From Pelomonas sp. Root1217 (GTDB taxonomy: Bacteria > Pseudomonadota > Gammaproteobacteria > Burkholderiales > Burkholderiaceae_C), in the NCBI RefSeq assembly GCF_001425705.1, contig NZ_LMDC01000029.1, forward strand, positions 186,001 through 250,000: a stretch of DNA of 64,000 nt, written 5' to 3'. The notes below the pieces were generated by a model, which was not told where the DNA came from, did no database searches, and was given only the letters and a program-made list of their open reading frames with translations. Position 1 is the stretch's first letter. Every line of letters starts with the position of its first letter. Of this stretch, positions 1-64,000 are shown in pieces. A program made the position numbers and the translations under genes.

Positions 1-247
1 CGGCCCCTTTCCCAAGATCAACCCCGAGTTCGTCGTCAAAGCCAACCCAGCCCTGATCATGATCGGCCAGCGCGGCTCCGAGGGCCTGACGCAGCGCCCC
101 GGCTGGGACCGCATCGACGCCATCAAGCGCGGCCGCATCTGCGTCTTCAAGCCCGAGGAAGGCGACATCCTTGCGCGCCCCGGCCCTCGCATGGCTGAGG
201 CGGCACAGATCATGGCCAAGTGCCTGCGCGAGAAGGTTTCCTCGTGA
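1..247 (+). CDS. btuF: Cobalamin ABC transporter substrate-binding protein, C-terminal part
   Basis: Partial gene cut by the left window edge; reading begins in frame at base 2. About 81 codons remain, with the segment NPEFVVKANPALIMIG, typical of the second lobe of BtuF/FecB-type periplasmic binding proteins, and later RPGWDRIDAIKRGRI, the usual 'working out the interface' motif of the family. By family the protein would bind vitamin B12 or a corrinoid in the periplasm and deliver it to BtuCD. Its TGA overlaps the btuC start codon (TGATG), which supports an uptake operon. Iron-siderophore binding cannot be excluded from the C-terminus alone; the cobalamin context decides the call. Confidence 0.8.
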   Translation, partial: GPFPKINPEFVVKANPALIMIGQRGSEGLTQRPGWDRIDAIKRGRICVFKPEEGDILARPGPRMAEAAQIMAKCLREKVSS

Positions 248-1223
248 TGAACCTGCGTCCGGGCGTGCTGCTGACGCTGCTGCTCATCGTCGGCGCCGCC
301 GGCGTGCTGGCCGGCGTGGCGATCGGCAGCACCGGCTGGGCCGATCTGAGCGACGACAACATGGGCATCATCCTGTGGGAGATCCGCCTGCCGCGCTCGT
401 TGGGCGCCTGGTGGGCCGGCGCCCTGCTCGGCATGGCCGGTGCGATGTCGCAAGGCCTGTTCCGCAACCCGCTGGCCGACCCCTATCTGCTGGGCAGTGC
501 TTCAGGCGCGGGCCTGGCCGTCGCCATCGCCCTGGCGCTGACGGGCATCTCGCCGCAGACCTCCTCGCTGCTGGCCCATGTCGGCCTGACCGGCATCGCC
601 TTCGTCGGCACGCTGGTGGGCGTGGGCCTGACGCTCGTGCTCGCGCGCGGCGTGGAGCAGACACTGCGCCTCTTGCTGGCCGGCGTCGTCGTCGGCGTGG
701 TGCTGAACGCGCTGACCGGCCTGGCGACGCTGTGGGCGCCCGACATCCTGCGCGCCATGCAGGCCTTCCTGCTCGGGAACACCGGCCTGCTGGGCTGGAG
801 CAGCGTCTGGATCATGACGGTCAGCGGCGTCGTCGCCCTCGTCGTCGGCCTGCTGGCCAGCCCGGCTTTGGATGCACTGACGCTGGGCGAAGCCACGGCC
901 GTGTCGCTGGGCATTCGCATGGGGTTGATGCGCCTGCTGCTCATCCTCGCCTTCGCGCTGGCGACCGGCGCCGCCGTCGCCCAGACCGGCATCGTCGCTT
1001 TTGTCGGCCTGGTCGCGCCCCATCTGGTGCGCAGCCTGTGTCCGATGCTGCATGGCAAGCTCATCCTGATGTCGGCCGCGGCTGGGGGCGCACTCCTGCT
1101 GGTGGCCGACGTGATCGCGCGCGGGCTGATGAGACCCCAAGAGCTGCCCGTCGGCCTTGTCACCGCATTACTCGGTGGCGTCTATCTGCTGGTGTTGATG
1201 CATCGCCGCGGAGCGCCCAGGCG

Positions 1224-1227
<4 letters not shown>
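247..1227 (+). CDS. btuC: Cobalamin ABC transporter permease (FecCD family)
   Basis: Polytopic inner-membrane protein of 326 residues, close to the usual BtuC/FecCD length, with about ten hydrophobic segments. It carries the family segment GIVAFVGLVAPHLVR near residue 250, the cytoplasmic loop that docks to the ATPase. Start chosen at the ATG overlapping the btuF stop; a GTG one codon earlier and an ATG at 220 are alternatives. The 3' end overlaps btuD by ATGA, so btuF, btuC and btuD are translationally coupled. The role, import of corrinoid from the periplasm, is inferred from family and from the cobalamin genes that follow. Confidence 0.9.
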
Positions 1228-1981
<754 letters not shown>

Positions 1982-1985
<4 letters not shown>

Positions 1986-3274
1986 CCCACCACTGCGCCG
2001 CCCTCTTCATCAGTGCCCCGTCCTCGGGCTCGGGCAAGACCTGCATCACCGCGGCCATTGCCCGCAGCCACGCGCGGCGCGGCAGGCGCGTGCGCGTCTT
2101 CAAGACCGGGCCGGACTTCCTCGACCCGAGCATCCTGGAGCGCGCCAGCGGCCGCCCGGTCTACCAGCTCGATCTCTTCATGGGTGGCTTCGCCCATTGC
2201 CAGGCGCTGCTCGCCGATGCGGCGCGCGACGCCGACCTCATCCTCGTTGAAGGTGTCATGGGCCTGTTCGACGGCAACCCGAGCAGCGCCGACCTGGCTG
2301 CCGCCTTCGGCCTGCCCGTCGCCTGCGTCATCGACGCCTCGGCCATGGCCCAGACCTTCGCGGCGCTGGCCACGGGGCTGCAGCGCTTCCGGCCCGAGCT
2401 GCGCCACTGCGGCGTCATCGCCAACCGCATCGGCAGCGCGGCGCATGGGCGCATGCTCAGTGAAGGCCTGCCGGACGACCTGCCGCTGATCGCCGCGCTA
2501 CCGCGCGAGCCCAGGCTCATCCTGCCTGAGCGCCATCTGGGCCTCGTGCAGGCGCTCGAGCAGCCGGGCCTGGACGCCCAGCTCGACGCCTGGGCCGATG
2601 CCTGGGAGGCGGGACTGCGGCCGGGCCTTGCCTTCAAGCCGCTGCCCTTCGAGCCAGGGGCAGAACCCTCTCTTCGACCACTGCTAGGAGGCCGGCGCAT
2701 CGCCATCGCCCGCGACGCCGCCTTCGCCTTCATCTACCCGGCCAATGTCGACCTGCTGCGGGCCCTGGGCGCAGAACTCGTCTTCTTTTCGCCGCTGCGG
2801 CACGAGGCGCTGCCGGGATGCGACGCCGTCTGGCTGCCAGGCGGCTATCCAGAGTTGCATGCCGAGGCGCTGGGCGCCCATCCGACACTGGCCGCAGCCC
2901 TGGCCAGCCACGTCGGCGCAGGCAAGCCCTTTCTGGCCGAATGCGGCGGCATGCTGGCCCTGCTCGACGAGCTGACCGACGCTGCCGGCGAGCCTCACCG
3001 CATGGCCGGCCTCATGCCCGGGCGTGCCCATGTGCAGCACCGCCTGGCGGCACTGGGCCTGCAGGCCATCGATTGGCCGGAAGGCCCGCTGCGCGGCCAC
3101 AGTTATCACTACTCCACGCTGGAGACGCCGCTCATGCCCATTGCCACGGCGAGCAATCCCAATGGCGGCAAGACCGCCGAGGCCCTCTACCAGCAGGGCT
3201 CGCTGCGCGCGAGCTATGTGCACCACTACTTTCCGTCCAATCCGGAGGCCGTCGCCGCCTTCTTTGGGAGCTGA
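1982..3274 (+). CDS. cobB: Cobyrinate a,c-diamide synthase
   Basis: 430 residues, normal for CobB/CbiA. The enzyme amidates the a and c side chains of (hydrogeno)cobyrinate with glutamine and ATP. N-terminal ATPase domain with P-loop SSGSGKT at about residues 11-17 and the FKTGPDFLDP substrate segment; C-terminal class I glutamine amidotransferase domain with the catalytic cysteine in AECGGM at about residue 320 and a late YVHHYF histidine. ATGA overlap with btuD. No corrin-ring genes are visible here, so whether the cell makes the ring or salvages cobyrinate cannot be told from this window. Confidence 0.93.
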
Positions 3275-3280
3275 AGCGAT

Positions 3281-3850
3281 ATGGAAATCGAGAAACCGCC
3301 CGTCGACCGCGAACGTGTGATCCCCAGCGGCGAGCGCCGCGGCCTGGTGATCGTCCACACCGGCGACGGCAAGGGCAAGAGCACCGCCGCCTTTGGCCTG
3401 GCGCTGCGCGCGCATGGCCGCGGCAAGCCGGTGCGCATCTATCAATTCATGAAGGTGCCCAGCGCGCGTTTCGGCGAGCACCGCGTGTTCGAGCACCTGG
3501 GCGTGCCCATCGAGGGGCTGGGCGACGGTTTCTCATGGAAGAGCAAGGATCTGGAGCACTCCGCCGAGCTCGCCCGCGAGGGCTGGGGCCGCGCTGAATC
3601 GGTCATTCGCGCGGGCGACCATTTCCTCGTCGTGCTGGACGAGATCATGTACCCGCTGCGCTACGGCTGGCTGGCGCTGGAGCAGGTGCTCACCTGCCTG
3701 CGCGAGCGCCCGCCGCATGTGCACGTCGTGCTGACCGGCCGCGGCGCACCGACCGAGTTGATCGAGCTGGCCGACACGGTCACCGAGATGACGATGATCA
3801 AGCACCACTACAAGGCCGGCGTGCCGGCGCAGCGGGGGATCGAGGACTGA
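3281..3850 (+). CDS. cobO: Cob(I)yrinic acid a,c-diamide adenosyltransferase
   Basis: 189 residues, the usual size of the CobA/CobO/BtuR family. It transfers the 5'-deoxyadenosyl group of ATP to cob(I)alamin-type corrinoids. P-loop GDGKGKST at about residues 28-35, then IYQFMK, the conserved VVLDEIMYPLRYG stretch and a late LTGRGAP. It starts 6 bases after cobB. Its stop overlaps the next start codon (TGATG), so the frameshifted gene that follows was part of the same operon. Confidence 0.94.
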   Translation: MEIEKPPVDRERVIPSGERRGLVIVHTGDGKGKSTAAFGLALRAHGRGKPVRIYQFMKVPSARFGEHRVFEHLGVPIEGLGDGFSWKSKDLEHSAELAREGWGRAESVIRAGDHFLVVLDEIMYPLRYGWLALEQVLTCLRERPPHVHVVLTGRGAPTELIELADTVTEMTMIKHHYKAGVPAQRGIED

Positions 3851-4190
3851 TGATGCACAGCGCCCTCGTCATCTGCACCACCTGCGCCGATGGCCAGGGC
3901 CAGGCGCTGCTGGAGGCCGTCGAGAACGAGGCATTGGCGCGCGACTGGCCGCTACCCATCCGCGGCCAGGCCTGCATGGCCGCCTGCAAGCAAAGCTGCA
4001 CCGCGGCCTTGCAGGGCGCGAACAAGACAGCTATCTGTTCGGGCAGCTCGCGCCTGATGCGGCGAGCGTCCAGGCGCTGCTGGCCGTGGCCGCCCAGCAT
4101 GCGGAGCCAGGTGACGGCCTGCTGGCCTGGGACCGCCGGCCGGACCGACTCAAGGGCGGCCTGGTGGCGCGATTGCCGCCGCTGCGTTGA
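3850..4190 (+). pseudogene. DUF1636-type predicted metal-binding protein, apparent frameshift
   Basis: The N-terminal half reads LVICTTCADGQGQALLEAVE and then ACMAACKQSCTAAL, the cysteine pattern of the DUF1636 family often found beside cobalamin genes. From about base 4017 the frame used so far turns into family-unlike sequence. The frame one base back continues with DSYLFGQLAPD, GDGLLAWDRRPDRLKGG and LVARLPPL and stops at 4190, four bases before cbiB, as the family expects. The data fit loss of one C in the GGCGCG run at 4015-4020. If read without correction the frame runs to 4197 and overlaps cbiB. Real mutation and sequencing error cannot be separated here; I see no slippery heptamer. Function unknown; cysteines suggest metal or cofactor binding. 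Confidence 0.75.
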
Positions 4191-4193
4191 TCC

Positions 4194-5108
4194 ATGATGA
4201 GCCTGATGTTGCCCTTGGCGATGCTGGTGGCCCTGATGGTGGACCGCATCGGTGAACCACCCGTGTGGGCGCACCCGGTCGTTGGCATGGGACGCTATCT
4301 CGGCCTCTTCAAGCTGACGAAGCTGCCTCCGGCCCTGGGCTTTGTCGCCGGTGCGCTGGCCTGGCTTGTCGGCGCCGCGATGGTCGCCTTCATCGCGCTG
4401 TGGCTGGAGGGCTGGGTGCTGCTCCTGCTGCAGCCTTGGCATTCACCGCTGCGCCTCGTTGGCACTGCCTTGGCTGTCGGCCTGCTGCTCAAGCCACTGC
4501 TCGCCTGGCGCATGCTGGCCAACGAGGCGCTTGCCGTGGAAACCGAATTGAGCAGATCGCTGGACGCCGCCCGTGTGCGCCTCTCACGCCTGGTCAGCCG
4601 CGACACGTCGGTGCTGAGTGAGACCGACGTGCGCGAAGCGGCCATCGAGACGCTGGCCGAGAACCTCAACGACTCGGTCATCGCGCCGCTGTTCTGGTTC
4701 GCCATCGCCGGGCTGCCGGGCGCGGCGATCTACCGCTTTGCGAACACGGCAGATGCCATGTGGGGCTACCGCGACGAGCGCGAATGGTGCGGCAAATGGG
4801 CTGCGCGGGCCGACGACCTGCTGTCCTGGCTGCCGGCCCGGCTGACCGCGCTGGTGCTGATGCCGCCCTCCTTTGGCCGGCTGCCGCGCGAAGCCCGGCG
4901 CACGCCGTCGCCCAACAGCGGCTGGCCCATGGCGGCGATGGCGCTTCGGCTGGGCCGGCGGCTGTCCAAGCCGGGCGTCTACATGCTGAATGCCGAAGGA
5001 GAGCCCGTGCAGACCGGTGACCTGAATGCCGCCCGCGATGTTGCACAGCAGGCCGTCACCGTGGGCGCGGCGCTGATCGTGGCCCTCGCCTGGGCGCTGC
5101 GGACATGA
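4194..5108 (+). CDS. cbiB: Adenosylcobinamide-phosphate synthase
   Basis: Integral membrane protein of 304 residues, the CbiB/CobD family size. It joins adenosylcobyric acid to (R)-1-amino-2-propanol or its phosphate. Typical features are the opening membrane segment ending VDRIGEPPVWAHPVVGMG, the central ETLAENLNDSVIAPLFW and the FANTADAMWGYRDERE segment. The start follows the corrected stop of the DUF1636 gene by three bases; a second ATG lies one codon on. The end overlaps cobC by ATGA. Named cobD in some systems. Confidence 0.93.
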   Translation: MMSLMLPLAMLVALMVDRIGEPPVWAHPVVGMGRYLGLFKLTKLPPALGFVAGALAWLVGAAMVAFIALWLEGWVLLLLQPWHSPLRLVGTALAVGLLLKPLLAWRMLANEALAVETELSRSLDAARVRLSRLVSRDTSVLSETDVREAAIETLAENLNDSVIAPLFWFAIAGLPGAAIYRFANTADAMWGYRDEREWCGKWAARADDLLSWLPARLTALVLMPPSFGRLPREARRTPSPNSGWPMAAMALRLGRRLSKPGVYMLNAEGEPVQTGDLNAARDVAQQAVTVGAALIVALAWALRT

Positions 5109-6079
5109 ACGAACCGCTGCTGCCCGAACATGGAGGACCGGACGGCGGCCCACCGGTGGCACACGACTTTTCGACCAACGCCAGCCCGCTCGGCCCGCCA
5201 CCGGTGCTGATGAAGGCCATGCAGGCCGCCGACCGCCAGGCCTATCCCGACCCGAATTACCGCGCGCTGCGCCTCCACCTTGGTGACGCCGACTTGGTCC
5301 TGCCCACGGCAGGAGGTGCCGAGGGCATACGCCGGCTGACCTTGGCGGCGATGCTCGCCGGCCGCCGCGAGGTCTGGGTGCCGCAGCCCGGCTTTGGCGA
5401 CTATGCACTGGCGGCCCGGGCGCTGGGCCTGCCCGTCAAGCCCTATGCCGTCCCGGCCGAAATCCGTCCGACGGCGCCCGCCCTGGTCTGGATCTGCGAG
5501 CCCTGCAACCCGACCGGTGCCAGCGTGCCGGCATGGCCGGAGCTCGATGCCCTGATCGTGGTTGACCGCGCCTACGAGCCGCTGCGCCTGCACGGTGCCG
5601 CCACCTCGCTGCCGCGCGGCGCCTGGCAGCTCATCTGCCCGAACAAGGCGCTCGGGCTGACGGGCATCCGTGCGGGCTATTTCATCGCGCCGGCCGCTGA
5701 CGAGGTCTGGTCCCGTGCGTTGTCGCTGGCGCCCAGCTGGGTGTTGTCGGCCGAGGGCGTGGCGATGCTGATGCACTGGAACAGCGACGACACGCAAGCG
5801 TGGTTGGCCAAGGCTCGCCATCAGTTGCGCGAATGGTCGACGAAGCAACGCGCGCTGCTGGCCGACCTGGACTGGTTGCAACAACCCAGTTGCACCAACT
5901 TCTGGCTGGCCCGCCCACCGCGCCTCGATATCGCGACCCGCCTGCGCGAACGCGGCATCGGCGTGCGCGACACAACCTCTTTCGGCCTGACCGGCTGGGT
6001 GCGCGTTTCGGCCCAGCCGCTCGCCGCCCAGCAGGCGCTCCAACAGGCCCTGCTTGAAATCGAAAGCGAAGACTCATGA
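5105..6079 (+). CDS. cobC: Threonine-phosphate decarboxylase-like PLP enzyme
   Basis: Fold-type I PLP enzyme, 324 residues. N-terminal DFSTNASPLGPP motif, substrate and cofactor segment CEPCNPTG, and the Schiff-base lysine in CPNKALGLTGIRAGY near residue 180. By family and position next to cbiB it is CobC, taken to supply the aminopropanol(-phosphate) linker from L-threonine phosphate. It resembles HisC, but the window has a separate hisC and this copy lies in the cobalamin operon. ATGA overlaps bind it to cbiB and, at its own stop, to a short open frame that leads into cobQ. Confidence 0.9.
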   Translation: MNEPLLPEHGGPDGGPPVAHDFSTNASPLGPPPVLMKAMQAADRQAYPDPNYRALRLHLGDADLVLPTAGGAEGIRRLTLAAMLAGRREVWVPQPGFGDYALAARALGLPVKPYAVPAEIRPTAPALVWICEPCNPTGASVPAWPELDALIVVDRAYEPLRLHGAATSLPRGAWQLICPNKALGLTGIRAGYFIAPAADEVWSRALSLAPSWVLSAEGVAMLMHWNSDDTQAWLAKARHQLREWSTKQRALLADLDWLQQPSCTNFWLARPPRLDIATRLRERGIGVRDTTSFGLTGWVRVSAQPLAAQQALQQALLEIESEDS

Positions 6080-6156
6080 GTGCAGCGCCGGGCCGTCCCA
6101 AGCAAACTCGCTCCCGCTCGGCGGGACAGGCCGAAGGCCGAAGGGTGCATCAATGA
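6076..6156 (+). other. Short bridging open frame between cobC and cobQ
   Basis: Twenty-six codons (MSAAPGRPKQTRSRSAGQAE then GRRVHQ). Its ATG overlaps the cobC stop and its TGA overlaps the cobQ ATG, so both ends are ATGA junctions. The DNA inside looks like an intergenic repeat, with CCCGC-TCG-GCGGG and repeated GGCCGAAG. It may be translated only to carry ribosomes across the repeat; no function is claimed for the peptide. Confidence 0.3.
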
Positions 6157-7595
6157 ACAGCAAAGCAGTGATGGTGCTCGGCACCACAAGTGGCGCGGGC
6201 AAGAGCTGGCTGGCCACGGCGCTGTGCCGCTGGTATGCCCGCCAGGGACTCAAGGTCGCGCCGTTCAAGGCGCAGAACATGAGCAACAACGCGCGCGTGG
6301 TGCCCGGCTTGAACGGCCTGATGGGCGAGATCGGCTCGGCGCAGTACTTCCAGGCCCTGGCCGCCAACCGCGTGCCCGAGGTGCGCATGAATCCGGTGCT
6401 GCTCAAACCCGAGGCGGATACGCAGAGCCAGGTCGTCGTGCTCGGCGAAGTGGACCCGGCCATGGCCACCATACCCTGGCGCGAACGCAGCGCCCTGCTG
6501 AAGCCCCGCGCCCGCGCGGCCCTGCACGAGCTGATGCGGGAGAACGATGTCGTCGTCATCGAAGGCGCGGGCTCGCCGGCGGAGATCAACCTGGCGCCCA
6601 GCGACTACGTCAACCTCGGCACCGCTCGCGACGCCAACGCCGCCTGCCTGATCGTCACTGACATCGACCGCGGCGGCGCCTTCGCCCACCTGTACGGCAC
6701 CCACCAGCTGATGCCCGATGACGTGCGCGCCCAGGTGCGCGGCTTCGTGCTGAACCGCTTCCGCGGCGACGCCGGGCTGCTGTCACCCGGGCCCGAGCAG
6801 CTCGAACACCTGACCGGCGTGCCCACCATCGCCACGTTGCCGATGTGGCGTGGCCATGGCCTGCCCGAGGAGGATGGCGTGTTTGATGACCGCACCACCG
6901 GCACCGGCCTGCACATCGCCGTCATCGCCTACCCGCGCATCTCCAACCTCGATGAATTCCAGCCGTTGCGCCAGTTGCCCGGCGTGCGCCTGTCCTGGGC
7001 GCGCGAGCCCAAGGACCTGGCCGGCGCGGACTGGATCGTCCTGCCCGGCTCCAAGTCCACCGCGGCTGACCTCGCCTGGCTGCGCGCGCAAAAGCTCGAC
7101 GCCGCCATCAACAGCCACCGCGGCCGCGTGCTCGGCATCTGCGGCGGCCTGCAGATGCTGGGCGAGGCCCTGATCGACACGCATGGCGTCGACGGCAATG
7201 CGCCGGGCCTGGGCCTCCTGCCGCTGGTGACCGTCTTCGAGCCCGAAAAGCTGCTGCGCAGCGCGGAGTTCGCTTTCTCAACTTCACTGGACGGTGGCTG
7301 GCAAGCCCTGGCCGGCGTGCAGGCCAGCGGCTATGAGATCCGCCACGGCCGCACCCAGCCCCACGCCGGCCTGCCGCCGCCGCGCGTGGCGCTGCGCAAT
7401 GCCGCCGGCGAGGCGGTGGGGTGGCAGGCCGGCCAGGTGCTGGGCGTCTACGCCCATGGCCTGTTCGAGCAGCCAACCGTGCTCAAGGCCCTGTTCGGCC
7501 ACGCTGGCCGGTCGCTGGACGCCGTTTTCGATGGGCTGGCAGACTTCATCGACCTGCACTTCCAACCGGGCAAGATTGCGGGTTTGATCAGCTGA
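6153..7595 (+). CDS. cobQ: Adenosylcobyric acid synthase (glutamine-hydrolysing)
   Basis: 480 residues from the ATG at 6153; longer readings add a repeat-derived leader and are unlikely. CobQ amidates side chains b, d, e and g of adenosylcobyrinate diamide. P-loop GTTSGAGKSWLATAL near residues 10-24, then APFKAQNMSNNARV, the CobQ hallmark. C-terminal triad-type glutaminase with cysteine in LGICGGLQMLG near residue 328 and late VYAHGLFE. Last recognisable cobalamin gene here; cobU/P, cobS/V and cobT do not follow. Confidence 0.95.
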   Translation: MNSKAVMVLGTTSGAGKSWLATALCRWYARQGLKVAPFKAQNMSNNARVVPGLNGLMGEIGSAQYFQALAANRVPEVRMNPVLLKPEADTQSQVVVLGEVDPAMATIPWRERSALLKPRARAALHELMRENDVVVIEGAGSPAEINLAPSDYVNLGTARDANAACLIVTDIDRGGAFAHLYGTHQLMPDDVRAQVRGFVLNRFRGDAGLLSPGPEQLEHLTGVPTIATLPMWRGHGLPEEDGVFDDRTTGTGLHIAVIAYPRISNLDEFQPLRQLPGVRLSWAREPKDLAGADWIVLPGSKSTAADLAWLRAQKLDAAINSHRGRVLGICGGLQMLGEALIDTHGVDGNAPGLGLLPLVTVFEPEKLLRSAEFAFSTSLDGGWQALAGVQASGYEIRHGRTQPHAGLPPPRVALRNAAGEAVGWQAGQVLGVYAHGLFEQPTVLKALFGHAGRSLDAVFDGLADFIDLHFQPGKIAGLIS

Positions 7596-7604
7596 CCGAA
7601 CCCC

Positions 7605-9474
<1,870 letters not shown>

Positions 9475-9478
<4 letters not shown>

Positions 9479-10023
9479 GGGACTGGATTGTCCTCGCGAC
9501 GCAGCAATTGGTAGTGCACGGCGCCAGCTCGGCCCTGGCGCCAGGCGGTGAATCCGGCCGGTGCGGAGATATCGTGGGGCGACTCGACGTAAATCAGGCC
9601 GCCCTCCGCCAGCAGCGGCGTGGCAGCGGGCAGGGCGCGGTCGAACAGGTTGTCGGCGAAGGGCGGATCGAGAAAGATGAGGTCGAAGCGGTCGGCGCAA
9701 GCCGTCATCCAGTTCAGCGCATTGGCGCGATGGATGGTGATGGCGCTGGCCTGCAGGCGCTTCTGGCTGGCCCTCAGGCCGTCCACCAGGGCCGCCTCGC
9801 GCTCGATCATCACCACGGCATCCGCGCCGCGCGAGGCCGCCTCGAAACCCAAGGCGCCGCTGCCGGCAAAGGCGTCCAGCACGCGCCAGCCGTCGAGCGT
9901 CTGCCCCAGCCAGTTGAAGAGGGTTTCACGGACGCGGTCGGACGTGGGCCGCAGCCCCGGCAGGTCAGGCACGGGCAGCTTGGAGCGTTTCCACCGGCCG
10001 CCGATGATGCGAACTTCGCCCAT
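9475..10023 (-). CDS. rsmD: 16S rRNA (guanine-966-N2)-methyltransferase
   Basis: 182 residues. N-terminal [15 protein letters not shown], the arginine-rich start typical of RsmD, a SAM-binding region with [20 protein letters not shown], and the catalytic DLIFLDPPF motif (NPPY/DPPF type). Would modify 16S rRNA in the 30S subunit. Its start lies directly beside the hisF stop with no gap, so read-through from hisF is likely. Confidence 0.94.
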
Positions 10024-10797
10024 CTACTGGCGAACCGGAATGCCGCGCGCCGCCATCAAGGCCTTGGCCTCGCCCACCGTGTGTTCGCCAAAATGGAAGA
10101 TGCTGGCGGCCAGCACCGCGTCGGCGCCGCCCTTGGTGATGCCATCAGCCAGGTCGTCCAGCGAGCCGACGCCACCCGAGGCGATGACGGGCACGGGCAC
10201 GGCGTCGGAGACGGCGCGGGTCAGTTCGAGGTCGAAGCCGCTCTTGGTGCCGTCGCGGTCCATGCTGGTCAGCAGGATCTCGCCGGCGCCGAACTCGGCC
10301 ATCTTGCGCGCCCATTCGACGGCGTCCAGGCCGACGTTCTTGCGGCCGCCGTGGGTGTAGACGTCCCAGCCCCTGCCTCTCGGGTCATTGTCGGCTCGGC
10401 GCTTGGCGTCGATGGCGACCACGATGCACTGGGCACCGTATTTGTCGCTGGCGGCGCGGATCAGTTCGGGGTCGGCCACCGCTGCGGAATTGAAGCTGAC
10501 CTTGTCGGCACCGGCGTTCAGGAGCCGCCGTACGTCGGCCACCGCGCGCACGCCGCCGCCCACGGTCAGGGGGATGAAGACCTTCGAGGCGACGGCCTCG
10601 ATGATGTGCAGGATGAGGTCGCGACCATCGCTGGTAGCGGTGATGTCGAGGAAGGTCAGCTCGTCGGCACCCTGCTCGTTGTAGCGCGCGGCGATGTCCA
10701 CCGGGTCGCCTGCATCGCGCAGGCCGACGAAGTTGACGCCCTTGACCACGCGGCCGGCGGTGACGTCGAGGCAGGGAATGATTCGTTTGGCGAGCAT
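10024..10797 (-). CDS. hisF: Imidazole glycerol phosphate synthase, cyclase subunit
   Basis: 257 residues, a (beta/alpha)8 barrel. Catalytic aspartate in [17 protein letters not shown] near the N-terminus, second aspartate in the central VVAIDAKRR, and phosphate-binding loops VGGGVRA and ASGGVGS. With HisH it forms the imidazole ring and releases AICAR. In relatives hisF follows hisA and precedes hisI/hisE. Here it is cut off from hisA by a + strand gene and a hairpin array, and is followed by rsmD instead. Confidence 0.95.
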
Positions 10798-10908
10798 GAG
10801 AGGGGGACGGAAAAACAGCCCCGATTATTCCTTTGCTGATTAGGGCTTCGCAGCGGCCGTGAAGCATTGCCCAATCGCGGCTGCTCAACCCACCCCACGG
10901 AGACGACG
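10798..10908. promoter_or_regulatory. Divergent intergenic region, hisF / CHRD gene
   Basis: 111 bases between two diverging genes, so it must hold the promoter of the detached hisF and that of the CHRD/PEP-CTERM gene. It includes an A/T-richer stretch around 10810-10850. I cannot assign -35/-10 boxes with confidence. The + strand gene has a weak ACGGAGACG ribosome site before its ATG. Confidence 0.4.
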
Positions 10909-11508
10909 ATGAGACTGACCACCCCTGCCCTGCTCGCCGCGACACTTGCCTTCAGCGCCACCGTGGCGTCGGCTCATCCGGTGACCTATATCGGCACGCT
11001 GAGCAACCTCGGCGAGCCTGCGACGGCCGCTGGATCGCTGGGCACCGGCACGGTCAGCCTCGTCTTTGACGACGACACCTTCACGATGAAGGTCGACGTG
11101 ACGTTCAGCGGCCTGAGCGGCAATACGACGGCAAGCCACATCCACTGCTGTACCAGCGCGGCGGGTGCAGGCTCGGCGGGCGTGGCAACACCGCTGCCGA
11201 CCTTTCCACTGTTCCCTCTCGGCGTGAAGTCCGGCAGCTACTCGATGACCTTCGACATGACGCAGGCGTCGAGCTGGAACCCCGCCTTTGTGACGGCCAA
11301 CGGCGGCACGACCTCAGGCGCTTTCGCCGCGTTTGCGACCGGCCTCGCTGACGGCAAGGCCTATCTGAACATCCATTCGAGCACCTCGGGTGGCGGCGAG
11401 ATCAGGACTTTCCTGGTGCCGTCGCCCGTGCCGGAGCCCGAGACCTATGCGCTGATGCTGGCTGGCCTGGGCCTGCTGGTGCTGCGCCGCCGCAGTCTCG
11501 GACGCTGA
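10909..11508 (+). CDS. CHRD-domain protein with PEP-CTERM anchor
   Basis: 199 residues. Signal peptide of about 21 residues ending ASA, then a CHRD-like domain with TASHIHCCTSA and, later, KAYLNIHSSTSGGGEIR. The C-terminus is VPEPETYALMLAGLGLLVL followed by RRRSLGR: the PEP-CTERM sorting signal (VPEP, membrane helix, arginines) processed by exosortases in exopolysaccharide-producing bacteria. So it is exported and probably attached to the surface; its role is unknown. No exosortase is visible in the window. Followed by a terminator. It interrupts the his locus on the opposite strand. Confidence 0.85.
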   Translation: MRLTTPALLAATLAFSATVASAHPVTYIGTLSNLGEPATAAGSLGTGTVSLVFDDDTFTMKVDVTFSGLSGNTTASHIHCCTSAAGAGSAGVATPLPTFPLFPLGVKSGSYSMTFDMTQASSWNPAFVTANGGTTSGAFAAFATGLADGKAYLNIHSSTSGGGEIRTFLVPSPVPEPETYALMLAGLGLLVLRRRSLGR

Positions 11509-11512
11509 GTCG

Positions 11513-11540
11513 GTCCGCTCGCGCTGCGGACGGCGGTTTT
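11513..11540 (+). terminator. Probable terminator of the CHRD/PEP-CTERM gene
   Basis: GTCCGC (11513-11518), seven-base loop, GCGGAC (11526-11531), then GGCGGTTTT. Stem of six GC-rich pairs with a short T run just past the stop codon. Confidence 0.55.
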
Positions 11541-11818
11541 CGGGCCGAGCGCCGGGCCTGCCATTGGCCAGAGGCCAATGGCCTTCCGTAGGCACCAGCA
11601 GTCCGCAGGAACTGCTGGTGTCCGACTCCAGTTCGCCTAGCCGGCCCGCGTTGGCGATGTGCTTGCCGGTCGAACCGGCAAGCATCGCCATCCCCTCGAG
11701 GGCTGAGGCCGGACACATGGCGCCCGTTGGGCGGCATGTGCCTGCCGAAGGGCTGCTGCACTGGCCGCAGCGCGATCTGCAAGACCGTCTGACGTACCCT
11801 TCAGACGAGGGGCCGCGT
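11541..11818. repeat. Hairpin array between the CHRD gene and hisA
   Basis: Gene-free 278 bases with at least four strong inverted repeats in a row: GCCATTGGCC/GGCCAATGGC with loop AGA (11560-11582); CACCAGCAGT/ACTGCTGGTG with an 8-base loop (11593-11620); a 16-pair stem with a two-base bulge (11653-11689); and CACATG-G-CGCCC/GGGCG-G-CATGTG with loop GTT (11714-11740). It lies between two converging transcripts, so it may stop both, but spacing and number exceed an ordinary terminator. No gene is called here. Confidence 0.7.
11636..11702 (-). repeat. Dispersed hairpin repeat, copy 1
   Basis: Matches 41711-41777 in inverted orientation. The outer part CCTAGCCGGCCCGCG, then Y, then TGGCGATGTGCTTGC differs at one base. 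The inner stem differs but stays paired (CGGT-CGA-ACCG here, GGC-5 bases-GCC there), followed by GCAAGCATCGCC. The compensatory changes suggest the fold is what is kept. Strand is given as the direction that matches copy 2 on +. Confidence 0.75.
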
Positions 11819-12568
11819 TCAACCGGCCGCAGCCATCAGCTCATCCGCCCGCGTCTGGGCGGACGCGAAGTCCAGCGCGCCGGTGTAGATGGAGCGCCCG
11901 CAGATGACGCCCTCGATGCCGTCGCCGAAAACGGCGCACAGGCGCTCGATGTCGGCGATGTCCGAAAGGCCACCCGAGGCGATCACCGGGATGGTGAGCG
12001 CCTGCGCCAGCTTGACGGTGGCCTCGATGTTGATGCCAGTCAGCATGCCGTCGCGGCCGATGTCGGTGTAGATGACGCCTTCGACGCCATAGTCCTGAAA
12101 CTTCTGCGCCAGGTCGATGACTTCGTGGCCGGTCAGCTTGCTCCAGCCGTCGGTGGCAACCTTGCCGTCCTTGGCGTCCAGGCCCACGATGATGTGGCCG
12201 CCGAAGGCCGTGCAGGCGTCCCTCAGGAAGCCAGGGTTCTTGACCGCGGCCGTACCGATGATGACGTAGGAGAGGCCATCGTCCAGGTAGCGCTCGATGG
12301 TGTCGAGGTCACGGATGCCGCCACCGAGCTGGATGGGGATCTCGTCGCCGATCTCCTTGATGATGGCCTTGATGGCTGGCTCGTTGACCGGCTTGCCCGC
12401 GAAGGCGCCGTTCAGGTCCACCAGGTGCAGGCGCCGCGCGCCGGCATCCAGCCAGCGGCGCGCCATCGCGGCGGGGTCTTCGCCGAAGGTGGTGGAGTCG
12501 TTCATGTCGCCTTGCTTAAGGCGGACACAGCGACCGTCTTTCAGGTCGATGGCAGGGATCAGCAGCAT
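11819..12568 (-). CDS. hisA: Phosphoribosylformimino-5-aminoimidazole carboxamide ribotide isomerase
   Basis: 249 residues, TIM barrel. Opens [18 protein letters not shown], with the catalytic aspartate, and has paired phosphate-binding motifs LGGGIRD and ASGGLSD and a second aspartate in [10 protein letters not shown]. Performs the Amadori-type isomerisation of ProFAR to PRFAR. It is 60 bases downstream of hisH and is the last gene of this his segment; hisF, its usual next neighbour, is displaced. Confidence 0.96.
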
Positions 12569-12628
12569 GGCCGGGGGCTGAGGGGCTGGAGGGAAAGGAA
12601 GGCGGGAGGCAAGAAAGTGCAGACCCGT

Positions 12629-13276
12629 TCAGGGCTTCCAGTGCAGGAAATTGCGGTAGAGGGCGAGGCCCAGCGCGGCACTTTTCTCGGGGTGGAATTG
12701 GGTCGCAAAAATATTATCCCGGGCCACCGCGCAGGTAAAGCGAGCACCGTAGTCGGTCTCGCCGGCGCTGTGTTCCGGCAACGCAGTCGTCGCGTAGAAA
12801 CTGTGCACGAAGTAGAACCAGCTCTCGTCCGGGATGCCATCCCAAACAGCATGCGCCCGCGGTTGGTGCACGCGGTTCCAGCCCATCTGCGGCACCTTGA
12901 AGCGGCTGCCGTCTTCCTGCAGCCGGCCTTCCAGGCGGAAGCGCTGCACGCGGCCCGGGATCAGCCCCAGGCCGGGCGTGTCCTGCTCCTCGCTGTGATC
13001 CAGCAGCATCTGCATGCCAACGCACACGCCCAGCAGCGGCTTGGTGGCGGCGGCTTCAAGCACGGCTTCCTTGACGCCCGAGTCGGCCAGCTCGCGCATG
13101 CAGTCGCGCATGGCGCCCTGGCCAGGCAGCACGACTCGCTCGGCGGCGCGCACCACTTCAGGGTCGCAGGTGATGGCCACCTCGAAACCCTGGCCCTCGG
13201 CGGCATGGATGACAGCCTGGGACACCGAGCGGAGGTTGCCCATGCCGTAGTCGACGACGGCAACGGTGCGGGTCAT
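12629..13276 (-). CDS. hisH: Imidazole glycerol phosphate synthase, glutaminase subunit
   Basis: 215 residues, class I glutamine amidotransferase. [12 protein letters not shown] start, oxyanion and catalytic cysteine in [15 protein letters not shown] near residue 82, and histidine/glutamate in ATQFHPEKS near the C-terminus. Supplies ammonia to HisF, which is encoded 1.8 kb away. Start overlaps the stop of the upstream unknown gene by ATGA. Confidence 0.95.
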
Positions 13277-13887
13277 GGCTTCCCCCGGGACAGGTCTACG
13301 AGCGCGTCACCCAGTGCCGTCACGGCGGGCTCGGACACGGCTTTGTCGACGCCGGGGAAGGTGGTGCGAAGCTTCCAGATGGAGCCGCTGCCACTCCACA
13401 GCTGCACATAGCTGCGCAACACTTCCTTCTCGGGGCGGTCGATCGTGGCCCAGCCCACCAAGACCTCGGTTCGGCTCTGGCCGTGGTTCTCATATTGCGC
13501 GACGACGTCGCGCACCTTGGTGTCGGGGTAACGCTGCTGCCAGCCTTTGACGATGCCGCTCATCGCGGACTTGAACTCCTCCAGCAACCGGGGATCTCGC
13601 GCAACGTCCTCGACGCGACCCAATTGGGCCTGGTAGATGTAGACGTCGGCCCACATGCCGCTCGGATGCTTGTAGCGGATGCTGCAGCCGCCGCCGGGCA
13701 TGGTGGCTTCGAAGCCATGGGTCATCATGCGCTCAAAGCCCGGGCCCAGCGTCTGGGGCATATCCTCCTGGGTACCCGGCCGCGGGCAAGGCTGACCTTC
13801 CTGCGCCATGGCGCCCACGGCAAACAGGCCGCTCAACGCCAGTGCCGCGAAGCTGCGGCGCACAGCGCGGAGCAAGGCGCGGCTCAC
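13273..13887 (-). CDS. Secreted protein of unknown function inside the his operon
   Basis: 204 residues; not recognised. N-terminal signal peptide of about 28 residues ([20 protein letters not shown], then a small-residue site ending AMA). The mature part has two cysteines (QPCPRPG and GGCSIRY), a beta-rich segment with [19 protein letters not shown] and a late [15 protein letters not shown]. It overlaps both hisB (upstream) and hisH (downstream) by ATGA, so it is co-translated with histidine enzymes although it should act in the periplasm. Confidence 0.8.
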
Positions 13888-14498
13888 AGCGACCCCTTGG
13901 TCGACGGGATCACACCCGCCGAGCGCGGGTCCAGCGTCGTCGCCATGCGCAGCGCCCGGCCGAAGGCCTTGAAGATGGTTTCGGCCTGGTGGTGGGCGTT
14001 GTGGCCCTTCAGGTTGTCGATGTGGACGGTGGCCAGCGCCGCGTTGGCAAAGCCCTGGAAGAACTCGAAGGCCAGCTGCGTGTCGAAGGCGCCGATGCTG
14101 CCGGCCGTGAACTTGACGTCCATGTGCAGACCCGGGCGGCCGGAGAGGTCGATGACGACGCGCGACAGCGCCTCGTCCAGCGGCACATAGCTGTGACCGT
14201 AGCGCGTCAGGCCGGCCTTGTCACCGACCGCCTTGGCGACGGCCAGGCCAAGGGTGATGCCGACGTCTTCCACCGTGTGGTGGCCATCGATGTGCAGGTC
14301 GCCCTCGCAGTGGATGTCCAGGTCGATCAGCCCGTGGCGGGCGATCTGGTCCAGCATGTGGTCGAAGAAGCCGATGCCGGTCTGCAGCTTGGACTGGCCC
14401 GTGCCGTCCAGGTTGACGCGCACCGTGATGCGGGTCTCGCGGGTATTGCGGGTGACTTCGGCAACCCGTGCGGATTGAGAGGGGGCTAGTTCAGACAT
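13884..14498 (-). CDS. hisB: Imidazoleglycerol-phosphate dehydratase
   Basis: 204 residues, the monofunctional form (no phosphatase domain). Manganese-binding motifs [16 protein letters not shown] and [11 protein letters not shown], and the second pair with HNAHHQAE near the C-terminus. Dehydrates IGP to imidazole acetol phosphate, the substrate of HisC. Overlaps hisC by 13 bases and the following unknown gene by four. Confidence 0.96.
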
Positions 14499-15562
14499 GC
14501 TTCGAGCGCTTGGAGCAGCAGGGTGTTTTCATCGGGCGTTCCGACGGTGATGCGCACACAGTTCGCGAGCAGCGGGTGCATGGCCGAGACGTTCTTGATC
14601 AGCACGCCCCGGGCCTTCAGCGCCGCGAAGGTGGCGGCGGCGTCTTGAACCCTGGCCAGGATCATATTGCCCTGACTTGGCCAGGGCGTGACACCGGGCA
14701 TGGCCTGCATGGCCTTGAAAAGCCGTTCGCGCTGCTGGCGCAGCTCGGCGGCCTGGGCGGCGTAGACATCGGCATGCTCCAGCGCGAACAGGGCGGCCTC
14801 GGCGTTCAGCACGCTGACGTTGAACGGCGGGCGCAGCTTCTCGATCTGCTCGACCAGCTCGGCCGCCCCACAGAGGTAGCCGATGCGCACGCCGGCCAGG
14901 CCGAACTTGCTCATGGTGCGCATCACCAGCACATGCGGGTGGCGGGCCATCAGCGCCAGGCTGTCGGAGGATGCAAAGGGTTGGTAAGCCTCGTCCATGA
15001 CGACCAGGCCCGGCGCCGCGGCGACGATGCGCTCGATGGCGGCGGCGTCCCAGAGGTTGCCGGTCGGGTTGTTGGGGTAGGACAAGTAGATGAGTGCCGG
15101 CTGGTGCTCCGCAATCGCGCCCAGCATGGCGGCCTCGTCCAACTCGAAGTCTCCAGCCCGCAGCGGCACGCCGACAAAGCGCAGGTGCTGGTGCCGCGCC
15201 GACATCTCATACATGACGAAGCTGGGCAGCGGCGACAGGATGACCGCACCAGGCTTGGACACGGCCAGCGTCAGCAGGCTGATGAGTTCGTCCGAGCCAT
15301 TCCCCAGCGTGATGCCGAAGGCCTCGGGCAGGCCGGCATGACCCTTCAGCGCCGCGGCCAAGTCGGCGGTGCGCTCGGCCGGATAGCGGTTGATGGCAAC
15401 GGCGCCGAGGCGCTCGCCCAACGCCCGCTGCAGTTCGGTCGGCAGGCGGTAGGGGTTCTCCATGATGTCCAGCTTGACGAAGCCGGTGCTCGGCTGGACG
15501 ACGTAAGCCTGTGCAGCGAGCACGTCGGGCCGGATCTGGGCAAGGGCTTGGTCGAGGCTCAT
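14486..15562 (-). CDS. hisC: Histidinol-phosphate aminotransferase
   Basis: 358 residues from the ATG at 15562. PLP fold-type [12 protein letters not shown] near the start, [21 protein letters not shown] and the PLP lysine in [16 protein letters not shown]. The frame is open further upstream, but a start at 15562 overlaps the vapC stop by ATGA and gives the family length. So hisC is translationally coupled to a toxin gene. Ends 13 bases inside hisB. Confidence 0.95.
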
Positions 15563-15987
15563 GGGGCGGTCACGATAGGGTTGAGCACCTGCACGCTGTC
15601 GAAGACAGCTTCGTGCGGCAGGGCCAGGCTGAGCAGTCGAGTGCAGCCCTGCGCCTTGGCGCTGGCGACAACGAGGGCGTCGGCGAACGGCAGGCTGAAA
15701 CGACTTTCCAGCGACCAGGCGGATTCCACCGTCGCCTGGTCGGTGGCCCAGGGCCGCCAGTGCTGGTAGCGGCGCACCTCGGCACGGGCGTCGCCCTGGG
15801 GCATGCGCGGGTTCACGCGCTGGGTGGCCAGCAGGTAGAAGTCGTTCAGCACCTGCACCGACATCCGGCCGGTGCGGTTGGCCCACAGCTCGCGCAGCCA
15901 GGCCAGCACCTGTTCGCGTTCGGCGGGCCGGGCACCGTCCTCGCTGAACAGCAGCACGGAGGTGTCGACGAAGACCGGATCGCTCAC
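15559..15987 (-). CDS. vapC: PIN-domain protein, VapC-like toxin
   Basis: 142 residues. PIN fold markers: VFVDTSVLLF with the first aspartate, SVQVLNDFYLLATQR where many relatives have glutamate in place of the D, and PFADALVVASAKAQG with the third acid. The fourth site, often LLSEDL, reads LLSLAL here. VapC proteins are Mg-dependent RNases, usually acting on tRNA or rRNA. The altered acidic positions leave activity open. Overlaps the antitoxin by ATGA upstream and hisC by ATGA downstream. Confidence 0.8.
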   Translation of the reverse strand: MSDPVFVDTSVLLFSEDGARPAEREQVLAWLRELWANRTGRMSVQVLNDFYLLATQRVNPRMPQGDARAEVRRYQHWRPWATDQATVESAWSLESRFSLPFADALVVASAKAQGCTRLLSLALPHEAVFDSVQVLNPIVTAP

Positions 15988-16202
15988 AGGATGCCTCGCC
16001 CAGGGTAAGGCTGACCGTCGGAAGCCCAGGAGCGTTCCCGATGCAGCCAGTCCTGCAGCGCGCGCTCATAGGCATCGTCGTGGCGCATCTTCTCGCCCAG
16101 CAGCTCGCCAAGCAGGCGAGACACGCTGGTGTTGCGCCGCGCGGCTTCCAACCGGGCCCATTCGGCCACGGCGTCATCCATGGACACGGTGACATTCTTC
16201 AT
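15984..16202 (-). CDS. vapB: Ribbon-helix-helix antitoxin, VapB-like
   Basis: 72 residues. The N-terminus MKNVTVSMDDAVAEWARLEA and NTSVSRLLGELL is a ribbon-helix-helix DNA-binding pattern. The C-terminal half would wrap the PIN toxin. By family it binds and inhibits VapC and represses its own operon. A near-perfect double palindrome lies 16 bases upstream. The operon it heads appears to continue through vapC into hisC, hisB, hisH and hisA. Confidence 0.8.
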   Translation of the reverse strand: MKNVTVSMDDAVAEWARLEAARRNTSVSRLLGELLGEKMRHDDAYERALQDWLHRERSWASDGQPYPGRGIL

Positions 16203-16217
16203 GGCATCAAGCGTATC

Positions 16218-16248
16218 ACACGAAGTTCGTGTTGCACGAACTTCGTGT
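16218..16248. promoter_or_regulatory. Probable VapB operator
   Basis: ACACGAAGTTCGTG, spacer TTG, CACGAACTTCGTGT: perfect 14-base arms. Each arm is itself nearly symmetric (CACGAA-G-TTCGTG), giving up to four half sites, as expected for a ribbon-helix-helix dimer pair. It sits directly before vapB, in the 82-base gap between vapB and the divergent acyltransferase gene, so both promoters could be affected. Confidence 0.7.
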
Positions 16249-16284
16249 CCAAATACCTCTCGCTTGAATCGATTGAGTTAGCCT

Positions 16285-17625
16285 TTGCATCCCGTTGTCA
16301 CTCCACCATCAATGCCCATATCGCCCCTCGCCAAGAAGCCCCTGCAGGCCACCGTGGCCAAGCTCAAGCGCACCGGCCGCGCCCTCGGCAAGCTCAAGCC
16401 CCAGGTGGTCAACCCCGTCCAGGCCCTGCAGGACATCAAGGCCAGGCGCGTCGCGCGGCGCACAGCCTCGGGCCTGCAACTGGTGCTGGCCGACCGCGTC
16501 GACTTCCTGAACCCGGCACATTGGGACGCGCTCGCGGCGCAGACCCTCTTCCTGTCGCGCGACTACCTGCGCGTGCTGGAGCAGCATGCGCCGGACAACA
16601 TCGAGCCGCGCTACGCCATGGCCTATGCCGATGGTGCGCCAGTCGCGGCGCTATTGCTGCAGCGCGTGGCCGTCGGCGGCGCCCAGCTGCGCAAGCCCGG
16701 CAGCAAGAAGCTGGTCGATGCACCCATGGCCGGGCTCAAGGAGCATCTGCTGGTCTGCGGCAACCTGCTCGTCTGGGGCGCGCGCGCCATGGCCCTGGCG
16801 CCGCATGCCGATGAGGGCCAGCTCTGGCATGGCGTCTGCGAAGCCATCTACCGGCTGCGCCGCGCCGACAAGCTCGACGGCCAGTCCGACCTGGCGCTGA
16901 TCAAGGACCTCGGCATGGCCGCCCAGCAGGTCTCACCGTCACTGCGCCTGCTGGGCTATCGCAGCGTCGACACCGAACCCGACATGGTGCTGACGCTGCG
17001 CTCCGAATGGCGCAGCTGGGACGACTACCTGGCCAGCATGACCTCGGGCTATCGCAGCGCGGCCAAGAAGCTGCTGAAGGACTGCGCCGCGGCCGGCCTG
17101 ACGCTGCGCGAGGCCAGCGCCGAGGAGCTGCTGGCGCGGGCCGACGAGCTGCATGCTCTCTATGGCCAGGTCCACCAGGCCCAGGGCCTGCGGCTGGCAA
17201 CGCTGACGCCAGGCTATCTGCCGGCCATGGCCGTCGCCCTGGGTGCGCGCTTCCGCTGCCGCGTGGCCGAGCATGCCGACGGGCGCTGGCTGGGCTTCGT
17301 CACCAGCGTGCACGACGGCGACACGACGCTGGGCTACTACATCGGCTACGACCGCGCGGCCAATGCCGAGGCACCGATCTACCTGACGCTGCTGCAGTCC
17401 ACTGTGCAGGACGCGATCGCCTTCGGTTCGACGCGGCTGAGCCTGGGCCGCACGGCGCTGGAGCCCAAGGCCAAGATGGGTTGTAGACCTGAGCCGCTGA
17501 GTTGCGCGGTGCGCCACCGCGTGTCGGCGCTGAACTGGATCACCACCGCGCTGACCAAGACGGCCGAGCACGACGAGCCGCCGGAGCGCAGCCCGTTCAA
17601 GGCCGCGCCTGTCGACGCGGCTTGA
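16285..17625 (+). CDS. FemAB-like / GNAT-type acyltransferase
   Basis: 446 residues (415 less if the ATG at 16315 is not counted as start: that start gives 436). The C-terminal two thirds match the PF04339-type 'peptidogalycan' FemAB-like proteins: SMTSGYRSAAKKLLKD, LYGQVHQAQG, LGYYIGYDRAA and the closing LGRTALEPKAKMGC. Substrate unknown; such proteins transfer acyl or aminoacyl groups to envelope precursors. Stands alone on the + strand between hisD and the vapBC-his segment, splitting the histidine genes. Convergent with hisD, three bases apart. Confidence 0.75.
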   Translation: MHPVVTPPSMPISPLAKKPLQATVAKLKRTGRALGKLKPQVVNPVQALQDIKARRVARRTASGLQLVLADRVDFLNPAHWDALAAQTLFLSRDYLRVLEQHAPDNIEPRYAMAYADGAPVAALLLQRVAVGGAQLRKPGSKKLVDAPMAGLKEHLLVCGNLLVWGARAMALAPHADEGQLWHGVCEAIYRLRRADKLDGQSDLALIKDLGMAAQQVSPSLRLLGYRSVDTEPDMVLTLRSEWRSWDDYLASMTSGYRSAAKKLLKDCAAAGLTLREASAEELLARADELHALYGQVHQAQGLRLATLTPGYLPAMAVALGARFRCRVAEHADGRWLGFVTSVHDGDTTLGYYIGYDRAANAEAPIYLTLLQSTVQDAIAFGSTRLSLGRTALEPKAKMGCRPEPLSCAVRHRVSALNWITTALTKTAEHDEPPERSPFKAAPVDAA

Positions 17626-17628
17626 GAG

Positions 17629-18936
17629 TCACTTCAAGCGCAGCTCCGCGGCGCGAGCGTGCGCCTGCAGGCCTTCGCCGTGGGCCAGTTCGCTGGCGAT
17701 GCGGCCGAGTGTCTGCGCGCCCTCGGCGCTGACTTCGATGAGGCTGCTGCGCTTCTGGAAGTCGTAGACGCCCAGCGGGGACGAGAAGCGCGCAGTGCCG
17801 GCCGTGGGCAGCACATGGTTGGGGCCGGCGCAATAGTCACCGAGCGACTCGCTGGTGTAGGCGCCCATGAAGATCGCGCCGGCATGGCGCAGCAGCGGCT
17901 CCCAGCGCTGCGGCTCGGCCGCGCTGATCTCCAGGTGCTCGGGCGCGATGGCGTTGCTGATCTCGCAGGCCTCTTCCATCGAGCGGGTCAGGATCAGCGC
18001 GCCACGCCCGGCCAGCGACGCGCGGATGACGGCCTCGCGCGGCATCTCCTCGACCAGGCGCTCCATGCTGGCGCTCACCGCATCCAGGAAGGCAGCATCG
18101 GGACTGAGCAGGATGCTCTGCGCCAGCTCGTCATGCTCGGCCTGGCTGAACAGGTCCATCGCCACCCAGTCGGGCGGCGTCGTGCCGTCGGCGATGACGA
18201 GGATCTCGCTGGGGCCGGCAATCATGTCGATGCCGACCTGGCCAAACACATGCTTCTTGGCCGAGGCGACGTAGGCGTTGCCCGGGCCGGTGATCTTGTC
18301 GACGCGTGGGATGGTCGCGGTGCCATAGGCGAGCGCCGCCACCGCCTGCGCGCCGCCGATGGTGAACACGCGATGCACGCCGGCCACGGCCGCTGCGGCG
18401 AGCACCAGCGGGTTGCGCACCCCGTCCGGCGTGGGCACGACCATGATGATCTCGCCGACGCCCGCCACCTGCGCGGGAATGGCGTTCATCAGCACGCTGC
18501 TCGGATAGGCCGCCTTGCCGCCCGGCACGTAGATGCCCACGCGGTCCAGCGGCGTGACCTTCTGGCCCAGCAGGCTGCCCTCCTCGTCGCGGTAGCTCCA
18601 GCTGCGGCCGCAGGCTTCCAGCTGGCGCTCGTGGTAGGCCCGCACCCGTTTGGCAGCCGCCTGCAGCGCGCTGGCCTGGGCCGGCGTGATCGAGGCCAGC
18701 GCGGCCTGCAATTCGGCCTGCGTGATTTCCAGCGCGGCGACCTGGTCGGCCGTCACGCGGTCGAAGCGCGCGGTGTAGTCCAGCACGGCAGCGTCGCCAC
18801 GCTCGCGCACGTCGGCCAGGATCTCCGCGACGCGGGCTTCGATGGCGGCATCGTCAGCCGCCGACCAGAAACGCAGGCGCTGGAACTCGGCGTCAAAGCC
18901 AGGCGCGGCCGTGGAGAGTTGGCGAACGAGTTTCAT
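17629..18936 (-). CDS. hisD: Histidinol dehydrogenase
   Basis: 435 residues, normal. Zinc/NAD enzyme for the last two steps of histidine synthesis. Seen: [73 protein letters not shown] with zinc ligands, and [20 protein letters not shown]. Start at 18936 overlaps the hisG stop by ATGA. Confidence 0.96.
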
Positions 18937-19589
18937 GCGATGGCCGATGCAAAGGCGTCGATCAGCGGACGCAGCGCGTCGCGCTTGAGCTTGAGCGCGG
19001 CCTGGTTGACGACGAGGCGGGACGAGATGTCCATGATCTGCTCCACCTCGACCAGCTTGTTGGCACGCAGCGTGCCGCCGGTGGAAACCAGATCGACGAT
19101 GGCTTCGGCCAGGCCGGTCAGTGGCGCCAGCTCCATGGAGCCGTAGAGCTTGATGAGGTCAACGTGCACGCCCTTGTCGGCAAAGTGCTGGCGGGCGATC
19201 TCGGTGTACTTGGTGGCCACGCGGATGCGCGAGCCCTGCTTGACGGCCGCGGCGTAGTCGAAGTCGGCGCGTGTGGCCACACTCATGCGGCAGCAGGCGA
19301 TCTTCAGGTCCAAGGGCTGGTAGAGACCGTGCGAGCCGCCCTGGGCCAGTGCCTGCTCGTGCAGCACGTCGCGCCCCGCCACACCGAGATCGGCGCCGCC
19401 GTATTGCACATAGGTCGGCACATCGCTGGCACGTACCAGCACCACGCGAACACCGTCGCGGTTGGTCGGCAGGATGAGCTTGCGCGAGGTCTCGGGGTCT
19501 TCCAGCACCTCAATGCCGGCGGCGCGCAGCAGCGGCAGCGTCTCTTCGAAGATCCGGCCCTTGGAAAGCGCGAGGGTCAGGCCGGTCAT
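18933..19589 (-). CDS. hisG: ATP phosphoribosyltransferase, short form
   Basis: 218 residues from the ATG at 19589; [18 protein letters not shown] opens the catalytic domain. [13 protein letters not shown] and the PRPP-binding stretch [13 protein letters not shown] are present. It lacks the C-terminal regulatory domain, so it is the short HisG that needs HisZ for activity and histidine feedback; hisZ is not in the window. Overlaps the BolA-like gene upstream by ATGA and hisD downstream by ATGA. Confidence 0.95.
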
Positions 19590-19828
19590 TGCGTCCACTC
19601 CTCGGGCGCCAATGTCTTCATCGACAGCGCATGGATCTGCTCGCGCATGCGCTCGCCCAGGGCGGCATAGACACGCTGATGGCGCTTGATGCGCGAGAGG
19701 CCAGCGAACTCTGCGGACACGATGGTGGCGAAGAAGTGGCGACCGTCGCCCTCGACTTCCAGATGCGTGCAAGGCAGGCCTGCAGCAATGAAATCGCGCA
19801 CTTCTTGCGGGGTCGGGTCGGCCATCAC
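19586..19828 (-). CDS. BolA/IbaG-family protein
   Basis: 80 residues (or 79 from the second ATG). [27 protein letters not shown] and [17 protein letters not shown] carry the BolA fold with its conserved C/H region and the RHQRVY helix. BolA-like proteins partner with monothiol glutaredoxins in iron-sulfur handling. In related genomes murA often separates this gene from hisG; here they overlap directly. Confidence 0.88.
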
Positions 19829-19865
19829 GGGTCCTCGGGAAAAACCCGGATTTTAGGGAGGGATA

Positions 19866-19889
19866 GCGCAGGCCCCTTCGGGGCTGCGC
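19866..19889. repeat. Inverted repeat between the ABC permease and bolA-like gene
   Basis: GCGCAG and CCCC paired with GGGG and CTGCGC around a short loop, with one extra base in one arm. No T tract on the - strand, so it is not a canonical terminator for the exporter operon; it may stabilise or attenuate the transcript. Confidence 0.4.
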
Positions 19890-19899
19890 AAACCACCCT

Positions 19900-20655
19900 T
19901 TAGGAACGGATCTTGTAGCCGCGTTTCAAGAGCGACAAAGCGAGGCCCGCCGTCACAGCGAAGCTGACGCCCACGACCCCCAGGCTCAGCCACGGCGACA
20001 CGTCGCTGACCCCGAAGAATCCACGACGAAAGCCATCGATCATGTAGAAGAAGGGATTGAGGTGACTGACACCCTGCCAGACGCCCGGCAGAGAGTGCAC
20101 CGAGTAGAAGACCCCAGACAGGAAGGTCATCGGCATGATGATGAAGTTCTGGAAAGCCGCCAGCTGGTCGAACTTCTCGGCCCACAGGCCGGCGATCAGG
20201 CCCAGCGTGCCCATCAGGCCGGCGCCCAGCACCGTGAAGGTCAGCACCCACAGCAGGTTGTCCAGGCCCGGCGGCGCAAACCAGGCCGTCACCAGCAGCA
20301 CGCCCGTCCCCACCGCCAGGCCGCGCACGACGGCCGCGCCCACATAGGCGACGAACCAGGCCGAAGGCGACAGCGGCGTCAGCAGCAGGAAGATGAGGTT
20401 GCCTGTGATCTTGCTCTGGATGAGGCTGGACGAGCTGTTGGCGAAGGCGTTCTGCAGCACGCTCATCATCACCAGGCCGGGTATCAGGAACTGCGTGTAG
20501 CCGACCGTGTCATAGACCTTCACATGGTCCTCCAGCGTGTGGCCGAAGACGAGCAGGTACATGACCGCCGTCAGCACCGGGGCGCAGACGGTCTGGAAGG
20601 CGACCTTCCAGAAGCGCAGCACTTCCTTCTTGAAAAGAGTCGATGCCCCGTTCAT
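19900..20655 (-). CDS. ABC-2 type exporter permease
   Basis: 251 residues, about six hydrophobic segments (for example [31 protein letters not shown], and a last helix near the C-terminus), matching the YadH/ABC-2 family. The family segment [16 protein letters not shown] lies late. With the ATPase upstream (ATGA overlap) it forms an exporter; substrate unknown. Confidence 0.9.
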
Positions 20656-21572
20656 GCGTGCTCTCCCTGCATGATCTCCAGGAACACGTCTTCGAGATCG
20701 GCGCGGCCGATCTCCAGGTCTTCGATCGGCACGCCCTGGCCCCGCAACTCGGCCAGCGTCGTCTCGACCTCGTGAGCGTCGTGCGCCGTCACCTGCACGA
20801 TGCGCCCCGTCACCCGCGCACGCGCCGCGATGTCAGGCGGCAGCGCGGCATCCGTCTTGAAACGCAGCATGGTGGACGCCGTACCCGCCAACAGCTGCGA
20901 GGTGCGGTCCAGTGCGACGATGCGACCGTTCTTCAGCATGCCGATGCGCTGGCACAAGGCCTCGGCTTCTTCGAGGTAGTGAGTGGTCAGCAGCACCGTG
21001 TGGCCTTCCTTGTTGAGGCGGGCAATGAACTGCCACAGCGTCTGGCGCAGCTCCACGTCGACACCGGCGGTCGGCTCGTCCAGCACGATGACCGGCGGGC
21101 GGTGCACCAGCGCCTGGGCCACCAGCACGCGGCGCTTCATGCCGCCGGACAGTTGGCGCATGTTGGCGTTGGCCTTGTCGGCCAGGCCCAGGTTGCTCAG
21201 CAGCTCGTCGATCCAGTCGTCGTTGCCATGCACGCCGAAATAGCCGCTCTGGATGCGCAGCGATTCGCGCACGCTGAAGAAGGGGTCGAACACCAGCTCC
21301 TGCGGCACCACGCCCAGCGCCTTGCGGGCGGCGGCATAGTCGTCGACGACGTCGTGGCCCATCACGCGCACGCGGCCCTCGCTGGCCTTGGCCAGGCCGG
21401 CCAGCACGCTGATCAGCGTCGTCTTGCCGGCACCGTTGGGGCCCAGCAGGCCGAAGAATTCACCGCAGTGGATGTCGAAACTGACACCGTCCAGCGCCTT
21501 CACCTGCCCTCCCCGGTATGTCTTCTTGACGTTCTCGAAGGCGATGGCGGGCGGGGAGGTCGGGTTCGGCAT
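20652..21572 (-). CDS. ABC-2 exporter ATP-binding protein
   Basis: 306 residues from the ATG at 21572; an upstream ATG would add 14 residues without family match. Walker A GPNGAGKTT, signature LSGGMKRRV, Walker B VIVLDEPTAGVD and the H-loop LLTTHY, as in YadG-type ATPases. Partner of the permease downstream. A TetR-family gene diverges 60 bases away and could control it. Confidence 0.92.
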   Translation of the reverse strand: MPNPTSPPAIAFENVKKTYRGGQVKALDGVSFDIHCGEFFGLLGPNGAGKTTLISVLAGLAKASEGRVRVMGHDVVDDYAAARKALGVVPQELVFDPFFSVRESLRIQSGYFGVHGNDDWIDELLSNLGLADKANANMRQLSGGMKRRVLVAQALVHRPPVIVLDEPTAGVDVELRQTLWQFIARLNKEGHTVLLTTHYLEEAEALCQRIGMLKNGRIVALDRTSQLLAGTASTMLRFKTDAALPPDIAARARVTGRIVQVTAHDAHEVETTLAELRGQGVPIEDLEIGRADLEDVFLEIMQGEHA

Positions 21573-21631
21573 GGGGCGCGATTCTAAAAGTCGCCCTGTT
21601 TCGGTGCCGATCACTGCCAGAATGACCCGCG

Positions 21632-22291
21632 ATGCCCACCCCCAAACGCCCCCGCCGCACCGCCGAGCGCATCCTGGAGGTCACGCTGGACCTCTTCAAC
21701 CGCTTCGGCGAGCCGAATGTGTCGACGACGCTGATCTCGGCCGAACTGAAGATCAGCCCGGGCAATCTCTACTACCACTACCCGGCCAAGGACGAACTCG
21801 TCAACGCGCTGTTCGGCCGCTACGAGGCAGAGCTGAACGAGCTGCTCGCCGCGGCTGACAACGTGCGCAACGTAGAGGACGGCTGGCTGTTCTTCCACAT
21901 GCTGTTCGAGCTCATCTGGAAGCACCGCTTCCTCTACCGCGACCTGAACGACCTGCTGTTCAAGAACCGCCGGCTGGAAACCCATTTCCAGACCCTGCTC
22001 GCCGCCAAGGAGCTGGCGATGCGCCAGGTGCTGTCAGGCCTGCACCTGGGCGGCGCGCTGAAGATGGACTTGCGCGAGGCCGCACCGACCGCGAACGCGA
22101 TGGTCGTCGTCGTCAGTTACTGGCTGAGCTATGAATACGTGCGCGACCCGCGCCGTGCACTGGAGCCCGAGCGCGCCGGCGCGGCGCTGATGCGCGGCGC
22201 CTTCCATGCATTGAGCCTGCTGCTACCCTACCTCGAGCCTGCTTCCAAGGAACACCTCTTCAAGCTCGCGGGCAATTACCAACAACCCTGA
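21632..22291 (+). CDS. TetR-family transcriptional regulator
   Basis: 219 residues. N-terminal helix-turn-helix: RILEVTLDLFNRFGEPNVST, then LKISPGNLYYHYPAKDELVNALF. The ligand domain is not one I can tie to a compound. It diverges from the ABC exporter and starts a + strand run that continues after 12 bases with the TPR-like gene, so either side is a possible target. The nearby storage-lipid genes also make a fatty-acyl ligand thinkable, but this is speculation. Confidence 0.88.
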   Translation: MPTPKRPRRTAERILEVTLDLFNRFGEPNVSTTLISAELKISPGNLYYHYPAKDELVNALFGRYEAELNELLAAADNVRNVEDGWLFFHMLFELIWKHRFLYRDLNDLLFKNRRLETHFQTLLAAKELAMRQVLSGLHLGGALKMDLREAAPTANAMVVVVSYWLSYEYVRDPRRALEPERAGAALMRGAFHALSLLLPYLEPASKEHLFKLAGNYQQP

Positions 22292-22303
22292 CGGAGACAA
22301 GCG

Positions 22304-23077
22304 ATGGCCAAGTGGACCGCCTTTCCCTATGACAACAGCGCGTTCGTTTACACCCCCGCCACGCTGAAGAAGCACTGGGCGCGGCTGCATGCCGGTGATG
22401 CCGAGCCTTTCCCCAAGGACGCCGCCGTCGTCCAGGCCTGGGCCCACTTCCATGCCGGCGACTTCCAGGCTGCCTATGACGCGGGCCTGGCCGCCGGTGG
22501 CGCCGGCATCACGGTCGCCAACAAGGCCCAGGGCATCTACGCCAACTACCTTGAGAAGAAGGAGAAGGTGAAGCTGGAGATGTTCCTGGAGATCGCCGAG
22601 CGCGCCGAAGCCCAACAGGGCGAGGAGCCCAAGAATCCCAACGCCTTCTACTGGCAGGCCTATGCCATCGGCCGCTACGGCCAGGGCATCAGCGTCGCCA
22701 AGGCGCTGGCTCAGGGCCTTGGCAGCAAGGTCAAGAACGCGTTGGAAACCACCATCGAACTCGCGCCCAAGCATGCCGACGCCCATATCGCGCTGGGTGC
22801 CTTCCACGCCGAAGTCATCGACAAGGTCGGCAAGCTGCTGGGCCGCACCCAAGGCGCCGACACGGCGACCGGCTTGAAGATGTTCGAGCAGGCCCTCAAG
22901 CTGAACCCGACCAGTGCCATCGCCATGATCGAACGCGCCAACGGCCTGGTCATGCTGGAGGGCGACAAGCGCATGAAGGAGGCCGAGAAGCTGTACGCCG
23001 ACGCGGCCGCCTGCGAGGCGATGGATGCGATGGAGTTGCTCGATATCGAGCTCGCCAAAGAGGAGCTTGAGGAATAG
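22304..23077 (+). CDS. TPR-like repeat protein, unknown role
   Basis: 257 residues, no clear signal peptide. Helical repeats of TPR type: FYWQAYAIGRYGQGISVAKALAQG, PKHADAHIALGAFHAEVIDKVG, and NPTSAIAMIERANGLVMLEGD. The end is strongly acidic (LLDIELAKEELEE). It follows the TetR gene by 12 bases with a GGAG-type ribosome site and precedes the small secreted-protein cluster. TPR proteins scaffold other proteins; no partner can be named. Confidence 0.75.
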   Translation: MAKWTAFPYDNSAFVYTPATLKKHWARLHAGDAEPFPKDAAVVQAWAHFHAGDFQAAYDAGLAAGGAGITVANKAQGIYANYLEKKEKVKLEMFLEIAERAEAQQGEEPKNPNAFYWQAYAIGRYGQGISVAKALAQGLGSKVKNALETTIELAPKHADAHIALGAFHAEVIDKVGKLLGRTQGADTATGLKMFEQALKLNPTSAIAMIERANGLVMLEGDKRMKEAEKLYADAAACEAMDAMELLDIELAKEELEE

Positions 23078-23216
23078 TCGAGCATTAGTTCACGGCACGC
23101 GGTCCGGGTCGTGAACTCCGTCACGACCCAGTCTCCCGCGGCTCCGGGGGTGCAAGGCAACGCGTCGCGGCGTAAGCTTCGTTCCCATCAGCCACCCCCC
23201 CACACGAGACCGCGCC

Positions 23217-23558
23217 ATGAAGTTCCTGATCCCCGCTTTCGCTGCCGTCACCGTCTTTGCCGCCCAAGCCGGCAACAACGCCACGCCCGAGCAGGCCGAA
23301 CTGCGCGCCGAGTGCGCCAAGAGCTACACAGACACCAGCAGCGTCGCCACGCCGGTCGCTTCGAACGAGTACCAGTTCGTCTACGCCAACGGCAAGTACA
23401 AGGGCGAAGCCAAGCCGGGCAAACTGCTGGCCTGCACCGAGCAGCAGTACGCTGCCTACCTGGACAAGGCCGACCCGGCCAAGGTGATGGCTGCCTACCC
23501 GACGGCCGCCGGCCGCCCGACAGCTGTCAAGAAGAAGGCCGAGCCTTTCCGTCTGTGA
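23217..23558 (+). CDS. Small secreted two-cysteine protein, paralogue 1
   Basis: 113 residues; unknown family. Signal peptide of about 18 residues ending AQA. Mature part has ELRAECAKSYTD, later LLACTEQQYAAYLDKADPAK, then VMAAYPTAAGRP and a lysine-rich tail. Two cysteines could pair. Shares C-x-x-S/A-Y, C-T/D-E-x-Q, YL-D/E-KADP and YPxAAG with the next two genes. A strong terminator follows, so it has its own transcript end. Confidence 0.8.
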   Translation: MKFLIPAFAAVTVFAAQAGNNATPEQAELRAECAKSYTDTSSVATPVASNEYQFVYANGKYKGEAKPGKLLACTEQQYAAYLDKADPAKVMAAYPTAAGRPTAVKKKAEPFRL

Positions 23559-23605
23559 GTCGCATGTGATTCGCCGCTGATCGTTTTCAAATCGTCAGCC
23601 AACGA

Positions 23606-23634
23606 GGCGCCCTGCGGGGCGCCTTTTGTTTTTT
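23606..23634 (+). terminator. Rho-independent terminator after small secreted paralogue 1
   Basis: GGCGCCC, loop TGCG, GGGCGCC, then TTTTGTTTTTT: a seven-pair GC stem with a long T tract, the clearest terminator in the window. Confidence 0.9.
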
Positions 23635-23687
23635 CGGCGCGGCCGACCTAATGTTGAAAGTCACTGGAATTTCCAAGGAGCCACGCC

Positions 23688-24029
23688 GTGAAGACCCTCA
23701 TCGCCACCCTGGCCTGCCTGGCCAGCACCGTCGCCCTCGCCGACGACGCCGACATGCAAAAGGCCCGGTCCGAATTGCGCACCGGCTGCGCACAGAGCTA
23801 CGCCAGCTTCAGCGCCCATCACCCAGCCGGCAATGCACCCGAATACCGCGGCGACAAGTACCCGGGCGACACCCAGTACTACGGCGACGCCAAGCCCTGC
23901 ACCGAAGAGCAACTGGCCGCCTACCTCGACAAGGCCGACCCCGCCCTCGTCATGCGCGGCTACCCCTCCGCCGCCGGCCGCCCCAAGGCCAAGAAGCCGG
24001 CCACGGCGCCTTCTGCACCCAAGGGCTGA
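23688..24029 (+). CDS. Small secreted two-cysteine protein, paralogue 2
   Basis: 113 residues, signal peptide of about 18 residues ending ALA. Mature part: ELRTGCAQSYASFS, a tyrosine-rich middle (YRGDKYPGDTQYYGDAKPC), TEEQLAAYLDKADPALV and GYPSAAGRP, then KAKKPA tail. Same layout as paralogues 1 and 3. A GGAG ribosome site lies before the ATG. Function unknown; exported by signal peptide, probably periplasmic. Confidence 0.8.
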   Translation: MKTLIATLACLASTVALADDADMQKARSELRTGCAQSYASFSAHHPAGNAPEYRGDKYPGDTQYYGDAKPCTEEQLAAYLDKADPALVMRGYPSAAGRPKAKKPATAPSAPKG

Positions 24030-24037
24030 GTCGATAC

Positions 24038-24059
24038 AAAGGCGCTTTCGGGCGCCTTT
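24038..24059 (+). terminator. Hairpin after small secreted paralogue 2
   Basis: AAAGGCGC, loop TTTCGG, GCGCCTTT: eight pairs ending in only three T. Probable weak terminator between paralogues 2 and 3. Confidence 0.6.
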
Positions 24060-24138
24060 CGATTGGTGCGATGCGGCGTGCATTTGCTTGCACTTGAGCG
24101 TAGCCTTGCACTCACCTTGAGCAGCAAGGAGGTCCGCC

Positions 24139-24498
24139 ATGAGAACCCTCGCAGTCACCATTGCGTCTCTGGTCACCGCGCTGCCGGCCTTCGCGGCCGA
24201 CACACCGGCCACCTACGCCCAGGCCGTGTTGCGCGATGGTTGCGCCCAGGCCTATGCCAGCCACGTCGCCACATACTTCGCCGCAGGTGCGGTAGCGCCG
24301 ACCTTCACCGGCGAACGCCCCAAGGGCGACCACCGGTACTACAACGACGCCAAGCCCTGCGACGAAGCGCAGTACGCGTCCTATCTGGAGAAGGCCGACC
24401 CGGCCACGGTGGCGATGGCCTATCCCACCGCCGCCGGCAAGGCCAAGTCCAAGAAGGCCAACGCCGTCACGGCGGCGGCGGTGCCCAAGTCGAAGTGA
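24139..24498 (+). CDS. Small secreted two-cysteine protein, paralogue 3
   Basis: 119 residues, signal peptide ending AFA near residue 19. Mature part: VLRDGCAQAYASH, a basic/tyrosine middle (GERPKGDHRYYNDAKPC), DEAQYASYLEKADPATV, AYPTAAGK and a lysine/alanine tail. Preceded by AGCAAGGAGG, a strong ribosome site. Converges on the wax ester synthase gene eight bases on. The three paralogues differ enough to be an old duplication. Confidence 0.8.
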   Translation: MRTLAVTIASLVTALPAFAADTPATYAQAVLRDGCAQAYASHVATYFAAGAVAPTFTGERPKGDHRYYNDAKPCDEAQYASYLEKADPATVAMAYPTAAGKAKSKKANAVTAAAVPKSK

Positions 24499-24506
24499 GC
24501 AGGGTC

Positions 24507-25946
24507 TCAGGCTGCGTCCTGCCCCCACGGCATCATCAATGACAGCATCAGGAGCTTCTCGAACTCCGGTGCAAAGTTGGCGATGATGGCCTCGGGGTCG
24601 GGGCACAGGCCGGTGTCGGTGATGAGGCCGAACTGCACGCGGCCGGCATAGGTCAGGATGCTGACGCCCATGCCGATGTCGCCGGACTGCGGCACCCAGA
24701 ACATCACCTTCTCGACCGTCGAGCCACAGAACTTGAGCGCCTCGGCAGGCCCCGGCACATTGGTCATGACCGCCGTCGCCTTCTTGGCGAACAGGTTCAA
24801 CATCGCATGCTGCACCGGCTTGATCAGCAGGCCGGCCACAGACAGCAGGCCGAAGGCCATCACCGGCTGGAAGCTGCCCTTGAGCTCGCTCATGCGCGCG
24901 CGCACCGCGAACAGCCGCTCGACAGGGTTGGCGATGCCGATGGGCAGCACCAGCGGCACCAGGCCGAAACGGTTGCCGAGTTGCCAGGCCTGCTCCAGCG
25001 GCCGCAGGTTGACCGGCACCATGGCGCGGATCTCCTTGCCTGCCGGGTCCTCGCCCTTGTCCGCCAGGTAGCGGCCGATGGCGCCGGCTGCGCAGGCCAG
25101 CAGCACGTCGTTGATGGACGCGCCCAAGGCCTTGCCGACCGCCTTGACCTCGTCCAGCGCCAGGCTGTCATCCCAGGCCACGGTTTTCTTCGACCCCGGC
25201 TTGCCCTTGAGGCGCGTCGGCGAATCGTCGGGCATCAGCGCGAAGGCGGCCACGTCGGACACGGCCTGGTAGCCCATGCGGGCCATCTCCAGCGACGAAT
25301 CCATCGGCGTGTCACCACGCATGGCCAGGTCCACGCCCTTGGCCACGCCCTTGCCGGTCATGCCGATGGCCTTGACGGTCAGGTTGCTGATCGGTCGCAG
25401 GAAGGCGTCGAGCAGCCAGTCGGACTCGCCGGGCTCTTCCACATCCTTTGCCGCGCGCTTGGGCGGCGCCTTGCCGCCGTCGGTGATGGACAGCATGACG
25501 GCGATCAGCGCGATGCCGTCGGCAATGCAATGGTGGATGCGGGCAATCAACGCGCTCGTGCCGTCGCCCATGTCCTCGATGAGCTGGAACTGCCACAGCG
25601 GGTGGGCCGGGTCCAGCGCTTCAGAGCACAGCTCGGCAACACGCTCGCGCAGCACCTCGTCACGGCTCTGGCCGCGCAGGGGCAGCGGCACCTCGGCGAC
25701 GACGTGGCGGGCGATGTCGAAATCCTTGTCGGCCACCCACTGCGCACCCAGCAAGGCGTCGTCGACGACCTTCTGCCTGAAGCGCGGGTACTGCAGCAAG
25801 CGCTCGGCGACGCGCTCGCGCAGGGCGGCCAGCGTGATGCCGGGGCGGATGGACCAGACCCCGACGATCATCATCAGGTTGGCTTCAGTGTCCATGCGCA
25901 GCCAGGCGGTATCCACCTTGGACATGCGTTCGCTGCTGGGGCCCAT
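24507..25946 (-). CDS. Wax ester synthase / diacylglycerol acyltransferase
   Basis: 479 residues, WS/DGAT length. Active-site HHCIADG (HHxxxDG) near residue 134, a WQFQLIEDMGDG segment before it, and C-terminal ATAVMTNVPGPAEALKFCG, family hallmarks. It esterifies acyl-CoA with fatty alcohols or diacylglycerol, making storage lipids at the membrane. Diverges from the acyl-CoA-binding protein gene, 97 bases away; the pair suggests shared control. Confidence 0.92.
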   Translation of the reverse strand: MGPSSERMSKVDTAWLRMDTEANLMMIVGVWSIRPGITLAALRERVAERLLQYPRFRQKVVDDALLGAQWVADKDFDIARHVVAEVPLPLRGQSRDEVLRERVAELCSEALDPAHPLWQFQLIEDMGDGTSALIARIHHCIADGIALIAVMLSITDGGKAPPKRAAKDVEEPGESDWLLDAFLRPISNLTVKAIGMTGKGVAKGVDLAMRGDTPMDSSLEMARMGYQAVSDVAAFALMPDDSPTRLKGKPGSKKTVAWDDSLALDEVKAVGKALGASINDVLLACAAGAIGRYLADKGEDPAGKEIRAMVPVNLRPLEQAWQLGNRFGLVPLVLPIGIANPVERLFAVRARMSELKGSFQPVMAFGLLSVAGLLIKPVQHAMLNLFAKKATAVMTNVPGPAEALKFCGSTVEKVMFWVPQSGDIGMGVSILTYAGRVQFGLITDTGLCPDPEAIIANFAPEFEKLLMLSLMMPWGQDAA

Positions 25947-25996
25947 GCGTCTCCTCGGATTCGTTATTGGCCGGGCCTAAACTCGGCGGCCCGTCG

Positions 25997-26018
25997 GTCG
26001 ATTGTCATGAGAATCGAC
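25997..26018. promoter_or_regulatory. Inverted repeat in the WS/DGAT - ACBP divergent promoter region
   Basis: GTCGATT, 8-base spacer, AATCGAC, in the 97-base gap between diverging lipid genes and 25 bases before the ACBP start. Length and position suit a dimeric repressor such as a TetR-type protein; the TetR gene at 21.6 kb is a candidate, unproven. Confidence 0.4.
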
Positions 26019-26043
26019 GGCCCAATCAGCCTGGAGAACCCCC

Positions 26044-26295
26044 GTGAGCCTGAAAGACCAATTCGAAGCCGCCGTCGCCGACTCCAAGAACCTGGCCGAG
26101 CGGCCGGACAACATGACGCTGCTGAAGCTCTATGCGCTCTACAAGCAAGGCAGCGCCGGCGACGTCGACGGCAAGCGCCCCGGCTTCACCGACATGGTCG
26201 GCCGCGCCAAATGGGATGCCTGGAACGAGCTCAAGGGCACGAGCAACGATGACGCAATGCAGCAATACATCGACCTGATCGAATCTTTGAAATAA
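26044..26295 (+). CDS. Acyl-CoA-binding protein
   Basis: 83 residues, full ACBP domain. LKDQFEAAVADSKNL, then LLKLYALYKQGSAGDVDGKRPG and KWDAWNELKGTSNDDAM carry the conserved tyrosines, lysines and KW-AW pattern that bind the acyl-CoA head. ACBP is uncommon in bacteria; next to WS/DGAT it probably buffers acyl-CoA for storage-lipid synthesis. Confidence 0.94.
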   Translation: MSLKDQFEAAVADSKNLAERPDNMTLLKLYALYKQGSAGDVDGKRPGFTDMVGRAKWDAWNELKGTSNDDAMQQYIDLIESLK

Positions 26296-26340
26296 GCGGC
26301 TCAGCCGCTTTGAGAGAACCGGCCTTCAGGCCGGTTTCTT
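26294..26340 (+). terminator. Double hairpin after the acyl-CoA-binding protein gene
   Basis: AAGCGGC-TCA-GCCGCTT (26294-26310, overlapping the stop codon) followed by AACCGGCC-TTCA-GGCCGGTT (26317-26336) and TCTT. The second hairpin contains the stop codon of the convergent PHA-system gene in its loop, so it serves both directions. Confidence 0.75.
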
Positions 26341-26652
26341 CTTGGCCGGCGCCTTCTTCTTGTTGGCCGCCAGCAGCACATCGAGTTCCTTCTCGATCTC
26401 GCCCTCGATGGTCTTCTTGAAGGCGCCGAGCAGGAAGCCGAGCTGGGCCACCAGCTCGAAATGATCGGGCGCCACCGTCAGCTCGCCCTTCACGCCGCTG
26501 CGCGTGAACTCCACCGTGTCGCTGAACTCGCCCTCCAGCACCGTGCACTCCATGTCGAACTTCTCCTCGACCTGCTCGGCCCATTTCCAGGCAATCTCGC
26601 GGGCCTTCTTCAGCCCCAGGTCGTGGTCGCGGTGAATGCGGATCTCGGCCAT
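26326..26652 (-). CDS. Polyhydroxyalkanoic acid system family protein
   Basis: 108 residues from the ATG at 26652. AEIRIHRDHDLGLKKAREIA, WKWAEQVEEKFDMEC and GVKGELTVAPDHFEL match the PHA_gran_rgn family, small proteins linked to polyhydroxyalkanoate granules. The end is a lysine/alanine tail (NKKKAPAKKKPA), like those of DNA- or granule-binding proteins. A longer frame exists upstream but lacks family similarity. Confidence 0.85.
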   Translation of the reverse strand: MAEIRIHRDHDLGLKKAREIAWKWAEQVEEKFDMECTVLEGEFSDTVEFTRSGVKGELTVAPDHFELVAQLGFLLGAFKKTIEGEIEKELDVLLAANKKKAPAKKKPA

Positions 26653-26768
26653 CAGCGGCTCTCCGTTGTCTCGTGCCGCGCACTCTACCGCTGGCGTTGG
26701 GTTTACACGCATACTCGGTGCGCCAAAAAATGTCTGGCACAAAGCCAGCTGAAGTCCAGGGAGGATCC

Positions 26769-27536
26769 ATGCGCCTCGTCGACCCCGACCCGCTCTGCCT
26801 CGATCCGCTCATGGAGGGGCTGACGAATTTCCGCGCGCCCGAGCCCGACCATGAACAGGCTGTCTACTGGTTCCGCGTCGCCGCCGACGCGGGCGACACC
26901 GAGGGACTGGCCATGTTCGCCCTCTGCCAGCTTGAGGGCCTGGGCCTGCCGCGGGACCCGGTGCAGGCCCGCGAACGGCTGGAGCGCGCCTCCAGCGAAG
27001 GCAGCCTGACCGCCAAATACCATCTCGGCCGCGCCCTCGTCGCCGGCTGGGGTGGCGACCCCGACGCGCCGCGCGGCGTGGCGCTCTACACCGTCGCCGC
27101 ATCCCAAGGCCATGCCGATGCCACCTTCAACCTGGCCGCCTGCCTGGAGTCGGGCTGGGGCTGCCAGCCCGACCGCCTGGCCGCCAAGGCCCTGTACATG
27201 CGCGCCCGCGCTATGGGCAGCCGGCTGAAGGCCCCAGGCCTGCGCATCCGCGAGCGCGAGCTGGAGGCGGTGCGCGAACTCGCGCGTCGCATGGAGCACG
27301 GCGGCGAACTGGCGCGCGCCATCGAGGATCGCCAGCACGAGATCATGCTGATTCACGAGCTCGCCCAGACTCCCCCGCGCAAGGCCATGCTGAGCGTCAG
27401 GCAGCGCCGCCGGCTGCTGCATGTCGCCAGCGCCATGGCCATCATCGCCGGCCTCGCCGCGGCCCTGGCCGGCCTGTTCGGCTGGCGCAACAGCCACCCG
27501 CTGGCGCGTGATTCCGGCCCCACCTCCATCGCCTGA
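26769..27536 (+). CDS. Sel1-repeat protein with C-terminal membrane anchor
   Basis: 255 residues from the ATG at 26769 (GGGAGGATCC before it). Sel1-type helical repeats: AVYWFRVAADAGDTEGLAMF, ARERLERASSEGSLTAKYHL and VALYTVAASQGHADATFNLA. A basic segment RQRRR and a hydrophobic helix (VASAMAIIAGLAAALAGLFG) close the protein, predicting a cytoplasmic repeat domain anchored by its tail. Role unknown. Confidence 0.8.
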   Translation: MRLVDPDPLCLDPLMEGLTNFRAPEPDHEQAVYWFRVAADAGDTEGLAMFALCQLEGLGLPRDPVQARERLERASSEGSLTAKYHLGRALVAGWGGDPDAPRGVALYTVAASQGHADATFNLAACLESGWGCQPDRLAAKALYMRARAMGSRLKAPGLRIRERELEAVRELARRMEHGGELARAIEDRQHEIMLIHELAQTPPRKAMLSVRQRRRLLHVASAMAIIAGLAAALAGLFGWRNSHPLARDSGPTSIA

Positions 27537-27619
27537 ACCTGCTCCGCAGGCTGCCGTTCAACACCCACTTGATCGATGCCGCTCCCTCGTCTGCGGCTGC
27601 ATGGCCCTGGGCGAGAGGT

Positions 27620-28144
27620 TCAGCTGCGCACCAACGGCTGCCTCGGATGCAGCCTCGCCATCGTCAACGCATCCACGTAGACACCATCACGCAAGGCATA
27701 GGCCCTGAGCCGCCCCTCGTGCTCGAAACCATGGCGCTCGTACAGCCGGATCGCTCGCGCGTTGTCCTGGTAGACCGTCAATTCCACGCGCAGCACCTGC
27801 GCCCAGTTGTCGGCGTAGTCCAGCAGCGCAGTCATCAGCGCACCGCCGATGCCCTGCCCCTGCGCAGCGGTCGACACCGAGATGCCGAGCGCCATCGCAT
27901 GGCGGCGGCGCACTTGGGCGCCAACCGGGTGCAAGCCGGCGCTGCCAAGCAGCTTGCCATCGCGCTCGGCCAGCAGGAACAGCTCGGGCGAGCCGGCGAC
28001 GGGTGGCGTGCTCAGGCGCTGCTGCCACAGCTCAGCATTGGCGTACGGCAGCTGCAGCAGGCCAGGAAAGATGTCTGGCTCGGCCAGATGCTCGGCAACC
28101 GCAGCGGCATCACTGGGCCGGGCGCGTCGCAGGATCAGTGTCAT
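27620..28144 (-). CDS. GNAT-family N-acetyltransferase
   Basis: 174 residues from the ATG at 28144; an ATG five codons up is possible. Acetyl-CoA-binding motif A is AAQGQGIGGALMTALLDYA, followed by LRVELTVYQDNARAIRLYER and HGFEHEGRLRAYA, as in small ribosomal-protein or amino-acid acetyltransferases. Substrate unknown. It overlaps the end of the aminopeptidase-like gene by 35 bases on the same strand. Confidence 0.88.
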   Translation of the reverse strand: MTLILRRARPSDAAAVAEHLAEPDIFPGLLQLPYANAELWQQRLSTPPVAGSPELFLLAERDGKLLGSAGLHPVGAQVRRRHAMALGISVSTAAQGQGIGGALMTALLDYADNWAQVLRVELTVYQDNARAIRLYERHGFEHEGRLRAYALRDGVYVDALTMARLHPRQPLVRS

Positions 28145-29210
28145 GGGGCCCTTGCTCAAGATGCTTCAATGTAGCCCGACGCTCCTCGCGCGGCAGTGGT
28201 TTCAGCCGTTCAACGGCCACGTGAAACTTCACCCAGTCGCGCCCCTCGTGCTCGAACAGGCGCATGAAGGCCGGCACCAGTTCGTCATAGGCCGACAGGA
28301 TGGCGAAGCTGGCGTTGTTGGCACGCTGGAACCAGGCTTCGTAGCCCGGCGCTTCCTTGGGCGCGCGCTCACGCAGCTCGGCCATGACCGCGGCCTTTGC
28401 GGAAGCACGAGACTCGGCCGGGCCGGCGTAAACCGCTTTGAGCTTGTCGCGCCCTTCCCGTGCCAACGCCAGGAAGCGCGCCCGCCGCGCCCGCCCGGCC
28501 TCGAAGGCGGCCAGGGCCTCGGGCTTGCCGGCCAGCCATTCGCGGGCGCCCAGCATCTCGACCGCGGTCGCATAGGCCTCGTTGAAGCCGGTGTCGTCGC
28601 TGGTGTAGACGCGCTGATGGGTCAGCTCGTGGAAGATCATGGCCGCCAGTTCGCCCTCGGGGTAGCGGATGAAGGTGTTCAGCAGCGGGTCGCCGCCGAA
28701 CCAGCGGCTCCAGCCCAGCGTCGAATAGGCGGGAATGGGCTGCACCTGCACCTCCCAGCCCTCGGCCTTCAGCTCGTCGGCGTGGCGCTGCGCGGCATCG
28801 CGGTCGAACCAGCCCTGGTAGCCAGCGCAGCCCATGATGGGATAGCACCAGGTCTTGAGCTGGAAGCCGAACTCGGGCGCGGCGACGATATTCCAGACGA
28901 CGGCCGGTCGCTTGAGGTCGGCATAGCGGCGGTAGCTGTTGTTGTCGGGCAGCGCGAGGCGCGCGCTGGCGAAGTCGCGGATCTGCTGCGTCAGCTTCAG
29001 CCGCTCGGCCAGCTCGGGTGGGGTGGCCGGGTCGGCCAGCCAGTCGCTGACCGGCCTGGCCGCACGAATGATGCCGAGGTGGCCGCCGGCGGCCTGGCCC
29101 CAATGGCCCACCGCGCCACAGCCGCTCAGGGACAGCGCAGCGACGGCAACGAGCAGGGCGCGTGCAGAGATCAAGCGAAATGGCGATGCGAATGGAGCCC
29201 CGATTGTCAC
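28110..29210 (-). CDS. Aminopeptidase-like lipoprotein (PF10023 type)
   Basis: About 366 residues from a GTG at 29210; GTG 29213 or TTG 29174 (354 residues) are alternatives, since no ATG is near. Lipoprotein signal with lipobox LSGC after ALLVAVAALSLSG. The zinc motif is MIFHELTHQRVY (HExxH), followed by NEAYATAVE, as in the 'putative aminopeptidase' family of proteobacteria; GWSRWFGGDPLLNTF lies just before it. Expected in the periplasm, lipid-anchored. Precedes the GNAT gene with overlap. Confidence 0.82.
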   Translation of the reverse strand: MTIGAPFASPFRLISARALLVAVAALSLSGCGAVGHWGQAAGGHLGIIRAARPVSDWLADPATPPELAERLKLTQQIRDFASARLALPDNNSYRRYADLKRPAVVWNIVAAPEFGFQLKTWCYPIMGCAGYQGWFDRDAAQRHADELKAEGWEVQVQPIPAYSTLGWSRWFGGDPLLNTFIRYPEGELAAMIFHELTHQRVYTSDDTGFNEAYATAVEMLGAREWLAGKPEALAAFEAGRARRARFLALAREGRDKLKAVYAGPAESRASAKAAVMAELRERAPKEAPGYEAWFQRANNASFAILSAYDELVPAFMRLFEHEGRDWVKFHVAVERLKPLPREERRATLKHLEQGPHDTDPATRPAQ

Positions 29211-29236
29211 CACCCGCCTCGCCGCGCAAGTAACCG

Positions 29237-31234
29237 TCAGCGCACCACCACGGTCAGCACGGTGCCCGCGGGCACGCGCACGCCGCGGCGCTGGTAGCGC
29301 GTTGCGCCAGCCGGCACCTGGTCGTCCAGGTAGGTGTGCACGGTACTGCCGAAGCGCGTCAGCGTATTGACGGGTGCAGCCTTGCGGTTGGTGGCCTGCT
29401 GCGCGGTGTCGGTGCCCATCAGCCACTGCCCTTCCCACTGCACCTGCGGGAAGCCGTAGCCCCAAGGCGCATGGCGCTGCGGCATGCCGCCGAACACGCT
29501 GCTGCCCATGCGCTCCCACTCGTCGGCCAGGCCGTCGCTGCCAGCGTGCCGCAGCACCGTGTCCAGGCAGCTGTAGCTGCTGGCCGTCGCGCTGCAGTCA
29601 GTCACCAGCTGGCGCCACCAGCCGCTGCCATAGCGGCGGTTCAAGAAGGCGGCCAGGCTGCCGCCGACCCCGTAGTTGGCGCTGTCGGCGCTCTCCAGCC
29701 AGTCGATCATGGCCACGCTGCCGCCGGAGCGGAGGTAGCTGGGCAGCCGGAAGGTGATGATCTTGTTGGCGCCCGGCGTGATGGTTTCGGCCAGCAGGTC
29801 TTCGGTGGCCATGGCAGCCGTCTCTTCCAACCAGGCGTCGTGCAGCAGGCCGCGCTGGATCGTGCCCTGGTGATAGGTCACCATGTGCGTGAGCTCGTGC
29901 ACCAGCGTGGATGCGTAGAAGGTCGGGTTGCCTGCCAAGCCCGTGCCGTTCACGAAGAAGGCCAGCGCTTCGTTGGAATTCGCGTAGCGGCTGTTGCGCC
30001 AGCGGTAGGAGTTGTTCAGCCCATAGAAGTAGCCGGCCGCGGAGGCGTCGGCGCCCATGTGGTCGGTGACGACGATGTTCACGTCCTGCAGCTGCGCCGC
30101 GCTTTCCTGGATCAGCCACGGCCGGTTGGCCACCTCGCTGCCGCCCCAGACGTCGCCGAGCATGGCGATGACACGCGCAAAGCCGCCCTGGTCGCCGCAG
30201 AAGCTGTGCTTCAGGGGCTCGATCTGGGCCGCTTCGACCGTGCGGGCGCTGGTCAGCGCCTGGTCGACCCAGAAGACGAGACGACGGCCGGTTCCGGTGC
30301 TGCAGGTGCTCAGCACGCTGGCCGTGAACGGCACGGGCTTGGCGGGATCGTCATAGAGATCGTTCCAGATGCGTGTGCTGCCGACCTCGGTGGCGGCCAG
30401 CGCCCGGCGGCGCGGCTCGATGGCGCTCTCCGGCAGAGGCCGAGCAGGCAGTTGCTGATCCTGCAGATCCTCCAGCGACTGTTGCTGCTGCAGGCCGAGC
30501 ATGCGCGCGTGCAGGGCGTCGTGGCGCGAATCGTCGGCAGTTGATGCAGGGGCGGCCTGAATTCGGGCGTTCGGCGCCGCGCCCAAGCTGACCACGGCGG
30601 CGCTGCCGCTCTTCGGCAGCTCAGCAGCGTCGCTGGCCTGGCCGTTGCTGAATACCAGCGTCACGGACTGCCCGGGCTGCACGTTGGCGATGTCCAGGTC
30701 GATCAGCTGTGACGTGGCACCGGCGTTGCGCAAGCGCCAGATACCCACGCCGCTGCCGGCATAGCCCCCATCCGCTGCCACGGCACAGTGCAGGCCGCTG
30801 CAGCCTGGCAAGAGTGAGCCTGCAGCGCGTGCCACCGGCGAAGGCTGTGCCTCAACCTGGACGGTGGTGCTGGCCCGCGCCGTCACGCCGGCGCTGTTCT
30901 GCGCCACGGCCGTGGCGGTGAAGCTGCCCGCCTGGGCGAAACGGCGCTCCACCATCAGCCCGTCGGCCGTGGTGCCGTCGCTGAATTCCCAGCGCCAGCT
31001 GACACCGCCCTGGCTGTCGCCGGCCGTGAACTGCACGTATTCGCCCGCGTAGAGCTGGGTCGCCGAGGCACTGACACGCAACACGGGGTCAGGTACGGCC
31101 GGTGCAGGAGGTGGCGTCGGCGCCGGTGCGCCGCCCCCACCGCCACCGCCACCGCCACCGCCGCAGGCGGCAAGCAAAACCAGCCCACAAGCTGCTGCCA
31201 CATGGCGCAGCCTTGCCTTGAAGAGGCTCTTCAT
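29237..31234 (-). CDS. PKD-type lipoprotein with HExxH metallopeptidase domain
   Basis: 665 residues. Lipoprotein signal with lipobox LAAC followed by eleven glycines and a proline/alanine linker. Then an immunoglobulin-like PKD domain (WRWEFSDGTTADG), a jelly-roll-like middle, and a metallopeptidase region with STLVHELTHMVTYHQG and WLEETAAMATEDLL, resembling hyicolysin-like (M30) peptidases. Predicted zinc ligands are the two histidines and the later glutamate. Likely cell-surface or periplasmic protease; substrate unknown. Starts at the ATG at 31234. Confidence 0.75.
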   Translation of the reverse strand: MKSLFKARLRHVAAACGLVLLAACGGGGGGGGGGGAPAPTPPPAPAVPDPVLRVSASATQLYAGEYVQFTAGDSQGGVSWRWEFSDGTTADGLMVERRFAQAGSFTATAVAQNSAGVTARASTTVQVEAQPSPVARAAGSLLPGCSGLHCAVAADGGYAGSGVGIWRLRNAGATSQLIDLDIANVQPGQSVTLVFSNGQASDAAELPKSGSAAVVSLGAAPNARIQAAPASTADDSRHDALHARMLGLQQQQSLEDLQDQQLPARPLPESAIEPRRRALAATEVGSTRIWNDLYDDPAKPVPFTASVLSTCSTGTGRRLVFWVDQALTSARTVEAAQIEPLKHSFCGDQGGFARVIAMLGDVWGGSEVANRPWLIQESAAQLQDVNIVVTDHMGADASAAGYFYGLNNSYRWRNSRYANSNEALAFFVNGTGLAGNPTFYASTLVHELTHMVTYHQGTIQRGLLHDAWLEETAAMATEDLLAETITPGANKIITFRLPSYLRSGGSVAMIDWLESADSANYGVGGSLAAFLNRRYGSGWWRQLVTDCSATASSYSCLDTVLRHAGSDGLADEWERMGSSVFGGMPQRHAPWGYGFPQVQWEGQWLMGTDTAQQATNRKAAPVNTLTRFGSTVHTYLDDQVPAGATRYQRRGVRVPAGTVLTVVVR

Positions 31235-31365
31235 CGTTTCCCTGTCTTTGTGTTCTTGGCCCAGCACCCTGGCGCGCAGCGCCGGGCGCGGATTGTGCCA
31301 ACTCGTCCCGCGCATCGCGCCGTTAGCCGCCCCTTTTCAGACGTCAAAAATCACGTCAGGCAAGT

Positions 31366-33363
31366 TCAGGCAGCTTCAACCTGCACCAGGCAGTCGTAGA
31401 AGGTCGGTGCATTGCCCATGTCGGTCAGCCGCTGGTGGGTGACCTCGTTGACGTTGCTGCCCTGCACGCCGAGCTTGCGCCACCACACGCCCAGGCCGTT
31501 GACGACGCCGGGCCGCGCGCGCGTGCTGACCTTGAGCTTGGCCACATAGCGACCGCGGTCGTTGAACGCAGCCACCAGGGCGCCATCGACGAGACCGCGC
31601 TCGACGGCGTCGCCAACATGCATCTCGATGATGGGCTCGCCCTCGATGTCGCGCAGGCTCTTCACGTTGACGAAGCTGCTGTTCAGGAAGTTGCGCGCCG
31701 GCGGCGAGATCATGGCCAGCGGGTAGCGCGCGGCCAGTTCGGGCGAACTCTGCGCGCTTTCGTAATTGGGCACGTAGTCGGCGCCGGCGGCCTGCGCGCG
31801 ACCGTTGGGGGTGCGGAAACCGCCCTCCGCAAACGGTGCCTCGGGAATGGGCAGCGGCTGCCAGCCCCGTTCGCGCAGCATCGCCATGTCGATGTCGGGC
31901 GTGAAGGCCTGATCGGCGAGCTGCTCATCGGTTTCGGCGAAGCAGGGGTCCGTCAGCCCCATCGCAGCTGCCAGCTCGCGGAAAATCTGCGTGTTGGTCT
32001 TGGCCTCGCCCAGCGGCTCAATAGCCGGCTGGTTCATCAGCACGTCGGTGTGGCCGTAGGACGTGTGCACGTCCAGGTGTTCGAGCTGGGTCGTGGCGGG
32101 CAGCACATAGTCGGCCAGGTCGGCCGTGTCGGTCATGAAATGCTCGAGCACGACGGTGAGCAGGTCTTCGCGCTGGAAGCCCTTGACCACCTTGGGCGAC
32201 TCGGGCGCCACAGCGACGGGATTGCTGTTGTAGACAATCAGCGCCTCGATGGGCGGGTCAGCCTGCAGCAGCGCGTCACCGATGGTGCTCATGTTGACCA
32301 TGCGCGGATTGCGTCCGGCCAGCAGGTCGGGGCGTTCCAGATCCGGGTTCTTGAACGGCGCATTCCAGCCCGAAGCCGACAGCAGCACGCCGCCGCTGGG
32401 ATGGCGCCAGGCGCCGGTCAGGCAGGGCAGCAGCGCAATCAGCCGCACGGCATTGCCGCCGCCACGCACGCGCTGCAGGCCGTAGTTCATGCGGATGGCA
32501 GCGGGCGTCGTCGTCGCGTAGTCGCGGGCCAGGCCACGCACTTCATCGGGCGTGACGCCGCAGACCTCGGCAACCCGCTCGGGCGGCCAGTCCAGCGCCT
32601 TGCCGCGCAGCTCTTCCCAGCCGTCGACGTACTTGTCGATGTAGTCCTGGTCCAGCCAGCCGTGGCGGATCAGCTCATGCATCAGGCCCAGGGCCAACGC
32701 GCCGTCGGTGCCGGGCAGCACGGCGATGTGCTGGTGGCATTTGTCGGCCGTCTCGGTCTTGCGCGGGTCGATGCAGACCAGCTTGGCGCCTTCGCGCCTG
32801 GCCTGGTTGGCATAGGTCCAGAAATGCAGGTTGGAGGCGATGGAATTGCTGCCCCAGATGATGATGAGCCTGGCGCCGGCGAAGTGGCGGGTGTGCATGC
32901 CCAGCTTGTGGCCGTAGGTGGCGGCGAGCCCCGCGCCGCCGGCGGAGGCGCAGATGGTGCGGTCCAGCCGCGCGGCGCCCAGTTCGTTCCACAGCCGGCC
33001 GGCCATGGCCTCACCCTGGATCAGGCCCATGGTGCCGGCATAGCTGTAGGGCTGGATGCACTGCGGATCCTTCACCGCCTTGAGCCGCGCGGCGATGTCG
33101 GCGATGGCCTCGGCCCAGCTGACCTGGACAAAGGCCGGCGCTTCGGTCTTCTTGCTGACCCTCTTCATCGGGTGCAGCAGGCGCTCGGGGTGGTAGGTGC
33201 GCTCCGGGTAGCGCGAAACCTTGGTGCATAGCGCGCCGTGAGTGTTGGGGTGGTCGGCGCGGCCCTGCACCTTGATCACGCGTTCGTTCTCGACGGTGAT
33301 CTGCATGGCGCAGGTGTCAGGGCAGTCATGGGGGCAGGCGCCGAAGACGGTACGGGTGGTCAT
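31366..33363 (-). CDS. Molybdopterin-dependent oxidoreductase (formate dehydrogenase/DMSO reductase family)
   Basis: 665 residues. The N-terminal 4Fe-4S motif is CPHDCPDTC followed by GALCTK; then a molybdopterin guanine dinucleotide-binding core (IIWGSNSIASNLHF, VCIDPRKTETA, LPGTDGALALGLMHEL) and a C-terminal MopB domain (AMISPPARNFLNSSF). No twin-arginine signal, so it should be cytoplasmic. The catalytic side chain (Cys, Ser or SeCys) cannot be fixed by eye. Single gene, no partner subunits; substrate unknown. Confidence 0.85.
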   Translation of the reverse strand: MTTRTVFGACPHDCPDTCAMQITVENERVIKVQGRADHPNTHGALCTKVSRYPERTYHPERLLHPMKRVSKKTEAPAFVQVSWAEAIADIAARLKAVKDPQCIQPYSYAGTMGLIQGEAMAGRLWNELGAARLDRTICASAGGAGLAATYGHKLGMHTRHFAGARLIIIWGSNSIASNLHFWTYANQARREGAKLVCIDPRKTETADKCHQHIAVLPGTDGALALGLMHELIRHGWLDQDYIDKYVDGWEELRGKALDWPPERVAEVCGVTPDEVRGLARDYATTTPAAIRMNYGLQRVRGGGNAVRLIALLPCLTGAWRHPSGGVLLSASGWNAPFKNPDLERPDLLAGRNPRMVNMSTIGDALLQADPPIEALIVYNSNPVAVAPESPKVVKGFQREDLLTVVLEHFMTDTADLADYVLPATTQLEHLDVHTSYGHTDVLMNQPAIEPLGEAKTNTQIFRELAAAMGLTDPCFAETDEQLADQAFTPDIDMAMLRERGWQPLPIPEAPFAEGGFRTPNGRAQAAGADYVPNYESAQSSPELAARYPLAMISPPARNFLNSSFVNVKSLRDIEGEPIIEMHVGDAVERGLVDGALVAAFNDRGRYVAKLKVSTRARPGVVNGLGVWWRKLGVQGSNVNEVTHQRLTDMGNAPTFYDCLVQVEAA

Positions 33364-33418
33364 GGCAATCGCAGGGCTGGAACAACCCCGCGATTGTCTC
33401 CAGTCGGCAAATCCGACG

Positions 33419-34153
33419 TCAGAGCTGGCTCATGCCGCCGTCAACAATGATTTCCGTGCCGAGGATGAAGGCCGATTCCGGCGCGGACAGGTGCAACACG
33501 GTCGAGGCGATCTCGTCCGGTGTGCCGAAGCGACCCAGCGGCACCTGGCTCTGGATCTGCGCGGCCACCGTCTTCAGCGTGTCGGCATCGAAGCCCAGCT
33601 TGCCGTACAGCGGCGTCTCGACCGGGCCCGGGCTGATGACATTGACGCGCGCGCCCTGCGGCAGCAGCTCGGCCGACAGCGTCTTGGCCAGCGAGATCAG
33701 CGCGGCCTTGCTGGCGGCGTAGATGGCCGAGTTGGGCATGCCGATGTGGGCATTGATGGAGCCGTTCAGCACGATGGACGCGCCCCGTGCCAGCACCGGG
33801 CGCAGCGCCTGGATCAGGAAGAAGGCGCCCTTGGCGTTGGTGTTGAACGTGCGGTCCCAGAGGTCTTCGCTGGCGTCGGCGAGCGAGGCGAACTCGGCGA
33901 TGCCGGCGTTGACGAAGACGGCATCCAGCGCACGGCCGGCGGCGGCGAGGTGGGCACCCAGGGCGCGGGCGCCGAGCACGTCGGACGCATCCAGCGCCAC
34001 CAGCTCGAAGCCTTCGGCGTCGTGCGGCTTGCCCGGGCGGGCGGTGACGATGACGTGGGCGCCTTCGGCCTTGAAGGCGCGGGCGGCGGCCAGGCCGATG
34101 CCGGAGGTGCCACCGGTGACGAGGACGGTCTTGTTGGCGAAGCGGGGGGGCAT
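33419..34153 (-). CDS. Short-chain dehydrogenase/reductase
   Basis: 244 residues. NAD(P) motif VTGGTSGIGLAAA, NAG of VFVNAG, catalytic serine in LNGSINA and YAASKAA (YxxxK), with ISPGPVETPLY after it. Start at 34153 follows AAGGAAA; upstream frame extension lacks family match. Diverges from a LysR regulator that probably controls it. Substrate unknown. Confidence 0.92.
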   Translation of the reverse strand: MPPRFANKTVLVTGGTSGIGLAAARAFKAEGAHVIVTARPGKPHDAEGFELVALDASDVLGARALGAHLAAAGRALDAVFVNAGIAEFASLADASEDLWDRTFNTNAKGAFFLIQALRPVLARGASIVLNGSINAHIGMPNSAIYAASKAALISLAKTLSAELLPQGARVNVISPGPVETPLYGKLGFDADTLKTVAAQIQSQVPLGRFGTPDEIASTVLHLSAPESAFILGTEIIVDGGMSQL

Positions 34154-34263
34154 GATGTTTCCTTGGGTGAGTACGCGGCGGGTTTGCCGTGGACTCGATA
34201 CTCGGCTTCGACCCCTCTTTTGACGTCCGGTGCTGTTGGCCGACTCGTGCAAGGCTTTCGAAC
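34154..34263. promoter_or_regulatory. Divergent SDR/LysR promoter region
   Basis: 110 bases shared by both starts. LysR proteins usually bind here and at the partner promoter. A GAGTA and a TACTC lie 25 bases apart (34170-34204) as a loose inverted repeat; no convincing T-N11-A box can be singled out. Confidence 0.35.
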
Positions 34264-35178
34264 ATGCTCAGCGACGACGAGATCCATTTGATGGAGGCCA
34301 TCGGGGCCAGCGGCAGCCTGACGCGCGCCGCGGCGAGCCTCGGCAAGGCGCCATCCACGGTCTCGTACACGTTGCGCCAGATCGAGTCCCGCTTCGACGC
34401 CCTGCTCTTCGACCGCCGCCGCTACCGGCTGCAGCTGACCCCCGCCGGCGCCCTGCTGGTACGCGAGGCCACACGGCTGCGCGACGACATGCAGCGGCTG
34501 ACACGCCGCGTCGCCCAGGTGGCCAAGGGTTGGGAGGACAGGCTCTGGATCGTCACCGACGAGCTGATCGAGTTCGACAGCCTGCTGCCCGTCATTGGCG
34601 ACTTCGATCCGCTGGACTCTGGCGTCAGCCTGCGCATCACCCACGAGGTGCTCGGCGGCACCTGGGAGGCGCTGGCCGAGGGCCGCGCCGACCTCGTCAT
34701 TGGCGCAACCAACGAGCCGCCGCCGCTGGCGGGCGTGCAATGGCGCGAGCTGGGCGCACTTCGCTGGGTCTATGCGGTCAGCGCTCGCCACCCCCTTGCC
34801 AAGGCCAAGGAGCCGCTTTCGGCCGAGCAGATGCGGGCACATCGCGCCGTCGTCGTGGCCGACAGCTCTCGCCGCGGTGACGGTCGCGCCTACGGCCATG
34901 GTGCCGGTCAGACCACGCTGGCCGTGCCCAGCATGGCCGCCAAGATTCAGGCCCAGCGCGCCGGCCTGGGCGTAGGCTGGCTGCCCGAGGCGCGGGTGGC
35001 CTCGCTGCTGCAGCGCGGCGAGCTGGTGGCCAAGGCAGTGAGCGTGCCTCGCGAGCCCAATAACCTCTTTGTCGGCTGGCGTGCCAGCGAGGGCCGCGCG
35101 CTCGCCTGGTGGCTGGAGAAGCTGACCGACGCGCGCCTGTGCAAGCGCCTGGTCGACGGGTTGGACGTCCACGCCTGA
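34264..35178 (+). CDS. LysR-family transcriptional regulator
   Basis: 304 residues from the ATG at 34264. N-terminal winged HTH: MEAIGASGSLTRAAASLGKA, then STVSYTLRQIESRF, and LFDRRRYRLQLTPAG. The C-terminal half is the periplasmic-binding-type effector domain (LRITHEVLGGTWEALAEGRA, DLVIGATNEPP). Divergent from the SDR gene, the classic LysR target layout. Confidence 0.92.
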   Translation: MLSDDEIHLMEAIGASGSLTRAAASLGKAPSTVSYTLRQIESRFDALLFDRRRYRLQLTPAGALLVREATRLRDDMQRLTRRVAQVAKGWEDRLWIVTDELIEFDSLLPVIGDFDPLDSGVSLRITHEVLGGTWEALAEGRADLVIGATNEPPPLAGVQWRELGALRWVYAVSARHPLAKAKEPLSAEQMRAHRAVVVADSSRRGDGRAYGHGAGQTTLAVPSMAAKIQAQRAGLGVGWLPEARVASLLQRGELVAKAVSVPREPNNLFVGWRASEGRALAWWLEKLTDARLCKRLVDGLDVHA

Positions 35179-35404
35179 GCGTTCGTTGATGCCACTTGAC
35201 AGTGACGTTTGGCACGCCATGGGTCCAATGAACAAACCTGGCAAGGGATTCCCTGGGGAAGTATTTGCCCCGCTGGGGCACCAGCGAGGGTAAATTGCCA
35301 GTTGCCTGTCCTTGAACCGGATCAGGCACGTCGAAACAATGCGATCCGGCTCAAGGCCGCCCGGTGGTGACATCCGGGCGGGAGAAGCCAACGGGAGACA
35401 GCGC
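35179..35404. promoter_or_regulatory. Leader region of the chemosensory operon
   Basis: 226 gene-free bases before the first chemosensory gene. Contains GCCCC-GCT-GGGGC (35266-35278 area) and the long inverted repeat at 35310-35356. I looked for sigma-54 (TGGCAC-N5-TTGC) and FliA-type boxes: a TGGCAC occurs near 35211 but without the TTGC half, and no FliA match was found. Confidence 0.4.
35310..35356. repeat. Long inverted repeat before the chemosensory operon
   Basis: CCTTGAACCGGATC and GATCCGGCTCAAGG, 14-base arms with a single mismatch and a 19-base loop, about 50 bases before the start codon. Could be an operator or an mRNA leader hairpin. Confidence 0.6.
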
Positions 35405-36592
35405 ATGCGAGTTCACGACAGCTCGACCGCCACCGCGGCCCCGGCGGCCTGGCAGCGCCTGGCGCCACTGGGGTTGGGGCTGGCGGCGGCCCTGGCCGTT
35501 GTGGGCCTCGGCGGGCTGGGTTGGCTGCCCATCGTGGTGGCGCTGGTCCTGGCGGCTGCCGGTGTTGCCCTGACGAGCGCCCTGGGGCGCTGGCAGGCCG
35601 GCCTGCGCAGCGAGGTGATCGCGCATTTGCAAGGCGAGCAGCAGCTGGGCGAGACCCTGCTGCCCGTCTGGAGCGGGCATATCGAGTCCACGCGCAGCCA
35701 GGTCGAGACGGCCATTTCGGCGTTGGCCGAGCGTTTCGCCGGCATCGTCCAGCAGCTCGACGAGACAGCACGACTGTCGGACGTCGCCGCCGACTCCATC
35801 GCCGGTGGTGCAGGCGGCCAGGGCGGGCTGGTGGCCGTGTTTGCCCAGGGCGAGCGCGACCTCGGCCAGGTCGTGCGCTCGCTGGAAGAGGCCATGGGCG
35901 CCAAGGCCGAGATGCTGGCCAAGATCCAGGCCCTGGAGCTGTACATCCGCGAGCTGCAGGACATGGCCGCCGATGTGGCCCGCATCGCCCAGCAGACCAA
36001 CCTGCTGGCGCTGAACGCGGCCATCGAAGCCGCACGGGCCGGCGAGCAGGGGCGCAGCTTCGCCGTCGTGGCCCAGGAAGTCCGGCAGCTGTCCAAGATG
36101 TCGGCCGACACTGGCCGCAACATCGCTGCCAAGGTGACGCTGATCAGCGAGGCCATCGCCGCCACCAGTGCCGCTGCCGCGCAGTCGCGGGTGCAGGACG
36201 ACGCGGCGACCACACAGTCGGCCCAGATCATCGACACCGTGTTGCAGCAGTTCCGCCGCTCGACCGACGCCCTCGTCGAATCGGGCAGCCATCTGAAAAG
36301 CGGCCGCGACTATCTGCAGCAGGAAATCAGCGAGGCTCTGGTGCACCTGCAGTTTCAGGACCGCGTCAGCCAGGTCATGAGCCATGTGCGCGACAGCATC
36401 GACGCCGTGCCCCCGGCCCTGCGCGAGCTGCAGGACGACTACGAGCAACAGGGCCGGCTGCGCGCGCTGGATGCAAGAAGCCTGCTGGCTTCGCTTGAGA
36501 AAACCTACGCCATGGCAGATGAACGCAAAGTGCACCGCGGCGGCAACAGCGCGCCAGCACCGGCCGCCGCTGACGAGATCACCTTCTTCTAG
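35405..36592 (+). CDS. Membrane methyl-accepting-type signalling protein without sensor domain
   Basis: 395 residues. Two close hydrophobic helices (about residues 17-60: [16 protein letters not shown] and [20 protein letters not shown]) with hardly any loop, then a helical region and the MCP signalling tip [20 protein letters not shown] with [21 protein letters not shown]. No periplasmic ligand domain is visible. The C-terminus is EITFF after a proline/alanine linker, an exposed tail that could bind a partner. First gene of the che operon, 12 bases before cheY. Confidence 0.82.
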
Positions 36593-36603
36593 GACACACC
36601 GGT

Positions 36604-36972
36604 ATGAGCAAGACCATCCTCGTCGTCGACGACTCCGCCTCGCTGCGACAGGTCGTGGGCATCGCGCTGAAGGGCGCGGGCTACACGGTCATCGAAGGCT
36701 GCGACGGCCGTGACGCGCTGACCAAGCTGAATGGCCAGAAGATCCACCTCGTCATCAGCGACGTGAACATGCCCAACATGGACGGCATCAGCTTCGTCAA
36801 GGCCATGAAGGCCATGCCGGCCTACCGCTTCACGCCGGTCATCATGCTGACGACGGAGTCCGCCGAGGGCAAGAAGGCCGAGGGCCAGGCCGCGGGCGCC
36901 AAGGCCTGGGTGGTCAAGCCCTTCCGGCCCGAGGTCATGCTCAACGCCGTACAGAAACTGGTGTTGCCGTGA
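36604..36972 (+). CDS. cheY: CheY-type single-domain response regulator
   Basis: 122 residues, receiver only. ILVVDDSASLRQVVG with the acid pair, the phospho-accepting aspartate in LVISDVNMPNMDGI, LTTESAEGKKAEGQ and the lysine in WVVKPFRPE. Phosphate acceptor for CheA encoded two genes on. Stop overlaps the next GTG start. Confidence 0.94.
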   Translation: MSKTILVVDDSASLRQVVGIALKGAGYTVIEGCDGRDALTKLNGQKIHLVISDVNMPNMDGISFVKAMKAMPAYRFTPVIMLTTESAEGKKAEGQAAGAKAWVVKPFRPEVMLNAVQKLVLP

Positions 36973-37289
36973 GCGCCGCCTCGCTGGCTCTGGACGGCGA
37001 GGTGACCATCTATCGCGCCGCCGAACTCAAGCCGCAGCTGCTGCAGGCCCTGGCCGCGGCGGGCGCCGGGCTGGAGATCGACTTGTCCGCCGTCACGGAG
37101 CTGGACACGGCCGGCCTGCAGCTGCTGATGCTGGCCAAGCAGGAGGCCCGCGCACTGCATCGCGAGCTGCGCCTGGTGGGCCACAGCCCGGCGGTGCTGG
37201 AGGTGTTCGAGCTGCTCAACGTCGCCGCTTATTTCGGCGACCCGCTGATCGTGGCCGCGCCTGCGGCGGGAGGCCACCATGGATCTTGA
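36969..37289 (+). CDS. STAS-domain protein in che operon
   Basis: 106 residues from a GTG that overlaps the cheY stop (GTGA). LALDGEVTIYRAAELKPQLL, then EIDLSAVTELDTAGLQLLML, a STAS/anti-sigma-antagonist-like domain; the serine that is phosphorylated in SpoIIAA-type proteins appears replaced (ELDTAGLQ has T-A rather than S-S/T). It ends 11 bases inside cheA. STAS proteins occur in some alternative chemosensory clusters; its partner here is unknown. Confidence 0.82.
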   Translation: MSAASLALDGEVTIYRAAELKPQLLQALAAAGAGLEIDLSAVTELDTAGLQLLMLAKQEARALHRELRLVGHSPAVLEVFELLNVAAYFGDPLIVAAPAAGGHHGS

Positions 37290-39471
37290 TGCCGCGCTGC
37301 AGACCTTCATCGCCGAATGCCGCGAGCTGCTGGCTGACATGGAGACCGCCCTGCTCGGCATCGAACAGACCGCCCAACCCGAGGAGGCCGTCAACGCCAT
37401 CTTCCGCGCCGCCCACACCATCAAGGGCTCGGCAGGCCTGTTCGGCCTGGACCACTTCGTCAGCTTCACCCATGTGGTGGAAAGCCTGCTGGACGAGGTG
37501 CGCGACGGCAAGCTCGCCATCGGCGACGAGCTCGTCGTGCTGCTGCTGTCCTGCTGCGACCACCTCACGGTGCTGACCGACCGGCTGGAGGCCGGCCATC
37601 TCGACGAGGACCCCGCCAGCGCCCAGAACGCGCAGCTGCTGATGGCCCAGCTGCACCGCTGGCTGGCGCCCGCTCCATCGGCTTCCTCGGCGCTGACGCT
37701 GCCGGACGTGCCGCTGGCCGAGGTGGAGCGGATCGCGCGCCAGGACCAGGGCGGCACCACCGAGGAGCTGTGGCATCTATCGCTGCGCTTCAGCCGCGAC
37801 GTGCTGCGCATCGGCATGGACCCGCTGTCCTTCATCCGCTACCTGGGCCAGATCGGCCGCGTCGCCGCCCTCGTGACGCTGGCCGACGCCCTGCCCGCCA
37901 ATGCCGACGAGATGGACCCGGAGAGCTGCTACCTGGGCTTCGAGATCGCGCTGCAAAGCAAGGCTGACAAGGCCATCATCGAGGGCGTGTTCGAGTTCGT
38001 GCAGGACGACTGCAGCCTGCGCATCCTGCCGCCGAACAGCCGCGTCGAGGATTACGTCGCCCTCATCAAGGGCCTGCCCGAGGAGCCTGCACGGCTGGGC
38101 GAGATCCTGGTCAATTGCGGCAGCGTGACGGCACGCGAGCTGCAGGCGGCGCTGGCCGCGCAGGCCGATGGCGCCGTTGCGGGCGGCGCGGAGCAAAAGC
38201 TCGGCGCCATCCTCATCGAGCAGCAGGCGGTGCCGCCGGCCGTCGTCGATGCCGCGCTGGCCAAGCAGCGCCAGAGCAGCGAGACGCGCAGCCAGGAGAG
38301 CCGCTCCATCCGTGTCGACGCCGACCGGCTCGACCACCTGATCAACCTCGTCGGCGAGCTCATCATTGCCGGTGCGAGCGCCGACCTGCTGGCTCGCCAG
38401 GTGCACCACCCGGAGCTGCAGGAGAGCACCTCACGCATGGCCGGCCTGGTGCAGGAGGTGCGCGACAGCGCGCTACAGCTGCGCATGGTCAAGATCGGTG
38501 CCACCTTCAACAAGTTCCAGCGCGTCGTGCACGACGTGTCGCGGGAGATCGGCAAGGACATCGCGCTGCAGGTCAGCGGCGAGGACGCCGAGCTGGACAA
38601 GACCGTCGTCGAGAAGATCGGCGACCCGCTGCTGCACCTGGTGCGCAACGCCATCGACCACGGCATCGAACCCGTCGAGGCGCGGGTGGCACGCGGCAAG
38701 CCGGCCAAGGGCCTGGTCAAGCTCAATGCCTTCCACGAATCCGGCAGCATCGTCATCGAGGTCAGCGACGACGGCGGCGGCCTCAAGCGCGAGCGCATCC
38801 TGGCCAAGGCCGTCGAGCGCGGCCTGGTGGACGCCGAGGCGCGGCTGAGCGACGCCGAGGTCTTCGAGCTCATCTTCGAGCCAGGTTTCTCCACGGCCGA
38901 GCAGGTCACCAACCTGTCCGGCCGGGGCGTCGGCATGGACGTCGTCAAGCGCAACATCACCGCCCTGCGCGGCACCGTCGGCATCCGCAGCGCCGAGGGC
39001 CAGGGCACCACGGTCAGCGTGCGCCTGCCGCTGACGCTGGCCATCATCGACGGCTTCCTGGTCAAGATCGGCGAGTCCATCTTCGTCGTGCCGCTGGACC
39101 AGATCGAGGAATGCATCGAGTTCGACGACGCGTCCGGCCACGATTACTGCGACCTGCGTGGCGAGGTGCTGCCCTTCGTGCGGCTGCGCGAGTTCTTCGA
39201 CATCCGGGCCCCGCTGCCACGTCGCCAGAGCGTCGTCGTCATCCACCACGGCGGCCAGCGCGCCGGTCTGGTGGTGGACGCCCTGCTGGGCGAGTTCCAG
39301 ACCGTCATCAAACCACTCTCGCGGGTGTTCCAGCAGGTCAAGTGCATCAGCGGCTCCACCATCCTGGGCAGCGGCGCCGTCGCCCTCATCCTGGACATCG
39401 GCGCACTGCTGCAGCAGACCGGGCAGCGCCATCAGCTCGCCACCGCCTCTCACGTCGCCCGAGCCCACTGA
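37279..39471 (+). CDS. cheA: Chemotaxis histidine kinase
   Basis: 730 residues. HPt domain with phospho-histidine in RAAHTIKGSAGLFGL near residue 46; a long middle region with a second helical part; dimerisation region around LDHLINLVGELIIAGA; ATPase N-box HLVRNAIDHGIE, then DDGGGL and GRGVGMDVVKRNI; and a CheW-like C-terminal domain. It phosphorylates CheY and CheB under control of the two receptors. GC-rich and in frame throughout. Confidence 0.95.
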   Translation: MDLDAALQTFIAECRELLADMETALLGIEQTAQPEEAVNAIFRAAHTIKGSAGLFGLDHFVSFTHVVESLLDEVRDGKLAIGDELVVLLLSCCDHLTVLTDRLEAGHLDEDPASAQNAQLLMAQLHRWLAPAPSASSALTLPDVPLAEVERIARQDQGGTTEELWHLSLRFSRDVLRIGMDPLSFIRYLGQIGRVAALVTLADALPANADEMDPESCYLGFEIALQSKADKAIIEGVFEFVQDDCSLRILPPNSRVEDYVALIKGLPEEPARLGEILVNCGSVTARELQAALAAQADGAVAGGAEQKLGAILIEQQAVPPAVVDAALAKQRQSSETRSQESRSIRVDADRLDHLINLVGELIIAGASADLLARQVHHPELQESTSRMAGLVQEVRDSALQLRMVKIGATFNKFQRVVHDVSREIGKDIALQVSGEDAELDKTVVEKIGDPLLHLVRNAIDHGIEPVEARVARGKPAKGLVKLNAFHESGSIVIEVSDDGGGLKRERILAKAVERGLVDAEARLSDAEVFELIFEPGFSTAEQVTNLSGRGVGMDVVKRNITALRGTVGIRSAEGQGTTVSVRLPLTLAIIDGFLVKIGESIFVVPLDQIEECIEFDDASGHDYCDLRGEVLPFVRLREFFDIRAPLPRRQSVVVIHHGGQRAGLVVDALLGEFQTVIKPLSRVFQQVKCISGSTILGSGAVALILDIGALLQQTGQRHQLATASHVARAH

Positions 39472-39495
39472 GTCCTCACTTCGAAAGGAAGACAA

Positions 39496-41133
39496 ATGCT
39501 CAACAAGATGACCGTCGCGATGCGACTGGGCCTGCTGGTGACCGTGATGGCGCTCGCGATGCTGCTGATCGGCTTTGCCGGGCTGCGCGGCATGGACTTC
39601 AGCAATGGCAAGCTGAAAACGGTGTACGAGGACCGCACGGTGGCTCTGGTTCAGCTCAGCAAGATCAGCGACGCGGCCTACCAGATCCGCGTCAACCTGC
39701 TCAAGCTGGCGCGTGTCACGAACGCCAACGACGCCGAGCCGCTGCTGCAGCGCATCACGCGCGAGGACGGCAACTACGAGAAGAACATCAAGGCCTACCT
39801 TGCCACCACCCTGACGCCGGAGGAGAAAAAGCTGTCCGACGACTTCGTGCCGGCCTGGCAGACCTTCCGAGACTCGGGCGGCAAGGTGATCACCTTGCAG
39901 AAGGAGGGCAACGGCGCGGCCGCGCTGGATGCCATCCTCAAGGCCGAGGACCACTTCCGTCACGCCCGCACCGTGCTGGGCAAACTGCAGGAGCTGCAGG
40001 AGAACGTCGCCGAGAAGGAATACAACGAGGCGGTGACGCAGGCAGCATCCACCACCAGGTTCAACATCATTCTCATCGTCGCCGGCCTGGCCGTCGGCAT
40101 CCTGCTGGCCTTCGTCATCATCCGCAACCTGATGGCCCAGCTCGGCGGCGAGCCGGGCTACGCGGCAGCCATCGTGACTGAGGTGGCCGCTGGCAACCTG
40201 ACCGTCGACATCCAGACCAAGCCGGGCGACACCAAGAGCCTGCTGGCGGCGATGAAGGCCATGGTCGAGAAACTCAGCCAGGTGGTCTCCGAGGTCAGCA
40301 GCGGCGCCGAAGGCATCACCGGCGCGGCCGAGCAGGTCAGCGCCACGGCGCAGTCGCTGTCGCAGGCCACCAGCGAGCAGGCCGCCGGCGTCGAGGAGAC
40401 CAGCGCATCGGTCGAGCAGATGACCGCCTCCATCGCCCAGAACACCGAGAACGCAAAGGTGACCGACGCGATGGCCAGCAAGGCCGCCACCGAGGCCGCC
40501 GAGGGCGGTGAGGCGGTCAGGTCCACCGTCGCGGCGATGAAGCAGATCGCCAAGAAGATCGTCATCATCGATGACATCGCCTACCAGACCAACCTGCTGG
40601 CGCTCAATGCCGCCATCGAGGCCGCCCGTGCCGGCGAGCATGGCAAGGGCTTCGCCGTGGTGGCCGCCGAGGTGCGCAAGCTGGCCGAGCGCAGCCAGGT
40701 GGCCGCGCAGGAGATCGGCGAGGTGGCCAGCAGCAGTGTCGAGCTGGCCGAGCGCGCCGGCACCCTGCTGGACGCCATCGTGCCCAACATCAAGAAGACG
40801 TCCGACCTGGTGCAGGAGATCACGGCAGCCTCCGAGGAGCAGTCCAGCGGCGTGGCACAGATCAACTCCGCCGTCGGCCAGCTCAGCCAGACGACGCAAC
40901 AGAACGCCGCAGGCTCCGAGGAGCTCGCCGCCACGGCCGAGGAGATGAGCAGCCAGGCCGAGGAGCTGCAGGCCACCATCGCCTTCTTCCGCGTGGAGGG
41001 CAGCGGCCGCGCTGCGCCGCCGCTGCGCCGCCGTCCCCCCGCAGCCAGCAAGCGCCCTCCGGGCTCCGCGGCCCAGGCCAAGGCCGGCTTCAGCGACGTC
41101 GAGCCCGACGAGTCGATGTTCGTCAAATACTGA
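39496..41133 (+). CDS. Methyl-accepting chemotaxis protein
   Basis: 545 residues. First transmembrane helix near residues 10-30, periplasmic four-helix-type sensor (about 35-190), second helix [23 protein letters not shown], and a signalling domain with tip [20 protein letters not shown] and [14 protein letters not shown]. The C-terminal extension is proline/arginine-rich and ends ESMFVKY; no NWETF-type CheR tether. Ligand unknown. Follows cheA by 24 bases. Confidence 0.93.
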
Positions 41134-41152
41134 TGCCCGAGGAGTTGCGCGC

Positions 41153-41680
41153 ATGAACGCCCTCGTCACCCAGGCTCGTGGCAAAGCCGGCGCCGGCGGC
41201 GCCGCCGAGCCCCAGCAATACCTCACCTTCATGCTCGGCGGCGAGGTCTTCGCCATCGGCATTCTGGCCATCAAGGAGATCATCGAATACGGTGGCCTGA
41301 CACCCGTGCCGATGATGCCGACCACCATCCGCGGCGTCATCAACCTGCGCGGCGCCGTCGTGCCGGTGATGGACCTGGCCGCCCGCTTCGGCCGCCCCAG
41401 CGCCGAGGTCGGCAAGCGCACCTGCATCGTCATCGTCGAGCTGCGCGTGCAGGACGAGCAACAGGTCATCGGCGTCATCGTCGATTCGGTCAACGCGGTG
41501 CAGGAGATCGCGCCGGCCGACATCGAGCCCGCGCCAGGGTTCGGCATGCGCATCGCGCCGCAGCTCATTGCCGGCATGGGCAAGGTGAATGGCAAGTTCG
41601 TCATCCTGCTGGACATCGAGCAGGTGCTGTCCCTGCAGGAACTCGACCAGTTGCAGAGCCTCAAGCCCGCTGAAACATGA
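41153..41680 (+). CDS. cheW: Chemotaxis coupling protein
   Basis: 175 residues. CheW fold: YLTFMLGGEVFAIGILAIKE, VINLRGAVVPVMDLAARFG and VIGVIVDSVNAVQEI. Links receptors to CheA. Its stop overlaps the ATG of a short open frame through a repeat element that separates it from cheR. Confidence 0.94.
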   Translation: MNALVTQARGKAGAGGAAEPQQYLTFMLGGEVFAIGILAIKEIIEYGGLTPVPMMPTTIRGVINLRGAVVPVMDLAARFGRPSAEVGKRTCIVIVELRVQDEQQVIGVIVDSVNAVQEIAPADIEPAPGFGMRIAPQLIAGMGKVNGKFVILLDIEQVLSLQELDQLQSLKPAET

Positions 41681-41832
41681 GCCCCTCGTCCAAGGAGTAC
41701 CTTGGCCGGTCCCCCGCGGGGACGGCGATGCTTGCGGCATTGAGCCGCAAGCACATCGCCAGCGCGGGCCGGCTAGGGAGCGGCCCGGCGCTCAGCCCGC
41801 AAACTCCATGCGCCGCGCGATGGGGCGCCTGA
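41677..41832 (+). other. Short bridging open frame across the repeat between cheW and cheR
   Basis: Fifty-one codons, starting MSPSSKEYLGRSPAGTAMLA. The ATG overlaps the cheW stop (ATGA) and the TGA ends one base before the cheR GTG. A second, nine-codon frame (41808-41837) has a TGA overlapping that GTG. The frame runs straight through the dispersed hairpin repeat; the same frame in copy 1 is also open and gives a similar peptide (AMLA, KHIA, AGRLG). Function, if any, is probably to keep ribosomes moving to cheR. Confidence 0.35.
41711..41777 (+). repeat. Dispersed hairpin repeat, copy 2
   Basis: Stem GGCGATGCTTGCGGC (41724-41738), loop ATTGA, GCCGCAAGC-AC-ATCGCC (41744-41760) with a two-base bulge, followed by the conserved GCGCGGGCCGGCTAGG. 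Inverted copy of 11636-11702, with compensatory stem changes. The similarity continues weakly to about 41800 (GGCCCGGCGCTC-GCCCG) where copy 1 has extra hairpins inserted. Confidence 0.75.
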
Positions 41833-41833
41833 C

Positions 41834-42637
41834 GTGATCGAGCTGGGCGACCAGGAGTTCGCACGCTTCCAGGCCTTCATCTACGAAGCGGCCGGCATCA
41901 GCCTGTCCGACAGCAAGAAGGTGCTGGTCAGCGGCCGCCTCGAAAAGCGCTTGCGCCACCACCGGCTCGGCAGCTATGGCGACTATCTGCAACTGCTGAG
42001 CCAGCCGGCCCAGGCGGCAGAGCGCCAGATCGCCATCGACCAGCTCACCACCAACGAGACCTACTTCTTCCGCGAGCCACGTCATTTCGAGCTGCTGCGC
42101 GACTGGGCGCTGGCAGCGCGGACAGCCGGCCGCGGGCTGCGCGTCTGGAGCGCCGCCTGTTCGACCGGCGAAGAGGCCTACAGCATCGCCATGGTGCTGG
42201 CCGACTGCCTCGGTGAAACACGGCCCTGGGAGGTGGTGGCCTCTGACATCAGCAGCCGCGTGCTGCAGCGCGCCCGGTTCGGCCACTACCCGGTGGAACG
42301 CACGACGAACGTCCCGCCCGACTATCTGCAGCGCTTTTGCCTGCGCGGCACCGGCGAGCAGACAGGCACCCTGCTCGTGCAGCGCTCGCTACGCCAGCGG
42401 GTGCAGTTCACGCAGATCAACCTCGACAAGACCCTGCCGCCACAGGGCGCCTTCGACGTGATTTTCCTGCGCAACGTGATGATCTATTTCAGCACCGACA
42501 CCAAGCGCCGCGTGGTGTCGCGGCTGGTCGGCCAGCTCAAGCCCGGGGGCCACCTGATGGTCGGCCACTCCGAGACGCTGAACGACATCAGCAACCAGGT
42601 CCGCCCGGTCATGCCGTCGGTCTACAGCAAGCCTTGA
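41834..42637 (+). CDS. cheR: Chemotaxis protein methyltransferase
   Basis: 267 residues from a GTG. N-terminal helical domain; TTNETYFFREPRHFELL, SAM-binding WSAACSTGEEAYSIAMVL and the catalytic DVIFLRNVMIYF. Methylates receptor glutamates from SAM. It lies after the repeat but within the che operon; no good ribosome site precedes the GTG, in keeping with coupling to the short frames upstream. Confidence 0.95.
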   Translation: MIELGDQEFARFQAFIYEAAGISLSDSKKVLVSGRLEKRLRHHRLGSYGDYLQLLSQPAQAAERQIAIDQLTTNETYFFREPRHFELLRDWALAARTAGRGLRVWSAACSTGEEAYSIAMVLADCLGETRPWEVVASDISSRVLQRARFGHYPVERTTNVPPDYLQRFCLRGTGEQTGTLLVQRSLRQRVQFTQINLDKTLPPQGAFDVIFLRNVMIYFSTDTKRRVVSRLVGQLKPGGHLMVGHSETLNDISNQVRPVMPSVYSKP

Positions 42638-42641
42638 AACG

Positions 42642-43142
42642 ATGGCCGCCGCCAAGACCATCGTGCTGCTGCCGGGCGAACATTTCGCTGGCGACGAGAG
42701 GTTTCGCGTGCGTACGCTGCTGGGCTCGTGCGTGTCCATCGTGCTGTGGCAGCCGCAGCGGCTGATCGGCGCCATGTCGCATTTCGTGCTGGCCGGTGCA
42801 CCGGCAGGGCAGGCGCGCGCCCTCAACGGCCGCTACGGTGACGAGGCGCTGGCGTTGATGCTGGCCGACCTGGGCGGACTGGGCGTGACGCCCGCGGACT
42901 GCCTGGCCAAGATCTTCGGCGGCGGCGCGATGTTCGAGGCCGGCCCGCGCCAGCGCCTGCCCGACGTCGGTCGCCAGAACGGCGAGGCGGCGCGCACGCT
43001 GCTGCAGCGCCACGGCATTCCCATCGTGTCTGAAAGCCTGTTCGGTGACGGGCACCGGCAGATCATCTTCAGCATCCGCACAGGCGAGGTGTGGATGCGC
43101 CATGTCCGCCAAAGCACGGCCAACGCAAGGAGCGCGGCATGA
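42642..43142 (+). CDS. cheD: Chemoreceptor glutamine deamidase
   Basis: 166 residues. CheD motif [11 protein letters not shown] with the catalytic cysteine, ISH in [10 protein letters not shown] with the histidine, and KIFGGGAMF. Deamidates receptor glutamines to create methylation sites. Between cheR (4 bases) and cheB (ATGA overlap). Confidence 0.95.
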
Positions 43143-44242
43143 CCATCAAGGTGTTGGTGGTGGACGACTCGGCCGTCGTGCGGCAGGTGCTGTCGGGCTT
43201 GCTCAATGCAGCCGCGGGCATCCAGGTCACCCATGCGGTCTCGGACCCGCTGCTGGCCATGGAGCGCATGAAGACCGTCTGGCCCGACGTCATCGTGCTG
43301 GACGTGGAGATGCCGCGCATGGACGGCATCACCTTCCTGCGCCACATCATGGCCGAGCGGCCCACGCCGGTGGTGATCTGCTCGACGCTGACCGAGAAGG
43401 GCGCGCAGACCACCATGGACGCGCTGGCCGCAGGCGCCGTGGCCATCGTCACCAAACCCAAGCTCGACTTGAAGAACTTCCTGCAGTCCAACGCGAGCGA
43501 GCTGGTCTCTGCCGTGCGTGCGGCCGCGAGCGCCAACGTCGCCCGGCTGGCTCCGCGTGCGGGCACCGCCGCCACGCCCGTCGCGCGCGCCAAGCTCACG
43601 GCCGACGCGATGCTGCCGCCCGCCGACGGCCGCGCCATGGCCCAGACGACTGAGCAGGTCGTGGCCATCGGCACATCCACCGGCGGCACGCAGGCGCTGG
43701 AGGAGGTGCTGACGGCGCTACCGCGCGTCTGCCCCGGCATCGTCGTCGTGCAGCACATGCCCGAGAAATTCACGGCCGCCTTCGCCGCGCGGCTCAACAC
43801 GCTGTCCGAGATCGAGGTCAAGGAGGCTGCCAACAACGACCGCGTGCTGCCGGGCCGAGCCCTGATCGCGCCGGGCGGCAAGCACATGCTGCTGCGCCGC
43901 AACGGCGCCCAGTATTTCGTCGAGGTGGTGGACGGGCCCCTGGTCAACCGCCACCGGCCTTCGGTCGACGTGCTGTTCCGCTCGGTCAGCCGGTGTGCCG
44001 GCGCGAATGCGCTGGGCATCATCATGACCGGCATGGGCGACGACGGTGCGGCCGGGCTGCTGGAGATGCGCCAGGCCGGCGCTCGCACGCTGGGCCAGGA
44101 CGAGCGCAGCTGCGTCGTCTATGGCATGCCCAAGGAGGCGGTCAAGCGCGGCGCCGTCGAGCGCAGCCTGCCGCTGGGCGCCATCGCCGCCGAGATCGTG
44201 CAGCAGATGAACCGCTCCGGCGGCGGCCGGGGAGACATCTGA
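43139..44242 (+). CDS. cheB: Protein-glutamate methylesterase/response regulator
   Basis: 367 residues from the ATG at 43139, overlapping the cheD stop. Receiver domain ([29 protein letters not shown]) and methylesterase domain with serine in [12 protein letters not shown], histidine in [10 protein letters not shown] and aspartate in [14 protein letters not shown]. Demethylates receptors when phosphorylated by CheA. Ends TGATG into the receiver-EAL gene. Confidence 0.96.
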
Positions 44243-45483
44243 TGCCCGACACCGCGCCCACCGGCGATGCGATGAGCGCCCTGGTGGCCCTCGTCGTGGA
44301 GGACAGCGCCGTGCAGCGCGGCCACCTGGTGTCGCTGGTGCGCGAACTGAAGATCGGCACCGTGCTGGAGGCTGCTGACGGCGTGGAGGCCCTGCGCCTG
44401 CTGGCGCTGCAGCCGCAGCAGCGCATCTTCCTCGTCATCACCGACATCGACATGCCAGGCATGGACGGCATCGAGTTGATCGGCCGCCTGGCCGAGGGAC
44501 CCCTGGTGGACAACCTCATCGTCACCAGCGCGCGCGACCCGCGGCTGCTGGAGACCGTCGAGAGCATGGGGGCCGGCGACGCGCGCCTCAAGCTGCTGGG
44601 CACCTTGCCCAAACCGGTCACGGCCGCCGCGCTGGCGCGCATGCTCGACCACGCGCGGCCGCGCACCGCAGGCGCGGGCAGCCGGCCGCAGTTCGAGCCT
44701 GGCTTGGACGAGATCAGCCGCGGCCTGGATGCTGGCGAGTTCGTCCCCTTCTTCCAGCCCAAGGTCAGCATCTCGACCGGGTTGATCAAAGGGGTCGAGG
44801 CGCTCGCGCGCTGGCAGCACCCGCAGCACGGGCTGCTCAGCCCCGCGACCTTCATCGCCCGTATCGAGGGCACGCCGCTGATGGCGCGCTTCACGCTGTC
44901 CATGGTCGAGCAGGCACTGCGTCATCTGCAGGCGTGGACACGTTCGCTGCCCGCGCTGACGCTGTCGCTCAACCTGTCGGCCGACGACTTGGCCGATCAG
45001 GCCTTTATCGAGCGCCTCACCGACCTCGTCGCCCGCCACGGCGCCGCGCCGGCCTCGGTGATCTGGGAGGTCACCGAGACCATGATCATGAACAGCCAGT
45101 CGATGGCCAATCTGGCGCGCCTGGGCCTGAAGGGCTTCGGGCTGTCGATGGACGACTACGGCATCGGCTATTCGTCGATGCAGACGCTGTCGCGCAGCCC
45201 CTTCACGGAGCTGAAGATCGACCGCATCTTCGTCAACGGCGCCAGTGAGCGCAGCAACCGCCGCGCCATCCTGAACAGCTCGCTGGACATGGGCCGGCGC
45301 CTGGGTGTTTGCACCGTGGCCGAGGGGGTGGAGACGGTGGAGGACTGGCGGCTGCTGGCCGAGCTGGGCTGCGATGTCGCCCAGGGCTATCTGATCGCGC
45401 GGCCCATGCCGGCCGCGGAGCTGATCGGCTGGTATCGCGGCGAGCGCACCCGGCTGCGCGGCCTTGCGGCTGGCGGCGGCTGA
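44242..45483 (+). CDS. Response regulator with EAL phosphodiesterase domain
   Basis: 413 residues. N-terminal receiver: ALVVEDSAVQRGHLVSLVRE, phospho-aspartate in VITDIDMPGMDGIEL. C-terminal EAL domain with FFQPKVSI, KGVEALARWQH (EAL), EVTET, SMDDYGIGYSSMQTLS (the metal-binding DD), ELKIDRIFV and VAEGVETVED, all as in active c-di-GMP phosphodiesterases. Its coupling to cheB suggests that CheA output also sets local c-di-GMP level. Last gene of the operon. Confidence 0.93.
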   Translation: MPDTAPTGDAMSALVALVVEDSAVQRGHLVSLVRELKIGTVLEAADGVEALRLLALQPQQRIFLVITDIDMPGMDGIELIGRLAEGPLVDNLIVTSARDPRLLETVESMGAGDARLKLLGTLPKPVTAAALARMLDHARPRTAGAGSRPQFEPGLDEISRGLDAGEFVPFFQPKVSISTGLIKGVEALARWQHPQHGLLSPATFIARIEGTPLMARFTLSMVEQALRHLQAWTRSLPALTLSLNLSADDLADQAFIERLTDLVARHGAAPASVIWEVTETMIMNSQSMANLARLGLKGFGLSMDDYGIGYSSMQTLSRSPFTELKIDRIFVNGASERSNRRAILNSSLDMGRRLGVCTVAEGVETVEDWRLLAELGCDVAQGYLIARPMPAAELIGWYRGERTRLRGLAAGGG

Positions 45484-45487
45484 GCCT

Positions 45488-46861
45488 TCAGCCGGCAGGC
45501 AGCGTCAAGCGCGCAATGCAGCCCTGCGGCGCCGCCGGCAGCAGCTCGGCGCTGCCGCCGTGGCGCTCGGCGATCTCGCGAGCTATGGCCAGGCCCAGGC
45601 CGCAGCCTTCGCCCGTCGTCGCGCCGCGCACGAAGCGCTCGAAGGCGCGCTCGCGCAGGTCCGGCGCCAGGCCGGGGCCGTTGTCCTCGACGTCCAGCCA
45701 CACGTCGTCGCCCGCCCGGCGCAGCTTGACGGTGATGGCCGCACCGCGGCCGGCGTAGCGCACCGCGTTGTCGATCAGGTTGACCAGGGCTTCGCGCAGC
45801 AGCAGTTCCACGCCCTGCACGCGCAGACCCTCGTTGACGATGTCCACGCCCAGGTCGCAGCCCGCGGCGAGTGCGCGCGGCACGCTTTCGGCCGTCACCT
45901 CGTGCACCAGCCGATCGCAGTCCACCGTCGCCCAGCCCTGGGCCGCGACGGCCTCGGGCTCGGCCCGGGCCAGCACCAGCAGCTGCGACACCAGGCGGGC
46001 GCCGCGCACGGCGCTCTCGTGCACGCGCTCCAGGCGCTGGCGCAGGGCGGGGTCGGTGTTGGCTTCCAGCGCCAGCTCGGTCTGGCTCTTCAGCCCGGCC
46101 AGCGGCGTGCGCAGCTGGTGGGCCGCGTCGCTGATGAAGCGGCGCTGCGTGGCCAAGCTGTGCTGCACCTGGCCGAGCAGCTCGTTGACGGCACCGGCCA
46201 GGGCGCTCACCTCGGGCGGCGCGGCGCGCAGCTGCACCGGGTCCAGCGCGTCGGCGCGGCGGCCTTCGACCTGCTGCTGCAGCTCGGCCAAAGGCTTCAG
46301 GCCGCGGCGGACGCCGGCCCAGACGACCGCGCTCATCAAAGCGACCAGCAGCGACAGCGGCAGCGCCGTGTCCAGCAGCATGCGCCGCGCCAGCAGCTCG
46401 CGCGGCGCGCTGGAGCGGGCGATCTGCACGCGCAGCGTCGAGTCGGCCGCGCCGGCCGCGCCGAGGTGCAGGTCCAGCGAGACGACGCGCATGGCCTCGG
46501 GCACCGTGGTGTTGAAGAACACCGGCTCGTCCAGCGCGGGTGTGCCCGGCGGCGGCGGCATGCGGGCATCGCCCAGCAGCAGCTGGCCCGGCGGCGAGCT
46601 GACCATGTACATGACGCGGTCGTCGGGGTCGGCGGCCAGGATGTCCTGGGCCGAGCGCGGCAGGTCGACGAAGAGGCCGCTGGACGTCGGCCGGATCTGG
46701 CGGGCCAGCGCGCGGGCCGCCTGCAGCAGGCTGCTGTCGACCAGCTCGTCCGCATGCTTGCTGGCCAGGCGGTAGGCCCCAAACGCGGCCACCAGCCACA
46801 GCACGAGCTGCGGCAACAGCAGCCACAGCAGCAGTTGCCGGTGCAGCGAGCGGCCGTTCAC
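45488..46861 (-). CDS. Two-component sensor histidine kinase
   Basis: 457 residues from a GTG that overlaps the stop of the regulator (GTGA). Membrane helix near residues 9-30 (LLLWLLLPQLVLWLVAAFGA), periplasmic loop of about 135 residues, second helix (LPLSLLVALMSAVVWAGV), HAMP, H-box FISDAAHQLRTPLAGLKSQ, N-box LVNLIDNAVRYA and G-boxes DNGPGL and GCGLGLAIAREIA. TctE/QseC-like. With a glucose-type ABC gene diverging from the pair, sugar sensing (GltR/GtrS-like) is a fair guess. Confidence 0.9.
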   Translation of the reverse strand: MNGRSLHRQLLLWLLLPQLVLWLVAAFGAYRLASKHADELVDSSLLQAARALARQIRPTSSGLFVDLPRSAQDILAADPDDRVMYMVSSPPGQLLLGDARMPPPPGTPALDEPVFFNTTVPEAMRVVSLDLHLGAAGAADSTLRVQIARSSAPRELLARRMLLDTALPLSLLVALMSAVVWAGVRRGLKPLAELQQQVEGRRADALDPVQLRAAPPEVSALAGAVNELLGQVQHSLATQRRFISDAAHQLRTPLAGLKSQTELALEANTDPALRQRLERVHESAVRGARLVSQLLVLARAEPEAVAAQGWATVDCDRLVHEVTAESVPRALAAGCDLGVDIVNEGLRVQGVELLLREALVNLIDNAVRYAGRGAAITVKLRRAGDDVWLDVEDNGPGLAPDLRERAFERFVRGATTGEGCGLGLAIAREIAERHGGSAELLPAAPQGCIARLTLPAG

Positions 46862-47517
46862 GGGGAGGCCGTGGCTTCGAGCAGATACCCCAGGCCGCGC
46901 ACGGTGCGCACGGCCAAGCCGGAGCCTTCGAGCTTCTTGCGCAGGCGATGGATGTAGACCTCGATGGAGCCGCCCTCGTCGGCGCCCCAGGCCTCGACGA
47001 TCTGCGCCTTGGTGACGACGCGGTCGCGCTCGGCAAGCAGCAGGTCCAGCAGCGACCACTCGCGCGGGCTCAGCTCCAGCGGCTCGCCACCGATGCTGGC
47101 GCGGCGCGCGGCGCGGTCCAGGCTCAGGCGGCGCAATTGCTGGGTCTGCGAGGCCGGGCGGCCGCGGCGCAGCAGCGCGTGCAGGCGCGCCTCCAGCTCG
47201 GGGAAATCAAAGGGCTTGGTCAGGTAGTCGTCGGCACCGGCCTGCAGCCCCGCCACGCGGTGCTCCAGCGCGTCCAGCGCCGTCAGCACGAGGATGGGCA
47301 GGGTGCGGCCGGCCTCGCGCACGCGCTTGAGCACGGTCAGCCCGTCCACCATCGGCAGGCCGAGATCCAGGATGGCGATGTCGAAATCCTGCTTGCGCAG
47401 CAGGTACTCGGCGACGGCGCCGTTCTCGGCCCATTCGACCTTGAACGAGGCGTTCAACAACTGCTGCTGCAGCGCATCGGCCAGCAGGGCGTCGTCTTCG
47501 GCGAGCAGCAGGTTCAT
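46858..47517 (-). CDS. OmpR-family response regulator
   Basis: 219 residues. Receiver with LLLAEDDALLADALQQQL, phospho-aspartate in IAILDLGLPMVDGL and KPFDFPELEAR; winged-helix output with RRASIGGEPLELSPREWSLL and IEVYIHRLRKKLEGSG. Binds DNA when phosphorylated by the partner kinase. AT-rich repeats just upstream of its start are the likely target. Confidence 0.93.
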   Translation of the reverse strand: MNLLLAEDDALLADALQQQLLNASFKVEWAENGAVAEYLLRKQDFDIAILDLGLPMVDGLTVLKRVREAGRTLPILVLTALDALEHRVAGLQAGADDYLTKPFDFPELEARLHALLRRGRPASQTQQLRRLSLDRAARRASIGGEPLELSPREWSLLDLLLAERDRVVTKAQIVEAWGADEGGSIEVYIHRLRKKLEGSGLAVRTVRGLGYLLEATASP

Positions 47518-47550
47518 GGCTGCGGACTTTAGCGGCGGCGGCCCTTATGG

Positions 47551-47575
47551 TTAATACGATATTAAGTTTCTTAAT
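47551..47575. promoter_or_regulatory. Candidate OmpR-type operator between regulator and ABC binding protein
   Basis: Two overlapping inverted repeats, TTAATA-CGA-TATTAA (47551-47565) and ATTAAG-TTT-CTTAAT (47561-47575). On the - strand CTTAAT-ATCGT-ATTAA is also a near direct repeat with 11-base period, the arrangement used by QseB/PmrA-type regulators. It is a sharply AT-rich island in GC-rich DNA, between two diverging starts. Confidence 0.6.
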
Positions 47576-47594
47576 CATCGGTAATGATGCCGGG

Positions 47595-48824
47595 ATGCTC
47601 CGTGCCTGCGCCCTCGCCGCGTCCCTGCTTGCCGCCACGGCGCAGGCCGGCACGCCGACGGACGTCGTGCACTGGTGGACCTCGCCCGGCGAGACCGCCG
47701 CCAAGCAGGCCCTGGCCGAGGCCTACCGTGCCGCCGGCGGCCAGTGGCGCGAGCTGGCGGTGTCGGCATCGGAGCAGGCGCGGGCCATCGCGCTGGAGCG
47801 CATCGCCGCGGGCAACCCGCCGCTGGCGGCGCAGTTCAACCCAACGCGCGCACTCGTGCGACTGGCCCGCGACGGCCGGCTCAACGCCATCGACGACGTG
47901 TCCGCCCAGGGCAGCTGGACCGAGGTGCTGCCCGCCGTGCTGCTGGACGCCGTGAAGGTGGACGGCCATGTCTATGCCGCGCCCGTCAGCATCCACATGC
48001 CGGTGTGGCTGTGGAGCTCCAAGGCGGCCCTGGCCAAGGCCGGCGTGAAGGCCGAGCCGCGCAGCATGGACGAACTCTTCGCCGCGCTGGACAGGCTGCA
48101 GGCCGCGGGGCTGATCCCGCTGGCTCATGGCGGCCAGCCCTGGCAGGACCTGAACCTCTTCATCGCATTGCTGGCCAACCAGGGCGGCCGTGATCTCTAC
48201 CTGGCCGTGCTGCGCGACGGCGACACCGCGGCGGTGCAGGGCGAGGCCCTGCGCCAGGTGCTGCTCAGCTACAAGAAGCTGCGCCGTTATGTCGACCCCG
48301 CCTCGCCCGGGCGCAGCTGGGCCGACACGACGGCGCTGATCGTCAGCGGCCGCGCCGGGCTGCAGTTCATGGGCGACTGGGCCAAGGGCGAATTCGCCCA
48401 GGCCGGCCAGCAACCCGGGCGCGACTACGGCTGCGCGCCGGGCCTCTCGCCGCGCTCGCCCTACATCGTCAGCGGCGACGTGCTGCTCTTTCCCAAGGAC
48501 AGGGACGGCAGCGTCCGGCCTGCCCAAGCCTTGCTGGCCCGTGTCGCGACCGCCCCGGCCACGCAACTGGCCTTCAGCGCCCGCAAGGGCTCGGTGCCGG
48601 TGCGCACCGACCTCGACACGCGCACGCTGGACGCCTGTGCGCAGGCCGGCGCTGCCGCGCTGCGCGATGCCGGACGGCTGGTGGGCAACACCGAATTGCT
48701 GCTCGCGCCGCTGCAGCTGACGGCGCTCGAACGCGCCGTCAGCGACTATTGGAACCGCGACATCCCCGTGCAGACGGTCCAGCAGACCCTCGCCAAGATT
48801 CTGAAAACAGGAGACAAGCCTTGA
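47595..48824 (+). CDS. Sugar ABC transporter substrate-binding protein, GtsA-like
   Basis: 409 residues from the ATG at 47595; signal peptide of about 19 residues ending AQA. Mature N-terminus VVHWWTSPGETAAKQALAEA and later AAGNPPLAAQFNP match glucose/mannose binding proteins (GtsA type); AAPVSIHMPVWLWSSKAAL and GLQFMGDWAKGEF are further family segments. Periplasmic. The permeases that should follow are missing; the next gene is the ATPase. Divergent from the two-component pair. Confidence 0.85.
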   Translation: MLRACALAASLLAATAQAGTPTDVVHWWTSPGETAAKQALAEAYRAAGGQWRELAVSASEQARAIALERIAAGNPPLAAQFNPTRALVRLARDGRLNAIDDVSAQGSWTEVLPAVLLDAVKVDGHVYAAPVSIHMPVWLWSSKAALAKAGVKAEPRSMDELFAALDRLQAAGLIPLAHGGQPWQDLNLFIALLANQGGRDLYLAVLRDGDTAAVQGEALRQVLLSYKKLRRYVDPASPGRSWADTTALIVSGRAGLQFMGDWAKGEFAQAGQQPGRDYGCAPGLSPRSPYIVSGDVLLFPKDRDGSVRPAQALLARVATAPATQLAFSARKGSVPVRTDLDTRTLDACAQAGAAALRDAGRLVGNTELLLAPLQLTALERAVSDYWNRDIPVQTVQQTLAKILKTGDKP

Positions 48825-49888
48825 CCCGCGTACACATCCAGGACCTCAGCATCCGCTTCGGCACCCATGACGTCATCAAGGGGCTTGACCTCGACGTCCA
48901 CAGCGGCGAGTTCCTCGTGCTGCTCGGTCCCTCGGGCTGCGGCAAGTCGACGCTGCTGCACACCATCGCGGGCTTGAACCCGGTCAGCGGCGGCAGCATC
49001 CACATCGGCGAGCAGGACATGACCCGCGCCGAACCAAGCCAGCGCGGCGTGGGCATGGTGTTCCAGAGCTATGCGCTGTATCCGACCATGACGGTGAAGG
49101 AGAACCTCGCCTTCCCACTGAAGATGGCCAAGACGCCCAAGGCCGAGCTGGAGAAGCGCGTGGCCGCCGCGGCCGACATGCTGCAGCTGACCCCGCTGCT
49201 GGAGCGCCGCCCCGGCCAGCTGTCGGGCGGCCAGCGCCAGCGGGTCGCCATCGGCCGCGCCGTGGTGCGGGAAGCCAAGGTGCTGTTGCTGGACGAGCCC
49301 CTGTCCAACCTCGACGCCAAGCTGCGCACCGACCTGCGCCGTGAACTCAAGCTGCTGCACAGCCGCCTGGGCAACACCATGATCTACGTGACCCACGACC
49401 AGGTCGAGGCGATGACGCTGGCCACGCGCATCGTCGTCATGCATCAGGGCGTGATCCAGCAGATCGGCACGCCGGCCGAGGTCTACGAGAAGCCGAAGAA
49501 TCTGCGCGTGGCGGGCTTCGTGGGATCGCCGGCCATCAACCGCATCGAGGGCCAGGTCGGTGAAGGTGGCGTGTTCGCTTCACCCGCCTTCAGCCTGCCG
49601 CTGCCCGCCGTGCTTGCGGCGCGTCCACAGGGCGAGGTGCTGACGCTGGCCATCCGGCCGGAGAACGTGCGCGTCGGGCCAAGCGAAGCCTACGAGGCCG
49701 AGGTGCAGCTCGTCGAGCCGTTGGGCAACCAGCATGTTGTGTGGCTGAGCTGCTCCGGCTCGACTGTCTCTGCCGTGCTGCCGGGCCAGCCCGAGGTGCA
49801 GGAAAGCGCCAAGGTGAGGTTCGGCTTCGATGCGGAGAAGACGATGTGGTTCGATGCAGTGGGGGACAGGTTGCCGATCGGCGACTGA
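48821..49888 (+). CDS. Sugar ABC transporter ATPase, MalK/UgpC type
   Basis: 355 residues from a TTG start that overlaps the previous stop (TTGA), preceded by AGGAGA; the first residues are then TRVHIQDLSIRFG. Walker A GPSGCGKST, signature LSGGQRQRV, Walker B LLLDEPLSNLDAKLR, and a C-terminal TOBE/regulatory domain (LAIRPENVRVG, VEPLGNQHVVWL). Would drive one or more sugar permease pairs. No permease is nearby; two stand at 56.4-58.2 kb without an ATPase. Confidence 0.9.
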   Translation: MTRVHIQDLSIRFGTHDVIKGLDLDVHSGEFLVLLGPSGCGKSTLLHTIAGLNPVSGGSIHIGEQDMTRAEPSQRGVGMVFQSYALYPTMTVKENLAFPLKMAKTPKAELEKRVAAAADMLQLTPLLERRPGQLSGGQRQRVAIGRAVVREAKVLLLDEPLSNLDAKLRTDLRRELKLLHSRLGNTMIYVTHDQVEAMTLATRIVVMHQGVIQQIGTPAEVYEKPKNLRVAGFVGSPAINRIEGQVGEGGVFASPAFSLPLPAVLAARPQGEVLTLAIRPENVRVGPSEAYEAEVQLVEPLGNQHVVWLSCSGSTVSAVLPGQPEVQESAKVRFGFDAEKTMWFDAVGDRLPIGD

Positions 49889-49985
49889 CTCGCCAGCCGC
49901 GCCAGCGCAGCCGCGATGCTAGGGGTGCGATGCGGTCCCATTGATCCGTAGCATGGCCCATCGGCCTGCCGGCCGGGAGACAGTC

Positions 49986-51056
49986 ATGCACACAACGACT
50001 CATCGCATCCGTTTCGGCCAGCGCCTCGTCACGCTCGCCTTCTGGCTCGGCGCCCTTGCCGGCCCGGCCGCGGCGGCACAGTTGCAGGCCTATGCCGGCG
50101 CCGTGGGCGGCAGGGCCTCGGGCTTCGACTGCGGAACCATCGGCCCCACCCTCGACTACGGCGGGGTCTCCGGCATCAGGCTGCCGCTCGGCGGCTTTGC
50201 GGGCTGCAATCTGCAAGGCTCCATCGTCGACAAATCGTCTGCGGCCGGCCCACTGACCGCCCAGCAAAACGTCACGGCGACCTGGGCAGAGGGCGGCAGC
50301 TTCGTGGGCCAGGCCAACGCGCGAGCGAACTACGGCAACCTCGGCGAGGCCGCGACCGGCGCCATGACGGGGCCCACCAGCGCCCTGACGTTTCACCAGA
50401 CGGCGGGGTTCGCGCGTTACCAGGACACGATGACGCTCAATCGTCCCGGCATCGCCACCGGCACTCCCGGTACGGTGGACTTCGCCTTTCTTGTCGACGG
50501 CATCCTGAAGAGCCTGCCCAACCCGCCCTACTCCCAGCAAGCCGACATCGGTCTGGGCATCCGCGTAGGCAGCGGCATCGCCCCCGGTCGGGCGCCATGG
50601 TTCTCCTTCCTGGCGACGGTCGTCAGCGACGGCCTGCCTTTCGTGCGTGGTGGCAGCACCGGGCTGCCCGGCAGCTTCGTGCTCGCACCTGGCAGCCTGA
50701 GCGGCTCGGCCAACATCCTCAGCACGGCCAATTTCGCCATGCGCTGGGGCGAGCCTTTCGAGGTGGAGGTGGCCTTCATGGCGACCGTCGAGCCTTGCTG
50801 CTACGGCACGTCGCTCGCAGCGGAGTTCATGAGCACCGCGCGGCTGTCTGGAATTAGCGCCCAGGCCGCCGGCGTGGCTGTCACGGACTTCACAGTGTTG
50901 TCCGGCTCCGGCACCGCCTACGGGCCCGGCGGCCTGCTGCCCGTCCCTGAGCCGAGCGGCGTCATGCTTTGGACTGGCGGCTTGTTGATGCTCTACGGCA
51001 TGCGGCGGCGCATCGGGCGCAAGACTCAACCAGGCGGCCCGTCCATCCGAACCTGA
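49986..51056 (+). CDS. PEP-CTERM surface protein, unknown function
   Basis: 356 residues; signal peptide of about 30 residues ending AAA. The mature part is glycine/serine/threonine-rich, beta-type, with few cysteines (FDCGTIG, AGCNLQG, EPCCYG). It ends PVPEPSGVMLWTGGLLMLYG then MRRRIGRK: PEP motif, helix and basic tail. Exported and probably exosortase-processed. No family recognised for the body. Start at 49986 follows CCGGGAGAC; an ATG at 49956 is possible. Confidence 0.8.
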   Translation: MHTTTHRIRFGQRLVTLAFWLGALAGPAAAAQLQAYAGAVGGRASGFDCGTIGPTLDYGGVSGIRLPLGGFAGCNLQGSIVDKSSAAGPLTAQQNVTATWAEGGSFVGQANARANYGNLGEAATGAMTGPTSALTFHQTAGFARYQDTMTLNRPGIATGTPGTVDFAFLVDGILKSLPNPPYSQQADIGLGIRVGSGIAPGRAPWFSFLATVVSDGLPFVRGGSTGLPGSFVLAPGSLSGSANILSTANFAMRWGEPFEVEVAFMATVEPCCYGTSLAAEFMSTARLSGISAQAAGVAVTDFTVLSGSGTAYGPGGLLPVPEPSGVMLWTGGLLMLYGMRRRIGRKTQPGGPSIRT

Positions 51057-51071
51057 ATCGACTTGGACATT

Positions 51072-51094
51072 GCCGGTCTGACGGTCTGACCGGC
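51072..51094. terminator. Hairpin between converging genes
   Basis: GCCGGTC, nine-base loop, GACCGGC, in the 44-base gap between the PEP-CTERM gene and the convergent outer-membrane-like gene. No T tract; a weak bidirectional terminator at best. Confidence 0.4.
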
Positions 51095-51100
51095 CGCCGA

Positions 51101-52624
51101 TCAACGCGTCGGTATCGAGAAGCGGTAGTCCAGCCCCAACGCCACGTTGGCGGCCTTGAACTGCCCGCCGCCGGCGCTACGCGCCTCGATGCGGCCGACG
51201 CTGAAGTTCAAGGCCAGCCGCTCATCCAGCAGCCAGCGCACACCGGCGTTGGCCTTGGCGGCCTTGCCGTGCACATTGGCGCCGGCCAGCAATTGGCCAT
51301 AGGCCTGCAGGCGCTCGCCCGGCCCTGCCAGCGTCTGCACGCCCAGGCCGCCCAGGATCTCGGCGTAACCGGGGTAGCCGAGGTAGGCGTTGTAGGCCGC
51401 AGAAGCCTGCAGCGGCAGGTACCAGCGCTGCCCTGTGGGGATGTCGAGTTGCAGGCCCAGCATCTGCAGCGACGGCCTGTCGGTACCGCGGTAGCTCAGA
51501 TGCAGGTCGGTCTGATGCAGCACCGACAGGCGCAGGCCCTGGTAACGGGCCGGGCCGGTCGCTTCGGCGCTGCGCCCTGAACGCAGATGGTGGGTCAGGC
51601 TCAGGCCCCAGGTCTGGTTGCGCGAGCTGCCTTTGGGTGCCGTCATGGTGCCGACGGAAAGCGCCACACCGAGGTCTCGGGTCAGCGAATACTCCGCCGC
51701 CAGCTTGGGATAGACCAGCAAGCCCGAACCGGTGTCGATCACATCCGACGAATAGCCGCCCGAGCCCAGGCCGAGTTGCCCGTACAGCGTCAGGTCGGCT
51801 GCGACTCGCCAGCGCTGGCCCACGCCGCCCAACAACTGGTTGTACAGCGGCAGGCCGCTGTAGCCCATGGCCAGGGCGGCGAACCAGTAAGTGTCGGCCG
51901 CAAAGAAATGCGCGATCTGCAGGTCGGCCAGGCGCACCGTGTTCTTGTTGGAACCTTGCGGCGACCGCTGCCGGTAGTTGTCGAGCGACAGCGTCAGCAT
52001 GTTCTCGCCCATCTCCACGCCGGCACCCTGGTCGTCCGCGGGTGACAGGGGCTGGCCATGACGATCGAACGGGCCCGTGAGGTAGCTCAACGGCACTTCC
52101 AGCAGCAGGCTGGCCTGGGTACCGTCGATGATGGCCCGGCGGAATTTCAATCGCGAGACCGTGGCGCCCAGCGTTAAGCCGCCGAAGTCATAACCCACGC
52201 CGGCGTAACCCTTGGCAAAGCCGCCACTGCCCGACAGCAGCTTGCTGTGCTCGACGCTGCGCCCACCGCCGCCGCCGCCAGCCGACAGGCCGGCCAGCGC
52301 AAACACCGGCCCCGCCAGCGGGCGCCTGAGGTGCACGCCCAGGTCCGCAGCCACAAAGCCGCCATAAGCGCCACTGACGAGAGGCGCATGGAAGCCACCG
52401 CCCACGTAGACGCCCTCAAGCACCTTCTGGTAGGCATGAAAGCCCAGCAGGTCGATGGCCCGGTCGCCCGGCACCTTGACGGTCTGGTATTCGACAGTCA
52501 GCAGGGCCTCGTTGCGGCGCAGCTCAGTGGGCTCGGGGTGTTGGGCGGCGGCGTGTCCTGCGCACAGGCACAGGGTTAGGCAGAGCGTGGTGATGGGGCG
52601 GAGGTGGAACGGCGTGCAAGGCAT
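51101..52624 (-). CDS. Beta-rich envelope protein built of three repeats
   Basis: 507 residues, not recognised. Signal peptide of about 27 residues ending AAA, then three units of about 140 residues (roughly 41-182, 207-347, 365-502). They share an opening hydrophobic strand, a SGAYGGF / SGLPLYNQLLGG / LGYPGYAEILGG block, a central ALAGLSAG / YGQLGLGSGG / YGQLLAGANV block, and LGATVSRLKF / VALSVGTM / ALNFSVGRIE near the end. Alternating hydrophobic residues and no cysteine in the mature part suggest an outer-membrane barrel or stack of small barrels. Start at 52624 is the first with a signal peptide. Confidence 0.7.
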   Translation of the reverse strand: MPCTPFHLRPITTLCLTLCLCAGHAAAQHPEPTELRRNEALLTVEYQTVKVPGDRAIDLLGFHAYQKVLEGVYVGGGFHAPLVSGAYGGFVAADLGVHLRRPLAGPVFALAGLSAGGGGGGRSVEHSKLLSGSGGFAKGYAGVGYDFGGLTLGATVSRLKFRRAIIDGTQASLLLEVPLSYLTGPFDRHGQPLSPADDQGAGVEMGENMLTLSLDNYRQRSPQGSNKNTVRLADLQIAHFFAADTYWFAALAMGYSGLPLYNQLLGGVGQRWRVAADLTLYGQLGLGSGGYSSDVIDTGSGLLVYPKLAAEYSLTRDLGVALSVGTMTAPKGSSRNQTWGLSLTHHLRSGRSAEATGPARYQGLRLSVLHQTDLHLSYRGTDRPSLQMLGLQLDIPTGQRWYLPLQASAAYNAYLGYPGYAEILGGLGVQTLAGPGERLQAYGQLLAGANVHGKAAKANAGVRWLLDERLALNFSVGRIEARSAGGGQFKAANVALGLDYRFSIPTR

Positions 52625-52685
52625 GCGGTGGAACGGCGTCTGGACCGGCCGCAGTGTCGCTGCGGACGACGGCACGAGCGCGACG

Positions 52686-53444
52686 TCAGGGCAAGGCACG
52701 CCTTTCGTAGTCCTCGGCGATCCTTTTCGCGGCGCGTGAGCGGATCTGCTCCAGCTCGCCGCTGGCCGCCATGCCACGCAGGGTTTCCTCGATCCGTGGC
52801 AGCAATTCCGCATGCCGCATGTGCAGGAAGTGGTAAAGCGGAATGCGCTGCAGCGGCGGATCGAGCGGGTGCACCTCGCCCTGCAGCCCCAGCTGCTGCA
52901 GGATGAGCATGCCGCTCAGGCGGTCGTTGACGGCCACGTCGACGCGCTCCGCGGCGACCATGCGCATGAGGGCTTCCATCGAAGGGACTGCCGTCACGCG
53001 GGCCATGCCCTGGGTTCCCGCCTCGGAGGAGCCCACGCCCCGCACGATGCCGACCTGATAGGCCGCAATGGAGGGCCAGCCCTGGACCTTGAAATCCAGC
53101 TTCTTCACGAAGGCGGCCGGCTCGATGTAGTTGATCGAGGGCCGGACAGCCAGCAGCGTCGGGTACTGCACCTCGACGTTCAGGATGCGCTGGACCTCGC
53201 CATCCAGGCGCCCCTCGCTGGATTCGAGCAGCGAGCGCAGGGCCGGCACGGCGACGAACTGCAGCTCGATGCCCAGCCGTGCGTAGGCGACTTTGAGGAT
53301 TTCGCTGCCGATGCGCTGATCGGGCACGCCATCCAGCCTGGCCAGCCGCAGGGTGGACGGCACCGCGCCCGCAGCGCCGGCGTCCAAGGCCATCGCTGAC
53401 AGGACGGTGCAAAGGATGCGCAGCGGCTGGCGGATGGCGACCAC
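52686..53444 (-). CDS. Orphan periplasmic solute-binding-like protein
   Basis: 252 residues from a GTG at 53444, placed 3 bases after AGGAGGAACC-type ribosome site; an ATG at 53486 would add a poor leader. Signal peptide-like start (LRILCTVLSAMALDAGAAGA). Family-3-like binding fold: LRLARLDGVPDQRIGSEILK, YIEPAAFVKKLDFKVQGW and VDVAVNDRLSGMLILQQLG. No transporter nearby. Such orphan proteins may sense a solute or assist the neighbouring envelope protein; the ligand is unknown. Confidence 0.7.
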   Translation of the reverse strand: MVAIRQPLRILCTVLSAMALDAGAAGAVPSTLRLARLDGVPDQRIGSEILKVAYARLGIELQFVAVPALRSLLESSEGRLDGEVQRILNVEVQYPTLLAVRPSINYIEPAAFVKKLDFKVQGWPSIAAYQVGIVRGVGSSEAGTQGMARVTAVPSMEALMRMVAAERVDVAVNDRLSGMLILQQLGLQGEVHPLDPPLQRIPLYHFLHMRHAELLPRIEETLRGMAASGELEQIRSRAAKRIAEDYERRALP

Positions 53445-53586
53445 GGTTCCTCCTGGGTCGGCTGTTTCGCCGGGGCCCCTGGGCAAGGCTGCGGACGATC
53501 AGCGCGATCTAAAGGCCGCTGACATGCTACGCATCTTTGCTGCCCGCTGGCGCAAGAAACAGTTCGTCAGCGCCCAGGCGGCCGCT

Positions 53587-54138
53587 TCACTGCGACGGTG
53601 CGGAGGCCGCCTGCTCGGGCAGGGGCACCGCCCAGGCAAACCCTTCGACGCCGCGGGCGAAGGCGTCGGACAGCTCACTGTAGGGGCTGTCCGGCGGCGC
53701 TTTCAGCAGCGCGATGAGGCGGTAGCCGTCCTTCACGGCCACATAGCTGACGGCCCGCAGGCCGTTGGGCAGCTTGCCCTCGTAGCGGCCGCCTTCCACG
53801 CCGCCGACCAGCACCGGCCTGGCGGCGTCGCGGGTCAGCTTCTTGTCAAAGGGGTTGCCGATCTTGACCGCGCCGTCCAACGGGTCGTAGGGCCTGGCCG
53901 GATCAGGCGCTGCATGGCTCCACACGACGATGAAGACGGCCTTGGGATCGTCGGCGCGCGAGTAGACCGCCATGCCCGTCGGCTTGCCGGCCTTGTCGGG
54001 CTTCTCCTCGCGGTTGACCACCGTCACGCCGTCGGGCGCATTGAAGCTGCCGAAAGCGGTCTTCACCTCAGCGGCTTGTGCGGCCGCAGCGCTGGCCAAG
54101 CTGGCGGTGAGGCTCAGGGCGGAAAGCAGGCGACGCAT
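53587..54138 (-). CDS. Secreted protein of unknown function
   Basis: 183 residues; signal peptide of about 23 residues ending QAA. Mature part: FGSFNAPDGVTVVNREEKPD, AVFIVVWSHAAPDPARPYDP, and GLRAVSYVAVKDGYRLIALL. No family recognised. It follows GH16 by two bases in the same direction, so it probably belongs to the beta-glucan operon end. Confidence 0.75.
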   Translation of the reverse strand: MRRLLSALSLTASLASAAAAQAAEVKTAFGSFNAPDGVTVVNREEKPDKAGKPTGMAVYSRADDPKAVFIVVWSHAAPDPARPYDPLDGAVKIGNPFDKKLTRDAARPVLVGGVEGGRYEGKLPNGLRAVSYVAVKDGYRLIALLKAPPDSPYSELSDAFARGVEGFAWAVPLPEQAASAPSQ

Positions 54139-54140
54139 GG

Positions 54141-55028
54141 TCAGTTTTCCTTGTAGATCCTGACCCAGTCCACCTTCATTTGTGCCGGCAGTGGCGTCGT
54201 GGCGTCCGGTGCGCCGGGCCAGTCGCCGCCGACGGCGAGGTTGAGGATGACGAAAAAGGGCTTCTCGAACACCCAGGTGCCGCCAGCCGGCAGCAGCGCG
54301 GGCGTCAGGCGGTGGTAGTCGACGCCGTCGACCTGCCAGAGGATCTCGTTGGGCCGCTTGATGATGGTGTAGGTGTGGAAGTCATCCGCCACCGGCTTGC
54401 CGAAGTCGTAGGGCTTGCCGACGCCCTGGGCACCCGAGTACCCGGGGCCGTGCAGCGTGCCGTAGGTGGTGTTCGGCGTCTTGCCGATGAACTCCATGAT
54501 GTCGATCTCGCCCGACTTCGGCCAGCCGGCCGTCGCCAGGTCGGTGCCCAGCGCCCAGAAGGCCGGCCAGATGCCTTGGCCGGAGGGCAGCTTCATGCGC
54601 GCCTCGACCTTGCCGTAGGTGAAGCCGACCTTGCCATTGGTGTGGATGCGCGCCGACGTGTAGTCACACGGCTTGGCGTTCCAGCACGGTCCCGGGTTGC
54701 TGGCCTTCTCGGCGGTGATGACGAGCATGCCGCTGCCGTCCATCTGGGCGTTGCGGGCGCTGGACGTGTAGTACTGGAACTCGTGGTTGCCCCAACCGCT
54801 GTTCTCGGCGTTGCCGAGGTCGTAGTTCCAGTTGGCGGCCTTGGGCACGCTGCCGGCGGCACCGTCGAACTCGTCGCTCCAGACCAGGGTCCAGCTGTTC
54901 GATGGTGCGGGTGCTGGAGCCGGCGCAGCGGTGGCCGAACCGCCACCACCGCCGCAGGCCGTCAGCGCGAAGGCGATGGCCGGCAGCACGCGGCGCCAGG
55001 GGCTGGGGGCGGGAGTGATGTGCTTCAT
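54141..55028 (-). CDS. GH16 endo-beta-glucanase (laminarinase type), lipoprotein
   Basis: 295 residues from the ATG at 55028. Lipoprotein signal with lipobox LTAC, then GGGGG and a proline/alanine linker. GH16 core starts WTLVWSDEFDG; catalytic motif GEIDIMEFIG with both glutamates; GKVEARMKLPSGQGIWPAFW and IKRPNEILWQVDG follow family pattern. Hydrolyses internal beta-1,3(1,4)-glucan links, giving oligosaccharides for the GH1 enzyme and the transporter upstream in the operon. Confidence 0.93.
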   Translation of the reverse strand: MKHITPAPSPWRRVLPAIAFALTACGGGGGSATAAPAPAPAPSNSWTLVWSDEFDGAAGSVPKAANWNYDLGNAENSGWGNHEFQYYTSSARNAQMDGSGMLVITAEKASNPGPCWNAKPCDYTSARIHTNGKVGFTYGKVEARMKLPSGQGIWPAFWALGTDLATAGWPKSGEIDIMEFIGKTPNTTYGTLHGPGYSGAQGVGKPYDFGKPVADDFHTYTIIKRPNEILWQVDGVDYHRLTPALLPAGGTWVFEKPFFVILNLAVGGDWPGAPDATTPLPAQMKVDWVRIYKEN

Positions 55029-55058
55029 GTTTGTCTCCATCTTGTTTTGAGAACTTGC

Positions 55059-56390
55059 TCAGCCGCGCCAGGCTTGAAGGAAGTCGCGGTACCACTCGGC
55101 GCTGGCCTTGGGCGTGCGAGCCTGCGTCTCGTAGTCGACATGCACGATACCGAAGCGCTTCAGGTAGCCACTGGACCACTCGAAGTTGTCCATCAGGCTC
55201 CAGACCATATAACCCGCCATCGGCACGCCCTTCTGCATGGCGCTGGCCACGGCGGCGATGTGGTCGCGCAGGTAGGCGATGCGGTCGTCGTCCTGCACGC
55301 GGCCGTTGACGACGGTCTGGTCCTTGAAGGCGCCACCGTTCTCGGTCACGTAGACGGGCGGCAGGCCGGGGTAGTCGCGGTGCAGCAGGCAGAGCAGGTC
55401 GTGCAGGCCCTGGGCGTAGATCTCCCAGCCCATGTCGGACACCGGCAGGCCGCGCTCCTCGGGCTTCCACTCCGCACCGCTGGCCGACACGACGCTGCGG
55501 GTGTAGTAGTTGACGCCGAGGTAGTCCATCGGCTGGGCGATCGCGGCCATGTCGCCGGCCTGCACCACGGGCGCGTCAGCACCCAGCTCGGCCATCACCT
55601 CTTCAGGGTAGTTGCCCTTGAACAGCGGATCGGCATACCAGCGGCGGCTGCGGGCGTCGGCCATGGTCGCGGCGGCGATGTCCTCGGGCATGGCGGTGGC
55701 CGGCACGGTGGACGACAGGTTCAGCACGATGCCCAACTGGCTTTTGGCACCGTCGGCGCGCAGGGCCTGCAAGGCCAGGCCGTGGCTGAGCAGCAGGTGG
55801 TGGCAGACCTGGGTGGCAATCTTGCGGCTCTTGATGCCGGGCGCGAAATTGCCCTGCTCGTTGCCGAGCACGGCGATGACCCAGGGCTCGTTGTGGGTGG
55901 TGATGCCGTCGACACGGTCGCCGATGCGGGCCTGCACATGGCGGGCGTAGTCGACGAAGCGATGCACGGTGTCGCGGTCATTCCAGCCGCCGCGGTCCTG
56001 CAGGCCCTGCGGCAGGTCCCAGTGGTTCAGCGTCGCGAAGGCCTGGATGCCGCGCTGCTTCAGGCCATCCACCAGACGCTCGTAGAAGTCCAGGCCCTTG
56101 GGGTTGAAGTCGCCGTAGCCCTTGGCCTGCACGCGCGGCCAGGCGATGGAGAAGCGGTAGCAATTGACGCCGAGGGACGCGATCAGGTCGAGGTCTTCGT
56201 CGAGGCGGTTGAATTGGTCGCAGGCCACGTCGCCGTTGCTGGCGTCGGCAATCGCGCCGGGCTGCTTGCAGAAGCGGTCCCAGATGGACTCGCCCTTGCC
56301 GTCCGCGTGGGCGGCGCCTTCGATCTGGAAGCTGCTGGTGGCGACGCCCCAGATGAAGTTGGGCGGAAATTGCTGGTGCAGAGGATTCAT
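55059..56390 (-). CDS. GH1 beta-glucosidase
   Basis: 443 residues. Acid/base glutamate in GITTHNEPW, nucleophile in PVYVTENGGAF, FIWGVATSSFQIEGA at the start and YMVWSLMDNFEWSSGY near the end. No signal peptide, so cytoplasmic: it splits imported beta-glucosides to glucose. Nine bases after malG-like permease in the same operon. Confidence 0.95.
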   Translation of the reverse strand: MNPLHQQFPPNFIWGVATSSFQIEGAAHADGKGESIWDRFCKQPGAIADASNGDVACDQFNRLDEDLDLIASLGVNCYRFSIAWPRVQAKGYGDFNPKGLDFYERLVDGLKQRGIQAFATLNHWDLPQGLQDRGGWNDRDTVHRFVDYARHVQARIGDRVDGITTHNEPWVIAVLGNEQGNFAPGIKSRKIATQVCHHLLLSHGLALQALRADGAKSQLGIVLNLSSTVPATAMPEDIAAATMADARSRRWYADPLFKGNYPEEVMAELGADAPVVQAGDMAAIAQPMDYLGVNYYTRSVVSASGAEWKPEERGLPVSDMGWEIYAQGLHDLLCLLHRDYPGLPPVYVTENGGAFKDQTVVNGRVQDDDRIAYLRDHIAAVASAMQKGVPMAGYMVWSLMDNFEWSSGYLKRFGIVHVDYETQARTPKASAEWYRDFLQAWRG

Positions 56391-56399
56391 GGACTGTTC

Positions 56400-57275
56400 T
56401 TATTTGACGGCGCCCGCCGTGAGGCCGGCGATGAGCTGGCGCGACGAGATGACGAAGAGGACGAGCAGGGGCAGCGTCGCGATGGCCGAACCGGCCATCA
56501 GCGCGCCCCATTCGGTGCTGGTGGTGCTGAAGAGGCTGCGCAGGGCCAGCGGCAGCGTGTAGTTCTCGGCCGCGCGCATGACGATCAGCGGGTTCATGAA
56601 GTTGTTCCATGAACTGATGAAGGTGATCAGGCCGAGGGTGCCCAGAGCCGGCTTCATCAGCGGCAGGGCGATGCGCCAGTAGATGCCGAGCTCGCTGCAG
56701 CCATCGATGCGGGCGGCGTTGATGAGCTCGTGCGGCACCGTGCTGGCGGCGAACTGGCGCATCAGGAAGATGCCGAAGGCGCTGGCCGCACCCGGCAGGT
56801 ACAGCGCCCGGTGGGTGTCGATCCAGCCCAGGGTGTCCATGACCATGAAGGTCGGGATCATGTTCATGAAGGCCGGCACCATCATGGTCCCCATGACGAG
56901 GGCGAACAGCGCCTTCTTGAAGCGGAACTCCAGCATCGCGAAGGCATAGCCAGCCATGGAGCAGAACAGCAGCGTCAGCGCCGTGGACATCAGGCCCACG
57001 TAGAGGCTCCAGCCGACGTTCTTCCAGAACGGCAGCCGTGTCGTCAGCACGGCGATGTTGTTGAGCAGCTCGGTGCTGAAGAACAGCGGCGGCGGCACAT
57101 TGAAGATGTCGGTGCGCGACTGGGTCGCGAACACGAACATGAAATAGAAGGGCGCCAGCATGATCAGCGCGCCGATGCTGACGATGGCGTAGGCCGCATA
57201 TCTGGGCAGCGGGTTCACGTTCGGCCCCTTGGCGCTGTGCGATGCCCCGGCAAGCGTCACGGATGCGGCGCTCAT
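56400..57275 (-). CDS. Sugar ABC transporter permease, MalG type
   Basis: 291 residues, six hydrophobic segments. The EAA loop for ATPase docking reads INAARIDGCSELGIYWRIAL (EAA---G variant). Starts ATGA over the end of the MalF-type gene. Belongs with the binding protein at 58.2 kb. No ATPase is encoded in this operon. Confidence 0.92.
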   Translation of the reverse strand: MSAASVTLAGASHSAKGPNVNPLPRYAAYAIVSIGALIMLAPFYFMFVFATQSRTDIFNVPPPLFFSTELLNNIAVLTTRLPFWKNVGWSLYVGLMSTALTLLFCSMAGYAFAMLEFRFKKALFALVMGTMMVPAFMNMIPTFMVMDTLGWIDTHRALYLPGAASAFGIFLMRQFAASTVPHELINAARIDGCSELGIYWRIALPLMKPALGTLGLITFISSWNNFMNPLIVMRAAENYTLPLALRSLFSTTSTEWGALMAGSAIATLPLLVLFVISSRQLIAGLTAGAVK

Positions 57276-58168
57276 GCTTGCGGCCTCCGGTCGGCGAAGG
57301 CCTTGTTGGTCAGCCAGGTCAGCAGCGCGATGACACCGAACATGATCCAGGCCAGCGCGCTCGCGCCGCCGAAGTCGCTGAAGTCAAAGGCCTCGCGGTA
57401 GAGGTACATCGCCACCGTCATGGCCTGCTGGTCGGCACCGCCCTTGCCGTTGGTCAGGATGAACGGCTCCTCGAACAGCTGCAGCCCGCCGATGAGGGAC
57501 AGCGTGACGCCGAACAGGATCATGGGTTTCAAGCTCGGCAACGTGATGCGCCAGAACTGCTGCCAGGCATTGGCACCGTCGAGCTTGGCAGCCTGGTAGA
57601 GGTCGTTCGGGATGGTCTGCAGCGCCGCGAGATACAGCACCAGGTTGAAGCCCACATAGCGCCAGAACACCACCAGGGCGATGGCGGGCTTGATGGCGTC
57701 GGGCGAGCGCATCCAGTTGATGTTGTCCATGCCGAACAGCGCATGCAGGGCCTGGTTGATCAGCCCGTAGTCGTTGGAGAACAGCGAGCCGAACAGCATC
57801 GCGATGGCGACCGTCGACGTGATGTAGGGCAGGAAATAGGCGCCCGAGAACAGGCCGCGCCAGCGCCCGAAGGACCGGTGCAGAAACACCGCCAGCGGCA
57901 GCGCCACCAGGTGCTGCGGCGCGCCCGACACGAAGGCCAGCCACAGCGTGTTGCGCAATGCCTTCCAGAACCAGCCGTCGGTCAGCGCGAAGACGAAGTT
58001 GTCCAGGCCGACAAACTTCATCGAATCGATGCCGCTGGTCGGCTCCCAGGACTGGAAGGCCAGCCAGGCCGAGAACAGCAGCGGGAACAGGCCGAAGACA
58101 GCGAACAGGATCAGGAAGGGGCTGACCAGGACGTAGGGCGTCCAGCTGGCGGGGATGCGGAACTTCAT
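57272..58168 (-). CDS. Sugar ABC transporter permease, MalF type
   Basis: 298 residues, six hydrophobic segments; EAA-type loop LYQAAKLDGANAWQQFWRIT. Its start overlaps the binding-protein stop by one base. Forms the channel with the MalG-type partner. Confidence 0.92.
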   Translation of the reverse strand: MKFRIPASWTPYVLVSPFLILFAVFGLFPLLFSAWLAFQSWEPTSGIDSMKFVGLDNFVFALTDGWFWKALRNTLWLAFVSGAPQHLVALPLAVFLHRSFGRWRGLFSGAYFLPYITSTVAIAMLFGSLFSNDYGLINQALHALFGMDNINWMRSPDAIKPAIALVVFWRYVGFNLVLYLAALQTIPNDLYQAAKLDGANAWQQFWRITLPSLKPMILFGVTLSLIGGLQLFEEPFILTNGKGGADQQAMTVAMYLYREAFDFSDFGGASALAWIMFGVIALLTWLTNKAFADRRPQA

Positions 58169-59436
58169 CAGCGGTTGGCCCTGTGCACGAGCAAGGCCTG
58201 GGCGTCTTCCAGGGCCTTGGGGATGGGCTTGCCGTACTCGAGCACGTTATCGAGCTCGGCGTTGATGACCTCGTCGGCGAACTTGTGCTGCTTGTGCATC
58301 TTGACGACCGGGATGCGCCGCGCGGCGTCGCGCCACAGCAGGCGCGCATGCTGACCGCCCAGGAAGGGCACGGGCTGGTCGAAGAAGGGGTCCTGCTGGG
58401 CGTCCAGCAGCGCCGGGAAGGCGTCCTGAGACTTGAAGGCCTCGAGCTGGCGCTGGCGGTCCAGCGTCAGCTCCTGGATCAGTTGCCAGGCGAGCTGCTT
58501 GCGTTCGGGCGCCGAGCGGCGCGGGATGGCGTAGTAGGTGCCGCCGTAGGAGCAGTAGGTGTTCTCGGGCAGTTGTGCGATGCGCCATTTGCCGGCCGTC
58601 TGCGGTGCCACCCAGTTGGCCATCTGGCCGGCCATCCAGCCGCCCGACAGCTCGGTGGCCAGGCGGCCGCGCTTGAGCATCTCGGCCCAGTCGTTGAACC
58701 AGACCTCGACGCGCGCGTCCAGCTTCTGGCGGCGCACCGTCCGCGCCAGCTCGAAGGCGCGCACGAAGCGCGGCGACGTGATCTGCGCCCGGCCCTGGTT
58801 GTCGAAGAACTGGCCTTCGCCGGGCGGCGTGCCGCCGCGCACGATGATGTCCTTGAGCAGGCGCACGTCGCCGATAAGGTAGGCGCCGGTCTTGGCCTTG
58901 AGTTGCATGCCTGCATCGACATAGGCCTCCCAGGACTGGGTCAGGTCCGTTTCCTTCAGGCCCGCCTGGGCCAGCAGGTCGACGCGATAGAAAAGCGACC
59001 CTGGGCCGATGTCGGTGGGCAGCGCGACGATGGCGCCCTGGCGGTTGCGTGCCGTCTCGATGGCGAAGGGCACGAAGCGATCCTTGAAGCGCTCGGCGCC
59101 GAAGGCCGGCGCGGACAGGTCATCCAGGCCCGTGCCCAGCGAGAACCGGCCGAGGTAGCTCGTTTCCAGCGCGATGACGTCGGGCAGGTGGCCAGAGGTC
59201 GATAGCGCTGTCGTCATCGCCGTGTGATGGTCGTCGTACTGGCGGCTGATGACCTCGGTGCGGATCTCGGGGTGGCGCTGGCTCCAGCCCTTGAGGACGT
59301 CTTTGGCGATCACGTCGACCAGTGGGAAGGCCGCCACCGTCAGCGGTGGCTGCTCCTTGGCGTGGACCAGGCCCGCAGCGCCGCCGAGAGCGGCCGCGAG
59401 CAGGTGGCGACGGTGAAGGGAATAGGTGTCCGACAT
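58168..59436 (-). CDS. Sugar ABC transporter substrate-binding protein (probably beta-glucoside)
   Basis: 422 residues. N-terminal LHRRHLLAAALGGAAG with twin arginines and a hydrophobic stretch, then ALAVHA-type cleavage near residue 25, possibly Tat-exported. Body matches family-1 binding proteins (ALETSYLGRFSLGTG, GGWMAGQMANWV). The operon context (GH1, GH16) suggests laminari- or cello-oligosaccharide. The ATG is only four bases from a LacI-type palindrome and has no Shine-Dalgarno sequence, so a leaderless or very short mRNA start is possible. Confidence 0.88.
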   Translation of the reverse strand: MSDTYSLHRRHLLAAALGGAAGLVHAKEQPPLTVAAFPLVDVIAKDVLKGWSQRHPEIRTEVISRQYDDHHTAMTTALSTSGHLPDVIALETSYLGRFSLGTGLDDLSAPAFGAERFKDRFVPFAIETARNRQGAIVALPTDIGPGSLFYRVDLLAQAGLKETDLTQSWEAYVDAGMQLKAKTGAYLIGDVRLLKDIIVRGGTPPGEGQFFDNQGRAQITSPRFVRAFELARTVRRQKLDARVEVWFNDWAEMLKRGRLATELSGGWMAGQMANWVAPQTAGKWRIAQLPENTYCSYGGTYYAIPRRSAPERKQLAWQLIQELTLDRQRQLEAFKSQDAFPALLDAQQDPFFDQPVPFLGGQHARLLWRDAARRIPVVKMHKQHKFADEVINAELDNVLEYGKPIPKALEDAQALLVHRANR

Positions 59437-59439
59437 GGT

Positions 59440-59455
59440 TTGAAAGCGCTTTCAA
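59440..59455. promoter_or_regulatory. LacI-type operator before the beta-glucan ABC operon
   Basis: TTGAAAGCGCTTTCAA, perfect 16-base palindrome with the central CG of LacI-family sites. On the - strand it ends four bases before the start codon of the binding protein. The same core lies before the second GH16 gene at 63.3 kb. Confidence 0.8.
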
Positions 59456-59625
59456 GATTGTGCTTCGACCCGGTGCAGCGCCCCAGCAGCACAAACCCTA
59501 GGGCAACCCCGGACGAAGGCTCGGCGCGGCGACAGCAACGTTTTGTCACCCGAGCTCCGGGTTTTCACCGCTGACGCCTGGGCTGCTGGTGGCAAAGTGG
59601 TATTTAAGAGGTGGTAGCAGTAGCA

Positions 59626-59644
59626 AACTGGATGCATACCAGTT
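59626..59644. promoter_or_regulatory. Inverted repeat in the chitinase promoter region
   Basis: AACTGG, ATGCATA, CCAGTT. A GTGGTAT at 59597-59603 repeats half of it. The ACTGG/CCAGT arms recall GntR-family (DasR/NagR-like) sites that act on chitin genes, but the spacing differs by one base from those I know. Regulator not in the window. Confidence 0.4.
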
Positions 59645-59689
59645 AGAGCCAGCTCCAAAGAGCCTGCACGGAGAGGCAGGCCAGCCGCC

Positions 59690-59712
59690 GGAGAGCCCCG
59701 TTGGGACTCTCC
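59690..59712 (+). promoter_or_regulatory. Leader hairpin before chitinase 1
   Basis: GGAGAG-CCC / GGG-A-CTCTCC around a short loop, followed by CTTTC and about 37 bases to the start codon. Could stabilise the mRNA or act as a weak attenuator. Confidence 0.35.
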
Positions 59713-59749
59713 CTTTCAACGAGACCTTGGCACAACAGGAACGTCTCCC

Positions 59750-61516
59750 ATGAAGCAGTCCTCTACCGGCATCCCGATGCACCAACTGCGTCGCTTGGCC
59801 GCCATCACCGCCACCGCCTTCGCACTCGGCGCGAGCGCCACCACCGCCCTCGCCCAGACCTATCCCGCCTGGGCGCCCGACGTCTACTACACGGCCGGCA
59901 CGGTCGTGACCTACCAGGGCCACAACTACCGCGCCCTGGTCAACCAGACCGACTACTCGTCGACCGGCTGGAACCCGAGCAACGCCTCGCTGTGGACGGA
60001 CCTCGGTGCCGCCTCCGGCCCGGCACCGTCGCCTGCGCCCACGCCCGCCCCGACCCCGGCGCCGACCCCCGCTCCCACGCCGGCCCCGTCGCCCGCGCCC
60101 AGCCCCGCCCCGGCCCCCACCGGCAACTGCGCGCCAGTCTGGTCCAGCAGCACGGCCTACAGCGGCGGCGCCATCGCCAGCAAGGGCACGACCAACTACA
60201 AGGCCAACTGGTGGACCCAGGGCAATGACCCGGCCACCAACAACGGCCCGACCGGCAGCGGCCAGCCCTGGACCTCGCAGGGCGCCTGCACGACCGGCCC
60301 GGCGCCCAGCCCGAGCCCGAGCCCCTCGCCGAGCCCTTCGCCTTCGCCGTCTCCCTCTCCCAGCCCAGCCCCCTCGCCCGCCCCCGCGCCCGGCCTGAGC
60401 GACCCCAACGCCAAGTCCGCCAATCAGAACGGCCGCGCCTACACCGTCTACTACCCGAGCTGGAGCGACAACTGGTTCGATGCCACTGGCATGACGATGA
60501 ACCAGGTCTTCGTGGCCAGCAACTTCGCGCGCATCCCGGCCAACTACACCCATGTGGTGGCGGCCTTCGCCCAGCCCAACTTCTCCTGGGGCGGCATGGC
60601 GGCCAACAACTGGTCGGGCACGGGCATCAACTTCAACGGCCGGCCCTCCGACATCAAGGCCGCCATCGATGTGCTGCACGCCCGCAACATCAAGGTCATC
60701 CTGGCCGTGGGTGGCGCCACCTACAACAGCTGGGGCACCTTGTCGGCTGAAGGCCATGCGGGCAGCGGCCCGACCATCACGGCCCTGTCCAACCTGATGA
60801 AGGACGTCGGCTTCGACGGCCTGGACGTGGACTACGAGGTCGACGGCATCACGACCGATGCCTATGCCGGCGCCGTGAAGGCCATGCGCAAGGCGGTGGA
60901 CCTGGCCGGCGGCGGACGCATCCTGACGGTGGCCGCCTGGTCCTCCGGCTCGGACTGCACCGCCTCCACGGGCAGCGACCCGCAGTGCAACGGCGTGGGC
61001 ACCAGCTACTGGGGCGGCAAGGCCGGCGGCGAGCGCCTGCTCGTCAACGCCTACCCGGCGCTGAAGACGGCCTTCAACATCGTCAACATCATGAGCTATG
61101 ACGCTCGCTACGAGCACTACGACGGCGTGACCGCATGGAAGTCGTACCGCCAGCTCTTCCCGAGCAGCACCATCGTGTCCATCGGCTTCGAGACGGCGCC
61201 GGAAGGCTGGTCGGGCGGCCAGCTCGTCGTCAACAACGCCGACGCGCAGTGCACGGGTTCCGTCATCCTGCAGAACAGCTACGGCGCCAACATCAACCAG
61301 CCCTACTCGGTGGAGCGCTACCTGAACGCGGTGACGACCAGCACGCTGGCCAACAGGAACCCGCGTGACGGCGCCATGCTGTGGCAGGCCCTGAAGACGA
61401 CCAGCGGCAGCTGCGGCAGCGCGCCCCTGGCCTCGCCGGGCGCCATCGGCAAGAAGGCCGCGGGACTGCTCAACCTCGTCGACGACCCGGCGCTGCAGAA
61501 CGCGCCCTGGAAGTAA
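59750..61516 (+). CDS. Secreted GH18 chitinase with two chitin-binding modules
   Basis: 588 residues. Signal peptide of about 35 residues ending ALA. First CBM5/12-type module (YPAWAPDVYYTAGTVVTYQG, W and Y rich), PAPTP linker, second module (WSSSTAYSGGAIASKG, NYKANWWTQGNDP), SPSP linker, then GH18 with GFDGLDVDYEVDG (DxxDxDxE; the glutamate is the acid). Hydrolyses chitin outside the cell. The next gene shares both binding modules but a different catalytic domain. Confidence 0.95.
   Translation: MKQSSTGIPMHQLRRLAAITATAFALGASATTALAQTYPAWAPDVYYTAGTVVTYQGHNYRALVNQTDYSSTGWNPSNASLWTDLGAASGPAPSPAPTPAPTPAPTPAPTPAPSPAPSPAPAPTGNCAPVWSSSTAYSGGAIASKGTTNYKANWWTQGNDPATNNGPTGSGQPWTSQGACTTGPAPSPSPSPSPSPSPSPSPSPSPAPSPAPAPGLSDPNAKSANQNGRAYTVYYPSWSDNWFDATGMTMNQVFVASNFARIPANYTHVVAAFAQPNFSWGGMAANNWSGTGINFNGRPSDIKAAIDVLHARNIKVILAVGGATYNSWGTLSAEGHAGSGPTITALSNLMKDVGFDGLDVDYEVDGITTDAYAGAVKAMRKAVDLAGGGRILTVAAWSSGSDCTASTGSDPQCNGVGTSYWGGKAGGERLLVNAYPALKTAFNIVNIMSYDARYEHYDGVTAWKSYRQLFPSSTIVSIGFETAPEGWSGGQLVVNNADAQCTGSVILQNSYGANINQPYSVERYLNAVTTSTLANRNPRDGAMLWQALKTTSGSCGSAPLASPGAIGKKAAGLLNLVDDPALQNAPWK
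60019..60120 (+). repeat. Low-complexity proline linker 1 of chitinase 1
   Basis: Tandem PAPTPAPTP-type codons with high C content joining the two chitin-binding modules. Prone to length change by slippage. Confidence 0.7.
60301..60391 (+). repeat. Low-complexity SPSP linker of chitinase 1
   Basis: Repeated Ser-Pro codons with varied third bases, before the GH18 domain. Confidence 0.7.
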
Positions 61517-61537
61517 GCCGGCTCTCCTGAGCTGAAC

Positions 61538-61571
61538 GCCGCCGCACCGGACTGCCGGGCGGCGGCCTTTT
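61538..61571 (+). terminator. Terminator between the two chitinases
   Basis: GCCGCCGC (61538-61545), 13-base loop, GCGGCGGC (61559-61566), C and TTTT. Eight-pair GC stem with a short T tract, 25 bases before chitinase 2, so the second gene may need its own promoter or read-through. Confidence 0.75.
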
Positions 61572-61595
61572 CCATCCTCTTCTCGAAAGACCTCC

Positions 61596-63140
61596 ATGAT
61601 TTCGCGCCCACCTCTGCCGCGCGCGGCCGCGCCCTGGCTGCTCGCCGGCGCCCTTGCCTTCGGCAACCCGGCCTTCGCCCAGACCTATCCCGCCTGGACC
61701 GCCGACGTCTACTACACGGCCGGCACGGTCGTGACCTACAACGGCCGCATCTACAAGGCCACCGTCAACCAGACTGACTACGCCAGCACCGGCTGGAACC
61801 CGACCAACGCCTCGCTGTGGACGGACATCGGCGCCGCCTCCGGGCCCGCACCCGCGCCCACGCCGGCACCCACACCAGCGCCGACACCGGCTCCCACGCC
61901 CGCCCCTGAGCCCGCCGGCACCTGGAGCGCCAGCGCCGCCTACCCGGTCGGCGCCGTCGTTTCGTACCAGGGTGTGAACTACAAGGCCAACTGGTGGACC
62001 CAGGGCGACAACCCTTCCACGCACAACGGCCCGACCGGCAGTGGCCAGCCCTGGACCATCGTCAGCGGCACGCCGGCGCCTTCGCCCGCCCCCTCACCTG
62101 CGCCGGCGCCTACGCCAGCTCCCAGCCCGGCACCCACACCGGCGCCAGCGCCAGCGCCTTCACCCACGCCCGCTCCGCCCCCCGGCAAGCACCAGCTCAT
62201 CGGCTACTGGCACAACTTCACGAACCCCGCAGGGCCGACCTTCCCGATCAGCGAGGTGCCAGCGGCCTACGACGTCATCGTGGTCGCCTTCGCCGACGAT
62301 GGCGGCAACGGCGCCATCACCTTCAACCTCGACGCCGGCTTCGGCGGCGAATCGCGCTTCATCGCCGACGTCGCCACCGCCCGCGCCAAGGGCAAGAAGG
62401 TTGTCCTGTCCTTCGGTGGCCAGAACGGTACGGTGACGCTGAACAACGCGACCCAGGTGACCAACTTCGTCAACAGCGTCGAAGCCATCCTGCGCAAATA
62501 CGGCTTCGACGGCATAGACATCGACCTGGAAAGCGGTGCCGGCGTGTCCTGGGGGGCGGCGGTGCAGACCAATCTGGTCACCGCCGTGAAGCAGCTCAAG
62601 GCCCGCATCGGCAGCAGCTTTTATCTGTCGATGGCGCCGGAGCACCCGTATGTGCAGGGCGGGTTCGTTGCCAGCAGCGGCATCTGGGGCGCCTACCTGC
62701 CCATCATCGACGGCCTGCGCGACGAGCTGTCGGTGCTGCATGTCCAGTACTACAACAACGGCGCTGTCTACACGCCTTATTCCACCCAGGGCCTGGCCGA
62801 GGGCAGCACCGACATGCTGGTGGCCGCCAGCCGCATGCTGATCGAGGGCTTCACGACCAACAACGGCACGGGGTCCTATGTCTTCCGCGGCATCCGGCCC
62901 GACCAGGTCGCCTTCGGCCTGCCGTCGGGACCGTCGTCGGCCAACAGCGGCCAAGCCAGCCTCGGCAACATCACGGCGGCGTTGAACTGCCTGACTAGGC
63001 TGACCCAGTGCGGCGCCATCAAGCCGCCTGTGGCCTACCCGACGTTGAAGGGCGTCATGACCTGGTCCATCAACTGGGACAAGAAGGACGGGCAGTCCTT
63101 CTCCAACGGCGTGCGCAATGCGCTGAACGCTCTGCCCTGA
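61596..63140 (+). CDS. Secreted GH18 chitinase 2 with two chitin-binding modules
   Basis: 514 residues. Signal peptide ending AFA. Two CBM5/12-type modules nearly copied from chitinase 1 (YPAWTADVYYTAGTVVTYNG; WSASAAYPVGAVVSYQ, NYKANWWTQGDNP), joined by PAPTP linkers, then a distinct GH18 domain starting HQLIGYWHNFTNPAG with YGFDGIDIDLESG (DxxDxDxE). The catalytic subfamily differs from chitinase 1 (ChiC/ChiD-like), so the pair probably attacks chitin in complementary ways. Confidence 0.94.
   Translation: MISRPPLPRAAAPWLLAGALAFGNPAFAQTYPAWTADVYYTAGTVVTYNGRIYKATVNQTDYASTGWNPTNASLWTDIGAASGPAPAPTPAPTPAPTPAPTPAPEPAGTWSASAAYPVGAVVSYQGVNYKANWWTQGDNPSTHNGPTGSGQPWTIVSGTPAPSPAPSPAPAPTPAPSPAPTPAPAPAPSPTPAPPPGKHQLIGYWHNFTNPAGPTFPISEVPAAYDVIVVAFADDGGNGAITFNLDAGFGGESRFIADVATARAKGKKVVLSFGGQNGTVTLNNATQVTNFVNSVEAILRKYGFDGIDIDLESGAGVSWGAAVQTNLVTAVKQLKARIGSSFYLSMAPEHPYVQGGFVASSGIWGAYLPIIDGLRDELSVLHVQYYNNGAVYTPYSTQGLAEGSTDMLVAASRMLIEGFTTNNGTGSYVFRGIRPDQVAFGLPSGPSSANSGQASLGNITAALNCLTRLTQCGAIKPPVAYPTLKGVMTWSINWDKKDGQSFSNGVRNALNALP
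61846..61914 (+). repeat. Low-complexity proline linker 1 of chitinase 2
   Basis: PAPTPAPTP codon repeats between the chitin-binding modules, like that of chitinase 1. Confidence 0.65.
62071..62184 (+). repeat. Low-complexity proline linker 2 of chitinase 2
   Basis: PAPSPAPAP-type codon repeats ahead of the GH18 domain. Confidence 0.65.
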
Positions 63141-63149
63141 TCCTTTGAC

Positions 63150-63179
63150 TGGAGCCCGCGGCGGTCGCTGTGGGCTCCA
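63150..63179 (+). terminator. Hairpin after chitinase 2
   Basis: TGGAGCCC, 14-base loop, GGGCTCCA, then CCTCGCCTTTTGG. Probable terminator; the T run is displaced by several bases. Confidence 0.5.
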
Positions 63180-63271
63180 CCTCGCCTTTTGGTCCCACGA
63201 CACCCCGGGTCCACCCGTCCCTGAGTTCTGGCACACACGCGTGTTGCCGCCAAGGCATTCGTCCGCTTAAT

Positions 63272-63289
63272 CTTGAAAGCGCTTTCAAG
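63272..63289. promoter_or_regulatory. LacI-type operator before the second GH16 gene
   Basis: CTTGAAAGCGCTTTCAAG, perfect 18-base palindrome containing the same 16-base core as 59440-59455. Lies 47 bases before the start codon, where a repressor would block the promoter. Confidence 0.82.
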
Positions 63290-63336
63290 CCGCAGACACA
63301 GGCGGCGGGCACCACAACCACTTGTTGGAGACATTC

Positions 63337-64000
63337 ATGAATCTGCTTCGATCCCTCATCCGGCCTGCCATGGCCGGTTTGCTGCTGGCAGCCGCCAGCG
63401 CCCACGCGCAGTGGCAACTCGTCTGGAGCGACGAGTTCAACGGCAGCATCAGCCCGAACTGGGTCTTCGAGACCGGCGCTGGCGGCTGGGGCAACAACGA
63501 ACTTCAGTACTACCGCCGTGAGAACGCCACCATCGAGAACAACGCCCTGGTCATAACCGCCAAGCGCGAGGACTTCGGCGGCATGGCCTACACCTCGGCG
63601 CGCATGAAGACGCAGGGGCTCAAGACCTTCAAGTTCGGCCGCATCGAGGCGCGCATGAAGCTGCCCGCCTTCCTCGGCGCCTGGCCGGCGTTCTGGATGC
63701 TCGGCGCCAACCTGCCGCAGGTCGGCTGGCCAGCCTCCGGCGAAATCGACGTGATGGAGCACGTCAACGACGAGCAGAAGGTCTACGGCACCATCCACTG
63801 GCAGGACAACAACGGCCAGTACGCCCAGTACGGCGGCAACATCGCCACCACGGTGACCGACTGGCATGTCTACGCCGTCGAGTGGGACGCCAACGCCATC
63901 CGCTGGTATGTGGACGGCACCAAGTACCACGAGGCCAACATCGCCAACAGCGTCAACGGCACCGACGAATTCCAGAAGGACTTCTTCCTGCTGCTGAACT
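63337..64000 (+). CDS. GH16 glucanase, N-terminal part (cut by window end)
   Basis: At least 221 residues. Signal peptide of about 24 residues ending AHA before QWQLVWSDEFNG. GH16 core: GGWGNNELQYYRRENATIEN, ARMKLPAFLGAWPAFWMLG, catalytic GEIDVMEHV and WYVDGTKYHEAN. GTTGGAGAC ribosome site before the ATG. Secreted endo-beta-glucanase; the upstream palindrome puts it in the same regulon as the ABC/GH1/GH16 operon. The 3' part, perhaps with carbohydrate-binding modules, lies outside the window. Confidence 0.93.
   Translation, partial: MNLLRSLIRPAMAGLLLAAASAHAQWQLVWSDEFNGSISPNWVFETGAGGWGNNELQYYRRENATIENNALVITAKREDFGGMAYTSARMKTQGLKTFKFGRIEARMKLPAFLGAWPAFWMLGANLPQVGWPASGEIDVMEHVNDEQKVYGTIHWQDNNGQYAQYGGNIATTVTDWHVYAVEWDANAIRWYVDGTKYHEANIANSVNGTDEFQKDFFLLLN

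Follow-up and report, generated by a model that had tools for sequence, protein, structure and literature searches.

Why should the gap between two genes of an operon be spanned by an open frame that begins at the upstream stop and ends at, or within a few bases of, the downstream start, and why should this be seen at three places in one stretch of DNA? The question is raised by cheW-cheR, and equally by cobC-cobQ and coaD-ferredoxin, in a stretch of 64,000 nucleotides from Pelomonas sp. Root1217, hereafter the window. The answer that we favour, with a probability of roughly 80%, is that insertions resembling the mycobacterial interspersed repetitive units (MIRU, reportedly described by Supply and others in 1997) enter overlaps of stop and start codons and would be retained when the coupling of the two genes survives, a reading that draws on sequence-level evidence.

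The three bridging frames described in the initial annotation are real, their coordinates hold, and the gene names are consistent with the Pfam domains found (Aminotran_1_2 for cobC, CbiA and GATase_3 for cobQ, CheW, CheR, Fer4 for the ferredoxin and CTP_transf_like for coaD). Between cobC and cobQ the frame runs from the ATG at 6076 to the TGA at 6154-6156, and the new RTGA start of cobQ is supplied by the final bases of the 77-nt unit. Between cheW and cheR it runs from the ATG at 41677 to the TGA at 41830-41832, which is followed by a single C and then by the GTG at 41834. The coaD-ferredoxin frame reads on the minus strand from the ATG at 8975 down to 8844, and its stop falls 7 nt into the ferredoxin frame, whose start is at 8853. 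The bridging frame opens at the upstream stop because the inserts sit within the stop-start overlap itself. The features are collected in Table 1.

Table 1. Features of the window that bear on the bridging frames, in order of position.
Feature	Position	Strand	Basis or remark
cobC-like aminotransferase, upstream gene	5105..6079	+	Pfam
cobC-cobQ bridging frame, 26 codons (MSAAPGRPKQTRSRSAGQAEGRRVHQ)	6076..6156	+	ATGA at both ends
cob-family 77-nt unit, 3' of host ATGA	6080..6156	+	empty/filled sites, dispersed copies
cobQ, downstream gene	6153..7595	+	Pfam
21-nt ferredoxin start, second duplicate; present ferredoxin gene begins here	8833..8853	-	
coaD-ferredoxin bridging frame, 43 codons	8844..8975	-	
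21-nt ferredoxin start, first duplicate (old start)	8955..8975	-	
che-family core, truncated (model positions 32-98), in mosaic of other palindromes	11636..11702	-	
cheW	41153..41680	+	Pfam
cheW-cheR bridging frame, 51 codons	41677..41832	+	
che-family element, full length (model positions 1-122)	41680..41801	+	profile match
che insert 3' tail, variable, reaching cheR start	41802..41833	+	copy comparison
cheR	41834..42637	+	Pfam

Taken alone, the three cases of the window are weak evidence, and chance is possible there because shuffles in GC-rich DNA match two of the three. With the spacing held fixed, shuffled inserts placed a stop within 10 nt of the start with a probability of 0.94 for cob, 0.02 for che and 0.50 for coaD-ferredoxin. 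Two points of the initial description stand only in part. All three segments had been called hairpin-bearing, which applies to the che insert, with its strong RNA fold (z -3.3), but not to the single cob sequence, whose fold is no more stable than those of shuffles (z +0.6), though one cob stem is kept by paired changes: in the second cob hairpin the two arms change together, with GC at columns 55-63 in 54 of the 113 copies and CG in 52. They had also been called repeat elements, which is right for cob and che, whereas the coaD-ferredoxin segment is a local duplication and not a dispersed repeat. A scan of the window against Rfam gave no match at the gathering score. Other repetition in the window includes a segment of about 130 nt present three times at a spacing of about 460 nt (23399-24456), as well as neighbouring frames with repeated modules and a proline-rich linker of 12-nt period (59836-62182); the truncated che core of Table 1 lies downstream of a stop at 11506-11508. 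The evidence beyond chance comes from copies outside the window.

Matches to the cobC-cobQ segment in its own genome, among the 40 scored of 68 candidates, include five that are essentially full length, from ATGA to ATGA. Named genomes were scanned with an exact 28-nt internal pattern, from which the element ends were excluded, and this returned 102 stretches with 108 copies, 106 of them with full flank. The carriers are Variovorax, Pseudorhodoferax, Pelomonas, Roseateles, Rhodoferax, Hydrogenophaga, Rivibacter, Paucibacter and MAGs; these genera belong to the order Burkholderiales, an assignment shown for Variovorax and also for Diaphorobacter. Mycobacterium does not occur among the titles of the 102 stretches retrieved by this exact pattern. 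A left NTGA was present in 102 of the 106 flanked copies, an NTGA (RTGA or TTGA) at +77 in 84, and both together with an open frame in 82. An evaluation confined to 80 of the stretches used 85 of the 86 copies there. When 80 named stretches were joined with the genus loci, the set held 183 copies, 155 of them distinct by flank since the named and unnamed sets overlap; 154 copies were evaluated and 143 had a clear downstream frame. The 77-nt, 26-codon arrangement is shared by 117 of the 154. At three loci (L082, L142 and L158) the units stand in tandem, head to tail every 77 nt, with an RTGA at each junction.

The family also reaches beyond these genera and beyond this length. Nine of 300 sampled genomes of the order, with three candidates scored per genome, had a cob match at E 1e-6. 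The forms that other genera in this sample carry all run from RTGA to RTGA and measure 65 nt (seven copies), 74 nt (one) and 80 nt (one). The same sample contained 13 core-related matches at eight loci, mostly in two genomes (G137 and G176), which have no left NTGA. In these two genomes, from another family of the order, the core-related palindromic repeats (L393-L398) are a possible source of the coupled element. For two 65-nt copies on plasmids the annotation made by others can be compared: in one record (L410) the two RTGA coincide with the end of the upstream CDS, at 2004, and with the start of the following CDS, at 2066, and in the other (L411), where solely the downstream start is annotated at the copy, the next CDS likewise starts at 2066, so that in both the annotated downstream start lies 65 nt after the left ATGA. 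In the latter, a Variovorax plasmid (1988-2080), the bases preceding both ATGA are alike (GGAGGTTGCCTT), and a ribosome-binding-like stretch seems to have been duplicated together with the start. A subfamily of 149 nt (L413 and similar copies) has an extra hairpin (GACATGGGATGCCC...GGGCATCCCATGCC); it too stays in register and finishes on the following start.

How such an insert would enter a locus can be read from genomes in which the same site is empty. Across the 20 genomes of the genus, own included, cobC-cobQ is filled in three, reduced to a shortened remnant in two, free of any insert in 14 and not evaluable in one. All 14 insert-free sites have an RTGA start, and the two remnants, of 26 and 23 nt from ATGA to ATGA, are both open and in register. 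At a second locus (L022) the whole che-family insert, its tail included, lies within an RTGA overlap; in the 19 of 20 genus genomes that could be compared (the 20th gave no locus) this site is filled in one, and the 18 others comprise 16 with a plain RTGA, one with a longer gap (L368) and one with a different insert (L375). The last is a seemingly unrelated insert of 68 nt, placed in the same overlap as the che insert, and its frame, open over 23 codons, terminates on the following start. A third locus (L005) is filled in the own genome and in G007, which has the 149-nt form; the 18 genomes that lack the element there have the start GTGA (12), ATGA (2) or ATGG (4). The filled site of the own genome reads GTGA-element-ATGA, and therefore the right-hand A came from the element or from mutation.

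From the comparison of empty and filled sites it follows that the left codon is that of the host, and that the right RTGA arrives with the insert. The duplication is of TGA, possibly with one further base; the first letters of the left and right NTGA show no association, which speaks for a duplication of 3 rather than 4 nt. Orthologous empty sites are mostly simple ATGA or GTGA overlaps. For cheW-cheR, three related loci, with proteins 59-66 percent identical, are without the element, and one of them (L224) is a plain ATGA.

Judged from its copies, the che insert is a second family that shares the habit of the cob family. The own genome, in which 40 of 191 candidates were scored, and the genus loci together provided 72 distinct copies, of which 51 have a full left end and 43 of these have both a left start and a downstream start. 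A coding-like frame stops 1-16 nt before the element in 47 of the 51, a start-like codon stands at the left end in 44 of the 51, and the 3' tail varies among copies. The initial annotation had asked how often a frame joins the flanking stop and start compared with shuffled sequence, where a lack of excess would count against its idea; run on this family, the comparison gave an excess and left the idea unrefuted. In 26 of the 43 copies the bridge ends no more than 10 nt from the downstream start, against 9.6 in shuffles and 3 and 3 in the other frames. These 26 comprise 11 of 21 copies in the own genome and 15 of 22 in the genus, with a Fisher P of 1e-10 versus the pooled frames; this and other P values are optimistic and the counts less independent than they appear, as copies share ancestry and some che copies are orthologous pairs. 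The offset to the start is +1, an overlap of the ATGA kind, in ten bridges and -4 in nine. The other 17 of 43 miss the assigned start by more than 10 nt, start calls being uncertain: eight end 32-114 nt early, one 14 nt early, five 11-28 nt late and three far into the gene. A script for the strands of the neighbours gave +/+ in 22, +/- in 3, -/+ in 19 and -/- in 7 of the 51 copies; this conflicts with the in-frame stops in 47 of the 51, and the result was set aside, the script's codon model being judged too weak to distinguish strands.

Comparison among genomes marks the coaD-ferredoxin segment as a local duplication, of another kind than the dispersed elements yet under the same frame rule. 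The insert has no clear second place in its own genome, where the 40 scored of 105 candidates contained, besides itself, one weak match of 34 nt. A match was obtained in 19 genomes, own included. In 11 of them the ferredoxin start comes directly after coaD, and five carry a duplication of 83, 98 or 122 nt, with the old start upstream and the new start downstream. The seven duplicated units of these five genomes are without exception 2 modulo 3 in length and open, with the stop 7 nt inside the next start (one unit, L242, contains an N). The remaining three genomes (L245, L249 and L252) have a different palindromic insert, rich in CACAGAGGCACAGAG, between coaD and ferredoxin; therefore this site receives several kinds of insert.

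Length and stop content of the cob copies bear on whether the frame itself matters. Relative to the left start, the downstream frame is at 2 modulo 3 in 128 of the 143 copies, at 0 in nine and at 1 in six, an argument that rests on copies whose start is seen independently, lengths derived from the stop being 2 modulo 3 by construction. Among the 33 copies with a bridge of other than 26 codons the counts are 26, 6 and 1 for 2, 0 and 1 modulo 3, with 16 of the 26 in-register copies belonging to the single 149-nt subfamily. In-register lengths besides 77 are 23, 26, 50, 65, 74, 80, 89, 146 and 149; 72 and 78 are out of register. The 15 out-of-register copies include L319 and L116, and L136 is a further exception with a spacing of 72, read by eye. 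In L319 (from G008) two tandem cob units stand at a spacing of 78, and the bridge continues without a frame change into the downstream gene, which it extends at the N terminus.

Outside the search pattern, the bridging frame has no stop in any of the 113 distinct 77-nt copies, against 9.6-12.6 expected from the substitutions seen; the other five frames have 10, 2, 5, 11 and 2, against expectations of 12.4-13.3, 0.7-1.8, 4.8-4.9, 8.5-11.2 and 0. Over the whole body the count for the bridging frame is 0 versus 16-17, a figure biased for the named copies, in which the pattern fixes part of the body, and under a uniform expectation two other frames are low there as well (2 versus 8.2 and 3 versus 10.6). 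For the 51 genus copies alone the expected number of stops in the bridging frame is 3.7-10.1, depending on the measure. The bridging frame looks selected. The initial annotation had offered two interpretations, and both gain support at the level of sequence: that the repeats carry their own reading frame, from the arrangement common to most cob copies, and that selection keeps the frame, from stops that are absent only there, from the length register and from seemingly unrelated inserts that behave alike. The interpretation is supported for two dispersed families and one local duplication.

The rival that survives best, although we consider it unlikely, is site preference alone, in which the element lands at TGA overlaps and its consensus is open by accident, the frame itself being under no selection. 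A single consensus of a single length does cover 117 of the 154 copies, and several other frames of the element are also open in most copies. This explanation is opposed by lengths other than 77, which are mostly in register, and by a stop deficit that outside the search pattern is limited to the bridging frame; moreover, the che family, the coaD-ferredoxin duplication and the L375 insert converge on the same arrangement with other sequences. A second alternative, that the bridging frame encodes a small functional peptide, appears very improbable. None of the 113 distinct 77-nt copies has the frame closed, and the N-terminal half varies little, although most of the named copies were found by an exact pattern located there. 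The second half, however, varies freely (codon 18 is A in 55 and R in 50, codon 20 is G in 56 and A in 52), the changes track base pairing, as in columns 55-63, and swap residues with no stop gained, and the che and cob peptides are, by eye, unrelated in appearance.

Less probable still is that these are ordinary REP/BIME sequences, acting behind stop codons as 3' mRNA stabilisers or attenuators and moved by a RAYT transposase, with the frames as by-products. According to PMC2817692 REP/BIME are, as here, palindromic, extragenic and present in many copies per genome, and the core-related repeats without a left NTGA, found mostly in G137 and G176, would suit such an origin, as would a Y1 transposase domain match in 20 of 20 genus genomes. 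In contrast to REP/BIME, full units here occupy stop-start overlaps and include a frame, the copies are placed at start codons with the new start as part of the insert, and 47 of 51 che copies follow a stop on the same strand. RAYT was also considered as the mobiliser: 12 Y1 loci (L350-L360 and L362), searched with the models of both families, gave no che match and four weak cob matches, the best at E 0.084, none of them confident. The mobilising enzyme was not found in this search, which covered Y1 domains in 20 genus genomes and the 12 loci. Chance in GC-rich DNA, for which shuffles equal two of the three window cases, has next to no likelihood against the che bridge ends, the cob register and the cob stop deficit in copies elsewhere, unless common descent by itself accounts for these.

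MIRU-like insertion with retention of coupling thus remains as the preferred reading, and its steps may be proposed as follows. Short elements, probably non-autonomous and mobile, would insert at N-TGA overlaps of stop and start within operons. The host start would stay on the left, and the insert would bring the right-hand RTGA, duplicating TGA. The old start would then open a short frame through the element, ending on the new start or a few bases from it. A ribosome terminating at the end of the upstream gene would initiate afresh at the old start, read through the element and initiate once more at the new one; by this double restart the insert would be nearly transparent to downstream expression. 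An insertion that breaks the handover, or an indel that does so afterwards, would be lost. At coaD-ferredoxin, a local duplication of the start region would yield the same outcome. What the copies themselves display is the site of insertion, the duplicated TGA, the uninterrupted frame, the length rule and the shortage of stops; ribosome re-initiation, mobility and selection through downstream expression we infer.

The copies for which a matched empty site exists offer a natural experiment for re-initiation, and the inserts may aid the placement of start codons in Variovorax, Roseateles and their relatives. The tandem 77-nt arrays are possible strain markers. More broadly, MIRUs are usually regarded as mycobacterial matter, and the same arrangement, unit length and register rule in Betaproteobacteria, in more than one family, suggest that small mobile DNA quite generally finds a safe harbour in stop-start overlaps and that the inserts permissible there are limited by translational coupling.

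Among known systems, Rickettsia palindromic elements and other ORF-carrying MITEs are similar in being small mobile sequences whose open frame is tolerated by genes; however, as described in PMC2229807, they are fused in frame inside protein genes, whereas here the frame is a separate one that terminates on the following start. Exceptions resembling a fusion are L319 and L136.

The closest likeness is to MIRU. According to PMC12548453, these appear mobile, insert at start codons and have an ORF coupled to the next gene at a spacing of -4 nt. The senX3-regX3 MIRU measure 77 and 53 bp (PMC4213456), and both lengths are 2 modulo 3. In the tuberculosis complex a region of the MIRU-VNTR type widens the distance between rnc and fpg to 279-358 bp, whereas M. 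leprae has 54 bp there, M. a. paratuberculosis 20 and the other species displayed a few bases (PMC2734929). Like the cob family, MIRU are short dispersed intergenic units, of about 40-100 bp; here the 77-nt unit belongs to a family with 155 copies distinct by flank, forms of 65, 74 or 80 nt occur in other genera, and the 149-nt form is longer than the MIRU range. Insertion at a stop-start overlap with duplication of the start is common to both, at three loci here, one of them a copy of the che family, and so are an internal ORF with a 4-nt overlap onto the following start (82 of the 106 named cob copies) and tandem arrays, here at 77-nt spacing. The differences are that MIRU are mycobacterial, whereas the present inserts belong to Burkholderiales, comprise at least two sequence families and occur in 65-, 74-, 80- and 149-nt forms. 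A search of titles in the open-licence PMC literature found none on MIRU-like elements in Burkholderiales, which is weak evidence of absence. By likeness of arrangement, and with MIRU known from descriptions, the inserts work like MIRU. A wider proposal, to which we would give even odds, is that the Burkholderiales hold "translation-transparent" mobile inserts of several unrelated families, with machinery that reads stop-start overlaps and frames that exist only to pass ribosomes on, and that these, moved by some transposition system, would represent in another phylum what MIRU are in mycobacteria, as an independent counterpart.
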